NCBI RefSeq assembly: GCF_007859635.1
Contig: NZ_CP042306.1
Coordinates: forward strand, 1,364,001 to 1,428,000
From: Sphingomonas panacisoli
Lineage (GTDB): Bacteria > Pseudomonadota > Alphaproteobacteria > Sphingomonadales > Sphingomonadaceae
DNA length: 64,000 nt
Direction of reading: 5' to 3'
A program made the position numbers and the translations under genes. Shown piece after piece: positions 1 to 64,000 of this stretch. The notes under the pieces were generated by a model, which saw only the letters and a list, made by a program, of their open reading frames with translations, did no database searches and had not been told where the DNA came from. Each line of letters starts with the position of its first letter. Within the stretch, counting starts at the first letter, position 1.

Positions 1-850
1 GTCCGCCACCGCGCTGTGACTGGCGAGGATATGTTCGACCAACGTCGTTCCTGAGCGCGGCAGGCCGGTGACGAAGATCGGGCGGCTGGTGTCGATGCCG
101 ACCTGTTCGTTCAGCGATTCTGATGAACCCCGCCGGAAAACCGTTCTTCGCCTCTTCCGCCTTGGCGGCGTCGCCGGCGGCGCCATAGGGGGTCATGTCG
201 CGGAGCAACGCGGCGCCCTGCGCGAAGGCTTGGAACGCCGCGTCGCTTTCGCCGCGGTCGGCGCGATACTTGCCCAGCGCGTACAGATACCGGGCGTGAT
301 CGGCGGGCGCCAGCTTGGCGGCCGCCGGTCCTTCGGCGACCAGCCGATCGCCCAGCGGGTCGTCGGCAAGTTTGATCGATGTGCCGAGCGACAGCCACGC
401 CGCACCCCATCCCGGGCGATGGTCGAGCGCCGTCGTGAAGTAACGCTGCGCGGCATCGACTTGGCCCTGCACCATGGCGGTGTTGCCCAACATTAGCGCA
501 TGGCCGCCGCGGTCCGGCACATCCGCCGGCAGCGTCTTCATCAGCTTGTCCGCTTCGAGCCGCTGGCCGGTTTCGTCCAGCAGGACGACCTTCGCCAGCG
601 CCGCCCGCGGATTGCCGCCCGACGCAGCCACGAACGCGTCGATCGCGCGATGCGCGAGCGTCAACTCGCCGCTCACCTGCATCAACTGCGACAGCCGCTG
701 CCATTGCGGGCCGAGCGGGGCGCGCGCGTCCAGCAACCGTGCGACGGCGCGGTTCGTGGCGGCACGATCCTGGCGGCCGAGCGCGGCCTTGAGGTCGGCA
801 AGTAGCGCCATCGTCGCGGCAGGCAGTGGGGTAGGGGTCGCGGGTCGCAT
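1..850 (-). CDS. TPR-containing sulfotransferase family protein (5' part, frameshifted, runs off the window)
   Basis: The minus strand from an ATG at 850 encodes an alpha-helical, TPR-like region (about residues 1-240) that ends in a segment starting [20 protein letters not shown]. Near 118-124 the frame must shift by one base to continue into [20 protein letters not shown] and then [16 protein letters not shown], the PAPS-binding loop of sulfotransferases. Such proteins usually join an N-terminal TPR region to a C-terminal sulfotransferase domain that transfers sulfate from PAPS; most of that domain lies outside the window. An alternative start is the ATG at 811. The frame break may be a sequencing indel or a true mutation; the fragment cannot decide. 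The family call is good; the substrate is unknown. Confidence 0.75.
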
Positions 851-959
851 GACCCTGCCTAGCGCAATCCTGGATTGCATGCCGACCGCTTTTTCTCTGT
901 GTCAGATTGAGACAGGAAATATGACTTATCGCCATGCCGCGCGCGGTTGACTCGGAGCG

Positions 960-974
960 TTAATAATCGGTTAA
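960..974. promoter_or_regulatory. CtrA-type box upstream of metalloprotease 1
   Basis: TTAATAATCGGTTAA is an exact TTAA-N7-TTAA arrangement, the full-site consensus of the cell-cycle regulator CtrA in alphaproteobacteria. It lies about 50 bases before the metalloprotease ATG and just after a TTGACT hexamer (947-952) that could be a -35 element. Regulation by CtrA is inferred from the motif only. Confidence 0.5.
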
Positions 975-1024
975 TGCAGGGACAGCCGGCTACCGAGAAC
1001 GGCTGCCTAAGGGGGTTTCCGATC

Positions 1025-2281
1025 ATGAAATTACGCAAGTTACTGTGCCTGGGCGTCGCCTTTGGTGCGATCACCACCACGCAAGCGAACGCCGCCGACA
1101 TCATTCTCGTCGACCAGGGTTTCGCCGGCACGGCGGCGCAGCAGGCGCAGTTCCGCCAGGGCTTCGCGATCGCGGCCGCGTATTGGAGTTCGGTCCTCAC
1201 CAACAACGTCACGATCCGGCTGGGTGTTGGTTCCGCCGCGCTTGGTCCGAACATCATCGGTTCGACCGGTAGCTCGGGAATGGACTATTCCGTCGCCGCC
1301 TGGGAAGCGGGCGTCAACGCGACCAAGAGCAACTCCGCCGTCGATACCGGCATCGTCCTGCCGACCCTGACCAACGGTGCGGCTGCCTTCGTCACCAACG
1401 GCCCTAACCAGGGCAATAAGGGCATCGACTCGACGACCTATCGCTACGACAACCAGACGAACGGCATCAACGCGACCAACAACAACACGCTGTACCTCAA
1501 CACCGCCAACGTGAAGGCGATCGGCGGCACGGCGTCCTACGACCCGACCAACACGCAGCAACTCGACGGCAGTGTCCAGTTCAGCACCAATTTCAGCTTT
1601 GACTTCAATCCGAGCGACGGCCTGACGGCCGGGCAGATGGACTTCATCGGCGTCGCCATCCACGAAATCGGCCACGCGCTGGGGTTCGTGTCGGGCGTCG
1701 ACTATCTCGATTATTTCGCCGCTCCGGGTCAGGGTAACGTCGCGCTCGGCAACACGATCAACTTCAACCAGACGTCAGTCTTCTCGGCGCTGGACATGTT
1801 CCGTTACAGCAACGATCCGCACAATCAGGTCCCCGGCAACGGTCCGGTGCTCGATCTGTCGATCGGCACCGCGTCGTACTTCTCGACCGATGGCGGCTTG
1901 ACGCAGTGGGGCGGCAACGCGCTGTTCGCGACCGGCAGCTATAACGGCGACGGCGACCAGGCATCGCACTGGAAGGACGCCAGCGGCGTCAACGCCTGCG
2001 GTCCGCAGCTCGGCATCATGGACCCCACCTTCTGCTACGCGCAGCGGGGCGAAGTTACGGCCCTCGACCTGGCCGCCTTCGATGCGATCGGGTGGAACAT
2101 TGCGGTCAACTCGCGCGGGTCGAACTATCTGATGAACACCGCGCAGATCTATCGTCAGTTCGCCACCACGCCGGTGCCGGAACCGACGACTTGGGCGATG
2201 ATGATCGTCGGGTTCGGCTTGATGGGCGGTGCGATGCGCCGGAGTCGCAAGGTCGCCTCCACGCGCGTCAGCTTCGCCTAA
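1025..2281 (+). CDS. Secreted NF038122-type zinc metalloprotease with PEPxxWA-CTERM tail (copy 1)
   Basis: 418 residues. The ATG at 1025 is chosen because it begins a clear signal peptide (MKLRKLLCLGVAFGAITTTQANA) and follows a GGGGG ribosome site; an upstream in-frame start at 947 would add an implausible leader. Residues 213-221 read HEIGHALGF, the metzincin-like zinc motif (HExxH plus a third ligand region). The C-terminus from residue 384 has VPEPTTWAMMIVGFG followed by a short hydrophobic stretch and RRSRK, a PEPxxWA sorting signal that in sphingomonads implies export and processing by an exosortase-type system. The next gene is a paralogue in the same orientation. The substrate is unknown. 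Confidence 0.85.
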   Translation: MKLRKLLCLGVAFGAITTTQANAADIILVDQGFAGTAAQQAQFRQGFAIAAAYWSSVLTNNVTIRLGVGSAALGPNIIGSTGSSGMDYSVAAWEAGVNATKSNSAVDTGIVLPTLTNGAAAFVTNGPNQGNKGIDSTTYRYDNQTNGINATNNNTLYLNTANVKAIGGTASYDPTNTQQLDGSVQFSTNFSFDFNPSDGLTAGQMDFIGVAIHEIGHALGFVSGVDYLDYFAAPGQGNVALGNTINFNQTSVFSALDMFRYSNDPHNQVPGNGPVLDLSIGTASYFSTDGGLTQWGGNALFATGSYNGDGDQASHWKDASGVNACGPQLGIMDPTFCYAQRGEVTALDLAAFDAIGWNIAVNSRGSNYLMNTAQIYRQFATTPVPEPTTWAMMIVGFGLMGGAMRRSRKVASTRVSFA

Positions 2282-2307
2282 ATCCGTCTCACCCGCGCGA
2301 GCGAAAG

Positions 2308-2340
2308 GGCCGTCGGTCAAACGACCGGCGGCCTTTTTTT
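2308..2340 (+). terminator. Rho-independent terminator after metalloprotease 1
   Basis: Inverted repeat GCCGTCGGTC / GACCGGCGGC around an AAAC loop, followed by a run of seven T. The stem contains one G-T wobble. It separates the two metalloprotease genes into independent transcription units. Confidence 0.8.
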
Positions 2341-2446
2341 GGAGCTTTTGGCAACTTTCCGCTCGTGTCCCATCAAAGGACACAATCGACCGAATTTTTC
2401 CTAAAGGGGCGCGATAACGCGTTGACTTGAAGGGGCTTTCAAAAGA

Positions 2447-2461
2447 TTAACAGATTGTTAA
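2447..2461. promoter_or_regulatory. CtrA-type box upstream of metalloprotease 2
   Basis: TTAACAGATTGTTAA followed by C is an exact TTAA-N7-TTAAC site. It sits about 40 bases before the ATG of the second metalloprotease and downstream of a TTGACT hexamer at 2422-2427, the same geometry as in front of copy 1. The repetition of the arrangement in both paralogues strengthens the case for shared control. Confidence 0.55.
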
Positions 2462-2500
2462 CGGCATAAGTCGTGACAGGGCCTTTTGGGGGATTTTATC

Positions 2501-3727
2501 ATGCGTATGAAAATGTTACTCGCATGCGGCGCTGCCGCTACCGCGCTCGCCGCGGTCCCGGTCGACGCCCAGACGACCATCAATCTGATCGACATTGGTT
2601 TCGCCGGCACTGCGCAGCAGCAGCAGCAATTTCGTACCGGTTTCCAGATCGCAGCGGCCTATTGGAGCTCGATCCTGACGAATAACACCGTCATCAACCT
2701 GCAGGTCGGCACGGCTGCGCTCGCCACGAACGTCATCGGTTCGACTGCCAGCACGCGCGCCGATTATAGCGTCGCGACGTGGGAAAGCCGGGTAAACGCG
2801 ACCAAGAGCGGTTCGGTGATCGATCAGAACATCGTTCTGCCGACGCTGACCAACGGTGGCGCCAGCTTCATCACCAACGGCCTGACCAACAACGGTACTG
2901 CCGATGACCTCAGCACCGTGCGCTACGACAACGCAGCGACGATCAGCAGCAAGACGCTGTATCTGAACTCGTCGGTGATCAAGGCGATCGGCGGCACGGC
3001 TTCGGGCGTGAACGCGAACTCGATCGACGGCAAGGTGCAGTTCAGCACGAACTTCAACTTCGACTTCGATCCGACCGACGGCATCACCGCCAACACGTTC
3101 GACTTCATCGGCGTCGCCATCCATGAAATCGGCCATGCGCTCGGTTTCGTGTCGGGTGTCGATTACCTCGATGTCTACGGCGTCAACGGCGCAGGTCCCA
3201 GCCCGGCAGCGGGTACGGCCGGCATCAGCCTGAACGACACAACGATCTACTCGTCGCTCGACATGTTCCGGTACAGCAACGATCCGACCAACGTCGCGCC
3301 GGGTAACGGCCCGTCGCTCGATCTGTCGGTCAACGGCGACAAGTACTTCTCGATCGACGGCGGCCAGACCGCTCTGTTCGGGAACACCTTCTCGAACGGC
3401 CGCTACAACGGCACCGACAAGCAGCAGGCGTCGCACTGGCGTGACACCGCCGGTTGCCAGATCGGCAACGGCATCATGGACCCGACCTTCTGCTTCGGCC
3501 AGACCGGGTACATCACGGGTCTCGACCTCGCGGCGTACGACGCGATGGGCTGGAACCTCAGCACCAACGCGCTGACCTACGGCACCACCTCGACGGCGTC
3601 GATCTACCGCGCGCTGGCGCCGGTGCCGGAGCCGACGACCTGGGCGATGATGATCGTCGGGTTCGGCCTGGTCGGCAGCGCAATGCGCCGCAGCCGCAAG
3701 GTCACCACGCGCGTTCGCTTCGCGTAA
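2501..3727 (+). CDS. Secreted NF038122-type zinc metalloprotease with PEPxxWA-CTERM tail (copy 2)
   Basis: 408 residues, paralogue of the preceding gene along its whole length. ATG 2501 is preferred over a TTG at 2486 because GGGGGA lies 8 bases upstream and the signal peptide (MRMKMLLACGAAATALAAVP...) then starts properly. HEIGHALGF is at residues 208-216, and the PEPxxWA tail starts at residue 375 (VPEPTTWAMMIVGFG, then RRSRK). The region between the two motifs is rich in Asn, Gly and Thr, as in secreted proteins. The pair looks like a tandem duplication that has diverged mainly in surface loops. Confidence 0.85.
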   Translation: MRMKMLLACGAAATALAAVPVDAQTTINLIDIGFAGTAQQQQQFRTGFQIAAAYWSSILTNNTVINLQVGTAALATNVIGSTASTRADYSVATWESRVNATKSGSVIDQNIVLPTLTNGGASFITNGLTNNGTADDLSTVRYDNAATISSKTLYLNSSVIKAIGGTASGVNANSIDGKVQFSTNFNFDFDPTDGITANTFDFIGVAIHEIGHALGFVSGVDYLDVYGVNGAGPSPAAGTAGISLNDTTIYSSLDMFRYSNDPTNVAPGNGPSLDLSVNGDKYFSIDGGQTALFGNTFSNGRYNGTDKQQASHWRDTAGCQIGNGIMDPTFCFGQTGYITGLDLAAYDAMGWNLSTNALTYGTTSTASIYRALAPVPEPTTWAMMIVGFGLVGSAMRRSRKVTTRVRFA

Positions 3728-3748
3728 GGCTTAGCCTAGGCTTGAAGA

Positions 3749-3782
3749 GGGGCGTCGGTCGCAAGACCGGCGGCCCTTTTTC
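3749..3782 (+). terminator. Rho-independent terminator after metalloprotease 2
   Basis: GTCGGTC / GACCGGC stem with a GCAA loop, extended by GGGC / GCCC and followed by a T run. Its sequence resembles the terminator after copy 1, consistent with duplication of the whole unit. Confidence 0.75.
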
Positions 3783-3816
3783 TATGCGAGGCCGGGCCGT
3801 CGTACCGACGCAAACG

Positions 3817-3848
3817 AAAAGCCGCCGGTCCAGCGACCGGCGGCTTTT
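3817..3848. terminator. Bidirectional terminator between metalloprotease 2 and rpoD
   Basis: A perfect inverted repeat, AAAAGCCGCCGGTC / GACCGGCGGCTTTT around a CAGC loop. The T tracts on both strands let it end transcription from either side; it lies 24 bases beyond the rpoD stop codon. Confidence 0.85.
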
Positions 3849-3871
3849 CGATTCAGCGGGTAGCCAAGCGT

Positions 3872-5908
3872 TTATTGGTCTAGGAACGACCGCATCTTCC
3901 GCGACCGGCTCGGGTGCTTGAGCTTACGCAGCGCCTTCGCTTCGATCTGACGGATACGTTCGCGGGTCACCGAGAACTGCTGGCCGACTTCCTCCAGCGT
4001 GTGGTCGGTATTCATCCCGATCCCGAAGCGCATGCGCAGCACGCGTTCCTCGCGCGGGGTCAGACTCGCCAGCACGCGCGTGACGGTTTCCTTCAGGTTC
4101 GCCTGGATCGCTGCATCGACCGGGATCACCGCATTCTTGTCCTCGATGAAGTCGCCGAGGTGCGAATCCTCCTCGTCGCCGATCGGCGTTTCGAGGCTAA
4201 TCGGTTCCTTGGCGATCTTCATCACCTTGCGGACCTTTTCGAGCGGCATCGACAGGCGCTCGGCCATTTCCTCGGGCGTGGGCTCGCGGCCCTGTTCGTG
4301 GAGGAACTGGCGGCTGGTGCGGACCAGCTTGTTGATCGTCTCGATCATGTGGACCGGAATACGGATCGTGCGCGCCTGGTCGGCAATCGAGCGCGTGATC
4401 GCCTGGCGAATCCACCACGTCGCATATGTGCTGAACTTGTACCCGCGGCGATACTCGAACTTGTCGACCGCCTTCATCAGGCCGATGTTACCTTCCTGAA
4501 TGAGATCAAGGAATTGCAGGCCGCGGTTCGTATATTTTTTAGCAATCGAGATGACGAGGCGCAGGTTCGCCTCGACCATTTCCTTCTTGGCGATCCGCGC
4601 CTCGCGCTCGCCCTTCTGGACCATGTTGACGATCCGGCGGAACTCGCCGAGCGCCATGCCTGTCTGCTGGCTGATCTCGCTGATTTCGGTGCGGATGCGA
4701 TCGACCGCGGCAACTTCACCGCCCGCGAACGCCGCCCACTTCTTATCCACGCTCGCGACCGTCGGCAGCCAATGCTCGTCGAGCTCGTGCCCGACATAGC
4801 GGTTGAGGAAGTCGGCACGGCTGACCTTGTGGCGCTCCGCCAGGCGCAGCATCTGCCCGCCCAGCGCCGTCAGGCGCCGGTTGAAGCTGTAGAGCTGGTC
4901 GACGAGATATTCGATCTTCGCCTGGTGGAATTGGACGCTCTCGACTTCGGCGGTGAGTTCCTCGCGCAGCTTCTGATACTTGCGCTCATCGCCTGCCGAC
5001 AATTCGCCGCCCGCGCTCATCTGATCCAGGCGCGTCGCCTGCATCTTGGAGAATTTCTTGTAGATCGACGTGATGTTGGCGAACCGCTCGAGCGCCATCG
5101 GCTTGAGCTGCTCCTCCATCTGCGCGAGGCTGAGCGTGTTGTCCTCTTCCTCGTCGTCGGAGATGCGGGGTGCACGACGCTCGGTCATGTCGTCCTCGTC
5201 CTCGTCGGCCGAGACCTCTTCCTTGACGTCCTCTTCTTCCTTGAAGCTGGCGCCGGCAGTCTTCTCGCTGATCTCGCCCGAATCGTCGTCCTCGGCGCCT
5301 TCGACCTGCTCGGCCGACGGACCCTTGGACAGCATCGCGTCGAGATCGAGGATCTCGCGCAGCTGCATCGTGCCTTCGTTGAGCGCGGTTGACCAATCGA
5401 TGATCGCGTTGAACGTGATGGGGCTTTCGCAGAGGCCGAGGATCATCGTGTCGCGCCCGGCCTCGATCCGCTTGGCGATGGCGATCTCGCCCTCGCGGCT
5501 GAGCAATTCCACCGCGCCCATCTCGCGCAGGTACATGCGCACCGGGTCGTCGGTGCGGTCGACCGTTTCCTTCTTCTTGGTCTCGAGCGCTGGAGCGTTT
5601 TCCTCCGACGAATCGACCGGATCGATATCGTCGTCGTCGTCCTTTTGCTGCTCGTCGCCTTCCTCGCCGGCTTCTTCGTTCTCGACGATGTTGATGCCCA
5701 TTTCGGACAAGGCCGCGCTGATGTCCTCGATCTGGTCCGAAGACATCTCGCCCTGCGGCAAAGCATCGTTGAGTTGATCGTACGTTATGTACCCGCGCTT
5801 TTTGGCGCGCGCGATCACCTTCTTGATGTTCGCATCGTTCAGGTCGATCAGCGGAGCGTCGCCCATTTCCAGGGTTTCGTCGCCTTCGCCGCCGTTATTC
5901 TTCGCCAT
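3872..5908 (-). CDS. rpoD: RNA polymerase primary sigma factor RpoD (sigma-70)
   Basis: 678 residues. Region 1.1 is visible near the N-terminus ([19 protein letters not shown]), then a long Glu/Asp-rich linker, region 1.2 ([20 protein letters not shown]), region 2 ([40 protein letters not shown], the -10 recognition and melting helix) and region 4 at the C-terminus ([20 protein letters not shown]), which contacts -35 elements. The start is the ATG at 5908, which overlaps the dnaG stop as TGATG; the upstream TTG at 5911 is less likely. dnaG-rpoD adjacency is conserved in many bacteria and suggests coupled translation. Directs core polymerase to housekeeping promoters. Confidence 0.97.
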
Positions 5909-7780
5909 CAATCGCCCTCAATCTCGAATTCGTCCGCGTCGTTATTAGCCTGGATCAGATTTGCAAGCCGCTCTTCCAAAGCGCGTTGTTCTTTCAGCAG
6001 TTCCATTTGCCGAGCGAACGCCGCGTCGGATGTCTTCGTTTCCAGTTCCGCCGTCGCCTCCGCCAGCGCCGCATCCACCTCGGGCCGCGCCACCAGGGAT
6101 CGCGATCGCCTCATCCAGATCGGCGCTGGCTCGCTTCGCATCGGAAGCCGCCAGCGTGAAGGAATAAGGCGTTCGGTCGGGCCGGAGGAGTTCGTCGGTG
6201 ATCTGACCCAGTCCGGATGTCGCCAATATGGTGACGAGGCGCTGGCTATCAAGCGCCCGGTCTTCCAGCGCGAGATCGACCACCGCTTCGAACAGGCGTC
6301 CGAGCGCGCCATCGACCATCTTGAGACTGCCGAGCACCTCCATATGGCGCGCGATTTCGGCGGGGTGGCGGATCAGCCCGGCGAGCACCGCCTTGGCGAG
6401 GACGCGGTCGATCCCGGCGGCGCGCACGGCCTTCGCCTGCGCCGTCGCCGGCGGGGTAGGAGCCGTCCACTTCGCGCCCGGGCGGCGCGGGGTGAAAGTG
6501 CGAGGGGTGAAGTCGCGCGGCGGCTTGGCGAAGAGATCATCGACGCGGCGGCGATACTCGGCGAGATATTCGTGGCGGACGTTCGGGTCTGCGATCGTGT
6601 TGGCGTGATCGGCGAGGCGGCGTTTCAGGCCCGCGCGCTGTTCGGGCGTGTCGAGCGGTTCGGCGGCGTATTCGTGGCGCCACAGCAAGTCGACCAACGG
6701 CTCGGGCTTGTCGAGCAGAGCCTCGAACGCGGATGAGCCGCGCGTGCGGACGAGATCGTCCGGGTCCTGACCGTCGGGGAGGGTCAAGAAGCTCAGGCTG
6801 CGGCCCGGCGCCAGCCCCGGCAGCGCACGATGCGCCGCCCGGATCGCCGCCTTCTGTCCCGCCGCATCGCCGTCCAAGCAGATCACCGGCACATCGGCCA
6901 TGCGCCACATCCGTTCGAGTTGCGCCTCGGTCACGGCGGTGCCGTTGGGCGCTACCACATCGCTGAACCCGGCCTGGGCGAGCGCGATGACGTCCATATA
7001 ACCTTCGACCACGATCAGCCGGTCGGTCTTGCGGCTGGCCGGCGCCGCCTTGTCGAGATTGTAGAGCGTGCGCCCCTTGTCGAAGAGCGGTGTGTCCGGC
7101 GAGTTGAGATATTTGGGCTCACCGTCGCCGATGATCCGGCCGCCGAACGCGATCACCCGCCCGCGCGGATCGCGGATCGGGATCATCAGGCGTCCGCGGA
7201 ACCGATCGTATGGTTCTTTGTCCTCGACCTTGATCAGCAGGCCGGCCTCGATGAGCAACGCGTCACCGAAATCGCCCAGTGCGGTGCGCAGCTTGCCGCG
7301 CGAATCCGGGGCATAGCCGAAGTTGAAGGCACGCCGCGTCGCATCCGAAATCTTGCGCCGCTCCAACAAAGCGCGCGCTTCGCCGCCGTCCAGCCCACCG
7401 AGTTGCGCCTCGAACCAGTCGGCGGCGGCCTGCATCACGTCGTGCAGCCCCTTGGCGCGCTCGGCGCGTTCGACCGCCTGGCGGTCCTGCGCGGGCATTT
7501 CCATCCCGGCCGCCTGGGCGAGTTCCTTTACCGCATCGATGAAGGGCAGGCCGCGCTGCTCGGTCATCCAGCGGATCGCGTCGCCATGCGCCGAGCAGCC
7601 GAAGCAGTGATAGAACGCCTTGTCGTCGTTGACGTAGAAGCTCGGCGTCTTTTCGTTGTGGAACGGGCAACAGCCCTTGAACTCGCGCCCCGCCTTGGTG
7701 AGCTTGACGGTCTTGCCGATCAGCGCGGACAACAGCGTCCGCGCGCGGAGTTCGTCGAGAAAGGCGGGGGTGAGACTCAC
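5908..7780 (-). CDS. dnaG: DNA primase DnaG (frameshifted near the 3' end in this sequence)
   Basis: Synthesises RNA primers at the replication fork. The N-terminal CHC2 zinc finger is intact (C38, H41, C59, C62 in [11 protein letters not shown]...[10 protein letters not shown]), followed by the TOPRIM catalytic core ([16 protein letters not shown] and LDGDAAG). The start is GTG at 7780. In the uninterrupted frame the protein runs on to 5945 with a nonsense tail ([14 protein letters not shown]...). In the next frame the expected helicase-binding C-terminus appears ([17 protein letters not shown], then [19 protein letters not shown]) and ends at 5908, overlapping rpoD. Removing one G from the GGG at 6096-6098 joins the two. 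Primase is essential and no second copy is seen here, so an indel error is the simplest explanation. Confidence 0.93.
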
Positions 7781-7822
7781 CCGCGCATTATAGCATGGCT
7801 ATGGCGGAAGCAGCGGCGCTTA

Positions 7823-8194
7823 TCAATTCCCCTCCCGCTTGCGGGAGGGGTTAGGGGAGGGGAGTTCCGCAAGCGCGCGTTCGATTTCAGCGACAACGCC
7901 GTCCAAGTGGCCCAGCACCTCGTTGTTCCAGAAGCGAATGACGCGATAACCCTTGCTCTCGAGATGGGACGTTCGTGAGGAGTCTCGCTCAGTCTGCAAA
8001 GCATGTTGGCCGCCGTCGATCTCGACGATCAGCTTAGGTGTTCGCGCCACGAAGTCACAGATGAACGGCTCGATCTTGACCTGACGATTGAAGCGAGCGC
8101 CCGCTACCTTCCGCGCACTCAGCGCTTGCCAGAGCTTGGCTTCCGCGTCCGTCGGATTGTTCCGTAGCTCGCGTGCGCGGTTCGTGAGTTCCAT
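7823..8194 (-). CDS. DUF559 (Vsr-like) endonuclease domain protein
   Basis: 123 residues. The sequence matches the DUF559 pattern of PD-(D/E)xK fold proteins related to very-short-patch repair nucleases: RARELRNNPTDAEAKLWQAL at the start, then RQVKIEPFICDFV, LIVEIDGGQH (acidic active-site strand) and GYRVIRFWNNEVL. Family function is not established; a nuclease role is inferred. The last codons (LPSPNPSRKREGN) are encoded by the GC-rich palindromic element at 7829-7862, and an inverted copy of the element lies directly upstream at 8195-8228, so the gene appears as a cassette between repeats. Confidence 0.8.
   Translation of the reverse strand: MELTNRARELRNNPTDAEAKLWQALSARKVAGARFNRQVKIEPFICDFVARTPKLIVEIDGGQHALQTERDSSRTSHLESKGYRVIRFWNNEVLGHLDGVVAEIERALAELPSPNPSRKREGN
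7829..7862. repeat. REP-like palindromic element, left copy
   Basis: Hairpin with 10-base arms CCCCTCCCGC and GCGGGAGGGG around TT, followed by TTAGGGGAGGGG. It overlaps the 3' end of the DUF559 gene. The right copy (8195-8228) has the same parts in inverted order. Confidence 0.75.
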
Positions 8195-8228
8195 GCCCTC
8201 CCCCAGCCCCTCCCGCTCGCGGGAGGGG
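8195..8228. repeat. REP-like palindromic element, right copy (inverted)
   Basis: GCCCTCCCCCAG followed by a hairpin with arms CCCCTCCCGC and GCGGGAGGGG around TC. On the opposite strand it reads in the same order as the left copy, so the two elements form an inverted pair flanking the DUF559 gene. AGTTTTT follows the hairpin on the plus strand, which could give weak terminator activity. Confidence 0.75.
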
Positions 8229-8239
8229 AGTTTTTGCGC

Positions 8240-8692
8240 TTAGCTCAACGCCGCCTTCACCGCCGCGCTGGCCTTGCTCATGTCGAGGCTGCTCGCGTGC
8301 CGCGCCTTCAGTTCGGCCATCACGCGGCCCATGTCCTTCATGCCGCTCGCGCCGAGTTCCGCCTTGATCGCCTCGATCGCCGCGGCGGTCTCCGCTTCGT
8401 TCATTTGCTGAGGCAAAAAACGTTCGATCACCGCGACCTCCGCCTCTTCGGCCTTGGCCAGTTCCTCGCGGTCACCCTTGCGGAACATCTCGATCGATTC
8501 GCGGCGCTGCTTGACCATTTTCTGCAACACCTCGACCACCAGCGTGTCGTCGTCGGTCGGCTGCGCCTTGGTCCGTTCCTCGATGTCGCGATTCTTGATC
8601 GCCGATTGGATCAGGCTGATCGCGTTGCGGGAATCCTTGTCGCCGGCCTTCATGGCGGCGATCTGGGCGGCTTTGATGTCGTCTCTGATCAT
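8240..8692 (-). CDS. GatB/YqeY domain-containing protein
   Basis: 150 residues, the usual length of stand-alone YqeY proteins. The start is ATG 8692 (MIRDDIKAAQIAAMKAGDK) with GGGGGA just upstream; a GTG at 8701 is less likely. Typical YqeY features are the N-terminal helix with DKDSRNAISLIQSAIKNRDI, the middle VVEVLQKMVKQRRESIEMF, IERFLPQQMNEAE, and the C-terminal GMKDMGRVMAELKAR. The family shares the tail domain of GatB, the tRNA-dependent amidotransferase subunit, and is thought to touch tRNA; its cellular role is not firmly known. It is divergent from carA, a neighbour combination often seen in alphaproteobacteria. Confidence 0.9.
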   Translation of the reverse strand: MIRDDIKAAQIAAMKAGDKDSRNAISLIQSAIKNRDIEERTKAQPTDDDTLVVEVLQKMVKQRRESIEMFRKGDREELAKAEEAEVAVIERFLPQQMNEAETAAAIEAIKAELGASGMKDMGRVMAELKARHASSLDMSKASAAVKAALS

Positions 8693-8797
8693 TTCCCCCA
8701 CATAGCGACGGCAACCGGTTGACGCGAGGGGGGTGGGGGTCTAGCTCCCGCGACTTAGCGACATCGCTGTCCAAACCAACGGAGTGCCCGCCGCATC

Positions 8798-9964
8798 ATG
8801 GCCGACGCCACGACTTTTCGCGCGCCTGACGGAGCCACGGGCGTTCTCGTATTAGCGAGTGGGGAGGTGGTGTGGGGCCGCGGATTCGGTGCGGAGGGGC
8901 AGGCGGTCGGCGAGGTGTGCTTCCACACCGCGATCACCGGCTATCAGGAGATCATGACCGACCCGTCGTTCGCGGGCCAGATCATCACCTTCACCTTTCC
9001 GCATATCGGCAATGTCGGCGCGAATGCCGACGATGTGGAGGCGGACTTGCCGCATGCGCTGGGCATGATCGTGCGCGAGGACGTGACCGCGCCGTCCAAC
9101 TTCCGCAGCGTCGAGCGGCTCGACGACTGGATGAAGCGTCACGCGCGGATCGGGCTGTCGGGGATCGACACGCGCGCGCTGACCAGGCGGATGCGCACCG
9201 GCGGCGCGCCCAACGGCGTGATCGCGCATGCGGCGGACGGGCAGTTCGACATTCCCTTGCTGCTCGACATGGCGCGGGCGTGGCCGGGGCTGGAAGGCAT
9301 GGACCTGGCGATCGCGGTCACGACCGAGGCCGATTACGGCTGGGAAGGCGGCGTCTGGCGGCTCGGGTTCGGCTATGGTGGAGAGGGCGCGGAGAGCGAC
9401 CGCCCCCACGTCGTCGCGATCGATTACGGCGCCAAGCGCAACATCTACCGCAACCTGGTGCAGGCCGGCGCCAAGGTCAGCGTCGTCCCCGCGACCGCGA
9501 CCTTCGATCAGGTCATGGCGCTGAACCCCGACGGCATCTTCCTGTCGAACGGCCCGGGCGATCCCGCCGCGACCGGCGACTATGCGGTGCCGGTGATCCG
9601 GCAGTTGCTGGAGACGGGCAAGCCGCTGTTCGGCATCTGCCTCGGCCACCAATTGCTCGGCCTCGCGGTCGGCGCGCGCACGACCAAGATGTTCCAGGGC
9701 CATCGCGGCGCCAACCATCCGGTCAAGCGCCTTTCGGACGGTGCGGTCGAGATCACTAGCATGAACCACGGCTTCGCGGTCGAACGCGACAGCTTGCCCG
9801 CCAATGCGCGCGAGACGCACGTGTCGCTGTTCGACGGATCGAACGCGGGGCTCGAACTGACCGACGCACCCGCGTTCAGCGTGCAATACCACCCCGAAGC
9901 GAGCCCGGGGCCGCAGGATAGCTTCTACTTGTTCGAAAAGTTCGTGGCGGGTCTGCGGGCGTGA
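8798..9964 (+). CDS. carA: Carbamoyl-phosphate synthase small subunit
   Basis: 388 residues. The glutamine amidotransferase subunit releases ammonia from glutamine for CarB, feeding arginine and pyrimidine synthesis. The N-terminal CPSase small-chain domain includes EVCFHTAITGYQEIMTDPSF. The class I GATase domain follows, with nucleophile Cys281 in GICLGHQLLG and His365/Glu367 in YHPEAS. The usual partner carB does not follow directly: three small ORFs (9961-10933) separate the two genes, one of them a decayed copy of the carA 3' end. Confidence 0.97.
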   Translation: MADATTFRAPDGATGVLVLASGEVVWGRGFGAEGQAVGEVCFHTAITGYQEIMTDPSFAGQIITFTFPHIGNVGANADDVEADLPHALGMIVREDVTAPSNFRSVERLDDWMKRHARIGLSGIDTRALTRRMRTGGAPNGVIAHAADGQFDIPLLLDMARAWPGLEGMDLAIAVTTEADYGWEGGVWRLGFGYGGEGAESDRPHVVAIDYGAKRNIYRNLVQAGAKVSVVPATATFDQVMALNPDGIFLSNGPGDPAATGDYAVPVIRQLLETGKPLFGICLGHQLLGLAVGARTTKMFQGHRGANHPVKRLSDGAVEITSMNHGFAVERDSLPANARETHVSLFDGSNAGLELTDAPAFSVQYHPEASPGPQDSFYLFEKFVAGLRA

Positions 9965-10422
9965 GGCGTGGCCGAAATCTCCTGATCATCCTGTCGGTTG
10001 CCGTCGTGGTGGCGCTCGGGCTGATGCTGACCGGCGTGATCGACGTGATGGCGCCGGGGCCGCACGTGTTCCTCGACACCAAGTCGCCCGACGGCAAGCG
10101 CACCGCGCACCTCGAACGGCCCGGCGGCAGCGTGGAGCCGATCTATTATGCGGTGAAGGTGACCGGCGCGGGCGCGGATTGCACCGCGGCGACGCTCACC
10201 GGGCTGCAGGCCGAACGCTGGGTGCGGCTGTCGTGGAACGTCGATGCGCTGGTGGTGCGCTACGGCTTGCCGAGCGATCCCAACGCCAAGGCCGTCGCGC
10301 CCGCCGCCAGGCGCGGCGGGGACGCGTGCCACGGCATGACCGTGCGGGTGATCGAGGATCCGTCGCTGAACGTGAGCGGGCCGTTGAGCGATGCGATCGA
10401 GCCGGTGGGGAATGGGCAATGA
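9961..10422 (+). CDS. Hypothetical single-pass membrane protein in the carA-carB interval
   Basis: 153 residues. Starts at GTG 9961, overlapping the carA stop by GTGA. An N-terminal transmembrane or signal-anchor segment (LLIILSVAVVVALGLMLTGV) is followed by a soluble domain with two Cys (ADCTAATL and GDACHGM) that could form a disulfide outside the cytoplasm. I do not recognise the family. It looks translationally coupled to carA but has no evident role in carbamoyl phosphate synthesis; it may be part of an inserted islet. Confidence 0.6.
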   Translation: MRRGRNLLIILSVAVVVALGLMLTGVIDVMAPGPHVFLDTKSPDGKRTAHLERPGGSVEPIYYAVKVTGAGADCTAATLTGLQAERWVRLSWNVDALVVRYGLPSDPNAKAVAPAARRGGDACHGMTVRVIEDPSLNVSGPLSDAIEPVGNGQ

Positions 10423-10523
10423 CCGACCGCAACGCGTTCAGCGTGCAACACTATTCCGAAGCGAGCCTATGGCCGCAGGACAGCTTCCATCTGTTCGAGC
10501 GGTTTGTGGGGATGATGGCATAA
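10419..10523 (+). pseudogene. Decayed duplicate of the carA 3' end
   Basis: A 34-residue ORF whose protein (MTDRNAFSVQHYSEAS..., then WPQDSFHLFERFVG) aligns without gaps over 30 residues to the CarA C-terminus (LTDAPAFSVQYHPEAS..., then GPQDSFYLFEKFVA), about 20 of 30 identical. The HPE of the glutaminase triad has become YSE here, so the copy cannot be functional as an amidotransferase. It overlaps the preceding ORF by ATGA and the following one by TAATG. Confidence 0.8.
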
Positions 10524-10933
10524 TGGGTTTCTTTAAGTGGGTTCGCCGGCGTGTGCATGGCCCGAGCGCGCTTTCTCGAGGAGACGTTGAAGAATTTGAC
10601 GAAGAAACATCGGAGATGATTTCAGCTAGCGACGCTCTGCTCTCTCGAATGCGCGTTGGAAGCATTGATCTCACTAGGAAGCGCATGGTGACGCACTTGT
10701 TCTTGGGCAACGATCGTGACCTCGATCGTGCGTCTAGGCTCTTAGAAAGCTTGGGCTATTCTTCGGACGAGATGGGAAGTGGTCGACTGGTTGTGAGCGA
10801 GCAAGTTGCAGTTGGTGAAGGTTGGGTTCGACGCGTTGTCCCGGTCATGATGCAAACTGCTGGTGAATTCGAACTTATCTACGATGGTTGGGATGCTGAC
10901 GTGGCCGCTGATCACACCGGACAAGATAACTGA
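10523..10933 (+). CDS. RraB-like (ribonuclease E inhibitor B family) protein
   Basis: 136 residues from ATG 10523. After a basic N-terminus ([13 protein letters not shown]) the core reads [31 protein letters not shown] and, near the end, [12 protein letters not shown]. This resembles the RraB fold, whose members share the pattern of a hydrophobic strand, a helix with LGY and a terminal YDGW. In E. coli RraB inhibits RNase E; that role is not shown for this distant member. Codon use is visibly more AT-rich than in carA and carB (for example GAAGAATTTGACGAAGAAAC), which suggests recent acquisition. It ends one base before the carB ATG. Confidence 0.6.
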
Positions 10934-10934
10934 T

Positions 10935-14258
<3,324 letters not shown>

Positions 14259-14335
14259 TCCCCACATAGAGAAACAAGGTGCGGGCGGCTCGACAGGGTC
14301 GCTTGGGGAAGACGATTTGACGAGGGAATAGGGGT

Positions 14336-14812
14336 ATGGCGACCGTCGAGAAGATGCCGATGCTGCAAGAGGGCTATGAAAAGCTCACGGCAGATCTGCG
14401 TCGCTTGAAAGAGGAGCGCCCGCTGATCGTCGATGCGATCGAGGAAGCCCGCGCGCACGGCGATCTGTCGGAAAACGCCGAATATCACGCCGCCAAGGAG
14501 CAGCAGGGCCAGAACGAGGCGACGATTGCCGACATCGAGGGCAAATTGAGCCGCGCCCAGATCATCGATCCCAAGGAACTGTCGGGCGACAAGGTCGTGT
14601 TCGGCGCGACGGTGACGTTGCTCGACGAAGACGACAAGCCGACCAAGTATCAGATCGTCGGCGAGACCGAGGCGAACGCAAAGACCGGCCGGATCAGCTA
14701 CAATTCGCCGATCGGACGCGCGCTGATCGGCCGTAAGGTCGACGAAGAGGTCGAAGTGTCGGTGCCCGCAGGCGACCGTTACTATCTCGTCAGCAAGATC
14801 GAGTTCATCTGA
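14336..14812 (+). CDS. greA: Transcription elongation factor GreA
   Basis: 158 residues, the standard GreA length. The N-terminal coiled-coil carries [20 protein letters not shown] and the acidic tip [16 protein letters not shown], which enters the polymerase secondary channel to stimulate cleavage of backtracked RNA. The C-terminal FKBP-like domain includes [20 protein letters not shown]. It follows carB after 77 bases, as in many proteobacteria. Confidence 0.96.
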
Positions 14813-15453
14813 CCGACCAGCCAACCTGGCGCGACGCGCCCGCGACTTACGCCCTCGCCGCGGTGACGTTCATCGTGTCGACGGTGGTCGGTCTGATGGG
14901 CAGCAGCCAGGCCGCTGCTTTGGTCGGCGGGTTTATCCCGGCGCTCGTTCCCAATCAGGCGGTCGCCTGGGCCGGCCCCGCAATACCCGCGTGGCTGACG
15001 CCATTGACGTGCACGTTGCTGCACGGAAGCGTGCTCCACCTGCTCTTCAACCTGGGCATGCTGGTCTATTGCGGACGCGAGACCGAGCGCGCGCTGGGGT
15101 CGGTCGGCGTCCTGATCCTGTATCTGGTCGGCGCCTATGCCGCCGCCGCAGGGCAGTGGGTGCAGAACCCCTTATCGACAGTGCCGACGATCGGTGCCAG
15201 CGGTGCGATCGCCGCGATCATCGCCGCCTATGCCTTGCTGTACGGCCGCAATCGCGTGCGCGCAGTCGGGCCGTTGTCGGCCAGCTTCCTCCACGCGCTG
15301 TGGCTCGGCGCGGCGTGGACGATCATCAATCTGCTGATCAACCTGGCGATGCTGAGCCCGCAGCCGGTCGCGGTCGGCGCGCATATCGGCGGGTTTCTGG
15401 CCGGGCTGATCCTGACCCGCCCGATCCTGCTCTGGCGCTACCGCAAGGCTTAG
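14809..15453 (+). CDS. Rhomboid family intramembrane serine protease
   Basis: Six-helix rhomboid core: [16 protein letters not shown] in TM2, catalytic Ser in [13 protein letters not shown], and catalytic His in [14 protein letters not shown]. No AUG, GUG or UUG is well placed; GTG 14863 would start inside the first transmembrane helix. The same frame continues upstream as (L)[20 protein letters not shown] to a CTG at 14809 that overlaps the greA stop codon, so a rare CTG start coupled to greA is plausible. GTG 14863 is the conservative alternative. Substrate unknown. Confidence 0.8.
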
Positions 15454-15680
15454 TCGGCGCCGCCCTGCAGATCGGGATCTGGCTCGAGCAGGCGGTGGAG
15501 GTGGACCACCACGAACTTCATTTCGGCATCGTCGACAGTACGCTGCGCCGCGGCCCGCCACGCTTTCTCGGCGCTGGCGAAGTCGGGAAAGATACCGACG
15601 GTTTCGATCGTCGATTCATCGAAATCGAGGGTCTGCGGATCCTTGACGCGGCCGCCGAACACGAGATGGAGCTTGCTCAT
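15450..15680 (-). CDS. DUF4170 domain-containing protein
   Basis: 76 residues. MSKLHLVFGGRVKDP, then ETVGIFPDFASAEKAWRAAA and MKFVVVHLHRLLEPD match the alphaproteobacterial DUF4170 family as I recall it. Small cytoplasmic protein of unknown function. Its 3' end overlaps the rhomboid gene end by 4 bases, tail to tail. Confidence 0.85.
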   Translation of the reverse strand: MSKLHLVFGGRVKDPQTLDFDESTIETVGIFPDFASAEKAWRAAAQRTVDDAEMKFVVVHLHRLLEPDPDLQGGAD

Positions 15681-15716
15681 GGCGGCCCCATATCGCGCAA
15701 GGACGCCAAGTAAAGG

Positions 15717-16187
15717 TTAATCGGCCTTTCGCCGCGTCCTTTTAACGGGCTTAGGCGCCGGCGCTTCCTCGCGTGCCGCCAGTGCAGCTTCGCCGCCAGC
15801 CGACATCGCTGCGCCGACCTGGTCAAGCAGTTTGCTGACCTGCGCGCGTGCCGCCTGCTTGCTCAGCGGGAACGCGCCGAGTTCGGCCTTGGCCGCGTCC
15901 TTGGCCGCCTCGGCGGCACCGGCGGCGGCGCTGTTGATCCGCTTGCCGACCGGGCCGAGCAACGCCGTCTCGCGTTTCGTGCGGGGCAGCAGCACACCCG
16001 CCGCCAGACCGATCGCGATCCCGCCCGCGACCACCGCCAGCGGATTGGCTTCCGCCGCCTTGCCGACGCGTTGCGCCGCCTTGCGCGTTTCGTGGAGCGC
16101 GTCATTGGCGGCGCCGCGCGCCGTCGTCATCGCGGCTTCCATACGGCCGCTGGGCTTCTTGACGGCGGTGTCGGCGGTGTCGGGCAT
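15717..16187 (-). CDS. Hypothetical Ala-rich membrane-anchored protein of the YqjD-like cluster
   Basis: 156 residues. One transmembrane segment (NPLAVVAGGIAIGLAAGVLL, about residues 49-68) sits between Ala/Lys-rich amphipathic stretches; the C-terminus is strongly basic (KPVKRTRRKAD). The layout resembles DUF883/ElaB-type or DUF3618-associated proteins that attach to the inner membrane. It is the last gene of a four-gene minus-strand cluster (17336 to 15717) of small envelope proteins. Confidence 0.65.
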   Translation of the reverse strand: MPDTADTAVKKPSGRMEAAMTTARGAANDALHETRKAAQRVGKAAEANPLAVVAGGIAIGLAAGVLLPRTKRETALLGPVGKRINSAAAGAAEAAKDAAKAELGAFPLSKQAARAQVSKLLDQVGAAMSAGGEAALAAREEAPAPKPVKRTRRKAD

Positions 16188-16222
16188 TGGTCGGTCCTCT
16201 ACTCTGGAATGCTTTGAACTCG

Positions 16223-16510
16223 TCAGTCGTCGCGCGGTTGCCGGTGCAGCAATCGGTTCAGCGGTTTTCGGGCGAAGAACGCCGTCACCGCCGCGATCAC
16301 GCCGGTTGTGGTGACGGGATGGCGCTTGATCGTGTCGACGCCGGCCTGGGCGATCTCGCCGCCGACTTCCTTCAATTCCTCGATCGCGTCACGGGCAAGT
16401 GCGCTCGGCTTAAGCCGCGATTGCAGCGCGACGACCGTGCTCGCCAGTTGCTGCCGGCTTTCCGCCGATTGCGCTTCGGCCTTGGCAAGTTCGTCCTCGA
16501 TCAGACTCAT
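16223..16510 (-). CDS. DUF3618 domain-containing protein
   Basis: 95 residues from ATG 16510, which overlaps the stop of the upstream holin-like gene (ATGA). The N-terminal part (SLIEDELAKAEAQSAESRQQ, then LASTVVALQSRLKPSALARD) fits DUF3618, and a hydrophobic segment follows (VTTTGVIAAVTAFFA). This family commonly sits beside YqjE-like proteins, as here. Function unknown; probably an inner-membrane accessory. Confidence 0.75.
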   Translation of the reverse strand: MSLIEDELAKAEAQSAESRQQLASTVVALQSRLKPSALARDAIEELKEVGGEIAQAGVDTIKRHPVTTTGVIAAVTAFFARKPLNRLLHRQPRDD

Positions 16511-16866
16511 GGCCGATCGTCCTTGTCCTTGATCTCGGTCGCCTTGAGCAATTGCCGCCAGCCGAGCCACGCCAGCAGGCCCGCGAGCGCCAATCCACCC
16601 GCGACGACCACCCCGGTCGCGCCACCCGGCCCCAACAGTGGCCGCAAGACGATCAGCAACCCGACCAAGGCCGCGACGATGACGGCCTGGGCCAGCGACA
16701 ACGCGACCACCGCCAGAATGATCGCGTTGCGCGCGCCGTCGATCCGCGAGAACAACCGCGCGCGGTAGAGTTTCAGTTCCGCCCTGACGAATTCCTCGCC
16801 ATCGTCGATCAGCCGGCTGACCAACGCTGGGATGCTTTCCTGTTGGGGCGGCTGCTCCTCCTCCAC
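16507..16866 (-). CDS. Phage holin family / YqjE-like membrane protein
   Basis: 119 residues with two transmembrane helices (NAIILAVVALSLAQAVIVAA, and GATGVVVAGGLALAGLLAWL). The N-terminal region with RLIDDGEEFVRAELKLYRAR is characteristic of the Holin-X/YqjE group (PF07332), which despite its name is chromosomal and not part of a phage here. Translationally coupled to the DUF3618 gene. Confidence 0.8.
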   Translation of the reverse strand: MEEEQPPQQESIPALVSRLIDDGEEFVRAELKLYRARLFSRIDGARNAIILAVVALSLAQAVIVAALVGLLIVLRPLLGPGGATGVVVAGGLALAGLLAWLGWRQLLKATEIKDKDDRP

Positions 16867-16883
16867 GCAGCGGGTCCGAGCCC

Positions 16884-17336
16884 TCAGGCTTTCTTGTCGC
16901 CGGCGGGCTCGTCGAGCCCAGCCTTGACCAGCCGCGCCAGCACGAAGCCGATCGCCGCGGCGGTGCCGATCGCGACCGCGGGGCTTTTCTTCACGAACTC
17001 GCGCGCTTCGTCGATCAGGTCGTCGACCTGCTTCGATTGGAGCGACTTGGAGAAATTGGCGACCGCGTCGGCGGCCGAGCGAGCATATTGCCCGTATTGA
17101 TCGCCGACCTTCTCATCGACCGTGCCGGCCGCATCGTGCAGCATCGCCGCCAGTTCGTCGAGCGCGCCGCCAGCGCGGGTCTTGCCGTCCTCGGCCGCGG
17201 CCTTCGCCTTGTCGCCGGCGTCGTTGGCGAACTTGATGACATTGTCCTTCAACGACTGGACGCTCGCCTTGGCGTCCTTCGCTGTGGCGCCGGTATCGTT
17301 GTCGACAATGGTTTCGTTCGGTGCGGTATCGGCCAT
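16884..17336 (-). CDS. DUF883/YqjD-like membrane-anchored protein
   Basis: 150 residues. A long Ala/Lys/Asp-rich helical body (VQSLKDNVIKFANDAGDKAK..., YGQYARSAADAVANFSKSLQ) precedes VDDLIDEAREFVKKSPAVAI and a C-terminal hydrophobic anchor (GTAAAIGFVLARLV). This is the architecture of E. coli YqjD/ElaB, tail-anchored proteins that bind ribosomes in stationary phase; that activity is inferred, not shown. First gene of the cluster and probably its promoter-proximal member. Confidence 0.7.
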   Translation of the reverse strand: MADTAPNETIVDNDTGATAKDAKASVQSLKDNVIKFANDAGDKAKAAAEDGKTRAGGALDELAAMLHDAAGTVDEKVGDQYGQYARSAADAVANFSKSLQSKQVDDLIDEAREFVKKSPAVAIGTAAAIGFVLARLVKAGLDEPAGDKKA

Positions 17337-17467
17337 GATCGTGTTCCTTACTCCAACTGGTCAAACAACCAAGGCGGCTTTCACCGGTTCCGTCGTCCAA
17401 GCGAATTGCCCGGACCAAGCGAACCCGATAGAGCGCCGCCGCGACACCCTTGCTTCCCCCAATCTAG

Positions 17468-18763
<1,296 letters not shown>

Positions 18764-18869
18764 GTTCCGCGCCGCCGATTCGCTTCGGCGCGCATTCGAC
18801 TCAAGTCGGCGAATCATGGTTAATTTTGGCTTGCCCAGCGAGTCCGGTTGAGCGAGAGATGACGGTACG

Positions 18870-19184
18870 ATGACGCGCCGTCCCACCACGTTCCGCTCGG
18901 TTTTCCGCCGCGCCGCATTCCCGGCGCTCGCGCTGGCGATCATGGCGTTCTTCGGTACCTATGCCGTGGTCGGATCGAACGGCGCGCTGGCCTATGGCGA
19001 CTATCAACGCATGCTGGAGCGCCAGCAGCAGCACCTCGTCGCGCTGAAGCGGCAGCAGGCGGAGATCGCCAATCGCGTGCAGTTGCTCGACCCGAAAAAG
19101 GTCGATCCGGACATGGCCGACGAACTCACGCGCAAGCAGCTGAACGTCGTCAATCCCAACGAAGTCGTCGTTCCTCTCAAGTAG
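18870..19184 (+). CDS. FtsB/DivIC-like septum formation initiator
   Basis: 104 residues. One N-terminal transmembrane helix (FPALALAIMAFFGTYAVVG) is followed by a coiled coil (DYQRMLERQQQHLVALKRQQ AEI), the pattern of the FtsB/DivIC family, which links FtsL and FtsQ in the divisome periplasmic subcomplex. The position just downstream of eno supports the call, since eno-ftsB linkage is widespread. Confidence 0.85.
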   Translation: MTRRPTTFRSVFRRAAFPALALAIMAFFGTYAVVGSNGALAYGDYQRMLERQQQHLVALKRQQAEIANRVQLLDPKKVDPDMADELTRKQLNVVNPNEVVVPLK

Positions 19185-19246
19185 CGCTCTGGCGCTCGCC
19201 CGCGCAATCTGGCAGCACGCTTGCCAGAAAATTCGCGGAGAGACTG

Positions 19247-20992
19247 ATGAAGGTTAAGTTGTTGAGTGCGGTCGCCTGCGTGGCGCTGACCGCGTGCAAT
19301 GTGTCGACCAGTACGAACAACACGACGACGGCGACCAACAAGACGACGACCACCACGACGACGAAGCCCTGGGCGCAATTCCGCGATGCCTTTGTCGACG
19401 GCGTGTTCAAGCTCGACCCCGCTTTCGCCGTCTACGAAGGCAAGCACGATTACGACGGCGGCATCCCCGACTGGAGCCCGTCCGGACTGAAGGCGCAGGC
19501 CGATTTCTTCCGCAAGGCGATCGCCGATGCGCAGGCGTATGACAAAACCAAGATGGCGAAGCAGGACGCGTTCGAGCGCGATTACCTGATCCAGGTCGCG
19601 CGCGGGAAACTGTTCTGGCTGGAGGATGCCGACCAGCCGCACCACAACCCGGCTTACTATGTCGGCGGTGGGCTCGACCCCAACGTCTATATCGCGCGCA
19701 ACTATGCCGACGCGAAGACGCGGATGACCGCGATCATCAAGTTCCTGCGCCAAGTGCCGTCGGCCGCCGCGAACATTCGCACCAACTTGAAGATGCCGAT
19801 GCCGGCGAGCTTCATCAAATACGGTGTCGCGGGGTTCAAGGGCTTCGCTGATTATTACACCGGCGATGCGAAGAAGGCGTTCGCCGGGGTCAAGGACAAG
19901 GCGATGCAGAAGGACTTCGCCGACGCGTCCACCGCGGCGTCGAAGGCGATGAGCGATCTCGCGACGTGGCTCGACGGTCAGAAGGGGTCGGCGACGCAGG
20001 ACTTCGCGCTCGGCGCCGACAAGTTCCAACGCATGGTGCTCGAGACCGAGGGCGTCGATACGCCGCTCGACCAGCTCGAGGCGGCGGGTCGCGCCGACCT
20101 AAAGAAGAACCAGGACGCGTTGAAGGAAGCGTGCGACAAATACGCCAAGGGCAAGACGATCGAGGCGTGCGTCGCCAAGATGAGCGCCAACAAGCCCGCG
20201 GGGAACGACCCCGTCGCGGAAGCGCGGCGACAGATCCCGATGCTCAAGGCGTTCGTGGTGGCGAACAATATCGTCTCGGTCCCCGGCACGGAACAGGCGC
20301 TGGTCGAGGAGAGCCCGCCCTACAACCGGCAGAACTCGGCCTATATCGATCCGCCCGGACCGTTCGATAAGGGCATCCCGTCGGTCTATTACATCTCGCC
20401 GCCGGACCCGAGCTGGTCGAAGGAGAAGCAGCTCGGCTTCGTGCCCGGCAAGATGGACCTGCTGTTCACCTCGGTCCACGAGGTGATGCCGGGGCATTTC
20501 GTCCAGTTCCTCCACGCCAACCGCTCGCCGTCGCTCTTCGGCCAGCTGTTCGTCGGGTACGCCTTCGCCGAAGGCTGGGCGCATTATGCCGAGGAGATGA
20601 TGTGGGATGCCGGGCTCAACAACGGCGATCCCGAAACGCATATCGGTCAGATCAGCAACGCGTTGCTACGCGATTGTCGTTTCCTGTCGGCGATCGGGAT
20701 GCACGCGCGCGGCATGACGCAGGCGGACTCGTTCAAGATGTTCCGCGAGCAATGCTATCAGGACGAAGGAAACGCCGACCAGCAAGCGGCGCGCGGGACC
20801 TATGACCCGGCCTACCTCAACTACACGATGGGCAAGCTGATGATCCGCAAGTTGCGCGACGATTGGATCGCGACGCGTGGCGGGCGAAAAGCGTGGAAGG
20901 ACTTCCACGACCAGTTCCTGTCGTTCGGCGGCCCGCCGATCCCGCTGGTCCGCGCGGCGATGATGGGGGGCGACGCGAAGGCCGTATTCTGA
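19247..20992 (+). CDS. DUF885 family lipoprotein (putative metallopeptidase)
   Basis: 581 residues. Lipoprotein signal peptide with lipobox LTAC, Cys17, followed by a Thr/Asn-rich linker (STSTNNTTTATNKTTTTTTT) that probably spaces the domain from the membrane. The DUF885 core has HEVMPGHFVQF at residues 411-421, an HExxGH-like zinc motif, and the downstream EGWAHYAEEMMWDAG that supplies a further Glu. Members are thought to be zinc-dependent peptidases or carboxypeptidases; no substrate can be assigned. An independent gene preceding an inverted repeat. Confidence 0.85.
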   Translation: MKVKLLSAVACVALTACNVSTSTNNTTTATNKTTTTTTTKPWAQFRDAFVDGVFKLDPAFAVYEGKHDYDGGIPDWSPSGLKAQADFFRKAIADAQAYDKTKMAKQDAFERDYLIQVARGKLFWLEDADQPHHNPAYYVGGGLDPNVYIARNYADAKTRMTAIIKFLRQVPSAAANIRTNLKMPMPASFIKYGVAGFKGFADYYTGDAKKAFAGVKDKAMQKDFADASTAASKAMSDLATWLDGQKGSATQDFALGADKFQRMVLETEGVDTPLDQLEAAGRADLKKNQDALKEACDKYAKGKTIEACVAKMSANKPAGNDPVAEARRQIPMLKAFVVANNIVSVPGTEQALVEESPPYNRQNSAYIDPPGPFDKGIPSVYYISPPDPSWSKEKQLGFVPGKMDLLFTSVHEVMPGHFVQFLHANRSPSLFGQLFVGYAFAEGWAHYAEEMMWDAGLNNGDPETHIGQISNALLRDCRFLSAIGMHARGMTQADSFKMFREQCYQDEGNADQQAARGTYDPAYLNYTMGKLMIRKLRDDWIATRGGRKAWKDFHDQFLSFGGPPIPLVRAAMMGGDAKAVF

Positions 20993-20997
20993 CTCCA

Positions 20998-21064
20998 CCG
21001 TTCGCCCTGAGCTTGTCGTAGGGCGTGACTAGAACACGTGCTTCGACAAGCTCAGCACGAACGG
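20998..21064. repeat. Inverted intergenic repeat of the GAGCTTGTCG type
   Basis: Two related units face each other: CCGTTCGCCCTGAGCTTGTC on the left and, on the right, the complement of CCGTTCGTGCTGAGCTTGTC. The pair lies in the convergent space between the DUF885 gene and the MFS gene. I recall this GAGCTTGTCGAAG motif as one of the most frequent dispersed repeats in sphingomonad genomes; here it could fold into a long hairpin and act as a transcription barrier. Confidence 0.75.
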
Positions 21065-21072
21065 ATGGGGTA

Positions 21073-22470
21073 TCAGCGCGTGGTCTTCAGGGTGGGCACT
21101 TCGTCCTGCACCTCGGTCCGTTGCGGGTTGCGGATCGAGGGGCGGAGGCGCGACAGACTGCAAAGGCCGGCGACGACCGCCAGGCCGACCGAGACGAGCG
21201 GGGGGACGCGTCCCGCGCCGATGCCGAGCGCGAGCAGTAGTGCGACGACGGTTGCCCCCGTCGTCTGACCCGTCAGGCGCACCGTCGAGATCAGCCCTCC
21301 CGCCGCCGCTGCGCGTTCGCGCGGGGCGCTGCCGATGATCAGGCGGGCGTTGGGCGGCAGGAAGGTGCCGAATCCCGATCCGCACAGCGCCATGCGCCAG
21401 GCGATGTCGAAATAGCCCGGGTGTGCGGGCAGGAACGCGATCAGCAGCAGTGCGGTGATGCTGATGCACATGCCGATGCCGCCGAGCAGGCCCGCCGGGA
21501 TACGATCCGATAACCACCCGGCCAGCGGCGCGACGATCATGTTGGTCAGCGGCCACGGTGCGATCGCCGCGCCGACCATTGCCGCGCTGAATCCGAACTC
21601 CTGTGTCAGTCGGAACGGCGTCGATAGCAGCAGGGTCATCGATGCGATGAACGCGGTATAGGCGCCGACCACCGACAGCGCGATGACGGGCCGGGCGAGC
21701 AGATCGAGCGGGAGGATCGGGTTGGCGTCGCCTTTCTCGCGCTTGACGAAATAGTAGCCGACCAACGTCCCGGTCAGCACGATCGCGGCGGAGACGACCG
21801 GGCTGTTGCCGTGCACTGCGCTCTCGGCGCCGCCGATGACCAGCCCGAACATCGCCGCGCACATCACTGCGCCGAGCACGTCGAAATGCGCGTGCTGCGG
21901 CTTGGGATCGGGGAGCGCGCGGCCCAGAAGCAGACTGAGCAACGCGAACGGGATGGCGCAGGCGAACACCCAGGGCCAGGGCGCCACCGCCAGCACCAGC
22001 CCGCCGATCGTCGGCGCGGCGGCGGCCGAGCTCGACACGATCACCGAATTGATCCCGAGCCCGCGGCCGAGCTGGCTGGACGGATAGGTCGATCGGATCA
22101 GCGCCGACGATACGCTGAGCGCGCCCGCGGCACCGATCGCCTGCGCCGCGCGGACGATAAGCAGGAACGGCAGGCTCTTGGCGAAGAAGCACAATAGGGT
22201 TGCGACGGTGAAGATCGTCTGACCGACCTGATACATCCGCTTGAGCCCGATCCGCTCGCCGAGCCCAGCGAAGGGCAGGAGCAGCATCACGAGCATAAGC
22301 TGATAGACCGTGACGATCGACACCACCGCGCTCGATTCGACGTGCAGGTCGCGCGCGATGCTGGGCAGCGCGACGTTGGCGATGCCGCCGTCGATGATGA
22401 TCAGCGCCGTGCCGCAACACAGCGCGCCGATCGCGCCGTAGCGGCGGGGCAGGGGGAGGCCGTCGGTCAC
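21073..22470 (-). CDS. MFS transporter, DHA2-like drug/metabolite exporter
   Basis: 465 residues. The start is GTG 22470 (MTDGLPLPRRYGAIGALCCG), which overlaps the halogenase stop (GTGA); the longer upstream frame is a shadow of the halogenase. About 14 hydrophobic segments. ALIIIDGGIANVALPSIARD is the DHA2 motif of helix 1 and GLGERIGLKRMYQVG is motif A between helices 2 and 3. Translation coupling to the halogenase suggests export of a halogenated compound or of its precursor, but this is inference from context. Confidence 0.85.
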   Translation of the reverse strand: MTDGLPLPRRYGAIGALCCGTALIIIDGGIANVALPSIARDLHVESSAVVSIVTVYQLMLVMLLLPFAGLGERIGLKRMYQVGQTIFTVATLLCFFAKSLPFLLIVRAAQAIGAAGALSVSSALIRSTYPSSQLGRGLGINSVIVSSSAAAAPTIGGLVLAVAPWPWVFACAIPFALLSLLLGRALPDPKPQHAHFDVLGAVMCAAMFGLVIGGAESAVHGNSPVVSAAIVLTGTLVGYYFVKREKGDANPILPLDLLARPVIALSVVGAYTAFIASMTLLLSTPFRLTQEFGFSAAMVGAAIAPWPLTNMIVAPLAGWLSDRIPAGLLGGIGMCISITALLLIAFLPAHPGYFDIAWRMALCGSGFGTFLPPNARLIIGSAPRERAAAAGGLISTVRLTGQTTGATVVALLLALGIGAGRVPPLVSVGLAVVAGLCSLSRLRPSIRNPQRTEVQDEVPTLKTTR

Positions 22471-23960
22471 CGTAGCGCCTCCAGGGCTGCGTCGTGCGAT
22501 GGGAAGTTGAGCGCGCAACGGGTAATGAAATCGTCGATCGCCGCCATGTCGGTCGGCGGCGCGGGCGCGTCGGCGGACAGTCGCCCGGGGAACTGGCCGT
22601 AGCCGGCGAGCAGGCAATGCCATGATGCCGGCGCGTAATAATGCGCGATATCCTGCCGCGCGATTTCCTCCTCCAGATCGCGGCCGGTGAACCAGCACGT
22701 GATGATCGCCTTTAGCGAATCCGACAGCTCGTCATGCGTGGCATTGTCACGCCAATAGGCCGTGTCGGTGCGCCGGTTCATCCGATAGTGACAGACGATG
22801 TAGTCGCGAATCCCTTCGTAACGGGCGGCAATCGCGCGGTTGAAGGCGTCGCGATGTCGTGGCGTGAACCCGCCGTCGCGCCACGCCCGGAAAAACCCTT
22901 CGACGGTTGCCTGTACGACATGGAGCGCGGTGGCTTCGAGCGGTTCGATGAACCCTTGCGACAATCCTAGCGCCAGGCAGTTGCCGGTCCAGCTTTCGGC
23001 GATCCGGCCAACCTTCATCTTGAGGTGGCGCGCCTCGACAGGCGAATCGAGCAAGCCGAGATGCGCTCGCAACTCGGTCTCCGCCTCGTCGGCAGAGCAA
23101 TAGCCGCTGGCATAGACATAGCCGTTGCCGGTGCGGTTGGTCAGCGGGATATCCCAGACCCAGCCGTTCTGCATCGCGGTCGAGATCGTCTGGCAGTTGG
23201 TGCCGTTGGGGTCGCGCGGGGTCGGCATGACCACCGCGGCGTCGTTGAACAGATTGGCCGCGAACGGCAGGAACTTAGCGCCGAGTGCGCCCTGGGCGAT
23301 GACCGAGCGAAACCCGCTACAGTCGATGAAGAAGTCGCCCGGTATGGTGATGTCGTTCTGAGCGACGAGATGGCTGACGTTACCGTCCGCGACGGCAACA
23401 TCGACGATGCGATGCTGCAAGTGACGGACGCCCAGCCCTATCGCATGATCGCGCAGGAACGCACCAACCAGGTGGGCGTCGAAATGATAGCCGTACCCGA
23501 TCTGGAACGGGAAATGATCGGGTACGATCGGTGCCAGGCGGCGGGCGGCGAGCGCCGTCGGCAGGAAAAAACGATCGGGATGCGCCCACACGTCCGCGCC
23601 GTGGCGCCGCGCATAGGCGTTCGCGAAGAAGGCCGGCGCGGTGAAGCCGTCGAGGTCGGTAGGAAAGGGGTGGAAATAGGCGTCGAACCCCGGCGCTTCG
23701 GACCAGTCGCGAAACCCGATCCCGGTCTTGTAGGTCGCGTTACACCGCGGCATCCAATCGGCTTCGGCAATGTCGAGCGTGTCGAAGAACGCCTTCAATT
23801 GCGGGGTCGAGCCCTCGCCGACGCCGATGATTCCGATCTCCGGCGATTCGACCACGGTAACGCTGGCTTCGAGGCCGAGATGATGCGCGATCAGGTTCGC
23901 CGCCATCCACCCGGCGGTGCCGCCGCCGAGGATCACGATGCTGCGCGGAGTCTCGCTCAT
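22467..23960 (-). CDS. Flavin-dependent tryptophan halogenase family protein
   Basis: 497 residues from ATG 23960. FAD-binding GGGTAGW at 12-18; GVGEGSTP at 46-53; catalytic Lys78 in CNATYKTGIGF, equivalent to Lys79 of PrnA; the halogenase signature WVWDIP at 267-272; and FIEPLEAT around 338-344, which includes the catalytic Glu region. All residues needed for hypohalous-acid-based chlorination or bromination are present. These enzymes need FADH2 from a separate flavin reductase, which is not seen nearby. The substrate is not predictable; many proteins of this type in Sphingomonas and Caulobacter do not act on free tryptophan. Operonic with an MFS exporter. Confidence 0.9.
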   Translation of the reverse strand: MSETPRSIVILGGGTAGWMAANLIAHHLGLEASVTVVESPEIGIIGVGEGSTPQLKAFFDTLDIAEADWMPRCNATYKTGIGFRDWSEAPGFDAYFHPFPTDLDGFTAPAFFANAYARRHGADVWAHPDRFFLPTALAARRLAPIVPDHFPFQIGYGYHFDAHLVGAFLRDHAIGLGVRHLQHRIVDVAVADGNVSHLVAQNDITIPGDFFIDCSGFRSVIAQGALGAKFLPFAANLFNDAAVVMPTPRDPNGTNCQTISTAMQNGWVWDIPLTNRTGNGYVYASGYCSADEAETELRAHLGLLDSPVEARHLKMKVGRIAESWTGNCLALGLSQGFIEPLEATALHVVQATVEGFFRAWRDGGFTPRHRDAFNRAIAARYEGIRDYIVCHYRMNRRTDTAYWRDNATHDELSDSLKAIITCWFTGRDLEEEIARQDIAHYYAPASWHCLLAGYGQFPGRLSADAPAPPTDMAAIDDFITRCALNFPSHDAALEALR

Positions 23961-24091
23961 TGCGCCGTCATGCCGATTTCCCCCGCCCGCGCAATGTCGC
24001 AGGTTGATCCGCATCAATATCAATTTTCGGAACGCGTTGCCGTCTTTGCCGGTTGTGTCGCCAGCGAAACCAAATCGGAAAGGGCGCGATC

Positions 24092-24169
24092 ATGGGTAAG
24101 GGCATCTTGTTGTGGCTGCTGGGCATTCCACTGCCGATCATCATCCTGCTGCTGATCTTCTGGCATTGA
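24092..24169 (+). CDS. 25-residue hydrophobic small membrane protein
   Basis: ATG 24092 is preceded by GGAAAGGG. The product starts MGKGILLWLLGIPLP and ends in an Ile/Leu-rich segment and FWH; nearly all of it could form one membrane helix. I recall very similar MGKG(I/L)LLWLLG peptides in many proteobacteria, usually unannotated, which argues for a real gene. A terminator-like hairpin follows directly at 24178-24204. Function unknown. Confidence 0.65.
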   Translation: MGKGILLWLLGIPLPIIILLLIFWH

Positions 24170-24177
24170 TCTGTGCA

Positions 24178-24204
24178 TCGGCCGTCTTGGACAAAGACGG
24201 CCGT
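24178..24204 (+). terminator. Hairpin after the 25-residue ORF
   Basis: GGCCGTCTT and AAGACGGCC around a short GGACA loop, followed by GTCATGC rather than a clear T run. It ends the small membrane-protein transcript or separates it from the GH92 gene; a factor-dependent or weak terminator is likely. Confidence 0.5.
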
Positions 24205-24221
24205 CATGCTTTGATGCGGGG

Positions 24222-26555
24222 ATGCTGAGCCAGACCCTGCGCCGCCTGCCCGCAATCCTTGCCGGATTGGGGCTGATCCTGTCGCCGATCGCCGACGCAG
24301 CGGTTTTAACGCCGATGAAGGCGGTCGACCCGTTCATCGGAACGGGCGGGGAGGGACACACCTTCCCCGGCGCCGTCGCGCCGTTCGGCATGGTGCAGCT
24401 GTCGCCCGACACCGATGCCGAGTGCGTTATCCGCAAATGCTATCCGCATGCCGCCGGCTATCGGTACGAGGACCCGACGATCCAGGGTTTCTCGATGACC
24501 CACTTTTCGGGCGCGGGGCATTCCGATCTCGGGGATTTCCTGATGATGCCCGTCGCGGGCGACGCGGTGCCGCTCGAACCGGGTGACGCGGCCAAGGCGG
24601 GCAGCGGATACCGATCACGGTTCAGCCATAGCAGCGAGATTGCGAGCGCGGGCTATTACGCGGTCACGCTGACCGATCCCGGCGTGCGCGCCGAGATGAC
24701 GGCGGGGACGCGGATCGGGGTGCAACGCTACACGTTCGGCAGGGACAAGCCGGCACATCTCGTGTTCGACCTGCGCACCAGCCTCTATAACTATCCCGGC
24801 AAGGTATCGTGGTCGTCGATCCGGTTGCGGGCCGACGGCACGCTGACCGGCGGGCGCGAGACGCGCGGCTGGGCGCCGGGGCGCAAGCTGTTTTTCGCGA
24901 TGCGCTTCTCGCGACCGCTGCTTGGCCACGACTTCCGCAACACCGAGACCGACGTGCCGTACAAGGGGTTCAAAGGACCGGGCCGATCGGGCAGCGACAT
25001 CGCCGAATTGAAAGGCAGGGCGCTGGTCGCGCGGCTCGATTTCGGGCGGCTCGACGCGCCGCTCGAGGTCAAGGTCGGTATCTCGACGGTGGACGAGGAC
25101 GGCGCGATCGCCAACCTGTCCAGCGAGCCGGGCAATTTCGACGCGATCCGGGCGAAGACCGAGTCCACCTGGGAGACGGCGCTGTCGGTGCTCGACGTTC
25201 AGGCCGACGCGAAAACAGAGCGTACCGTCTACACAGCGCTCTATCACGCGTTGATGGCGCCGAGCGTGCTGTCGGACGCCGATGGGCGCTATCGCGGCCC
25301 CGACGATCAGATCCACAAGGCCGACGGCTTCACCTTCCGTTCGACCTTTTCGCTGTGGGACACGTTCCGCGCCGAACACCCCTTGTTGACGATCGTCCAG
25401 CCGCCATCGACCACCAGCGACGTCGTCCGCTCCCTAATCGCCAGCCGCGAAGCGAGCCCATACGGGATCCTCCCGGTCTGGCAGTTCCAAGGGCAGGAGA
25501 CATGGACGATGATCGGCTATCACGCCGTTCCCGTCATCGCCGACGCGTATTTGAAGGGCATGAAGGGTTTCGACGCAAACAAGGCGCTCGACGCGATGGT
25601 CGCGAGTGCGACCTATGCGCCTTACGGCGGGCTCGGCGACTATATGACGCTCGGCTATGTCCCGATCGATCGGGAGCCGGAGGCAGCGTCGAAGACGGTC
25701 GAATACGCTTATGACGACTGGACGATCGCGCGGATGGCGCGGAAGATGGGGCGGCTGGACGTCGCCGCGACGTTCGAGAAGCGCGCGGCTTATTGGCGTA
25801 ACTCCTTCGACGCCAAGACCGGCTGGCTGCGCGCGCGCAAGGCCGACGGCAGTTTCCGCGTTCCGTTCGATCCGACCGCGATCAATTACGGGTCCGACTA
25901 TACCGAGGGGAATGCTTGGCAATATTCGTGGTTCATGCCGCACGACCAGGGTGGGCTGATCAAACTGCTCGGTGGCGACGCGGCGACCGTGGCGAAGCTC
26001 GATGCGATGTTCGATTTCGACACGTCGAAGCTCGATTATTCGAAGTCGGAGGATATCGCTGGGCTTATCGGCCAGTACATCCATGGCAACGAACCGAGCC
26101 ACCACGTCGCCTATCTCTACGCGTTCGCCGGCGCACCATGGCGGACGCAGGCGCGGCTCAAGCAGATCGTCGATAGCCAGTATAACGACACGCCGCAGGG
26201 GCTGTCGGGCAACGACGATATCGGCCAGATGTCGGCGTGGCTGGTGTTCACGTCGCTCGGCTTCTACCCCGTCGCGCCGGGCAGCGGGCAATATGTCATC
26301 GGCCGGCCGTTCGTCGATCGCGCGACGATCAAACTGCCCAACGGCAAGCGCTTCACGATCGTTGCGAACGGCATGAGCGACGCCAACAAATATGTCGGCG
26401 CGGTCGCCCTGAACGGCAAACCGCTCGACCGCGTTTACCTCACGCATGACGAGATCGAGCGCGGCGGCGAGCTTCGCTTCACGATGAGCGCGACGCCGAA
26501 CAAATCCTGGGGAACGAACCTGGCCTCGCGACCGTATTCGATGAGTGGATATTGA
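24222..26555 (+). CDS. GH92 family glycoside hydrolase (putative alpha-1,2-mannosidase)
   Basis: 777 residues with a Sec signal peptide (LPAILAGLGLILSPIADA). Typical GH92 motifs occur in order: VDPFIGTGGEGHTFPGAVAP, FGMVQLSPDT, FSMTHFSGAGH, then the catalytic (alpha/alpha)6 domain with EGNAWQYSWFMPHD, GNEPSHHVAYLY and GNDDIGQMSAWLVF, which carries the calcium- and acid-binding residues. The family removes alpha-linked mannose by a Ca-dependent inverting mechanism, often from yeast or glycoprotein glycans. No TonB-dependent receptor or sugar operon is adjacent, so it acts as a lone periplasmic enzyme here. Confidence 0.92.
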   Translation: MLSQTLRRLPAILAGLGLILSPIADAAVLTPMKAVDPFIGTGGEGHTFPGAVAPFGMVQLSPDTDAECVIRKCYPHAAGYRYEDPTIQGFSMTHFSGAGHSDLGDFLMMPVAGDAVPLEPGDAAKAGSGYRSRFSHSSEIASAGYYAVTLTDPGVRAEMTAGTRIGVQRYTFGRDKPAHLVFDLRTSLYNYPGKVSWSSIRLRADGTLTGGRETRGWAPGRKLFFAMRFSRPLLGHDFRNTETDVPYKGFKGPGRSGSDIAELKGRALVARLDFGRLDAPLEVKVGISTVDEDGAIANLSSEPGNFDAIRAKTESTWETALSVLDVQADAKTERTVYTALYHALMAPSVLSDADGRYRGPDDQIHKADGFTFRSTFSLWDTFRAEHPLLTIVQPPSTTSDVVRSLIASREASPYGILPVWQFQGQETWTMIGYHAVPVIADAYLKGMKGFDANKALDAMVASATYAPYGGLGDYMTLGYVPIDREPEAASKTVEYAYDDWTIARMARKMGRLDVAATFEKRAAYWRNSFDAKTGWLRARKADGSFRVPFDPTAINYGSDYTEGNAWQYSWFMPHDQGGLIKLLGGDAATVAKLDAMFDFDTSKLDYSKSEDIAGLIGQYIHGNEPSHHVAYLYAFAGAPWRTQARLKQIVDSQYNDTPQGLSGNDDIGQMSAWLVFTSLGFYPVAPGSGQYVIGRPFVDRATIKLPNGKRFTIVANGMSDANKYVGAVALNGKPLDRVYLTHDEIERGGELRFTMSATPNKSWGTNLASRPYSMSGY

Positions 26556-26618
26556 GACGGTGGATGGAGCGACGGAGCGTGGGCGGCGTGCGCCGAACCG
26601 CTTAGCGCTCGCAGCAAA

Positions 26619-26633
26619 TTAACCATTTGTTAA
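26619..26633. promoter_or_regulatory. CtrA-type box upstream of the DUF4893 gene
   Basis: TTAACCATTTGTTAA followed by C, an exact TTAA-N7-TTAAC site about 65 bases before the start codon. A GTTAAC half-site follows at about 26653. This is the third such box in the window next to an exported-protein gene. Confidence 0.5.
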
Positions 26634-26698
26634 CCGTCTCCGCTCATCTTTCGTTAACACGTTGAAATGACGGTTTTCGAAAGCGACTGGAGGGCTGG

Positions 26699-27376
26699 AT
26701 GCGCCGCGCGTTGGGTACGTTTGCGCTGTTGATGACGCTGCTGGGCGGGTGCGCGAGCGTGCCGGTTAAGCCAGTCGCGGCCGTTTCCGATCCTGCGCCG
26801 GTGGAACCCGTTCTAACCGGATGGCGCGCGACGGCATCGGCGACCGACCGCGCGCGGATCGACGCGCTGCCCGGGCTGTGGAAGCAGGCGCTGGGGCAGA
26901 TTCCAGCGCGGCTGCGCGGCAAGGTGACGGCGGAAGGCGCACTGTTGGAACCGGCCGGAGCATTGACGCTGCCCGAATTGTCACCAGGCAATTACTTGTG
27001 CCGCCTTATCCGGCTGGGCGGCCAGCGTGGCTACGTCTCGTTCAAACCCGATTTCTGCTACATCACGGACGAAGGCGAGAAGCGGACGTTTACCAAGCAG
27101 ACTGGTACCGCACTGCCCGGCGGATGGCTGTTCGCGGACACCGACATGCGTCAGGTGTTCTTGGGCACCAATCGCGCCACCGCGGCCGGGACCGCGCCGC
27201 CTTATGGAGACGACCCCTCCCGCGACATCGCCGCGGTGATCGAGCGCGTCGCACCGTTCCGCTGGCGGATGGTCGTGCCGCACGGCAGCGGTGGCGACGT
27301 ACTCGACATCTACGAACTCGTCCCGATCCCGCCAAAGGTGCCGGGCGCGGGACCGGTCGTGGCGCCGAGCGCGTAA
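26699..27376 (+). CDS. DUF4893 domain-containing lipoprotein
   Basis: 225 residues. Signal peptide with lipobox LGGC (MRRALGTFALLMTLLGGCAS). The body resembles the sphingomonad DUF4893 family as I recall it: WRATASATDRARIDALPGLW, PELSPGNYLCRLIRLGGQRG and RQVFLGTNRATA. Function unknown; localisation is probably periplasmic, attached to a membrane. It lies downstream of a CtrA-type box. Confidence 0.75.
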   Translation: MRRALGTFALLMTLLGGCASVPVKPVAAVSDPAPVEPVLTGWRATASATDRARIDALPGLWKQALGQIPARLRGKVTAEGALLEPAGALTLPELSPGNYLCRLIRLGGQRGYVSFKPDFCYITDEGEKRTFTKQTGTALPGGWLFADTDMRQVFLGTNRATAAGTAPPYGDDPSRDIAAVIERVAPFRWRMVVPHGSGGDVLDIYELVPIPPKVPGAGPVVAPSA

Positions 27377-27444
27377 CGACTATTGCTGCACCGCAACATG
27401 AATGCTATATCAACTTCATGTACCTGACCGAAAAGGCCGAGCCG

Positions 27445-27753
27445 ATGCCGACCGGTGCGACGCCGACGATCCTGCAGGCGATCGTGACCAAGCACTGCGT
27501 CACGGCCACCTACAATCTGCAGGATATCGTGCTCGCGCCGCACGTGCTGTTCATGAAGAACGACGCGTTGCATGTCGGCGGCGTCACGCTGGAGCGCGGC
27601 AGTGCGGTGCCCAAGGAATACAAAATGGGCGTGTTCAAGCTCGACGGGCTGGGTGACATCGCGATCACCGACCGGCCGTTCCAGACCAGCGAACTGTGGG
27701 ACCCCGCCGACGAGCGGTTCGTCGCGCAGCCGCTGATGATGATCGAGCGCTAG
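27445..27753 (+). CDS. Hypothetical protein
   Basis: 102 residues from ATG 27445 (MPTGATPTILQAIVTKHCVT), chosen because AAAAGG lies about 10 bases upstream; ATG 27418 in the same frame is an alternative but has no ribosome site. Beta-rich soluble sequence with VLAPHVLFMKNDALHVGGVT and FKLDGLGDIAITDRPF. It reminds me of an uncharacterised sphingomonad family with the same start; no motif of known function. Confidence 0.65.
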   Translation: MPTGATPTILQAIVTKHCVTATYNLQDIVLAPHVLFMKNDALHVGGVTLERGSAVPKEYKMGVFKLDGLGDIAITDRPFQTSELWDPADERFVAQPLMMIER

Positions 27754-27787
27754 CCTCACCGGCACCCATTGTGCCAAGGTCGCCGCA

Positions 27788-28495
27788 GTGACCGAGGACA
27801 ATCCCCAACCCAGGATCGTGCGCCCGTGGCTGTGGCCGGCGCTAGGGCTGTTCGTCGCCTCGCTCGTCGGGCTCGGGGCGTACCTTGCCGACGAGTTGCT
27901 CGAGGGCGAGGGGTGGGCGATCGACCAGCGCCTGTTGCTCGGACTGCGCGTGCCGGGCGATCTCCAGCGGCCGATCGGGCCGGCCTGGCTCCAGCAATCG
28001 GCGGTGGACATCTCGGCGCTCGGCGGGCCGACCTTGATGTGGCTGTTCGGCATATCCGGGCTGATCTGGCTGCTCTACCGCCGCCAGCGCGCCGAAGCGG
28101 CGTGGATTGCGGTGTCGCTGATCGGCGCAAGCCTGATCAGCAACAGCCTGAAATACGCGATCGGCCGCCCGCGCCCGGCGCTCGTCCCGCACCTCGTCCA
28201 GGTCAACAATGCGAGCTTCCCGAGCGGCCACAGCCTGGTGTCCGCCGCGCTGTACCTGACCCTGGCATTGATGCTGGCCGAGGGCGCGAAAAGCTGGTCC
28301 GCGCGGATCGCGATCGTCGGGTTCGGCGCGCTGCTCGTCGTGCTGATCGGGTGCAGTCGCGTGTATCTCGGCGTGCACTGGCCGAGCGACGTGCTGGGCG
28401 GGTGGAGCTTCGGCACCGCCTGGGCGCTGTCGGTGTTCGCCGCGAACCGCTGGCTTCACCGCACGTCCCAGGCAGCGCCGCGCCCTACGCCTTAG
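27788..28495 (+). CDS. PAP2-family phosphatase, membrane bound
   Basis: 235 residues from GTG 27788. The three-part PAP2 signature is complete: KYAIGRPRP (KxxxxxxRP), NASFPSGHS (PSGH, catalytic acid/base His) and SRVYLGVHWPSD (SRxxxxxHxxxD, nucleophile His). Six or so transmembrane helices flank the motifs. Such enzymes dephosphorylate lipids such as phosphatidic acid or undecaprenyl pyrophosphate in the periplasmic leaflet. Its stop overlaps by 4 bases the stop of the opposite-strand gene. Confidence 0.92.
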   Translation: MTEDNPQPRIVRPWLWPALGLFVASLVGLGAYLADELLEGEGWAIDQRLLLGLRVPGDLQRPIGPAWLQQSAVDISALGGPTLMWLFGISGLIWLLYRRQRAEAAWIAVSLIGASLISNSLKYAIGRPRPALVPHLVQVNNASFPSGHSLVSAALYLTLALMLAEGAKSWSARIAIVGFGALLVVLIGCSRVYLGVHWPSDVLGGWSFGTAWALSVFAANRWLHRTSQAAPRPTP

Positions 28496-28770
28496 CGCCT
28501 ACCGCAGACGCGCACCCAGCGATGGTGCCGGCGCTCGTTCCGGCACGAGCGTCGGTTGTCGTTCCAGTGCCGGCGGCGATCCCAATCGCGACGCCGCTCC
28601 TGCGTGCGGACCACCTTGCGGGACCAGTCGCGGCGCTCGACCCGGGCATCGTCGCGATAGCCCTGGCCATAGCCGCCGGTTACCTGGTCGCGCGCCTGCG
28701 GGGAAGCGACGGCGGGCGCCGCGCCGAGCAACAGAGCGGCCATCCCGGCAGCGATCAATAGGCGTTTCAT
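28492..28770 (-). CDS. Secreted Arg-rich small protein
   Basis: 92 residues. A clean Sec signal peptide (MKRLLIAAGMAALLLGAAPAVA) is followed by a very basic region rich in Arg, Trp, His and Asp (RRDWDRRRHWNDNRRSC, RHHRWVRVCGRR) with two Cys that may pair. Similar RW-rich periplasmic proteins are common in sphingomonads; function unknown. Confidence 0.7.
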   Translation of the reverse strand: MKRLLIAAGMAALLLGAAPAVASPQARDQVTGGYGQGYRDDARVERRDWSRKVVRTQERRRDWDRRRHWNDNRRSCRNERRHHRWVRVCGRR

Positions 28771-28928
28771 GGATACATCCTCTCGAACCCCGTCATGGGG
28801 CGATGCCAGTCATACGACCCGCCGCGCGCATGGTTCCTGAACGCCGGCGTCGGGCAAGGTACAGGTCGCGACCGCGCAAGCAACCGATCCGCGCCCTCGC
28901 GCGTAGCCACAGGCGAAGGAGACCGCGC

Positions 28929-29300
28929 ATGACGCTGACCGGCCGATGCCATTGCGGGCGCAACACGTTTGAGATCGACGGCGAGCTGCCAGAGAAACTG
29001 ACCCGCTGCACCTGCTCGTTCTGCAGCAAGCGCGGCCACCTTTACGCCTACTACAAGCCGGACAGGGTCAAATTCCCCCAAGCCGACAGCGACGCGGTGT
29101 ATCGCTGGAATTCGAAGCTGGTCGCCAATCACTTCTGTTCGGCCTGCGGCTGCGACATCGGCGCGAATAGCCCGGATTTCCAGCAGGACGGATTGTGGGA
29201 CGGCAAGACCCGCCGCATCGCGATCAACGCGCGGCTGATCGACGATTTCGAGGCGGCGGACTGGCCGGTGACGGTGGTGGATGGGAAGCATTTGTGGTGA
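28929..29300 (+). CDS. GFA family protein (CENP-V/glutathione-dependent formaldehyde-activating fold)
   Basis: 123 residues from ATG 28929, preceded by GAAGGAGA. Zinc-binding Cys pattern is intact: GRCHCGRNTFE, LTRCTCSFCSKRG and HFCSACGCDIG. The family includes glutathione-dependent formaldehyde-activating enzymes, but most members, including this one, have no proven activity. Confidence 0.85.
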   Translation: MTLTGRCHCGRNTFEIDGELPEKLTRCTCSFCSKRGHLYAYYKPDRVKFPQADSDAVYRWNSKLVANHFCSACGCDIGANSPDFQQDGLWDGKTRRIAINARLIDDFEAADWPVTVVDGKHLW

Positions 29301-29310
29301 GGCGGGGCCG

Positions 29311-29496
29311 CTAAGTTGACACCAGGTTGACACTAGCGACGTGGTTTTGCGGGGCTGGTCTCTCCTGCTTGAAGGCGTAATGCCGGTCGGGCGTCCAGCC
29401 GTCATGCCGCGCACGGCCGGGGACGGGGGCGAAGATCAGCGGATCGTCGTCGGGGGTGAGGGCGGCTGGCGTATGGGGAGGGGACTGGTCGCGCAT
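29311..29496 (-). pseudogene. N-terminal remnant of a sphingomonad HTH-type protein
   Basis: 61 residues. The middle segment DDDPLIFAPVPGRARHDGWT, followed by PDRHYAF, resembles the N-terminus of a frequent sphingomonad family in which this stretch leads into a helix-turn-helix domain (from memory). Here the sequence turns into an unrelated short tail (KQERPAPQNHVASVNLVST) at a tandem GTTGACACCA/GTTGACACTA repeat. It probably marks a deletion or insertion scar beside the HIRAN/HipA genes. Confidence 0.4.
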
Positions 29497-29553
29497 CGAC
29501 CAGGGTAGATCAGAGGAAATCCTACATTGGAAGTTTGATCTCGCCCAATTCCG

Positions 29554-30273
29554 TCACTTTTTCGACGAAGCCTTTGACACCGACACAAAGACATAAAGTC
29601 GCGGTGCTTCGACTGTACCGTTCAGCCTATCTACGACCGCGGACAATCGATCATCGGCTAACCACTGTCGGAAAGCACGCGTTTGCAGTCGATTGACCCA
29701 GCCAACAAGCTCACAACCAGTTCGAATCGCAACCGCCTCGGGATCCTTTGGGTTCTCAGGATCAAGTTCAAACGACACCACTTCACCGGCAGAGACAAGC
29801 GGACATCCCGCTAAATGCCGATACCCTGATGCTTCGATTACCATTTCGCGATCGTCGTCTGTATCATCAAGCGGATCAATGATGGAGAAACCATCGCTGG
29901 GCAGCTTTGCCTCGGAAGCGCCGAGGAGAGCAAAATCGGTAAACTTGGCCGCTGGGTCGATACGAAGTGTTTCTAAATAGCGTGGAAAGTCAGAGCGCTT
30001 GCGCGGAGGTAGCCTCCGCATAAACGTTTCCAGGACATCATTAGACCATTCGCCAGCACGCAAAGCAAAAGCTGGATAACCAACAAATCCTTCATCCCTC
30101 GCTCCAGCAAGCGCATCATCTGAGAAATAGCGAAACGTAACTTCTGAGTCCGAAGCCGCCGACGATCGGCGCAATTCTCCGATTTCCCATCGACGGCGAG
30201 AGGAACCCTTACGTGAGGACTGCCACGCAAGAAGGAGCCTTAGAGGCTCTGAAAGTCGTCGAATCTGTTGCAT
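29554..30273 (-). CDS. HIRAN-domain protein with a HipA N-lobe-like N-terminus
   Basis: 239 residues. About 10-125 resembles the N-subdomain of HipA: LLLAWQ, RWEIGEL, VTFRYF, GFVGYPAF, LETFMRRLPP and DFALLGASEAKLPSDGF match its strand and helix order. About 153-205 is HIRAN-like: LAGCPLVSAGEVVSFELDPE, NPKDPEAVAI and GWVNRLQTRAFRQWL. HIRAN modules bind DNA 3' ends or stalled forks in eukaryotic HLTF; bacterial roles are poorly known. It starts 3 bases after the kinase stop (TAACCGATG), so the two are co-translated. Base composition is more AT-rich than flanking genes. Possible antitoxin or target-recognition partner of the kinase; inference. Confidence 0.65.
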   Translation of the reverse strand: MQQIRRLSEPLRLLLAWQSSRKGSSRRRWEIGELRRSSAASDSEVTFRYFSDDALAGARDEGFVGYPAFALRAGEWSNDVLETFMRRLPPRKRSDFPRYLETLRIDPAAKFTDFALLGASEAKLPSDGFSIIDPLDDTDDDREMVIEASGYRHLAGCPLVSAGEVVSFELDPENPKDPEAVAIRTGCELVGWVNRLQTRAFRQWLADDRLSAVVDRLNGTVEAPRLYVFVSVSKASSKK

Positions 30274-30276
30274 CGG

Positions 30277-31233
30277 TTATCGGAGTTCCTGCAACAGATG
30301 GTGTCTATATTTCGTCAATGCAAGAACAAAAGATGAACGCTCTTGCGTCATGTCGATTGTTCGGGCAAGTTGCGTAACGCCATTGATTTCCTCAGCGATA
30401 GATTCCCAACCCGCATTCGCAACCATCCTCACCGCGCGACGGGCAGAAGGATGTGACTCGAGCAGCCGATGCAGCATTTCGAAATGGCCAAGCCGCCCAT
30501 CGCTTAAAGTCCACTTCATGTGATGCCGTCCGCGACTCACATATCTAGCTAAATGCACATCGTCTTCGAACTTTGGCAATGCTGCCTCGGTAATCTCATG
30601 ACCTAAACTGGTTCCGTTATCGAAAGCGGGGGAAAAACGGACTCGAGGGACAGTGCCACTATTGCTCCAAAGTAGCCCCCAGTTTTCTTGATGGCGATCG
30701 GTGTTTCCTATCAATGCGTCGAAAGCAAAAGTCCTAGCCCAATACAGAATTGGCGAAGGCATCGAACGGCGGGCACGAACGGCATTCAAGAACGCCAAGA
30801 CCGTTCGAAGGTTGTGCTGACTACCCGTTTTAACATCGAAGTCCGGGATTATTCTCTTCATATATTCTACGCCGTGCACGAAGCGATCGGTCCCGACGGT
30901 TTGGTTCATGTCGTAAAACCACTCGATCAACGCGCCACGTTGATCGGTCGAAGAATCCACGGCCGCGTGAGCTGGAGGAACTGGAACCTTCGCCGCTAAA
31001 CCTATTCGATAGGCGAGTATTTCCGCCCAATACTGGTTGGGGTAATTGTGTGATGACCGCTTAAACAGATAATGATGCCCAGACCGGATCAGCGGACTTG
31101 GCGACGGATCAGGAGCAATCAAAAGCTCCTTTGGACGGCTACCGATTGGATATATTTCGTAATTTTCGTCACGTTGCCAATCGGCAACGTCAAAAATAAA
31201 CTCTTGATCTGGGAGAATTCCCAACGCCCTCAC
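30277..31233 (-). CDS. HipA-like serine/threonine kinase
   Basis: 318 residues. Candidate ATP-binding Lys58 in HYLFKRSS, Glu71 in QYWAEILAYRIG, catalytic loop GNTDRHQENWG at 176-186 (Asp179, Asn184) and metal-binding Asp205 in SPAFDNGTS. These are the active-site residues of HipA/CtkA-type kinases; the N-subdomain normally present in HipA is missing and seems to be supplied by the downstream HIRAN protein. Start is GTG 31233, overlapping the uvrD stop by GTGA, which places the kinase in the uvrD transcript. No HipB-like HTH antitoxin is visible. HipA-type toxins phosphorylate aminoacyl-tRNA synthetases; the target here is unknown. Confidence 0.8.
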   Translation of the reverse strand: MRALGILPDQEFIFDVADWQRDENYEIYPIGSRPKELLIAPDPSPSPLIRSGHHYLFKRSSHNYPNQYWAEILAYRIGLAAKVPVPPAHAAVDSSTDQRGALIEWFYDMNQTVGTDRFVHGVEYMKRIIPDFDVKTGSQHNLRTVLAFLNAVRARRSMPSPILYWARTFAFDALIGNTDRHQENWGLLWSNSGTVPRVRFSPAFDNGTSLGHEITEAALPKFEDDVHLARYVSRGRHHMKWTLSDGRLGHFEMLHRLLESHPSARRAVRMVANAGWESIAEEINGVTQLARTIDMTQERSSFVLALTKYRHHLLQELR

Positions 31234-33539
31234 CCCACCGTCACAAAGCTATCCATCACCCGCTTCCGCCCGGCCTGTTCGAATTCGATCTCCAGCTTGT
31301 TGCCTTCGATCTCCTCGATCGTGCCGTAGCCGAACTTCTGGTGGAACACGCGCATCCCTATCGCCACATCGGACCTACCTTTGTTGCCCAGGCTGACCGC
31401 GCTCGCGCGGGCTTCAACCACCCGCGCTGGCTCCCGCGTGAAGGTGCGACTGGTGAAGCTGCCGCCGGGCTTCGCGAAGTCGACCCCCGCCGCGCGCTGC
31501 CAGCCCGGGCCGCGGCCCGTCCCGCGCGCGACGTCCGCGAAGGGGTCGGCGCGTTCGCTCCAATTGGCGCGCCACAGGCTTTCGCCGCCCGCCATGCTGC
31601 TCTCGCTGTCGATATGCGCGTCGGGTAGTTCGGCGACGAAGCGGCTGGGGATGCTCGACGTCCACTGGCCGTAGATGCGGCGGTTGGCGGCGTGGATGAT
31701 CGTCGCGCGGCGCCGCGCGCGGGTGATCGCGACATAGGCCAGGCGGCGTTCCTCCTCAAGGCTGGCGAGCCCGCCTTCGTCGAGCGAGCGTTGCGAGGGG
31801 AACAGCCCTTCCTCCCACCCGACCAGGAACACGGTGTCGTATTCCAGACCCTTGGCGGCGTGGATCGTCATGATCGTGACCTTGGCCTCGTCGGCCGCGG
31901 CGTCATTGTCCATCACGAGGGAGACGTGTTCGAGGAACGCGCCGAGATTTTCGTATTCCTCCATCGCGCGGACGAGTTCGGTGAGGTTTTCGAGGCGTCC
32001 GGCGGCCTCGGCCGATTTCTCCGCCTGCCACATCGCGGTGTAGCCGCTTTCGTCGAGGATCTGGCGCGCGAGGTCGGGGTGGGGGAGTTCCTGCGCCATT
32101 TGCCGCCAGCGGGCGAGGTCGCCGACGAGGTTGCCGAGCGCGCGGCGCGCCTGGGGCGTGAGTTCGTCGGTGTCGAGGATGCGCGCGGCGGCGCTGGTCA
32201 GCGGCACGCCTTCGGCACGGGCGAGCTGGTGGACCTTCGCCAGCGCCTTGTCGCCCAGGCCGCGCTTCGGCGTATTGACGATGCGTTCGAAGGCGAGGTC
32301 GTCGGCGGGCTGGGCGACGACGCGGAGATACGCGAGCGCGTCGCGGATTTCGGCGCGCTCGTAGAAGCGGAAGCCTCCGACGATGCGATAGGGCAGGCCG
32401 ATCGCGATGAAGCGGTCTTCGAACTCTCGGGTCTGGTGCTGCGCGCGGACCAGGATCGCGACATCGTCCAGATTGGTGCCGTTACGCTGCGCCGCCTCGA
32501 TCTCGTCGCCGACGCGGCGCGCTTCTTCGGGGCCGTCCCACACGCCGAGCACCTTCACCTTCTCGCCGGCGTCGAGTTCGGTCCAGAGTTCCTTGCCTAG
32601 CCGGCCGCTATTGTTGGCGATGACGCCCGACGCGGCGGCGAGGATGTGCGGGGTGGAGCGGTAATTCTGTTCGAGCCGGATGACCTTCGCGCCCGGAAAG
32701 TCCTTTTCGAACTTCAGGATGTTTTCGACCTGCGCGCCGCGCCACGAATAGATCGACTGGTCGTCGTCGCCGACGCAGCACAGGTTTTTGCGCTCCTGTG
32801 CGAGCAGCCGGAGCCAGAGATACTGGACGCTGTTGGTGTCCTGATACTCATCGACCATGATGTATTTGAAGCGCCGCTGATAGTCGGCGAGCACTTCGCG
32901 GTGGCCGCGCAGGATGGTCAGCATGTGGAGCAAAAGGTCGCCGAAGTCGCAGGCGTTGAGCGCCTTCAGCCGCGCCTGATACATGGCGTAGAGCTCGCCG
33001 CCGCGGCCGTTGGCGTAGCGCTCGCTCTCGCCCGCCTGGATGTCGGCGGGGACGAGGCCCTTGTTCTTCCATTCGTCGATGAGCCCGCCGAGCTGGCGCG
33101 CAGGCCAGCGTTTTTCGTCGAGATCGGCGGCGAGGACGAGCTGCTTCAGCAAGCGCAGCTGGTCGTCGGTGTCGAGGATCGTGAAATTGGGGTGCAGCCC
33201 GACGAGTTCGGCATGGCGGCGCAGCATCTTCGCGCCGATCGCGTGGAACGTGCCTAGCCACGGCATCCCCTCGACGACGTCGCCGACCAGCGCGCCGACG
33301 CGATGCCGCATCTCGCGCGCGGCCTTGTTGGTGAAGGTGACCGACAGGATCTCCGACGGCCACGCCTTGCGGGTGTAGAGCAGATGGCCGAGGCGGGCCG
33401 TGAGCGCGGCGGTCTTGCCCGTGCCCGCGCCGGCAAGGACCAGGACCGGGCCTTCGGTGGTCAGCACGGCCTCACGCTGCGGCGGGTTGAGGCCGCGGAG
33501 GTACGGGGGATCGTCGGGCAAGCTTACAGGCTGAGTCAC
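31230..33539 (-). CDS. uvrD: ATP-dependent DNA helicase UvrD/PcrA type
   Basis: 769 residues. Superfamily 1A helicase motifs in order: Q motif region LNPPQREAVLTTEGPVLVLA, Walker A GAGTGKTAALTARL, SVTFTNKAAREM, Walker B MVDEYQDTNSVQYLWLRLLA, GDDDQSIYSWRGAQ, EQNYRSTPHIL, IMTIHAAKGLEYDTVFLVGW and YVAITRARRRA. The C-terminal tail (FHQKFGYGTIEEIEGNKLEI) is the Tudor-like domain of PcrA/UvrD. The start is taken as GTG 33539 (VTQPVSLPDDPPYLRGLN); the longer frame from 33659 lacks family support. Acts in nucleotide excision and mismatch repair. Confidence 0.95.
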   Translation of the reverse strand: MTQPVSLPDDPPYLRGLNPPQREAVLTTEGPVLVLAGAGTGKTAALTARLGHLLYTRKAWPSEILSVTFTNKAAREMRHRVGALVGDVVEGMPWLGTFHAIGAKMLRRHAELVGLHPNFTILDTDDQLRLLKQLVLAADLDEKRWPARQLGGLIDEWKNKGLVPADIQAGESERYANGRGGELYAMYQARLKALNACDFGDLLLHMLTILRGHREVLADYQRRFKYIMVDEYQDTNSVQYLWLRLLAQERKNLCCVGDDDQSIYSWRGAQVENILKFEKDFPGAKVIRLEQNYRSTPHILAAASGVIANNSGRLGKELWTELDAGEKVKVLGVWDGPEEARRVGDEIEAAQRNGTNLDDVAILVRAQHQTREFEDRFIAIGLPYRIVGGFRFYERAEIRDALAYLRVVAQPADDLAFERIVNTPKRGLGDKALAKVHQLARAEGVPLTSAAARILDTDELTPQARRALGNLVGDLARWRQMAQELPHPDLARQILDESGYTAMWQAEKSAEAAGRLENLTELVRAMEEYENLGAFLEHVSLVMDNDAAADEAKVTIMTIHAAKGLEYDTVFLVGWEEGLFPSQRSLDEGGLASLEEERRLAYVAITRARRRATIIHAANRRIYGQWTSSIPSRFVAELPDAHIDSESSMAGGESLWRANWSERADPFADVARGTGRGPGWQRAAGVDFAKPGGSFTSRTFTREPARVVEARASAVSLGNKGRSDVAIGMRVFHQKFGYGTIEEIEGNKLEIEFEQAGRKRVMDSFVTVG

Positions 33540-33688
33540 GCGTGAACAGGTAGGGAACGAGGGCGGCGCGGGCAACCCGGCATCCGCCGCTTGCGGCCGC
33601 GCACCGACCTCTCCGGATCGGTCCGATCTCGCTTTGCCTCGCAATGGGCTCGTCCGCATCCTCGCGCGGCAACGACGAGGGGGTGGAC

Positions 33689-34810
33689 ATGGACGTCACG
33701 ACGGTACTGGCGCGCGCGAGTTCGGGGCTGGGCAAGCATACGGTCTACAAAAGCCCCGGCCACATGCCGCATTTCGCGGCCACCAGCTTTCCCGATCATG
33801 GCGAGCTCGATTGCAGCGGGTTCGTCTATTGGTGCATCCGTTTTGCATCCAATCCGCCGGAATCGCGAATGGTCGATCATCCGCTGTACAAGAAGATCAA
33901 CGGCGGCTGGTTCGAGACCACGGCGATCCATGCCGACGGGCTGACCGGCACCGGCTATTTCCACAAGGTCGAGCCTGTCGTCGGCGCGTTCCTGGTCTAT
34001 CCCGACTATCGCGGTGCGGACGGCAAGAGGCATGACGGGCATATCGGGATCATCACCGAGATCGACCCCACCAAGACCGGCATCGCTCGGGTGACCAAGA
34101 TCATCCACTGCTCGCTCGGCGGCTGGACGCAACAGCACGACGCGATCCAGGAAACGGGTCCCGACCATTGGCTGAAGCAGGCGAGTTCGATCGCCGTCTG
34201 GTATGAGGGAATGGACGGCGCCCCGACCGCGCTGTCGGCGGAAGCCGCCGGATCCGCGTCGGCTGCGGGCGCGGCCGAAACGCACGCTGTACCCAATTAC
34301 CGGTCATTGACCGGCGGGTTCTTCAGCAAGGACCCGTACGACCTGAAGCAGCGCCGGTCGATCCGCACCAACAATCCCGGCGCGTTAAACGTGACGGGCT
34401 GGCAGCGTGTCTTCCCCGGGTTCGTCGGCGTCACCGCGCCGGATCATGCCGAGAATGTGACGTCGATCTACGTGACGCCGGAACATGGCGTGGGCGCGTG
34501 GCACTATTTGATGACCGGGCGCTATGGCTATGGCGAGCAAGGCAAAGTCGAACTGCAGGACCTCGCGCGGCGCTACGCCGGCGTCGCGTCGGCCAGCGAC
34601 CCCGCCGCCCAGTCGTACGTCAAGGGCTGGACCAAATGGGCGTCGTCGCTGACCGCGACGTCGGTGCTCGACCTGTCCGACGACGCCGACATGCTGAACC
34701 TGGCACACGGCATGTTCGGCCACGAAGCCGGTCAGAAAACGCCGCTGAAGGACGATCAGATACTGACCGCGCTGAAGATGAAGCGGACCGGCACCCTGCC
34801 GCCCGCCTGA
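33689..34810 (+). CDS. Two-domain cell-wall hydrolase: NlpC/P60-like plus lysozyme-like region
   Basis: 373 residues from ATG 33689 (GAGGGGG upstream). N-terminal part: ELDCSGFVYWCIRF with a probable nucleophile Cys and GHIGIITEIDP with the His, the pattern of NlpC/P60 peptidases. C-terminal part: IRTNNPGALNVTGWQRVFPG, FVGVTAPDHAEN and TPEHGVGAWHYLM, similar to a lysozyme-like region seen in phage structural proteins and bacterial muramidases. No signal peptide is seen, so release may need a holin or a phage-like or type VI route. Divergent from uvrD. Confidence 0.7.
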   Translation: MDVTTVLARASSGLGKHTVYKSPGHMPHFAATSFPDHGELDCSGFVYWCIRFASNPPESRMVDHPLYKKINGGWFETTAIHADGLTGTGYFHKVEPVVGAFLVYPDYRGADGKRHDGHIGIITEIDPTKTGIARVTKIIHCSLGGWTQQHDAIQETGPDHWLKQASSIAVWYEGMDGAPTALSAEAAGSASAAGAAETHAVPNYRSLTGGFFSKDPYDLKQRRSIRTNNPGALNVTGWQRVFPGFVGVTAPDHAENVTSIYVTPEHGVGAWHYLMTGRYGYGEQGKVELQDLARRYAGVASASDPAAQSYVKGWTKWASSLTATSVLDLSDDADMLNLAHGMFGHEAGQKTPLKDDQILTALKMKRTGTLPPA

Positions 34811-34816
34811 CGCGCA

Positions 34817-34850
34817 GAAAAAACGGGGCGGCCCGGATGGACCGCCCCGT
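34817..34850 (-). terminator. Terminator for the 35645-34990 minus-strand genes
   Basis: Arms CGGGGCGG and CCGCCCCG around an internal loop; read on the minus strand the hairpin is followed by six T. It lies about 140 bases beyond the lipoprotein stop and just after the stop of the plus-strand hydrolase, so it may serve both. Confidence 0.75.
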
Positions 34851-34989
34851 AGTTCGGGGGATCGGCAACAGGGGGAGGGCCGATCCACGATCGCGGCAAG
34901 CAAGGGGAGGATTGCCGCGACGCAGCCTAGATAGGCGACGTTTGTCGCCGATCAATGTCGCAATTGTTTCAAATTGTCGCAGCCGCGCG

Positions 34990-35271
34990 TCACCACGAAT
35001 TGGTGATCGTGACGGTTTCCGGATCGGGGTCTGGCAGCTGCGGATGTTTCGCCACGGGGCGGGGTGCCGTGCGCCGCTGCGGCGCGGGATTGGGTTTCGC
35101 GTTTGGCTCGGGGATCGGCAGGGAAACGACGTTCGCCGATGGTGTCGCGCGCGGGGCGATGGCGATCGCGGCGGAGGTCGGCGAGGCGGCCGGCTTGGGC
35201 TGATCGGCCGGCACGCATGACGCGACGAGCATGGCGGCGGCGATCACGCCGCGGATCGTCCCGATGCGCAT
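34990..35271 (-). CDS. Pro/Ala-rich lipoprotein, hypothetical
   Basis: 93 residues. Lipoprotein signal MRIGTIRGVIAAAMLVASC with the Cys at 19, followed by a low-complexity Pro/Ala-rich stretch (PAPQRRTAPRPVAKHPQLPD). No domain recognised. It follows the preceding gene by 8 bases and shares its terminator. Confidence 0.6.
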   Translation of the reverse strand: MRIGTIRGVIAAAMLVASCVPADQPKPAASPTSAAIAIAPRATPSANVVSLPIPEPNAKPNPAPQRRTAPRPVAKHPQLPDPDPETVTITNSW

Positions 35272-35279
35272 GACGGGCT

Positions 35280-35645
35280 TTAGGACTGCGTTTCGCCGGA
35301 CGGCTGCGCGTAGTCGCTGGGCTCCTCGACCGTCGCGACAGGGGGCGGGGGAGGAGGCGGGGCCGCAGGCTCCGGCGTCGCTACGTCGGTAGCTTCGCCG
35401 TCCTTCGACACGACCTGGTCGCTCGCTTGCGATTCCGTCGATCCGGACGATCCGTCCTGCGCGCTCGCTTCGTCGGCGGCCGACGGCTTGGGGGCGTTGG
35501 GGTCGCCACCGATCGGCTTGACGGCGGCCGTCGCCGCGGCTGCCGAGCCGCCCGCGGTCATGCGGAACGCGATCAGGCCCATCACCAGACCCGTCGCGAT
35601 GACGAGACCCAGGATGACCATGAACTGGCGATCGTTCTTTTTCAT
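35280..35645 (-). CDS. Hypothetical membrane-anchored Pro/Ser-rich protein
   Basis: 121 residues from ATG 35645. Basic start (MKKNDRQ), a single transmembrane helix (FMVILGLVIATGLVMGLIAF) and a low-complexity extracytoplasmic tail rich in Ala, Ser, Asp and Pro (eight-residue proline run near residue 95-105). No family recognised. Divergent from the tetR gene and operonic with the small lipoprotein. Confidence 0.6.
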   Translation of the reverse strand: MKKNDRQFMVILGLVIATGLVMGLIAFRMTAGGSAAAATAAVKPIGGDPNAPKPSAADEASAQDGSSGSTESQASDQVVSKDGEATDVATPEPAAPPPPPPPVATVEEPSDYAQPSGETQS

Positions 35646-35790
35646 TCCAACCCTCGCGAAACGCACGCTTACTCCGGGCAAATTTAACGGCGAGAAATGA
35701 AGATTTCGGCAACTTCGCCCGGCTGCGGAACCTCCGTCGCGTCGCATCGTTGTCGATTTATTCACCCGCCGTACAGATTTGGGGTTGTTT

Positions 35791-35806
35791 GTTCGTTCGA
35801 ACGAAC
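35791..35806. promoter_or_regulatory. Probable TetR-family operator (16-base perfect palindrome)
   Basis: GTTCGTTCGAACGAAC is a perfect palindrome 14 bases before the proposed GTG start of the TetR gene. Size, symmetry and position are those expected of an autoregulatory TetR operator controlling the efflux operon. Confidence 0.6.
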
Positions 35807-35819
35807 TAATTGGCGGCGC

Positions 35820-36455
35820 GTGGTTCAGCAGCGACTCCTCGACATCGCCATCGAGCAATTCGGCCAGCATGGGTTGGAGGGTGTCAGTACGCGTGAGATC
35901 GCCGCAGCGGCGAACACCGCGATGTCGTCGATCACCTATCATTACGGCGGCAAGGAGGGGCTGTACCTCGCCGCCGCCGACGAGGTCGCCAAACAGATGG
36001 GCGGCGGCCACGAAGTGAGCGCGTTCGAACAGGTTGCCGCGTCCGGTGATCCCGTCGCGGCGCGCGGCGCGATCGCCGACATCATGCGCGTGTTTCTGAA
36101 ACGCTTGCAGCAGCCGCAGAGCAATTCATGGGCGCTGTTCATCATGCGCGAGCAGCTCAATCCGACCGAGGCGTTCGAGCGCATCTATGCCGGACCGATG
36201 GGCCAGACCGGGCAAGTGCTGGTCGAGTTGATCTGCGTCGCCACCGGCGGGCAGGACCGGCAAGCGGCGCGGCTCGCGGCTATTTCGCTGTTCGGCCAGG
36301 TGTTGGTGATGAAGGCGGCGCGCGCGATGTGCCGCAAGATGCTCGAGCGCGAGACGCTGAGCGAAGAGATTATCGACGAATATGCCGCGCGGGTCGTGGC
36401 CAATATCGACGCCATCCTCGACCGGATGATCGCCGAGCGACAGGAGCAGATATGA
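35820..36455 (+). CDS. TetR/AcrR family transcriptional regulator, CerR-like C-terminal domain
   Basis: 211 residues. The HTH is LLDIAIEQFGQHGLEGVSTR, EIAAAANTAMSSITYHYGGK, EGLYLAAADEV; the C-terminal ligand domain resembles the CerR/DUF1956 type. GTG 35820 is preferred because it begins just before the HTH helix and leaves the palindrome at 35791-35806 upstream and non-coding; an in-frame start at 35697 would put the palindrome inside the gene. It overlaps the HlyD gene by ATGA and probably represses the whole efflux operon, with release by a pump substrate. Confidence 0.85.
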   Translation: MVQQRLLDIAIEQFGQHGLEGVSTREIAAAANTAMSSITYHYGGKEGLYLAAADEVAKQMGGGHEVSAFEQVAASGDPVAARGAIADIMRVFLKRLQQPQSNSWALFIMREQLNPTEAFERIYAGPMGQTGQVLVELICVATGGQDRQAARLAAISLFGQVLVMKAARAMCRKMLERETLSEEIIDEYAARVVANIDAILDRMIAERQEQI

Positions 36456-37582
36456 GCGAGGACAAGCCCGCCGACGCGACCGACACCGATCGGGACGACG
36501 TCCCCGAAAAGGACGAGTCAGAGAACGGCGAGAACAAGACGCCGATCTTCCGCAAGCCGATGTTCTGGATCATCACGATCGCCGTGGTCGCGGTGCTGGT
36601 GATCGGCGGGACGCTCTATTACCTCCACTCGCGCCAGTTCGAATCGACCGATGACGCGTTCGTCGACGCGCACATCGTGCGGATCGCGCCCGAAGTGTCC
36701 GGGACGCTGATCGAGGTCGCAGATCTCGACAATCGCCACGTCAAGGCGGGGCAGTTGCTCGCCGTCATCAAGCCGAGCGGCCCGCAAGCGCAACTCGCTG
36801 AGGCGCAGGCCGGGATCGACCAGGCGACGGCGCAATACAGCCAGGCGCAAGCGCAGATCGCCGCCGCGGTCGCGACGCGCGATCAGACGCAATCGCAGGC
36901 GCTCGCGCCGATCGCCGCGGCGACCAAGGCGGCGCAGGATCTGGCGCGCTACGAAAGCCTTGCGCGGATCGATCGCTCGGCGGTTGCGTCCACCCAGCTC
37001 GATCAGGCGCGCGCCAATGCGCGATCGACCGCCGGGCAGGCCGCCGCCGCCCGCCGCCAGGTGTCGAGCGCCGACGCCCAGATCGCGGTCGCGCGCAAGG
37101 CCGCCGACGCTGCTGGCGCGCTGATCAAGGCTCGCCGCGCACAGGCCGATCAGGCGCGCATCACGCTCAACGACCTGCGCCTGACCGCGCCGGTGTCGGG
37201 GCAAGTGGTCAACCGCTCGATCAACGTCGGGTCGTACGTCGCGCCGGGCACGCAAGTGATGGCGATCGTTCCCGATGCGATGTGGATCACTGCCAATTTC
37301 AAGGAAACACAGCTCAAGGACATGCGGCTGGGACAGGAAGTGACGATCAAGGTCGATGCCTTCCCCGACGTGGAGTTTCGCGGTCGCGTGGATTCGATAC
37401 AGCGCGGTGCCGGCCAGGCCTTCTCGATCCTGCCGCCGCAGAACGCGACGGGCAACTTCGTCAAGGTCGTGCAGCGCGTGCCGGTGCGGATCACCTTCCT
37501 GATCGGCAAGGACTATCCGGATCCGCGCAACTATCCGATCGGCCCCGGCATGTCGGTCGTCCCGACGGTCAAGGTCCGCTGA
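36452..37582 (+). CDS. HlyD/EmrA-family membrane fusion protein
   Basis: 376 residues. Acidic cytoplasmic N-terminus, one transmembrane helix (PMFWIITIAVVAVLVIGGTL), then the lipoyl-like half motifs (ESTDDAFVDAHIVRIAPEVS; LRLTAPVSGQVVNRSINVGS) framing a long Ala/Gln-rich coiled-coil hairpin, and a beta-barrel with MWITANFKETQLKDMRLGQE. This is the EmrA pattern: periplasmic adaptor linking the MFS pump to the outer-membrane channel. Second gene of the operon. Confidence 0.9.
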   Translation: MSEDKPADATDTDRDDVPEKDESENGENKTPIFRKPMFWIITIAVVAVLVIGGTLYYLHSRQFESTDDAFVDAHIVRIAPEVSGTLIEVADLDNRHVKAGQLLAVIKPSGPQAQLAEAQAGIDQATAQYSQAQAQIAAAVATRDQTQSQALAPIAAATKAAQDLARYESLARIDRSAVASTQLDQARANARSTAGQAAAARRQVSSADAQIAVARKAADAAGALIKARRAQADQARITLNDLRLTAPVSGQVVNRSINVGSYVAPGTQVMAIVPDAMWITANFKETQLKDMRLGQEVTIKVDAFPDVEFRGRVDSIQRGAGQAFSILPPQNATGNFVKVVQRVPVRITFLIGKDYPDPRNYPIGPGMSVVPTVKVR

Positions 37583-37583
37583 G

Positions 37584-39226
37584 ATGGCGAGCGCCGCACA
37601 AGGCGCCGAGGGTAAGCCCGCACCCGCGAAAAGCGGCGGGGGGAGGCGTGGGACGATAGCCGTTCCGCCGCGGGGCCGTACAATCCCTGGCTGATCGTCG
37701 GCATCATCTCGCTGCCGACCTTCATGGAGGTGCTCGACACCTCGATCGCGAACGTCAGCCTCGACCATATCGCCGGCGGCCTGTCGGTCACGATCGACCA
37801 GGCGACGTGGGTGCTGACCAGCTATCTGGTCGCCAACGCCATCGTCATTCCGATTTCGGGCTGGCTGTCCGACGCGATCGGGCGGAAGCGGTATTTCCTG
37901 ATCTCAATCGCCTTGTTCACGATCTCCTCGTTCGTGTGCGGGATCGCGCCGAACCTGACGACGTTGGTGATCGCCCGCGTCTTTCAGGGGATAGGCGGCG
38001 GGGGTCTGGCGCCCGTCGAGCAATCGATGCTGATCGACACGTTCCCGCCCGAAAAACGCGGCATGTCGATCGCCGCGTTCGCGATCGTCGTCGTCGTCGG
38101 ACCGGTGCTCGGCCCGACGCTTGGCGGGTGGATCACCGAGACGGCGAGCTGGCACTGGGTGTTCCTGATCAACGTACCGATCGGAATCGTCGCGTTCTTT
38201 CTCGCCGATCTGTTCGTCGATGAGCCCAAGCAAGTGAAGAAGGATCGCGCCGATCGGATCAAGGGCGGCTTGCGGATCGACTATATTGGCGTGCTGCTGG
38301 TCGCGCTGGGTCTGGGCTTCTTCGAACTGACGCTCGACCGCGGCGAGCGCGAGGATTGGTTTTCGAGCGGGTTCATCTGCGCGACCGCGGCAATATCCTT
38401 CGTGTCGCTGGTCGTGCTCGGTTTCTGGGAATCGCAGCACAAGCATCCCGTGATCGACGTCAAGCTGTTCAAGAACCGCAATTTCGTCGCGGTGCTGATG
38501 GTGATGGCGATCACCGGCCTCATTCTCTACGGCACCACGCAACTGATCCCGCAGATGCTGCAGCAAGTGATGGGGTACAGCTCGTTCGACGCCGGGCTGG
38601 CACTGACATTGGGCGGGATCGCGACATTGGTGGCGGTGCCGTTCGCCGGACGGCTGGTCGGCGTCGTCGATGCGCGGATCCTGCTCGGCGGGGCACTGTT
38701 CGTCCAGGCTGCGGCGCTGTGGAACATGACCCATTTCTCCGCCGATATCAGCTTTGCCGATGCGGCGATGGGGCGGCTGTATCAGGCGATGGCGCTGCCG
38801 TTCCTGTTCGTGCCGATCAACGCCGTCGCGTATCAGGGCCTGCCGCGCGAAAGCACCAACCAGGCGTCGAGCATGCTCAACGTCGCGCGCAATCTGGGCG
38901 GGTCGATCGGGATTTCGCTGTCGCAATCGATGCTGGCGCACGCGATGCAGCGGCGGCAATCGACGATGGTCGAAAAGCTCAATCCGCTCGACCCGAATTA
39001 CAACCAATGGCTGGCGCAAGCGAAGGGCGCGCTCGCCGGGGTCGGCGACCCGAACGTGCTGCCGCAGGCGGTGCTGTTCCAGCAGATGATGCGGCAAGTC
39101 GCGATGCTCAGCTTCCTCGACGTGTTTCGTACGCTGATGCTGTTGATCCTGGTGCTGACGCCGTGCGTCTTCCTGATGCGGTCGGGCAAGAATCCCGGTG
39201 GCGGCGGCGGCGGAATGGGACATTGA
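37584..39226 (+). CDS. DHA2-family MFS efflux pump, EmrB-like (frameshifted near the 5' end)
   Basis: From ATG 37584 the frame (MASAAQGAEGKPAPAKSGGG) stops after about 37 codons. In the next frame AWDDSRSAAGPYNPWLIVGI leads into LPTFMEVLDTSIANVSLDHI, the real first helix and DHA2 motif. The break lies at or just after the six-G run at 37638-37643. The rest is uninterrupted: GWLSDAIGRKRYFLISIALF (motif A), GIGGGGLAPVEQSMLIDTFP, VGPVLGPTLGGWITE (motif C) and 14 predicted helices. A start at 37724 would delete the first helix. Pump of a TetR-EmrA-EmrB-OprM tripartite system for hydrophobic toxicants. Confidence 0.88.
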
Positions 39227-39227
39227 T

Positions 39228-40703
39228 ATGTTGAAGAAACCGATCCTGATCGTCTCGATGCTGGCGGTCACCGCCTGCACCGTCGGCCCGAACTATACCA
39301 AGCCCGATCTCGCGGTGCCGGCGACGTATGCGGGTGTGCAAAGCGCCGTCCCGCCGGGTCAGGCGATCGACCCGGCGCGCTGGTGGGAAGCGTTCGGCGA
39401 CCCGACGCTGACCGGCCTGATCGACCGCGCGTTGAAGGACAATCCCGACATGGCGGCCGCCGCCAGCCGCGTGCGCCAGGCGCGGCTCGGCGAGATCCAG
39501 GCGCGCGCGCAATACAAGCCGACGGTCGATGCGACCGCCAACGCGACCGACGTCAAGTTCAGCAAGAATGCCGGTTTCTCCTCGCTCGCGCGCGCGTTTT
39601 CGGGCGGTGGCGGCGGGCAGGGCGGCGGTACCGCGGGCGGCGTCGCGCTGCCGGGTGACAGCATCAAGACCTTCGCGGTCGGGTTCGACGCGAGCTGGGA
39701 AATCGATGTTTTCGGCGGCGGGCGGCGCGGCGTGGAAGCGGCGCTGGCGCGGACCGAGGCAGCCGAATGGAACCGGCGCGATGCCGCGGTGATGCTCGCG
39801 GCCGAAGTCGCCGACGCCTATTTCGCGCTGCGGCTCGACCTCGATCAGATCGCGGTGCTCGACAGTGAGATCGAACGCCAGGGCAGGGCGCTGCAGATTG
39901 CCGGCAACATCGCCAAGGTCGGCCTGGTCCCCGGTATCGACGTGACGCGCCAGAACGGCAACATCACCGCGACGCGCGCGCGGATCGAGCCGCTCAAGGC
40001 CGATCTGGAGGTTCGCAAGCATGCGCTCGGCGTGCTGCTTGGACAGAATCCGGAAGCGTTGCTCGGCGAGCTGTCGGGGCCGCTGCCGGCGCTCGCCGTG
40101 ACGCCGACGATCCCTGCCGGGCTGCCGAGCGATCTGCTGCGCCGTCGTCCGGACATCCGCGCGGCCGAGCGCAATCTGGCGGCATCGACCGCCGACATCG
40201 GCGTCGCTGTCGCGGACCTCTATCCCAAGTTCAGTCTGACCGGGATCGCGCAGCTGATTTCCACCTCGCTCGCGACCTTATTCACCGGCGACAGCCTGCA
40301 GCTGACGGGAACCGGCGCCGCGAGTTTCCCGCTGCTCGATTGGGGCAAGCGCAAGGCGACCGTGGGCGTCCGCAAGGAACAGCGCGAGCAAGCGTACCAG
40401 GCGTATCGCACCGCGGTGTTGCAAGGCCTGCGTGACGTCGAAGACGCGCTGACGCGGATCGATGCCGAGCGGCGGCGCAACGCATTGCTGCGGCAAGCGC
40501 TGGCCGATGCCGATCGCTCGGCCGCGGCGGATCTGGCGCGCTATCAGTCGGGATTGGTCGCGCAGGACACCGTCATCAACACGCAAGTCGATGTCCTGCG
40601 CGCGCGAGAGAGTCTGACGGCGAGCGACGCGCAGCTTCGCCAGATGAGCGTCGCGTTGTTCAAGGCGATCGGCGGCGGCTGGTCGGACAAGGACACTGGC
40701 TGA
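39228..40703 (+). CDS. Outer-membrane efflux lipoprotein, NodT/OprM family
   Basis: 491 residues. Lipobox VTAC with Cys17 (MLKKPILIVSMLAVTACTVG), then VGPNYTKPDLAVP as in OprM/NodT proteins, and two repeated OEP halves: WWEAFGDPTLTGLIDRALKD, AQYKPTVDAT, ASWEIDVFGGGRRGVEAALA, and RRRPDIRAAERNLAASTADI, FPLLDWGKRKATVGVRKEQR. Forms the trimeric outer-membrane channel for the upstream EmrAB-like pump; starts one base after the pump stop. Confidence 0.92.
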   Translation: MLKKPILIVSMLAVTACTVGPNYTKPDLAVPATYAGVQSAVPPGQAIDPARWWEAFGDPTLTGLIDRALKDNPDMAAAASRVRQARLGEIQARAQYKPTVDATANATDVKFSKNAGFSSLARAFSGGGGGQGGGTAGGVALPGDSIKTFAVGFDASWEIDVFGGGRRGVEAALARTEAAEWNRRDAAVMLAAEVADAYFALRLDLDQIAVLDSEIERQGRALQIAGNIAKVGLVPGIDVTRQNGNITATRARIEPLKADLEVRKHALGVLLGQNPEALLGELSGPLPALAVTPTIPAGLPSDLLRRRPDIRAAERNLAASTADIGVAVADLYPKFSLTGIAQLISTSLATLFTGDSLQLTGTGAASFPLLDWGKRKATVGVRKEQREQAYQAYRTAVLQGLRDVEDALTRIDAERRRNALLRQALADADRSAAADLARYQSGLVAQDTVINTQVDVLRARESLTASDAQLRQMSVALFKAIGGGWSDKDTG

Positions 40704-40782
40704 CCCAGAATGGGCGGCAGAAGCGCAATGGTAAACGCGCGCCTAACCATTCGGATCGAGCCAAAGGCCCGATTCGGAAAGG

Positions 40783-40797
40783 TTAACAAATAGTTAA
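40783..40797. promoter_or_regulatory. CtrA-type box downstream of the OprM gene
   Basis: TTAACAAATAGTTAA, an exact TTAA-N7-TTAA site; on the minus strand it reads on into TTAAC. It could serve a plus-strand transcript through the stem-loop or lie at the end of the minus-strand unit. Confidence 0.45.
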
Positions 40798-40862
40798 TTT
40801 CAAAGGATTTTCGGTCAGCAATACTGCTGTTCGAGCGATCGATCTGCACTGGATAAAGAACG

Positions 40863-40917
40863 ACCCGCCTCTACCGGTATCTCGTTGGAAAACGAGGGAA
40901 TCCGGTAGAAAGCGGGC
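40863..40917. ncRNA. Candidate structured RNA element
   Basis: Three nested pairings are seen: CCCGC/GCGGG outside, CTACCGG/CCGGTAG in the middle and CTCGTT/AACGAG inside, closed by a GGAA loop with short internal loops between the helices. On the minus strand it follows directly the 17-codon ORF, so it could be its 3' structure or part of a small RNA. No T run is adjacent, so it is not a standard terminator. No Rfam family recognised. Confidence 0.4.
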
Positions 40918-40931
40918 CGTCTAAATCGCTT

Positions 40932-40985
40932 TTACCAGGGGCGAATAAGATCGCCGTGGATAAGCGCTACGATAAACGCGAGCAT
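40932..40985 (-). CDS. Possible 17-residue small protein or leader peptide
   Basis: ATG 40985 is preceded by AAGGAGT at ideal spacing (the complement of 40992-40998). The product MLAFIVALIHGDLIRPW is hydrophobic at the start and ends in a basic/aromatic tail. The exact ribosome site, position downstream of a CtrA-type box (41027-41041) and the following stem-loop argue for expression; there is no homology evidence available to me. Confidence 0.4.
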   Translation of the reverse strand: MLAFIVALIHGDLIRPW

Positions 40986-41026
40986 TGCTTCACTCCTTGT
41001 GCGCCCACCCCGGGCACGAGCTTTTG

Positions 41027-41041
41027 TTAATTGAAATTTAA
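41027..41041. promoter_or_regulatory. CtrA-type box between the tiny ORF and the EAL gene
   Basis: TTAATTGAAATTTAA followed by CC, an exact TTAA-N7-TTAAC site. It lies 42 bases upstream of the minus-strand tiny ORF and 110 bases upstream of the EAL-protein start, so it could regulate either. Confidence 0.5.
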
Positions 41042-41151
41042 CCAAAAAGCAAACGGTCTCGCAGCCGTTACGATCATACTTTCGTCGCATCGGGCGGTGG
41101 TTGCCGCGGCGTTTAAGAGTTCCTTCAGGCGGAGACGCTATCGCCTGAGCC

Positions 41152-42507
41152 ATGTCGCGCGTTCGCACACCGAAGAGTCCCGCCGAAGACCGGTCGTCCC
41201 GGCCGAGCGGCGGCCTTGCGCGACGCGTTCGAAGCCGGCGTCAACCACAGGCGATCGAAGCATCGGTCGCTAAGCCGTGGATCGCCCAGGCTTTGTTGCA
41301 ACTGACCAACCAGGCCGCACTCCGCCGCTTGCTCGGCGTTGCGCGCTCGAACGAAGTCGCATTCGACATCGCCGATCGCATCGCCGAATTGATTCCCGAC
41401 GCCGCCGTCGCGGTGGTGGGGCGCTGGACGATCGAGGTCGAAACCTATCTGGGCAATTCGGTCGATCTGCACCTGTTCGCGAAGACCCTGGCAACGATGG
41501 TCGCGGAGCCGTTCGATCTCGACGGAGAGCAACACACGCTAGATCTCGCCATCGGCGTTGCCGCGGCGCCGCCGGGTTCGGTCGATGAAATCCGCTTGGC
41601 CGAGGAGGTCGAGGACGCGATGGTGCAGTCGCGCAACGACCACGCTCCAGTGGTTCGCGACCTGTCGCTGATCGACCCGATGGTCGATGCGATGGTGTTG
41701 AAGCGGGATCTGTCGGGCGCGGTCGATCGCGGCGAACTGTTCCTGCAATACCAGCCCAAAGTGAACGTCCGTCGCCAGCAAGTGGCGAGCGCGGAGGCAT
41801 TGCTGCGGTGGCGCCACCCGACGCGCGGCCTGATCCTGCCGAACGATTTCATCCCGCTCGCCGAAGCCACGCGCGACATCGATCGCATGACATTGTGGAC
41901 GATCGAGCAAGTCATCGCCGATCAGCAATTGCTGCGCGCCGACGGCCGCGACATCACCGTCTTCATCAACATATCCGGCCAGCTGCTGAGCAACGCGAAG
42001 TTCGTGAAGCGCGCCTGCGAGATCGTCAGCGCGACCGACGTGCCGCTCGGGTTTGAGATCACCGAAACGTCGGTGATCCGCGATCCCGTCAGTGCGATCG
42101 CCAACCTCAACATCTTTGCCGACCACGGCATCGCGATCGCGATCGACGATTATGGCGCCGGCCTGTCGAGCCTGGCATATCTGAAGCAGCTTCCTGCGCG
42201 CGAGCTCAAGATCGACAAGATGTTCGTGCTGCAGCTGACCAGCAGCAACCGCGACCCGCTGATCGTGCGATCCACCATCGACCTCGCGCATGCGCTGGAA
42301 ATGGAAGTCACGGCCGAGGGCGTCGAAACCCCCGCCGCGCTCGCCCTGCTGAGCGTGATGGGCTGCGACATGATCCAGGGGTATCTGATCAGCCGCCCGG
42401 TCGAGATCGAGGCGTTCCGCCAATATATGCGCGATCATAAGGACGCGGCGCTCGTCGATTCCGCGCGCGCGACCTTCCGTGCCGGTGCTTTTCGCCGCGT
42501 CGCCTGA
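41152..42507 (+). CDS. EAL-domain protein, probable c-di-GMP phosphodiesterase
   Basis: 451 residues. The first 175 residues look like a degenerate GGDEF domain (FDIADRIAELIPDAAVAVVG; no GGDEF loop). The EAL domain is complete: AEALLRWRHPTRGLILPNDF (Glu of EAL), FINISGQLL (Asn), FEITETSVI (Glu), IAIDDYGAGLSSLAYLKQLP (two Asp), ELKIDKMFV (Lys), VTAEGVET (Glu) and IQGYLISRP (Gln). Hydrolysis of c-di-GMP is therefore expected. No transmembrane helix. A CtrA-type box lies upstream, fitting cell-cycle or surface-attachment control. Confidence 0.9.
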   Translation: MSRVRTPKSPAEDRSSRPSGGLARRVRSRRQPQAIEASVAKPWIAQALLQLTNQAALRRLLGVARSNEVAFDIADRIAELIPDAAVAVVGRWTIEVETYLGNSVDLHLFAKTLATMVAEPFDLDGEQHTLDLAIGVAAAPPGSVDEIRLAEEVEDAMVQSRNDHAPVVRDLSLIDPMVDAMVLKRDLSGAVDRGELFLQYQPKVNVRRQQVASAEALLRWRHPTRGLILPNDFIPLAEATRDIDRMTLWTIEQVIADQQLLRADGRDITVFINISGQLLSNAKFVKRACEIVSATDVPLGFEITETSVIRDPVSAIANLNIFADHGIAIAIDDYGAGLSSLAYLKQLPARELKIDKMFVLQLTSSNRDPLIVRSTIDLAHALEMEVTAEGVETPAALALLSVMGCDMIQGYLISRPVEIEAFRQYMRDHKDAALVDSARATFRAGAFRRVA

Positions 42508-42564
42508 TTTCCGGCGATCAAGCTTAGCGTCGTTTTAACACCACATGGGCATGGTGCGCGCACG

Positions 42565-44994
42565 ATGACCGTCCGGCGCCTTCATCTGCTGATCGTCATG
42601 CTCTGTGCCGTGCTCGCCGGCGCCGCGCCTGTTGCCGCGCAGACCGCACGGACCGCTAGCTTCGAAGCCGCGGTCGCCGACGCTCGCGCCAGCATGATGA
42701 CCGATCCCAATCAGGCGATCGGCAAGGCGCAGACCGCGCGCAAGATCGCCACCGCCGATACCGGCCCCGATCGCGCGGTCGAGATCGCGACGACGCAATG
42801 GCTCGAGGGCGAGGCGCATCTGCGGCTGAACGATCCCGGCGCCGCGGGCCCGCTGATCGAGGCGGCGTATGCGACGCTTAAGGAATTGCCGGCGACCAAG
42901 CTGAAAGGCGACGTGCTGCGGTCCCGCGGTGGCTATCACGCGACCGCGGGCAAGATCGCGGCGGCGCTGTCGGACTATCAGGCCGCGTTCGAAATCTACC
43001 GCACGATCAACGATACCCGCAGCGAGGCCATCGCCCTGCTCGGGATTGCCGCCTTGTATCAGGACGCGACCGACTACGAATCGGCGCTGAAGAAGTACAA
43101 CCAGGCGCTCGATATCTATCGCGGCGACCCGCAACTGCTGGTCGCGATGTACAACAATCGCGGCGACATGCTCAAGGAACTGGAGCGCTATCCCGCGGCG
43201 GAGGCCGACTTCCGCGCGGCGCTGAAGCTGGCGCGCGATCTCGACAGCACGGTGCTGCAGGCACAGATCCTGCGCAACCTTGCCTGGACTCAGTTGCGCG
43301 CCGGCAAGCTCGCCGCCGCCGACCAGACCGTCGCCGAAGGGTTCCGCCTCCCGCGCGACCGCGACAGCGCGGGATCGACCGCGTTGTTCTGGTCGGTCGC
43401 GGCGCAGGCGTCGTTGCAGCGGGGTAATCTCGATCAAGCGCGCGCGCAGATCGAACGCGCCTTCGCCGACGAGAAAGTGACCGAACCGACGATGACCTGG
43501 TGGCAGGCGCACAAGACCGCGTTCGACATCTACAAGAAGCTCGGCCAGTCCGACCGCGCCTTGGTCCACCTCGAAGCGCTGAAGCAGCTCGACGACAATA
43601 GCAGCAAGGTCGCGGCGTCGGCCAACACCGCGCTGATGGGCGCGCGATTCGATTCGGCCAATCAGGACCTGAAGATCGCCAAGCTGCAAGGCGATCAGGC
43701 GAAGCGCGCGGCCGAATATGAACGCGCCAAGGCGTTGACGCAGTTCTGGATCTTCGTCGGGTCGGGCATTACCGCCGCGGTCATCATCGGCATGTTGGGG
43801 TTCGGCTTGGTCACGATCCGCAAGAGCCGCGATCAGGTCCGCGCCGCCAACGTCGATCTCGCGTCGACCAACGTCGCGTTGGGCAAGGCGTTGGCCGCCA
43901 AGACCGAATTCCTGGCGACGACCAGCCACGAAATCCGCACGCCGCTCAACGGCATCCTCGGCATGACGCAGGTGATGCTGGCCGACCAGAAGCTCGACGC
44001 GGGGACGCGCGATCGCATCAACGTCGTGCACGGCGCGGGTGTGTCGATGCGCGCTTTGGTCGACGACATCCTCGACGTCGCCAAGATGGAGACGGGTAAT
44101 TTGACCGTCGAAAAAGCGCCGGTCGATTTGCCCGCGATGCTGCGCGACGTGTCGCGGATGTGGGAAGACCAGGCGCGAGCCAAGGGTCTGACGTTCGACC
44201 TCGACGTCAGCGCCGCGCCCAGCCGCATCGAAAGCGATCCCGCGCGCCTGCGCCAGGTGGCGTTCAACCTTTTGTCCAACGCGCTCAAGTTCACGCAGAC
44301 CGGGTCGATCCACGTCTCATCGACGGTGATCGCCGGCGCCGATGGCGAGCAAGTTGCGATCGTGGTGCGCGACACGGGGATTGGCGTCCCGACCGAAAAG
44401 CTCGACCTGATCTTCGAATCGTTCCGCCAGGCCGATGCCGGCACCACGCGCCAGTTCGGCGGCACCGGGCTAGGCCTCGCGATCTGCCGCAACATCGCGC
44501 ACGCGATGGGCGGCGACGTGACGGTGGAAAGCGTCGAAGGACAGGGATCGACTTTCACCTTCGCGGTGCCGCTGGTTCGCGTCGCCGAAGAAGTACCGGT
44601 CGAAGCCGAAGAGGGCGGGGCGGCGCTGTTGATCGTCGACAAGAATCCGATCAGTCGCGCGATGCTGAAGACGTTGTTCACGCCGCGCGTCCCCGCGATA
44701 AGGATCGCCGGATCGATCACGGACGCGGCGGCGGCGATCGCGGAGGGCGGGATCGATCGCGTGCTCACTGATGAACTGACGATTGCGATGGACGGAGACG
44801 CCATCGACGGCGTTCGTGCGTTGGCCGGGGTGCCGCTGTCGTTGTTGTGGACCAATCCGAACGATGACGACCGCGCTCGATTCGCGGCGGCCGGGGTCGA
44901 TCAGTTGATCGCCAAACCGATCGCCGGCGCCGCGCTGGTAAAGGAAATCGTTACGGCAACTTATCAAGATGATATTGATAGTCGTGCGGCTTAG
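42565..44994 (+). CDS. TPR-containing sensor histidine kinase with degenerate receiver tail
   Basis: 809 residues. Signal peptide (LHLLIVMLCAVLAGAAPVAA), a periplasmic TPR-like array (about 25-380), one transmembrane helix (FWIFVGSGITAAVIIGMLGF), then HisKA (TEFLATTSHEIRTPLNGILG, phospho-His) and HATPase (NLLSNALKFT N-box, DTGIGVP, FGGTGLGLAICRN G-boxes). The last ~125 residues resemble a receiver (ALLIVDKNPISRAMLKTLFT...) but the acidic pocket and phosphoacceptor positions are not convincing, so it may be a pseudo-receiver. The adjacent single-domain receiver gene is the likely partner. Confidence 0.9.
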   Translation: MTVRRLHLLIVMLCAVLAGAAPVAAQTARTASFEAAVADARASMMTDPNQAIGKAQTARKIATADTGPDRAVEIATTQWLEGEAHLRLNDPGAAGPLIEAAYATLKELPATKLKGDVLRSRGGYHATAGKIAAALSDYQAAFEIYRTINDTRSEAIALLGIAALYQDATDYESALKKYNQALDIYRGDPQLLVAMYNNRGDMLKELERYPAAEADFRAALKLARDLDSTVLQAQILRNLAWTQLRAGKLAAADQTVAEGFRLPRDRDSAGSTALFWSVAAQASLQRGNLDQARAQIERAFADEKVTEPTMTWWQAHKTAFDIYKKLGQSDRALVHLEALKQLDDNSSKVAASANTALMGARFDSANQDLKIAKLQGDQAKRAAEYERAKALTQFWIFVGSGITAAVIIGMLGFGLVTIRKSRDQVRAANVDLASTNVALGKALAAKTEFLATTSHEIRTPLNGILGMTQVMLADQKLDAGTRDRINVVHGAGVSMRALVDDILDVAKMETGNLTVEKAPVDLPAMLRDVSRMWEDQARAKGLTFDLDVSAAPSRIESDPARLRQVAFNLLSNALKFTQTGSIHVSSTVIAGADGEQVAIVVRDTGIGVPTEKLDLIFESFRQADAGTTRQFGGTGLGLAICRNIAHAMGGDVTVESVEGQGSTFTFAVPLVRVAEEVPVEAEEGGAALLIVDKNPISRAMLKTLFTPRVPAIRIAGSITDAAAAIAEGGIDRVLTDELTIAMDGDAIDGVRALAGVPLSLLWTNPNDDDRARFAAAGVDQLIAKPIAGAALVKEIVTATYQDDIDSRAA

Positions 44995-45060
44995 GGTGAT
45001 AGGGGATCAGGTGATGCTGTCTGAAACCTCTTCCTGCGTTGCCTGCCAGGACGCTCGCTG

Positions 45061-45447
45061 ATGAACGTGATTTTCATCGAGGACGACCCGATGAACCGGC
45101 GCGTGGTCGGCGACATGTTGAATGTCGCCGGTGCCGCGATGACCGAGGCCGAGAGCGGCGAGATCGGCCTGAAGCTGATCGACGAGACCGATTTCGACAT
45201 GGCGCTGATTGACCTGCGCATGCCGGGCATGGACGGGATCACCGCGATCCAGCAGATTCGCGCGCGCACCGATGCCAAGGCGAAGCTGCCCATCATCGTC
45301 GTCACCGCTGACACCGCGCTCGACCTGCGCGAACGCTGCCTGGCGGCGGGCGCCGACGAAGTGCTGTTCAAGCCGGTCGCGATGGACGCGCTGTTCGAGG
45401 CGATGGGCCGCATCCTTGCCGGTGGTGACGGGGACATGATCCTCTAA
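45061..45447 (+). CDS. Single-domain response regulator
   Basis: 128 residues, receiver only. Acidic pocket Glu7-Asp8-Asp9 in VIFIEDDP, phosphoacceptor Asp51 in ALIDLRMPGMDG, Thr82 in VVTAD, Lys104 in LFKPVA. No output domain, so it probably passes phosphate on or acts by protein contacts, like DivK or CpdR. It follows the kinase gene by 66 bases and may replace the degenerate receiver at the kinase C-terminus. Confidence 0.92.
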   Translation: MNVIFIEDDPMNRRVVGDMLNVAGAAMTEAESGEIGLKLIDETDFDMALIDLRMPGMDGITAIQQIRARTDAKAKLPIIVVTADTALDLRERCLAAGADEVLFKPVAMDALFEAMGRILAGGDGDMIL

Positions 45448-45491
45448 CTGCCCGCTCCACAGCGCGACATGGGCGTGCGATAGGCGCCGGC

Positions 45492-46374
45492 ATGCAGCAG
45501 CAACTTTCTTCCGAATCGCGTCCGCTCGGCCGGAGCGGGATCATGGTGTCGCCGATCGCCTGGGGCATGTGGCGGCTGTCGGGCGACGTCGCCGACGCCC
45601 GCGCGCTGGCCGAGGCTGCGCTGGAGGCGGGGATCACGCTGTTCGATACGGCGGATATCTATGGGCAGGGCGAATTCGGCGGCGCCGAATCGCTGTTCGG
45701 CCGCGTGCTCGCCGATGCGCCGGGGCTGCGCGAGCGGATCGTGCTAGCGACCAAAGGCGGGATCGTTCCCGGTGTGCCGTACGATTCGAGCCCGGGCTAT
45801 TTGGAGAACGCGATCGACGCGTCGTTGCGACGGCTCGGCGTCGATCATGTCGACCTTTGGCAAATCCATCGCCCCGATCTGCTGGAGCATCCACAGGAAC
45901 TCGCGGCCACCCTCGAAAAGCTCGTCGCAAGCGGCAAGACGCGGGCGATCGGTGTGTCGAACTTCACGCCGGCGCAGGTTGCCGCGCTCGAACATTTTCT
46001 GACGATCCCGATCGCGAGCACGCAGCCCGAATTCTCGCCGCTTCATACGGCGCCGCTGTGGGACGGAACGCTGGATGCGGCGATGGTGCGCGACCATGCC
46101 GTGCTGGCCTGGTCGCCGCTCGGCGGTGGGCGCCTGGCTGAAGGGGGAGGGCGATGCCGCAGCATTGCTGGCGGCCAAGGCCGACGCAACGGGCGTGTCG
46201 GTTGCCGCAGCGACGTATGCCTGGGTAATGGCGCACCCCGCGCGGGTGATCCCGATCGTCGGCAGTCAGCGGGCGGAGCGCATCCGGGACGCGGCGAACG
46301 CCTACAAGGTCAGCTGGACCCGCACCGAATGGTATGGTGTGCTGCAGGCGGCGATGGGCGAAAAGCTGCCCTGA
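45492..46374 (+). CDS. Aldo/keto reductase (frameshifted in this sequence)
   Basis: YdhF-like aldo/keto reductase. Motifs: MVSPIAWGMWRLSGDV; FDTADIYGQGEFGGAESLFG with Asp and Tyr of the catalytic tetrad; VLATKGGIVPG with the Lys; DLWQIHRPDLLEHPQELA with the His; NPADPH-binding IGVSNFTPAQVAALE and IPIVGSQRAERIRDA. At 46143-46147 a GGGGG run breaks the frame: upstream reads LAEGGGR, downstream continues as GEGDAAALLAAKADATG to the stop at 46374. Removing one G restores about 293 codons. Without repair the frame runs to 46607 through the tRNA-Cys, clearly artefactual. Confidence 0.85.
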
Positions 46375-46380
46375 CGTCGC

Positions 46381-46454
46381 TGGAGGCCCGACCGGGAATC
46401 GAACCCGGGTGCAAGGATTTGCAGTCCTCTGCGTCACCACTCCGCCATCGGGCC
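46381..46454 (-). tRNA. tRNA-Cys (GCA anticodon)
   Basis: Minus-strand cloverleaf: acceptor GGCCCGA/TCGGGCC, discriminator U and encoded CCA, anticodon loop with GCA, T-arm GGGTTCGATTCCC. Discriminator U73 and anticodon GCA are cysteine identity elements. It lies 6 bases beyond the aldo/keto reductase stop. Confidence 0.95.
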
Positions 46455-46631
46455 CCGATGCGGCAAGGCGCGGGGCTTTGCGCAAGCCTCCCGCCCAAGT
46501 CAACCACCGCTTGGCCGATCGATCGCAATTTAGATCGGTCTTCGCTTGGCGTGCGCCGCGCCGCACCATATAGGAAAGCCGCAGCACGAAGTGTGTTGCA
46601 TAAGTAAAACAGTTATGCGAATGGGCGGGCT

Positions 46632-47300
46632 ATGAGCGATCCGGCGGCGGACATCACCAGTTTCGAGGCAATGCGCCACGCCATGGTGCAGAGCCAGTTG
46701 CGCACCAACGCGGTCAACGATCCGCGCGTGGTGACCGCGATGGCGATCGTCCCGCGCGAGAAGTTCGTGCCCGAGGATGTGCGCCGGCTCGCGTATCGCG
46801 ACACCGCGGTGGCGATCGGCAACGGCCGGTTCCTCAACGTGCCGATCGCGACGGGCAAGCTGCTGACCGAGGCGTATCTGCTGCCGACCGACAAGGTTCT
46901 GCTGATCGGCGCGGCGGGCGGCTATACCGCCGCGGTGCTGGGCCGGCTGGTCGCGTCAGTGGTGGCGGTCGAGAGCGATCACGATCTCGCCACGCATGCC
47001 ACGGCCGCGCTGGATGGGCTGGCGAACGTTACGTTGGTCGAAGGGCCGCTGGAAAAGGGCCATGCCAAGGGCGCACCCTATGACGTGCTGGTGATCGACG
47101 GTTGCGTCGAGCAAGTGCCGGAGAGCCTGGTCAGCCAGGTCGCGCCCGGCGGCCGGGTCGTTGCCGGCATCGTCGAGCGCGGCGTGCGTCGCCTCGCTAC
47201 CGGCCGCGCGATCAAGGGCGGGTTCGGGCTGCGTGCCTTCGCCGATATCGATTGCGTCGCGTTGCCCGGTTTTGCCGCGCCGCGCGGCTTTGCGTTCTAA
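46632..47300 (+). CDS. Protein-L-isoaspartate O-methyltransferase family
   Basis: 222 residues. N-terminal MVQSQLRTNAVNDPRVVTAM and VPREKFVPED, then the SAM-binding region VLLIGAAGGYTAAVLGRLVA with VVAVESD, and APYDVLVIDGCVEQVPESLV. This matches Pcm-like enzymes that methylate isoaspartate for repair of aged proteins; the glycine-rich loop is slightly altered (GAAGGYT for GTGSGYQ), as in the alphaproteobacterial subgroup adjacent to tolC. Linked to the following TolC gene. Confidence 0.9.
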   Translation: MSDPAADITSFEAMRHAMVQSQLRTNAVNDPRVVTAMAIVPREKFVPEDVRRLAYRDTAVAIGNGRFLNVPIATGKLLTEAYLLPTDKVLLIGAAGGYTAAVLGRLVASVVAVESDHDLATHATAALDGLANVTLVEGPLEKGHAKGAPYDVLVIDGCVEQVPESLVSQVAPGGRVVAGIVERGVRRLATGRAIKGGFGLRAFADIDCVALPGFAAPRGFAF

Positions 47301-47315
47301 CGAAGTGGGGATTTG

Positions 47316-48824
47316 ATGCGCGTTTCGGTTCTGCTCGCTGGCGTGGCGATGCTCGGTGTGGTGGCGGGTCCCGCCGCCGCCGACACGCTGCGTGAAGCGC
47401 TGGTCAAGGCGTACAATTCCAATCCCGGCCTCGCCGCGGCGCGCGCCGACGTGCGCGCGACCGACGAGAACGTGCCGATCGCCAAGTCGGCGGGTCGCCC
47501 CAACGTCAGCGTCAACGGCGCCTATACCGAGAACGCGCTGAACAGCTCGAACTCGCTGGCGTCGCCTGATCGGCTGCTCCAGGGCAATACCCAGCTGACC
47601 GTCCCGCTGTACCGCGGTGGGCGTGTGGCGAATTCGGTCAAGGGCGCGGAAATCCGTTCCGACGCTGCGCGCGATCAGTTGCGTGGTAGCGAATCCGACC
47701 TCTTCGTCGGCACGGTCGGCGCATACATGGACGTGATCCGCGACGAAGCGATCGTCGGGCTCAACAAGGAAAACGTGAAGGTGCTGGAGGTAAACCTCCA
47801 GGCCGCCAAGGACCGGTTCCAGGTCGGCGACCTGACCCGCACCGACGTCGCGCAGTCCGAAGCGCGGCTCGCGATCGCGCGCAGCCAACTCGAGACCGCG
47901 ATGGCCCGCCTGATTTCGAGCAAGGAGAGCTATATCCGCTTCGTCGGGACGCCGCCGGGCGTGCTCGAGGATCCGCCCGCTTTGCCGAACCTGCCGGCGT
48001 CGCCCGACGCGGCGGTCGACATGGCGCTCAAGAACAACCCGAATCTGCTCGCGGCGGTACGCGCGGGCGATGCGAGCAAGTACGACGTCAGCGCCGCGCG
48101 CGCTGGCCGATTGCCGACCGTATCGGGGGTCATCGGCGGCAACTACTCCAACTATCTCGGGTCGCTCGGCGCTACTACGGGGCCCAAGCCCGGCCAGACC
48201 GGCAGCGCGGGGACTGTCGGGCTGCAGTTCACGCTACCGCTGTTCCAGGGTGGCTTGCCCGCGGCGCAGCTCCGCCAGGCGCAGGAACGCCGGGCGCAGG
48301 CGCTGGAGACGGTTACCGACACCGAACGCGCGGTGATCGCCCAGACGCGATCGGCCTATGCAATCTGGAAATCGTCGCTCGAAGTGATCGCGTCGGCGCA
48401 ACGCGCGGTCGAAGCCAACAAATTGAGCCTCGAGGGTGTCCGCGCCGAGAACAGCGTCGGTAATCGCACGATCCTCGATATCCTGAACGCCGAGCAGGAA
48501 TTGCTCAACAGCCAGGTGACGCTCGTGACGGCGCAGCGCGACGCCTATGTCGCTGGCTTCGCTTTGCTTGCCGCGATGGGTCAGGCCGAAGCGCGCGACC
48601 TGGGGCTGGAAGGCGGGGCGCTGTACGACCCGCTGACCAACTACAACAAGGTCAAGGGCAGCTGGAGCGATTTCGGCGGCAAGCCCGAGTACAAGCCGAC
48701 CGGCACCAGCACGCGCAGTACGCCCGCGCAGGACTCGTCGCAGGGCCGTCCGCTCGACCCGCAATTGAACGCGCCGGTTGACACGGCGCCCGATACTCCC
48801 GCAAACGTGCCGAAGACGAATTAA
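47316..48824 (+). CDS. tolC: TolC family outer membrane protein
   Basis: 502 residues; start ATG 47316 with GTGGGGA upstream, followed by a signal peptide (VSVLLAGVAMLGVVAGPAAA). TolC repeats: TLREALVKAYNSNPGLAAAR, PNVSVNGAYT, LTVPLYRGGRVANSVKGAE in half one and AALRAG-like SKYDVSAARAGRLPTVSG, FTLPLFQGGLPAAQLRQAQE in half two. Pro/Thr-rich C-terminal tail. Exit duct for type I secretion and efflux systems. The Pcm-TolC-DUF2497-ValS order is recurrent in alphaproteobacteria. Confidence 0.92.
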   Translation: MRVSVLLAGVAMLGVVAGPAAADTLREALVKAYNSNPGLAAARADVRATDENVPIAKSAGRPNVSVNGAYTENALNSSNSLASPDRLLQGNTQLTVPLYRGGRVANSVKGAEIRSDAARDQLRGSESDLFVGTVGAYMDVIRDEAIVGLNKENVKVLEVNLQAAKDRFQVGDLTRTDVAQSEARLAIARSQLETAMARLISSKESYIRFVGTPPGVLEDPPALPNLPASPDAAVDMALKNNPNLLAAVRAGDASKYDVSAARAGRLPTVSGVIGGNYSNYLGSLGATTGPKPGQTGSAGTVGLQFTLPLFQGGLPAAQLRQAQERRAQALETVTDTERAVIAQTRSAYAIWKSSLEVIASAQRAVEANKLSLEGVRAENSVGNRTILDILNAEQELLNSQVTLVTAQRDAYVAGFALLAAMGQAEARDLGLEGGALYDPLTNYNKVKGSWSDFGGKPEYKPTGTSTRSTPAQDSSQGRPLDPQLNAPVDTAPDTPANVPKTN

Positions 48825-48846
48825 CCACGCGGTTCGCGTGGCCTTT
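48825..48846 (+). terminator. Short hairpin after tolC
   Basis: CCACGCG and CGCGTGG arms around GTT, starting at the base after the tolC stop, followed by CCTTTC. Stable stem but short T run; it may attenuate reading into the DUF2497 gene. Confidence 0.4.
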
Positions 48847-48872
48847 CGGCACGACAGGGAAGCAGGCTGCAT

Positions 48873-49436
48873 ATGGGGGATGTAAGCGCAGAACCGTCGA
48901 TGGAGGACATCCTTGCCTCCATCAAACGGATCATCGCCGAGGACGCCGAGAACGGCGCACCGATTCGCGCGCGCCGGCGCCCGGTGCCACCGCCGGTCGA
49001 CGATTTCGTCGAGGATGACGACGTTCTCGAACTGAGCGAGCAGGCGCCCGAGCCGCCGGCGGCGCCGCAGCCTGTCGCCGAACCGATCGCTCCCGAGCCC
49101 GTCGCGGTCGAGCCGATGGTCGCGCCCGCGCCGATGCCGATGTCGCCGCCGGTGGCCGCCGCACCCGTTGCTGCGCCCGCACCGATCGCCGCGCCGCAAG
49201 CCGCGCCGGCCCCGGAGACGATCGTGTCGCCGCAGACCGCCGAAGCGAGCCGCGCGCCGCTCGACAATCTATCGCGGCTGGTGGTGAAGCCCGACACGGC
49301 CGGGGCGGATACGCTCGAAGGACTGGTCCGCGAGATGCTGCGCCCGATGTTGAGCGACTGGCTCGACCGGAACCTGCCCGACTTGGTCGAATCGATGGTC
49401 GCCAAGGAAATCGCGCGGATCACCGGCGGGCGGTAA
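48873..49436 (+). CDS. DUF2497 / PopZ-like polar organizing protein
   Basis: 187 residues. The N-terminal helix EPSMEDILASIKRIIAEDAE and the C-terminal LEGLVREMLRPMLSDWLDRN, LPDLVESMVAKEIARI are the two conserved blocks of the PopZ/DUF2497 family. Between them lies an acidic and Pro/Ala-rich linker, as in Caulobacter PopZ, which self-assembles at cell poles and anchors chromosome and signalling proteins. Location between tolC and valS matches family synteny. Confidence 0.85.
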   Translation: MGDVSAEPSMEDILASIKRIIAEDAENGAPIRARRRPVPPPVDDFVEDDDVLELSEQAPEPPAAPQPVAEPIAPEPVAVEPMVAPAPMPMSPPVAAAPVAAPAPIAAPQAAPAPETIVSPQTAEASRAPLDNLSRLVVKPDTAGADTLEGLVREMLRPMLSDWLDRNLPDLVESMVAKEIARITGGR

Positions 49437-49547
49437 GTCTTTCCGCCGTACGGCATTGATTGAGAGGCCAGTCTCAGCCGAGGCGACGCGGTGTTTTTGG
49501 GCGCTGAATGGTTGCCCGCGCTACGATTGTGCGGCAATTGTCGCGGC

Positions 49548-51596
49548 ATGAAGCATTTCCTGCTCGCGAGCGCCGCGCTCGCCATCGTCGCCGTTCCCGC
49601 TACCGCGCGTCAGCTCACGATCGAAGACGTGACGATGCTCAGTCGCGTGTCGGCGCCGGCGGTGTCGCCTGACGGGCATTGGCTGGTGTGGCAGCAGCGC
49701 GAGACCGACATCGCCAAGGACAAGGGCCGGTTCGATCTGTGGCGGCTCGACCTGACCACGAAGGGCGCCAAGCCGGAGAAACTCGCAGCCGATCCGGTGG
49801 CCAACGAGACGTCGCCTCAATTCTCCGCCGACGGCAAGACCGTGTGGTTCCAGTCCGACCAAGGTGGCGAGGACAATGTCTGGGCGGTCGCGATCGCCGG
49901 CGGCGCACCGACGCGCGTCACCGACTTGAAGGGCGGGCTCGGCGGGTTCAAGGTTGCGCCGACCGAGGACAAGCTGCTGATCTGGGCCGATCGCTTGCCC
50001 GGCGCGTCGACCAGCGAACCGGCGATGGTCAAGAAGGCCGACGACGCCGGCAACGGCCGCACCTACGACCAACTGTTCGTTCGGCACTGGAATGTCTGGG
50101 GCGACGGCACGCGCTCGCAGCTGTTCGTGCTGCCGATGGCGGGCGGCAAGGCGACCGGCTACGGCACGGCGATCGAGGGCGCACTGGTCGGCGACAGCCC
50201 GTCCAAGCCGTTCGGCGGCGGCGAGGAAGTGTCGTGGTCGGCCGACGGCAAGACCGTGTACTTCGCGCTGCGCGAGGCGGGACGCATCGAATCGCTATCG
50301 ACCAACCTCGATATCTTCTCAGCGCCCGCCGACGGATCGGCCGCGCCGACCAACCTGACCGATGCGAATGACGGGATGGACAACCTTCCGACCGCGTCGC
50401 CCGACGGCAAGTACCTCGCGTGGTTCGCGATGAAGCGGCCCGGCTACGAAGCCGATCGCCAGGTTCTGATGCTGCGCGATCTCGCGACGGGCAAGGTCAC
50501 CGCGCTGACCGAAAGCTGGGATAGCTCTGTCGGCTCGATTGCCTGGAGCACCGATTCGAAGACGATCTACGTCACCGCCGAGGATACGCAGGAAAACCCG
50601 ATCTGGTCGGTGTCGCTGACCGGCAAGGTTTCGCGACTGACAAAGGAAGGCAACGTCTCCGCCGTCGTGCCGACGGCCAAGGGCATCCTATTCGCGATGA
50701 ACTCGCTGACCGCGCCCGACGATTTCTACTGGCTGGCCGGCAAGAAGACGACGCGCCTCACCAGCGTCAACGCCGGCAAGCTGGCGGGCATCGACATGCC
50801 GACCGTGACGCGGTTCAGCTTTACCGGCGCGAATAACGACACGGTGTGGGGCTATGCGGTGAAACCGGCAGGCCTCGCTGCGGACGCAAAAATCCCGATG
50901 GCCTTCATGGTCCATGGCGGGCCGCAAGGATCGAGCAACAATAGCTGGTCGTATCGCTGGAACCCGGCGGTGTTCGCGGGCGCCGGCTACGCATTGGTGG
51001 CGATCGATTTCCACGGCTCGACCGGTTACGGCCAGAAATTCAGCGACGACATCCGCAACAATTGGGGTGGCTGGCCGCTCGAGGACCTGAAGAAGGGCTT
51101 CGACGCCGCCACGACCAAGTTCAGCTGGATCGACGGCAACAACGCCTGCGCGCTCGGCGCGTCGTACGGCGGCTACATGATGAACTGGATCGAAGGGCAG
51201 TGGCCCGATCGCTTCAAGTGCATCGTCCAGCATGACGGCGTATTCGATGCGCGCGCGATGGCGTACGAAACCGAGGAGTTGTGGTTCGACGAATGGGAGC
51301 ATGGCGGAAAAGCGTATTTCCAGGACCCGGCCGCGTTCGAGAAATGGAACCCGGTAAATTTCGTCGACAAGTGGAAGACGCCGCAGCTCGTCATCACCAG
51401 CGAGGGCGATTTCCGTATCCCCTACACGCAGGGGATCGCCGCCTTCACTGCGCTGCAGCGCCGCGAAGTTCCGTCGCGGCTCGTCGTGTTCCCCGGTGGA
51501 AGTCACTGGGTGCTCGCGCCGAAGGAGAGCCGGCAATGGTATCGCGAGGTGCTCGGCTGGCTCGGAAAATGGACGGGCAAGTCTTCCGCCAACTGA
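49548..51596 (+). CDS. Secreted S9-family prolyl oligopeptidase-like peptidase
   Basis: 682 residues from ATG 49548, which gives a signal peptide (MKHFLLASAALAIVAVPATA). N-terminal beta-propeller repeats (SPDGHWLVWQQRETDIAKDK, FSADGKTVWFQSDQ, SPDGKYLAWFAMKR); C-terminal alpha/beta hydrolase with catalytic Ser539 in GASYGGYM, and Asp and His in TSEGDFRIPYTQG and FPGGSHWVL. Acts on short peptides in the periplasm. It interrupts the PopZ-valS interval together with the following cell-wall genes. Confidence 0.9.
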   Translation: MKHFLLASAALAIVAVPATARQLTIEDVTMLSRVSAPAVSPDGHWLVWQQRETDIAKDKGRFDLWRLDLTTKGAKPEKLAADPVANETSPQFSADGKTVWFQSDQGGEDNVWAVAIAGGAPTRVTDLKGGLGGFKVAPTEDKLLIWADRLPGASTSEPAMVKKADDAGNGRTYDQLFVRHWNVWGDGTRSQLFVLPMAGGKATGYGTAIEGALVGDSPSKPFGGGEEVSWSADGKTVYFALREAGRIESLSTNLDIFSAPADGSAAPTNLTDANDGMDNLPTASPDGKYLAWFAMKRPGYEADRQVLMLRDLATGKVTALTESWDSSVGSIAWSTDSKTIYVTAEDTQENPIWSVSLTGKVSRLTKEGNVSAVVPTAKGILFAMNSLTAPDDFYWLAGKKTTRLTSVNAGKLAGIDMPTVTRFSFTGANNDTVWGYAVKPAGLAADAKIPMAFMVHGGPQGSSNNSWSYRWNPAVFAGAGYALVAIDFHGSTGYGQKFSDDIRNNWGGWPLEDLKKGFDAATTKFSWIDGNNACALGASYGGYMMNWIEGQWPDRFKCIVQHDGVFDARAMAYETEELWFDEWEHGGKAYFQDPAAFEKWNPVNFVDKWKTPQLVITSEGDFRIPYTQGIAAFTALQRREVPSRLVVFPGGSHWVLAPKESRQWYREVLGWLGKWTGKSSAN

Positions 51597-51767
51597 CGGT
51601 TTCATGGGCTGCGGACTGATTACCGCAGCGTTAACTTGTGTCGAAACGAGACGTTGCTGCTCTGCAACGGTCGTTGACAAAAAGAAACCATCTTTGGGCC
51701 TCGACGTTGTGTTTAACGTAAAGCAAGCGTTAGGGATGACATCTGTTTTGCGTAACTGGATCCGATC

Positions 51768-52475
51768 ATGAATGCTGACGATCTAGTAAACGGCCGAACC
51801 GGTATGGTTTCCGCGGCACTTCTGGCCGCAGTGGTGCTCGGTTTTTCTGTGGCCCAGACGCCGACCACGGCGGTTGCCGCCGGCCCTTCGGAAATCGCGA
51901 AACTCGCCGCGGCCGGCGGCGTCGATGCGCTGAATCAGATGCTCGACGTGCGGTCGCCCGGCGCGCGCGCGCCCGGTGCGCTGACCCAGACCAAGGCGCG
52001 GCGCGTCGCGTCGCTCAAGGACGAATTCGGACCGAAGGAGCGCGTACTTGGCAAGGGGCGGACTCGGCCGACCGCCGGACAACCCGCGGTCGCTAACGTG
52101 CCTGACGTCCTGTTCGACAACGATTTAATCCCGACGGCCGCGCCGACGGTGTTGCCGGTCGGCGATTCGACGGTCACCGATCCGGCGGTACCCGCCGTTG
52201 CCTGGACAGGCCCGACCGGTGGCGGCGGCATTCCGGTGATCATCGGCGGCGGTGGCGGCGGTGGTACCGGTGGCGGCGGTGGAAGCTCCGGCGGTGGTGG
52301 AAGCTCCGGCGGTGGCGGCGGTGGCGGCGGCAACGTCGGCGGCGATACGCCTGGCGGTGGCAGCGCCGTACCCGAACCGGCGACCTGGGCGAGCCTGATG
52401 ATCGGCTTCTTCGCGATCGGTTTTGGCCTGCGCGGCCGCTCAGCGCGTCGCTCTAACGGACTAGTCCTTCAGTAA
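51768..52475 (+). CDS. Gly-rich exported protein with PEPxxWA-CTERM tail
   Basis: 235 residues. N-terminal hydrophobic segment (MVSAALLAAVVLGFSVAQTP) for export, a low-complexity Gly/Ser block (about 165-195), and a C-terminal VPEPATWASLMIGFFAIGFG followed by basic residues, a PEPxxWA sorting tail. No catalytic domain seen. The stop is 5 bases before the L,D-transpeptidase start, suggesting joint expression and a cell-surface role. Confidence 0.75.
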   Translation: MNADDLVNGRTGMVSAALLAAVVLGFSVAQTPTTAVAAGPSEIAKLAAAGGVDALNQMLDVRSPGARAPGALTQTKARRVASLKDEFGPKERVLGKGRTRPTAGQPAVANVPDVLFDNDLIPTAAPTVLPVGDSTVTDPAVPAVAWTGPTGGGGIPVIIGGGGGGGTGGGGGSSGGGGSSGGGGGGGGNVGGDTPGGGSAVPEPATWASLMIGFFAIGFGLRGRSARRSNGLVLQ

Positions 52476-52480
52476 TCAGG

Positions 52481-53089
52481 ATGCCGGCCTTCGCCAGGTT
52501 CGCTTCGCCGATCGTGCTGGTCGCGGTCGCGCTGGTGTTCTGGACGCAGTCGGACTCGCCGCGGCCGCTGCCCGCCGCGTCCAAGCCGGTCCCGGATCGG
52601 GCGCGCGTGCGCTACCCTGCAGGAAAGCGGCCCGTCTTAACCTTGCCCAACGGCGATCGCCGCACCGTCGAGAGCCTGCTCAACGTGCGCACCAAGATGA
52701 AGTTCGGCGATTTCGTCTGGAACGACGACGGCGTGAAGCCGGGTCCGGTCTGGATACGCATCGACCTCGCGCGGCAAACGCTGTCGGTGTTCCGGTCGGA
52801 TCAGGAGATCGGTTCGGCGGTGATCCTCTATGGCACCGACGGCAAGCCGACCCCGACCGGCGTCTTCCCGATCCTCGACATGGCCGAACAGCACAGTTCC
52901 AACCTGTACGATGCCGAAATGCCGTACATGTTGCGGCTGACCAACGACGGCGTCGCGATCCACGCCAGCAACGTGCGGTTCGGCTCCGCGACGCATGGTT
53001 GCATCGGCGTGCCGCTGGAATTCGCACGGTTGCTGTACGCGCAGGTCAAGCGTGGCGACCTTGTCGCGATCGTATCGGCGGGAACGTAG
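52481..53089 (+). CDS. L,D-transpeptidase (YkuD domain)
   Basis: 202 residues. Signal-anchor (SPIVLVAVALVFWTQS), then the YkuD domain: VWIRIDLARQTLSVFRSDQE, TPTGVFPILDMAEQH, and the active site VAIHASNVRFGSATHGCIGV with His and Cys (HxxxxxxxxxxHGC). Crosslinks peptidoglycan stems at meso-DAP residues or attaches proteins to the wall. Coupled to the preceding PEPxxWA protein. Confidence 0.88.
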   Translation: MPAFARFASPIVLVAVALVFWTQSDSPRPLPAASKPVPDRARVRYPAGKRPVLTLPNGDRRTVESLLNVRTKMKFGDFVWNDDGVKPGPVWIRIDLARQTLSVFRSDQEIGSAVILYGTDGKPTPTGVFPILDMAEQHSSNLYDAEMPYMLRLTNDGVAIHASNVRFGSATHGCIGVPLEFARLLYAQVKRGDLVAIVSAGT

Positions 53090-53151
53090 TTGATCATCCC
53101 CAACCATTGCCGGAAACCGGCAAGTTATTGCCGGTCGGTACATCCGTCGCC

Positions 53152-53664
53152 ATGGCGCGACATCTTATCCTGGTCTGCAGCACGCTACTGGCATCGCCGC
53201 TATTGCTCGGCACGGCGAGCCTGACGGCCAATTTCGACGACCGCGTCCTGGCCGCGCATAACCGCGAGCGCGCGACGTTGGGTATCGCGCCGCTGACATG
53301 GGATCCGACGCTGGCCGCCGATGCCGCGAAGTGGGCGACCTATCTCGCGACGACCGGCCAGTTCAAACACGCCCCCGAAAACGCGCGCCAGCCCGAGGGC
53401 GAGAATCTGTGGGCCGGTACCAGAGGCTATTATTCGGCCGAGGCGATGGTCGACGGCTGGGTGCGCGAGAAGCGCTATTACAAACCGGGCCGTTTCCCCG
53501 ACAACAGCACGACCGGCCGGATGGAAGATGTCGGCCACTATACCCAGCTGATGTGGCGCGACACCGGCCGCGTCGGCTGCGCGATGGCGACGGGCGCGGA
53601 AGAGGACGTGCTGGTGTGCCGCTATAGCGACGCCGGCAATTATATCGGCGAGACGCCTTTCTAG
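53152..53664 (+). CDS. CAP (SCP-like) domain secreted protein
   Basis: 170 residues. Signal peptide ([18 protein letters not shown]), then the CAP core: [20 protein letters not shown] with the first His, [40 protein letters not shown], and [19 protein letters not shown] with the second His of the CAP cavity. Role in bacteria unknown, possibly lipid or peptidoglycan binding. Confidence 0.88.
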
Positions 53665-53708
53665 GACCGCCTTCCGCTTATCGGACAGAGTGGCTACAGG
53701 CCCTGTCC

Positions 53709-56363
53709 ATGAGCGAGTTGCCTAAAACCTTCGACCCAACCGAAATCGAAACGCGCTGGTACGCGCATTGGGAAACGAGCGGCCAGTTCCGTCCCGATCG
53801 CCCGGGGGCGGAGCCGTGGACGATCGTCAATCCACCGCCCAACGTCACGGGCTCGCTGCATATCGGGCACGCGCTCGACAATACGTTGCAGGACGTGCTG
53901 GTCCGGCACGCGCGGCTGAAAGGCAAGGATGCCTTGTGGGTGGTCGGCACCGATCACGCCGGCATCGCGACGCAGATGGTCGTGGAACGCCAGCTCGGCG
54001 AAAAGCAGCAGAAGCGCACCGACTTCACCCGCGACGAGTTCGTCGCGAAGGTGTGGCAATGGAAGGAAGAGAGCGGCGGCGAGATCACGCAACAGCTCCG
54101 CCGGCTCGGCTGCTCGATGGATTGGGCGAACGAGCGCTTCACGATGGACGAGGGCTTTTCGAAGGCCGTCCTCAAGGTGTTCGTCGATCTCTACAATCAG
54201 GGCCTGATCTATCGCGACAAGCGGCTGGTGAACTGGGACCCTGGGCTGGGTACCGCGATTTCGGACCTCGAGGTGGAGACCAAGGAGGTCAAGGGCAGCT
54301 TCTGGCAGATCCGTTATCCGTTGGCGGACGGGTCGGGATCGATCACCGTCGCGACGACGCGGCCGGAGACGATGCTCGCCGACATGGCGGTCGCGGTGCA
54401 TCCCGATGACGAGCGCTACAAGGCGATGCTGGGCAAGCAGATCAAGCTGCCGATCACCGGGCGGCTGATCCCGATCGTCGCCGACGAGCATGCCGATCCG
54501 ACGCTGGGCACCGGCGCGGTGAAGATCACGCCGGGACACGACTTCAACGATTTCGAGGTGGGCAAGCGCGCCGGCATGAAGGCGGGCGAGATGCTCAACA
54601 TGCTCGACGCCAAGGCGCAGGTGACGCAGACGAGCGACGGGCTGATCCCTAACGATCTGCTCGGCGTGGATCGCTTCTGGGCGCGCAAGCTGGTGGTCGA
54701 GAAATTGAAGGCCGATGGCTTCCTCGTGCCGTTCATCGACAAGGAAGGCGTCGAGCATGACGCCGAACCGCGTACGATCCAGACCCCCTATGGCGACCGT
54801 TCGGGCGACGTGATCGAGCCGTGGCTGACCGACCAATGGTATGTCGATGCCGAGACGCTGGCAAAGCGGCCGATCGAGGCGGTGCAATCGGGCGCGATCA
54901 AGATCGTGCCGAAGAGCTGGGAGAAGACGTTCTTCAACTGGATGGAGAACATCCAGCCGTGGTGCGTGAGCCGGCAATTGTGGTGGGGGCACCGGATTCC
55001 GGCGTGGTTCGCCGAGGACGGCTCGATCTACGCCGCGCTGACAGAGGAAGAGGCTCAGGCGCAGGCGGGAGAGGGCGTCGCGCTGACGCAGGACCCCGAC
55101 GTCCTCGATACCTGGTTTTCGTCCGCGCTGTGGCCGTTCGCGACGATGGGCTGGCCCGAGAACACAGACCCCAAACTCCATGGCCGCTACCCCAACGACG
55201 TGCTGATTTCGGGCTTCGACATCCTGTTCTTCTGGGACGCGCGGATGATGATGCAGGGGATGCACTTCATGCAGGACGTGCCGTTCCGCACGCTCTACCT
55301 GCACGGCCTGGTGCGCGCCGCCGACGGGCAGAAGATGTCCAAGTCGAAGGGCAATGTCGTCAACCCGCTCGGGCTGATCGACCGCTACGGCGCCGACGCG
55401 CTGCGCTTCTTCATGGCGGCGATGGAGAGCCAGGGCCGCGACATCAAGATGGATGAGAAGCGGGTCGAGGGCTATCGCAACTTCGCGACCAAGCTGTGGA
55501 ACGCCGCGCGCTTCTGCCAGTCGAACGGGATCGGTGCGTCGAAGACGCTGGAGGCCCCGGCGTCGACGCTGGCAGTCAACAAATGGATCATCGGCGAGAC
55601 GATCCAGACGGTGCAGGCGGTCGACCTCGCGCTGGCGGACTATCGCTTCGACGGTGCTGCTAATGCGATCTACCAGTTCGCGTGGAGCCGGTTCTGCGAC
55701 TGGTATCTCGAGCTGATCAAGGGCACGATCGACGACGAGACCAAGGCGGTCGCGGGCTGGGTGCTCGACCAGATTCTGGTGATGCTCCACCCGTTCATGC
55801 CGTTCGTGACCGAGGAATTGTGGTCGAAACTTGGGCAGCGCGACTACGATTTGATCGTCGCGAAATGGCCGATCGCCGATGCGCGCGCGATGGACCCGGG
55901 CGCGGGCAAGGAGATCGACTGGTTGATCAGGTTGGTGAGCGAAGTGCGATCGAGCCGCACCGAGCTCAACGTGCCGCCGGGCGCGCGATTGGCGGTGCAT
56001 CTGCGTGACGCGTCGGCCGACACGCTGGCGCGCTATGAGCGACTGGCACCCGCCATTGCCCGCATGGCGCGTATCGATCGCGCCGAAGGCGACTTCACCG
56101 GCGGCGCGGCGCAAGTCGTGGTCGATGAGGCGACGTTCGTGCTCCCGCTCGAAGGCGTGATCGACCTAGCTGCGGAGCGCACGCGCCTGACCAAAGCGAT
56201 CGACGCCGCCGCGAAGGAGCGGGACAGCCTTGCGGGACGCCTCAACAACGCCAGCTTCGTCGAGCGTGCCAAGCCCGAAGCGGTGGACAAGGCCCGCGCC
56301 GATCACGCCGAGAAATCGGCCGAGGCGGAGCGGCTGTCGGCGGCACTGGCGCGGCTGGGATGA
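53709..56363 (+). CDS. valS: Valine-tRNA ligase
   Basis: 884 residues. Class I synthetase: [20 protein letters not shown] (HIGH), the editing (CP1) domain with [30 protein letters not shown], and [14 protein letters not shown] (KMSKS). Anticodon-binding helical domain and a C-terminal coiled coil ([20 protein letters not shown]). Complete in the window. Confidence 0.97.
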
Positions 56364-56854
56364 CGAGCGCGGTCGGCCCGGATTATCGCCACATCTCCAA
56401 GGAGGCGGTGCCGGGTGGCGTCCTCGATCTCGGCGCCGCTCGGCTGAAATGGTATGTGCTCGCCCCGGACGATCGGCGGGTTACCGACGCCGTAGCCCGG
56501 GATGCTCAAGATTTCCTCCGCAAAGCCCAAGCCGACGAGAGGCTCGGGCTCGGCGACGATCTGGGCTTCGTCATTCTGCATCGCTGCGGCGACAGCTTCT
56601 ATTTCCTGCTGCTGTCGGTGTGGCGCGGCGCGAACGAATTGTGGGAAGCCGTATACTATCGCGATGCCGGGATGAGCGGCTTTGCACCGTTCGACGCGGC
56701 CTATCCCGCATCGGGCGTCCGGCCGACCTTCTGCGTGTGGGAAATGGGGATCGTCGCGGCGGAATCCATGGCTTGGACGCAATATCTGCGCTCAAGTCGC
56801 ACCGATGACGATCGTCGCATTTGGGCGGAAACGTGCTTCGCCGGCACGGTGTGA
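56360..56854 (+). CDS. Hypothetical protein coupled to valS
   Basis: 164 residues; ATG overlaps the valS stop (ATGA). Soluble protein with Trp/Phe-rich blocks ([40 protein letters not shown]). I do not recognise a named family, but conserved-looking Trp and Cys suggest a folded domain. The coupling implies expression with valyl-tRNA synthetase without telling function. Confidence 0.7.
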
Positions 56855-56947
56855 CGGTAGGTACGCACTCAGGCCACCGATGTCCGGCGGAACGGTCCGC
56901 TTCGAGATTATAAGGACGGGCCCTGTTTTCGTCGCCGTTCGTCTGCC

Positions 56948-58435
56948 ATGGACGAAGTGATGGACGCGCCGACCTCTTCCAATCCCCAGCATCGCGGTAA
57001 TCGGCGCGACCTGACCGTCGGTCCGATCGGCTCAACCCTGCTCGCGTTTGCGCTGCCGACGCTCGCGTCGAACATCCTGCAGTCGCTCAACGGCTCGATC
57101 AACTCGATCTGGGTCGGGCGCTTCCTGGGCGAGGGCGCGCTCGCTGCGACGAGCAATGCCAACATCATCATGTTCCTGATGTTCAGCGCCGTGTTCGGGT
57201 TCGGCATGGCGGCGACGATCCTGATCGGGCAGTCGGTTGGGCGGGGCGATATCGAAGGTGCGCGGCGCGCGTTCGGATCGGCGGTCGGACTGGTGGTCGG
57301 CGGCGCGGTGGTGATCGCCGTGATCGGGTGGCTGTTCTCGCCACAGATCCTGCGGCTGCTCGCGACACCCGGCGAGGCGCAGAACATGGCGCGCGACTAT
57401 CTGCGCGTGATCTTCCTCGGTCTGCCGTTCTCGATGCTCGGCGTGCTGATCCAGATGAGCCTGCGGGGAACCGGCGATTCGCTGACGCCGCTCTGGTTCA
57501 TGGCGCTGTCGGTGGTGATCGACAGCACCTTCAACCCGCTACTGATCGACGGGATCGGGCCGTTCCCGAAGATGGGCATCGCGGGGTCGGCGACCGCGAC
57601 GTTGCTCGCGGGGATCGTGTCGTCGGCGGGGCTGCTGATCTACGTCTACGCGCGCGACTTGCCGATCCGGCTGCGCGGGGCGGAGGTGCGCTACCTGATC
57701 CCCGAAGGCGCGCTGGTGAAAACGATCCTGGCCAAGGGTCTGCCGATGGGCGCCCAGATGCTGGTCATGTCGACGGCAGGACTGACCATGATGGGGCTGG
57801 TCAACCGGCTCGGCGTGGATACCGCCGCGGCCTACGCCGTGTCGCAGCAGCTCTGGACCTATATCCAGATGCCCGCGATGGCGATTGGAGTCGCGGTGTC
57901 GAGCATGGCGGCGCAGAATATCGGCGCGGGTAAGTGGGACCGCGTCGGCGCGATCACGCGGTCGGGGCTGATCTACAACACCATCATCGTGCTGGTCGTG
58001 ATCACGGCGATCATCCTGTTCGACCGCCCGATCATGGCGCTGTTCGTCGGCGCGGAGAGTCCGGCGATCCCGATCGCGCGCCACATTCAGTTGATCTCGT
58101 CCTGGACCTTCGTGATGTTCGGCGCGACGATGGTATTGTTTTCCACCGTCCGCGCGAACGGCGCGACGGTGCCGCCGCTCGTCATTCTGGCGATCGCTTT
58201 CTATCCCATCCGCCTGGGCTTCGCGATCGAGGGGCAGAAGTGGCTCGGGGCCGATGCGCTGTGGTGGGCGTTTCCGCTGGGGTCGATCGTGTCGCTCACA
58301 CTGGCGGCGCTCTATTATCGCTATGGACGGTGGCGCGAACAAGTGCTGGTCGTCCCGCCCGAGCATCCGAGCGAACCGGAAGAGCACACCCATGCCGACG
58401 GCGAACCCGCGGGGCGCTTGCACCCGACGGGGTGA
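56948..58435 (+). CDS. MATE family efflux transporter
   Basis: 495 residues, 12 hydrophobic helices in two MatE halves: TLLAFALPTLASNILQSLNG-type start, FGFGMAATILIGQSVGRGDI, MSLRGTGDSLTPLWFMALSV; second half MGAQMLVMSTAGLTMMGLVN, AAQNIGAGKWDRVGAI. Exchanges Na+ or H+ for cationic drugs or metabolites. The His/Glu-rich C-terminal tail is cytoplasmic. Confidence 0.92.
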   Translation: MDEVMDAPTSSNPQHRGNRRDLTVGPIGSTLLAFALPTLASNILQSLNGSINSIWVGRFLGEGALAATSNANIIMFLMFSAVFGFGMAATILIGQSVGRGDIEGARRAFGSAVGLVVGGAVVIAVIGWLFSPQILRLLATPGEAQNMARDYLRVIFLGLPFSMLGVLIQMSLRGTGDSLTPLWFMALSVVIDSTFNPLLIDGIGPFPKMGIAGSATATLLAGIVSSAGLLIYVYARDLPIRLRGAEVRYLIPEGALVKTILAKGLPMGAQMLVMSTAGLTMMGLVNRLGVDTAAAYAVSQQLWTYIQMPAMAIGVAVSSMAAQNIGAGKWDRVGAITRSGLIYNTIIVLVVITAIILFDRPIMALFVGAESPAIPIARHIQLISSWTFVMFGATMVLFSTVRANGATVPPLVILAIAFYPIRLGFAIEGQKWLGADALWWAFPLGSIVSLTLAALYYRYGRWREQVLVVPPEHPSEPEEHTHADGEPAGRLHPTG

Positions 58436-58453
58436 GGGGGCATTTGGCGCTGC

Positions 58454-59443
58454 ATGAGCCAATACCCCGCGCTTCGCCTCCGCCGCACCCGCGCTTCGGC
58501 CTGGAGCCGGCGGATGCACGCCGAAACCGTGCTGACCCCCGCTGACCTGATCTGGCCGCTATTCATCGCCGAGGGGGAGGGGGTCGAGGAACCGATCGCC
58601 AGCCTGCCCGGCGTGTCGCGCTGGTCGGTCGATGGCATCGTCGCCCGGGCGAAGGAAGCGCGCGATCTCGGCATTCCGTGCGTCGCGCTGTTCCCCAACA
58701 CCCAGGCCGATCGCCGCAGCGAAGGCGGCGAGGAAGCGCTCAACCCCGACAATCTGATGTGCCGGGCGATCCGGGCACTCAAGGACGCGGTGCCGGAGGT
58801 CGGCGTGCTGACCGACGTTGCGCTCGATCCCTACACCAGCCACGGGCATGACGGACTGCTCGACGAGGGCGGCTATGTGCTCAACGACGAGACGGCGGAA
58901 GTGCTGGTCGGCCAGGCGCTCAACCAGGCTGCGGCGGGGGCGGACATCATCGCGCCGAGCGACATGATGGATGGCCGGGTCGGGCTGATCCGCGACGCGC
59001 TGGAGGCCGAGGGACACGTCAACGTCCAGATCATGTCGTACGCCGCGAAATACGCCAGCGGCTTTTACGGTCCGTTCCGCGACGCGGTCGGCTCACGCGG
59101 GCTGCTGAAGGGTGACAAGAAGACCTATCAGATGGACTCGGCCAATGCCGAGGAAGCACTACGCGAAGTCGCGCTCGACCTCGAAGAGGGCGCCGACAGC
59201 GTGATGGTCAAGCCGGGCTTGCCCTATCTCGACATCATCCTGCGCGTGAAATCGGAGTTCCAGGTACCGGTGTTCGCGTACCAGGTGTCGGGCGAGTATG
59301 CGATGATTGAGGCGGCGGTCGCAGCCGGCGCAGCGGAACGCGATGCGGTGGTGCTGGAAACGCTGATGGCGTTCAAACGCGCGGGATGTTCGGGTGTGCT
59401 GACGTATCACGCGCTCCACGCGGCGAAGTTGTTGGCCAAATGA
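58454..59443 (+). CDS. hemB: Delta-aminolevulinic acid dehydratase (porphobilinogen synthase)
   Basis: 329 residues. Joins two 5-aminolevulinate to porphobilinogen in heme synthesis. Active-site lysines in MSYAAKYASGFYGPFRDAV and SVMVKPGLPYLDIIL; VALDPYTSHGHDGLL has Asp/Thr/Ser in place of the zinc cysteines, i.e. the Mg-dependent type, as in Pseudomonas and other alphaproteobacteria. Its stop overlaps a GNAT gene (ATGA). Confidence 0.97.
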   Translation: MSQYPALRLRRTRASAWSRRMHAETVLTPADLIWPLFIAEGEGVEEPIASLPGVSRWSVDGIVARAKEARDLGIPCVALFPNTQADRRSEGGEEALNPDNLMCRAIRALKDAVPEVGVLTDVALDPYTSHGHDGLLDEGGYVLNDETAEVLVGQALNQAAAGADIIAPSDMMDGRVGLIRDALEAEGHVNVQIMSYAAKYASGFYGPFRDAVGSRGLLKGDKKTYQMDSANAEEALREVALDLEEGADSVMVKPGLPYLDIILRVKSEFQVPVFAYQVSGEYAMIEAAVAAGAAERDAVVLETLMAFKRAGCSGVLTYHALHAAKLLAK

Positions 59444-59970
59444 TCGAGACCGCAAGGCTGATCCTCCGCCCCTGGCGCGAGGATGATCGCGGCGCATTCG
59501 CGGCGATCATCAACACGCCCGCGATGATGGCCGATTTCGGTGGCGTGAAGGATCGGGCCGGGATCGATCGGCTGTTCGACAAGCGCATCGACGATCAGGC
59601 TCGCAACGGGCACAGTTTTTGGGCCGTCGAACTGCATAGCGGGGAGATCGTCGGCAGTGTCGGCATCCGGGTAGCGCATGACTATCCCGGCTTGCCGGTA
59701 GAGGGAATGCGCGAACTCGGCTGGCGGATCGCCGAGGCGCATTGGGGCACGGGGCTGGCGCACGAGGCGGCCAAGGCGGCGATCAACTGGGGCTGGGCCA
59801 ATATCGACACGCCGTTCCTCGCCGCTTGGACTACCGCCGGCAATACGCGGTCATGGGGGCTGATGGAGCGCCTCGGCATGACGCGGCGCGTCGATCTCGA
59901 CTGCCGCGACCCCGACGGCAGCTGCCCCGATGATAATTTGATCGTCTATACGATGGATCGGCCGCAATGA
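59440..59970 (+). CDS. GNAT N-acetyltransferase, tandem copy 1
   Basis: 176 residues from ATG 59440 (overlaps hemB stop). RimJ/RimL-type GNAT: MIETARLILRPWREDDRGAF, SFWAVELHSGEIVGSVGIRV, ELGWRIAEAHWGTGLAHEAA (acetyl-CoA loop), then WTTAGNTRSWGLMERLGM. The acceptor could be a protein N-terminus or a small molecule. First of three homologous genes in a row. Confidence 0.88.
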   Translation: MIETARLILRPWREDDRGAFAAIINTPAMMADFGGVKDRAGIDRLFDKRIDDQARNGHSFWAVELHSGEIVGSVGIRVAHDYPGLPVEGMRELGWRIAEAHWGTGLAHEAAKAAINWGWANIDTPFLAAWTTAGNTRSWGLMERLGMTRRVDLDCRDPDGSCPDDNLIVYTMDRPQ

Positions 59971-60500
59971 TCGAGACCGACCGCCTCATCCTTCGCCCGT
60001 GGCGCGAGGACGACAAGGCGCCGTTCAACGACATCATCAATACGCCGCCGATGATGGAGCATTTCGGCGGCGTCCGTCCGCGTGCCGATATCGATGCGCT
60101 GGTCGACCGGCTGATGGCGTCGCAGGAACGCGACGGCCACACGATGTGGGCGGTCGATCATAAGGCCGATGGCGTAATGGCGGGCGTGTGTGGGGTGCGG
60201 TTGAGCGGTTATCCCGACACCGGCGTATCGGACGAGCTCGAGATCGGGTGGCGTATCGCGCAACCCTATTGGGGCCAGGGCATCGCGTGCGAGGCGGCCG
60301 AGGCGAGCGTCGCCTGGGGTTGGGCCAATACCGACCGGCCGCGGATCGCCGCTTGGACCAATGCCGCGAACAGCAGGTCCTGGGGTCTGATGCTGCGGCT
60401 CGGCATGGAGCGACGCGAGGAGCTCGATTTCGACCATCCGCTGTACGAAGTCGGCGATCCGACGGGGCGGATGATCGTCTACACGATCGATCGGCCGTGA
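59967..60500 (+). CDS. GNAT N-acetyltransferase, tandem copy 2
   Basis: 177 residues from ATG 59967, overlapping copy 1 by ATGA. MIETDRLILRPWREDDKAPF, DELEIGWRIAQPYWGQGIAC (acetyl-CoA loop) and WTNAANSRSWGLMLRLGMER align with copy 1 and indicate tandem duplication. Conserved Glu/Asp residues differ at the substrate side, so specificity probably differs. Confidence 0.88.
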   Translation: MIETDRLILRPWREDDKAPFNDIINTPPMMEHFGGVRPRADIDALVDRLMASQERDGHTMWAVDHKADGVMAGVCGVRLSGYPDTGVSDELEIGWRIAQPYWGQGIACEAAEASVAWGWANTDRPRIAAWTNAANSRSWGLMLRLGMERREELDFDHPLYEVGDPTGRMIVYTIDRP

Positions 60501-61048
60501 TCGAAACTGAGCGGCTGATCCTGCGCGGCTGGCGCGATGACGACGTCGCGCCGTTCCTTGCGATGGGCAACGACGCGGAGGTGATGCGCTACCTCGGGCC
60601 CCCGATGACGCGTGCGGACGCGGAATCGGTGCGCGACCGGATGAATGCGTTGCTCGCCGACCAGGGCTATTGTTTCTGGGCTCTCGAGCGAAAGGCCGAC
60701 GGCGCCTTTCTGGGCTTTTGCGGTATCAAGCCCGGCCCCGAAGGGACCCCGATCGCCGGCGAATTGGAAATCGGCTGGCGGCTGCGGCGCGACGCATGGG
60801 GGCACGGCTATGCACGAGAGGCGGCGGTGGCGAGCTTGGACTGGGCTTGGGGAAATACCTCAACGCCGCAGGTGGCGGCGATGACCGTCCTTGCCAACAC
60901 TCAAAGCTGGGGACTGATGGAACGGCTAGGGATGCAGCGCGATCACGGCGCGGGTTTCGATCATCCGGCGATTTCGGACGACAGCCCGCTTAAGCGACAC
61001 ATTCTCTACCGCATCGTGCGGCCTATTTCTCGCCCAGTTGCGCCTTGA
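60497..61048 (+). CDS. GNAT N-acetyltransferase, tandem copy 3
   Basis: 183 residues from GTG 60497, overlapping copy 2 by GTGA. VIETERLILRGWRDDDVAPF, ELEIGWRLRRDAWGHGYARE and LANTQSWGLMERLGMQRD match copies 1 and 2. It is the most diverged copy and its 3' end overlaps the opposite-strand lipoprotein gene by 26 bases. Confidence 0.85.
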   Translation: MIETERLILRGWRDDDVAPFLAMGNDAEVMRYLGPPMTRADAESVRDRMNALLADQGYCFWALERKADGAFLGFCGIKPGPEGTPIAGELEIGWRLRRDAWGHGYAREAAVASLDWAWGNTSTPQVAAMTVLANTQSWGLMERLGMQRDHGAGFDHPAISDDSPLKRHILYRIVRPISRPVAP

Positions 61049-61517
61049 TCGCTGCGATCTTTTCGATTTCGCCATCCACTTGGGCCTGCGCCTTGGCCCG
61101 CAATTCGTCGAGCGCGGGGTAGGGCGGCTGGTTCGCCTCGCCGCGGTCGGTGATCAGTTTCTCGAAGTCGGTGACCATCCCCAGCGTGTCGCCGCGCAAG
61201 CCTTCGAGCTCGGCGAGCAAACTTTGCGCGGCTAGCCACTGGTCGCTACCGGTGGCCTGTGCCCCGCGCGCCTTGGCCGCTGCATCGGCCTTCGCCGCTG
61301 TAGCTACGAAGTCGGCGTCGATCTGCGCCAGCTTGCTCCGCATCGTCGCCAGTTGCGCGTCAAGCGCGGCGTCGGGCGTCGCTTCCGGTACCGGCGCCAC
61401 CGTTTCCGCTTCCGATCGCGATTCGATCGGGCGTAGCGCCAGCGACGGATATTTGTCGGTCGACTGCGCGCAACCGGCGGCAAGCAGGATGAGCGGAAGC
61501 ACGGCGGAACGTTTCAT
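61023..61517 (-). CDS. Hypothetical coiled-coil lipoprotein
   Basis: 164 residues from ATG 61517. Lipobox LAAGC (MKRSAVLPLILLAAGCAQST), then an Ala/Asp-rich helical body (LDAQLATMRSKLAQIDADFV, AQSLLAELEGLRGDTLGMVT) with no recognised domain. Convergent with the GNAT array. Confidence 0.7.
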   Translation of the reverse strand: MKRSAVLPLILLAAGCAQSTDKYPSLALRPIESRSEAETVAPVPEATPDAALDAQLATMRSKLAQIDADFVATAAKADAAAKARGAQATGSDQWLAAQSLLAELEGLRGDTLGMVTDFEKLITDRGEANQPPYPALDELRAKAQAQVDGEIEKIAAIKAQLGEK

Positions 61518-61601
61518 GACGTCCGATCTAGGCGGCGACACAGCGGCACGCAACGCACTTGCGCTCCCCGAACGACCTCTCTAAGGGACGCCCTCCAATG
61601 C

Positions 61602-61678
61602 GCGCCCGTAGCTCAGCTGGATAGAGCATCAGACTACGAATCTGAGGGTCGGACGTTCGAATCGTTCCGGGCGCGCCA
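61602..61678 (+). tRNA. tRNA-Arg (ACG anticodon)
   Basis: Acceptor GCGCCCG pairs with CGGGCGC; discriminator G and encoded CCA at 61676-61678. D-arm GCTCAGCTGGATAGAGC, anticodon stem TCAGA/TCTGA with loop CTACGAA (ACG), T-arm GGACGTTCGAATCGTTC. ACG is read as ICG after TadA deamination and decodes CGN codons. Confidence 0.96.
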
Positions 61679-61682
61679 ATGA

Positions 61683-61717
61683 AAGCCCCGCCGGTCACAC
61701 CGACCGGCGGGGCTTTT
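61683..61717 (+). terminator. Rho-independent terminator after tRNA-Arg
   Basis: Arms AAGCCCCGCCGGTC and GACCGGCGGGGCTT around ACACC, with TTTTGTTTT following. Perfect stem; the A-rich left side also allows action on the opposite strand. Confidence 0.9.
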
Positions 61718-61894
61718 GTTTTGCGTCGGGAACATGACGCGGCTGCCCAATTTGGGCGAAAATGCGGCAAAGCGTGCATTTTATCCTATCAAAAGGATGG
61801 GGATTACGGCATAGCGCTCCGCGGCACACGGATCGGTGTCGCGACGCATGGTGCAGAGCGGGGGTGCCGAACCGGAAGCCACGGAGTGAAGTAT

Positions 61895-62092
61895 ATGAAG
61901 AAGCTCGTTATTCTGTCGCTGATCGCGCCGGCCGTTCTCGGCCTCGCCGCTTGCGGTGGCCCGAAGGTCGACAACACGACCGTCAGCAACGACACCATCA
62001 CCAACATCGACGACACCAACCTGTCGGTCGACGACAACGCGACCGTGCTGAACGACACCGTTCCGGCCGACAACGTCGCCAACGCAAACTGA
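61895..62092 (+). CDS. Small Asn/Asp-rich lipoprotein
   Basis: 65 residues from ATG 61895 (ribosome site GGAGTGAAG). Signal MKKLVILSLIAPAVLGLAAC with lipobox Cys20, then an Asn/Asp/Thr repeat-like tail (VDNTTVSNDTITNIDDTNLS...). Unstructured acidic surface lipoprotein of unknown role; a good terminator follows. Confidence 0.75.
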   Translation: MKKLVILSLIAPAVLGLAACGGPKVDNTTVSNDTITNIDDTNLSVDDNATVLNDTVPADNVANAN

Positions 62093-62122
62093 TCCGACGG
62101 CGCTTCGGCGCTGACGATTAGC

Positions 62123-62160
62123 GGGCCGCGGCACCCACGGGTGGCGCGGCCCTTTGCTTT
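62123..62160 (+). terminator. Rho-independent terminator after the small lipoprotein
   Basis: Outer stem GGGCCGCG/CGCGGCCC and inner CACCC/GGGTG, followed by TTTGCTTTT. Confidence 0.85.
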
Positions 62161-62178
62161 TCTGGTACCGCATTGGCG

Positions 62179-62862
62179 ATGCAGGACGACGACAAGAAGC
62201 TCGCGGCCGAAGCGGCGGTAGCGGAAATCGCCGACGGCATGCGTGTCGGTCTAGGCAGCGGCTCGACGGTCGCGTTCGCCATCGCCGCAGTCGGGCGAAG
62301 GTTGGCGGAGTGGCCGTCCGCAACGTTCTTTTCGACCTCGCAGCGAACGACCAACGCGGCGCGCGCCGCTGGCATCCCGATCGCTCGGTTTGCCGATCAG
62401 ACCGAGCTCGACTTGGTGATCGACGGCGTCGATGAGATCGATCCGCAATTCCGCGCGATCAAGGGCGGGGGCGGGGCGATGCTCCGCGAGAAGATCCTGG
62501 CCAGTGCGGCGCGGCGCATGGTCGCGATCGCCGACGGCACGAAGCGTGTTGCGACGCTCGGCACCGCGCCGGTGCCGGTCGAAATACTGCCGTTCGCGCG
62601 CAGTTTCGTCGCCGTCCGCACCACGGCGCTGGGCGCCGACCCGGTCTTGCGGATGACCGTCGCGGGCAAGGAATTCCGCACCAATCAGGGCAATCTGATC
62701 CTCGACTGCCATTTCGGCCCCATTGCCGACCCCGCACGACTCGCGATCGACCTCCAGGCGATCCCCGGCGCGCTAGGCCACGGCCTGTTCCTGACGGAGA
62801 TCGCCGCCGCGTACATCGCCGCCGACGGCATCGTTACGAAAATGGAACGTGCGGGCGTGTGA
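62179..62862 (+). CDS. rpiA: Ribose-5-phosphate isomerase A
   Basis: 227 residues from ATG 62179; a TTG two codons upstream is an alternative. GLGSGSTVAFAI (phosphate loop), LVIDGVDEIDPQFRAIKGGG with catalytic Asp, and GAMLREKILASAARRMV (KGGGG, Lys/Glu of the active site) are all intact. Interconverts ribose 5-phosphate and ribulose 5-phosphate. The next gene, tkt, uses its product, so the two form a pentose-phosphate pair. Confidence 0.95.
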   Translation: MQDDDKKLAAEAAVAEIADGMRVGLGSGSTVAFAIAAVGRRLAEWPSATFFSTSQRTTNAARAAGIPIARFADQTELDLVIDGVDEIDPQFRAIKGGGGAMLREKILASAARRMVAIADGTKRVATLGTAPVPVEILPFARSFVAVRTTALGADPVLRMTVAGKEFRTNQGNLILDCHFGPIADPARLAIDLQAIPGALGHGLFLTEIAAAYIAADGIVTKMERAGV

Positions 62863-62947
62863 CGGCTGGAACCGTCCGGCGACGCGCCATATAGGGGCCG
62901 CAACCTCCGCGCCATGACGGCGTTATGCAGGCGAAGCGGGAGCTACC

Positions 62948-64000
62948 ATGTCCGATACCGAAACCACCACCCGCGACGTCGATCATCTGAAAGAGGACGG
63001 ATCGATCGAGCGCCTGACGATCGATACGATCCGCACGCTGTCGATGGACGCGGTGCAGAAAGCCAATTCCGGCCACCCCGGCACGCCGATGGCGATGGCA
63101 CCGGTGGGCTATACGTTGTGGTCGCAATTCCTGCGCTACGATCCGTCCAAGCCCGACTGGCCCAACCGCGACCGCTTCGTGCTGTCGGTCGGACATGCGT
63201 CGATGTTGCTCTATTCGTTGCTGCATCTGGCCGGCGTCGAGGAAATCGATCGCAACGGCAGGAAGACCGGCAAGGAAGCGGTCAGCCTGCAGGACATCGA
63301 AGATTTCCGCCAGATCGGGTCAAAGACGCCCGGGCATCCCGAATACCGCCACACCACCGGGGTCGAGACCACGACGGGCCCGCTGGGCCAGGGTTGCGGC
63401 AATTCCGTGGGCATGGCGATCGCCGAGCGCTGGCTCGCCGCGCGCTACAATAAGCCCGACCACACATTGTTCGATCACGACGTCTACGCGCTGGCGGGCG
63501 ACGGCGATTTGATGGAGGGCGTCAGCCAGGAAGCGGCGAGCCTCGCGGGGCATCTGCGCCTGTCGAACCTGTGCTGGATCTACGACAGCAATCACATCAC
63601 GATCGAGGGCAAGACCAGCCTGACCTTCGACGAAGATGTCGGCAAGCGCTTCGAGGGCTATGGCTGGAACGTCATCCACGTCGACGACGCCAACGATTGC
63701 GACGCTCTGGCCCAGGCGTTCGCAGCGTTCCGCAAGACCGACGACCGGCCGACGCTGATCATTGTCCATTCGATCATCGGTTACGGCAGCCCGATTGCCG
63801 GCACGTCGAAGGCGCACAGCGACGCGATGGGCGAAGCGGTGATCGCGGAGACCAAGCGCGCTTATGGCTGGCCCGAGGACAAGAGCTTCTACGTTCCCGA
63901 CGGCGTTGTAGAGCATTTCAATGGTTGCGTCGCTGATCGCGGCCGTCCGGCGCGCGAGGCGTGGGAGGCGACGCTCGCGAGTTATCGCACCGCGCATCCC
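62948..64000 (+). CDS. tkt: Transketolase (5' part, runs off the window)
   Basis: 351 residues to the window end, of about 650 expected. [20 protein letters not shown] and [20 protein letters not shown] contain the substrate- and TPP-binding His residues; [20 protein letters not shown]; the TPP motif [20 protein letters not shown] ending in [10 protein letters not shown]. Transfers two-carbon units between ketose and aldose phosphates. The C-terminal pyrimidine and regulatory domains are outside the window. Confidence 0.95.

Follow-up and report, generated by a model that had tools for sequence, protein, structure and literature searches.

A hipIN-type kinase–HIRAN gene pair at the 3′ end of uvrD, an insertion hotspot in a sphingomonad genus

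What kind of module is formed by a shortened HipA-like kinase gene and a HIRAN-domain gene that directly follow uvrD, and does the helicase gene belong to it? The locus that raises this question lies in a 64,000-nucleotide stretch of sphingomonad DNA (the window), taken from a host genome that consists of one contig of 3.4 Mb. The original prediction, made from the letters alone, had proposed a split HipA-like kinase with a HIRAN-tagged partner, acquired from elsewhere and possibly expressed and acting as one unit with uvrD. Re-reading of the sequence confirmed the positions and strands on which it was built. The gene order on the minus strand is uvrD, a 318-aa ORF and a 239-aa ORF; the GTG start of the kinase overlaps the TGA stop of uvrD as GTGA at 31230–31233, and the 3-base gap between kinase and partner reads TAA-CCG-ATG (kinase stop, CCG, partner start). 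The features of the locus are as follows.

29311..29496, minus strand: gene remnant of 61 aa, whose relatives follow the cargo in loci L227, L194 and L223
29554..30273, minus strand: hipN-like partner gene (PDC-M03B), 239 aa, HipS-like plus HIRAN
29560..29862, minus strand: putative HIRAN half of the partner, residues 138–238
29863..30246, minus strand: HipS-like or HipA N-subdomain-1-like half of the partner, residues 10–137
30277..31233, minus strand: hipI-like kinase gene (PDC-M03A), 318 aa, HipA/HipT/CtkA kinase core without N-subdomain-1
30613..30621, minus strand: DNG, kinase residues 205–207, putative Mg-binding position, assigned from HipA; D205 and N206 identical in 97/97 kinases
30676..30708, minus strand: catalytic motif GNTDRHQENWG, kinase residues 176–186; N177, D179, H181 and N184 identical in 97/97 kinases
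31230..33659, minus strand: uvrD, native to the genome, with the insertion hotspot at its 3′ end
31242..31256, minus strand: cargo-associated form of the last uvrD codons (ATGGATAGCTTTGTG), an att-like junction

The kinase matched Pfam HipA_C (1.2e-10), and an AlphaFold2 model of the kinase alone, built with 38 sequences (pLDDT 91.1, pTM 0.91), gave CtkA (1.0e-10), HipT of HipBST (5.9e-7) and HipA (7.7e-7) as its top Foldseek matches. The model consists of the kinase core only and lacks the HipA N-subdomain-1. Residues K58, E71, D172, N177, D179, H181, N184 and D205, to which we assign presumed roles from general knowledge of HipA, are identical in all 97 aligned kinases, as expected of the proposed enzyme that keeps the HipA active site and lacks the N-subdomain. 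Next to the invariant G31 the window kinase has S32, where 74 of the 97 kinases have Ala and 17 have Ser or Thr.

When each chain was predicted singly, a HipA N-lobe-like half appeared in the partner and a kinase core without it in the kinase. The N-subdomain assignment in the partner was backed by profile–profile comparison with decoys and by structure alignment, the best structural match of the N-terminal half being 7vkb_B, the small chain of a kinase complex. The HIRAN assignment was backed by the fold, which matched the HLTF HIRAN domain, and by a profile search, with a Pfam HIRAN match (1.3e-4, 22.1 bits) that lies under the gathering score of 24.7 bits. These results agree with the proposed fusion of a HipS-like HipA N-subdomain to a HIRAN domain. 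A phmmer search of the partner against the PDB returned chance matches only, and the profile search did better; the top 50 Foldseek matches of the partner contained no HipA or HipS chain, and a later VIA alignment found one. Neither protein matched an NCBIfam entry.

The layout, which the original prediction could not place in earlier work, has been described. Gerdes, Baerentsen and Brodersen defined hipIN in 2021 as a gene pair in which HipN, a HipS-like protein with a HIRAN domain, comes after the HipI core kinase (PMC8262856, accessible text), and PADLOC holds the pair as PDC-M03: its best profiles were PDC-M03A for the kinase (1.5e-39) and PDC-M03B for the partner (1.5e-24), in adjacent genes. 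By sequence, the window pair is hipIN, the PADLOC candidate defence system PDC-M03. The PDCs derive from a guilt-by-embedding approach and most are without experimental validation; the accessible main text of that work (PMC12988326, 2026) does not name PDC-M03.

The family is patchily distributed, with the partner found in 2/298 family genomes and 15/398 phylum genomes, its own included. A kinase-profile scan of genome contigs yielded 186 relatives, and a HIRAN ORF followed the kinase directly on the same strand in the best 80 of the 186, a rate of 80/80 that overstates pairing for distant relatives because the profile derives from kinases whose HIRAN partner was already known and the survey was limited to the 80 best matches. 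Among these 80 loci, L025 has a short kinase ORF, and L027 and L079 each have a short partner ORF. Among 35 viral-contig loci the HIRAN gene was separate in 19, fused with the kinase as a single HipL-type chain in 12 and missing in 4, all of them weak matches, so that 31/35 were paired and the predicted pairing is conserved in both sets. In the first locus set, the kinase was split in L004, seen only as an 84-aa piece in L011 and without an ORF in L012, and a contig end limits the view in L013, L016 and L017. Pairwise identities of kinases and partners correlated strongly (r 0.91 over 95 pairs, at most 0.20 in 999 permutations), as they also would if the operon were inherited as a whole. Relatives of HipN occurred in two phage records; a single-protein query of the viral contigs gave none, nor did plasmids.

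Several relatives lie inside or beside restriction operons. The gene hsdS is directly upstream of the pair in L026, L028, L029, L033 and L037, and HsdM directly downstream in L075; a DpdE/DrmD-like (DISARM-like) helicase is upstream in L023, with a similar ORF start in L040, and a DrmMI-like methylase is downstream in L025. Type IIG enzymes occur at the hipIN loci L050 and L094, a convergent type I restriction enzyme at L061, and other PDC neighbours in L026 (PDC-S62, downstream), L063 (PDC-S18) and L099 (PDC-M66B). The neighbour scan covered 14 distinct proteins, hand-picked because they looked informative, and one phage exonuclease, and no rate of defence linkage is claimed from it. In C. 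difficile phage phiCDKH02 a hipIN pair lies beside the integrase. At 19 of 70 measurable loci a mechanically called same-strand ORF of at least 100 aa ends no more than 50 nt upstream of the pair. A gene for an Rv2179c-like 3′–5′ exonuclease directly precedes the fused HipL-type kinase at 13/13 loci (L018:6492-8696, L112, L113 and L115–L124), several of which are near-duplicate phage-type records. The exonuclease gene also precedes two hipIN loci, L096 and L114.

Composition argues for a foreign origin of the window pair. As predicted, both genes are more AT-rich than their surroundings, with a GC content of 50.5% for the kinase and 52.5% for the partner vs 67.5% for uvrD and 64.8% for the window. 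The suspected gene remnant on the far side is real: 29 residues of the ORF at 29311–29496 align with the beginning of a 141-aa ORF located after the L227 cargo (62% identity, 6e-8) and with part of L194 (62% identity, 1.6e-6), and 22 residues align with part of L223 (4e-5); a Pfam search of the ORF gave no match. The hipIN pair was very probably acquired horizontally. A stretch of ~35 bases at the end of the remnant (window 29307–29355) is present at six other sites of the same genome.

The position of the pair proved to be shared with other foreign DNA. Of 61 genus genomes, 60 contain uvrD; the downstream stretch was taken in 59 (G701 omitted), and L238 was dropped for an unrecognisable UvrD C-terminus, leaving 58 stretches. 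With cargo called at <57.5% GC in the first 500 nt, a cut-off picked after the values had been seen, 15/58 stretches carry AT-rich cargo after uvrD, and 14/58 do so at 55%. Control sites fell below 57.5% in 0/29 cases after recA, 1/29 after gyrB and 1/29 before uvrD, or 2/87 together (Fisher p 2e-5, relatedness ignored). The cargos show no similarity to one another over their first 900 nt at E 1e-4, save for one short stretch shared by L137 and L241. The downstream neighbours at 27788–28495 and 24222–26555 of the window have homologues in G704 and G716, two genomes that carry other cargo in the slot; these neighbours we take to be PAP2 and GH92, with GFA in G716. In this genus the uvrD 3′ end (31230–31260 in the window) is a hotspot for insertions. 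Among the search listings examined, no earlier report of such a hotspot or of its att-like junction was found.

PADLOC, applied to cargo ORFs (the control sites were compared by GC alone), gave matches in 7/15 cargos, the hipIN pair of the window included and one match being weak. The other six are as follows.

L227 cargo: AriAB, 6.5e-159
L197 cargo: AriA, 5.7e-25
L199 cargo: PDC-S15, 6.3e-42
L231 cargo: RmrA, 9.5e-111
L245 cargo: PDC-M66A, 5.6e-16, and PDC-M66B, 2.6e-14
L137 cargo: PD-T7-4, weak, 2.1e-8

The remaining 8/15 cargos had no match in the ORFs scanned, which were 20 of the 26 low-GC ORFs of at least 90 aa in the 14 non-window cargo stretches. In a second set, the cargo of the newly found core-pattern genomes described below, PADLOC matched two of ten proteins, from 9 of 11 fetched loci, and both matches were weak, so the cargo does not consist solely of defence genes; by Pfam, one of these two proteins carries HSDR_N and the other a TIR match below the cut-off, and a third protein carries DUF4145. 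At L245:78-1648, the cargo in this uvrD slot encodes a HipA-like kinase of another kind (HipA_2 with DUF3037, PDC-M66).

The last codons of uvrD differ between occupied and empty sites. In the 56 stretches where the terminal DSFV could be read, its Phe is encoded by TTT in 12/14 stretches with cargo and in 1/42 without, and in a comparison of 9 cargo-bearing and 21 other genomes the synonymous shift was limited to the last few uvrD codons. This cargo-linked switch suggests site-specific entry and looks like the regeneration of an attachment site. That cargo might instead enter only where uvrD already has TTT is less likely, given that this codon occurs in just one of the cargo-free stretches. 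A core pattern derived from the cargo-linked form is present in 25/151 genus genomes at 27 places (25 ordinary uvrD tails and 2 diverged uvrD-like tails) and is missing in 3/15 cargo genomes (L220, L223 and L227); of 12 newly found core-pattern genomes with an ordinary uvrD end, 8 have <57.5% GC downstream, a value measured at core-pattern genomes only. A degenerate uvrD 3′ fragment with an att-like core was seen on contig 411 of G738 (L378), with an unrelated gene ahead of it and AT-rich DNA behind, and an AT-rich gene elsewhere in G710 (L370) encodes a protein whose C-terminal tail resembles that of UvrD and has the same core.

A search of the 58 stretches for a second core copy downstream, with up to 3 mismatches, gave one reverse-strand match, in a cargo-free genome (L234). 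A far-end search with host-type codons matched no cargo-bearing stretch, and matched one cargo-free stretch (L239) with 4 mismatches; the search reached ~6 kb in most stretches and ~31 kb in the window, so that a farther cargo end would escape it. None of the tyrosine-integrase matches listed for the 15 cargo genomes, some of whose contigs are short, falls within ~40 kb of the uvrD end. We tentatively propose, and hold with some doubt, that the uvrD 3′ end serves in this genus as a site-specific dock for small integrase-less cargos, several of them defence systems; that on entry the last uvrD codons are converted to the att-like form, and a toxin module lacking its own promoter can come to overlap uvrD translationally; and that hipIN is a cassette of this sort, mobilised by a recombinase supplied from elsewhere.

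The hotspot bears directly on whether uvrD, kinase and HIRAN protein form a functional DNA-damage unit. The same-strand arrangement and the GTGA overlap would fit such a unit, yet uvrD adjoins the pair in none of the 80 genome loci (four of which hold <300 nt upstream of the kinase) and, among the fetched stretches, is contained in those of L030 and L052 alone, at a distance of kilobases. Because the slot also holds unrelated cargo, in close genomes as well, and because the first cargo ORF is on the opposite strand in 7/15 slots, this part of the original prediction is unsupported and the unit very improbable, while the split kinase, the HipS–HIRAN partner, their pairing and their acquisition stand. 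The overlap most likely reflects the landing site of the cargo, and could supply expression. Promoter-like sites (2 vs 1.0 in shuffles) and terminator-like sites (4 vs 2.4) are near the shuffle level, so that neither an own promoter nor the lack of one can be claimed, and an Rfam scan of 29000–31700 gave no match.

The role of HipN can be read in several ways. We lean slightly towards a toxin–antitoxin or abortive-infection module in which HipN is a HIRAN-tagged, DNA-end-sensing antitoxin. HipN might instead be a required kinase subunit, its HipS-like domain completing the fold and its HIRAN domain directing the enzyme to DNA ends, with proteins of repair or of phage replication as the substrates there. 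In HipA the N-subdomain belongs to the enzyme itself, the 13 fused HipL-type proteins hold all three domains in one chain and the components look co-inherited, all of which would suit a subunit; against this, the HipS homologue of hipBST is an antitoxin (accessible text of PMC8262856), and the match of the HipN N-terminal half to 7vkb_B fits a HipS-type role. We consider the subunit unlikely. We give about as little credence to a plain toxin–antitoxin or persistence module that is kept for its own stability and uses HIRAN as a mere DNA tether for autoregulation. No HTH gene adjoins the pair in the ORF list or by Pfam, which could make HIRAN the DNA-binding part, and relatives are found in viral contigs and at scattered sites; the HIRAN domains studied so far, however, bind DNA ends (PMC8262856, part available), and the restriction operons around several relatives also speak against a tether.

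The antitoxin or sensor role that had been suggested for the partner is plausible from homologues and context, from which a toxic kinase, an antitoxic partner, the sensing of ends and a defence against phages can likewise be proposed for the window pair. In the favoured module, HipI would be a HipA-type Ser/Thr kinase core without an N-terminal lid, and HipN would give the lid in trans through its HipS-like domain and keep the kinase inactive. The putative HIRAN domain, with its sub-threshold Pfam match, may sense DNA ends, for example on the replication intermediates of phages or on the products of restriction; once bound to them, it would release the kinase to phosphorylate an essential factor, probably of translation, and infection would abort. 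The window copy would have come as compact cargo at the uvrD 3′ end, with expression perhaps by read-through from uvrD.

The authors of hipIN proposed in 2021 that HIRAN recognises phage DNA ends and that the outcome is abortive infection (PMC8262856, accessible text). No experimental test of hipIN was found in the literature searched, a search whose coverage excluded most subscription journals and all bioRxiv preprints. The window copy and the relatives in restriction operons are concrete pairs for asking whether HIRAN switches a HipA-type kinase. The hipIN layout is already known and the hotspot is the fresher part, a new place to seek defence genes in an environmental genus.

Among known systems, the diDNase–HipA–HIRAN clusters of Gram-positive bacteria, in which HipA–HIRAN genes adjoin diDNase genes (PMC11706625, accessible text), share with the window an adjacent HipI-type kinase and HIRAN gene, but no such nuclease is beside the window pair. 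HipBST likewise combines a core kinase with a separate HipS-like protein; as described in the available part of PMC8262856, however, it has the HTH protein HipB, an upstream HipS and no HIRAN, whereas in the window uvrD is directly upstream of the kinase and the HipS-like protein is downstream. HipL has the same three domains in the same order as the window pair but in one polypeptide, whereas the window has two ORFs with a stop between them. PDC-M03, itself a computed candidate, is the best profile for both adjacent window genes. Core Hip kinases without N-subdomain-1 are ~279–321 aa long, a range that covers HipG, HipI, HipJ and HipM jointly (PMC8262856, accessible text), and the window kinase, at 318 aa, falls within it and has the conserved catalytic and Mg-binding motifs. 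With hipIN the window pair shares gene order, kinase size, the missing N-subdomain-1, a downstream HipS-like partner with a C-terminal HIRAN domain and the lack of an HTH gene; nothing essential differs, and the window copy sits at uvrD.
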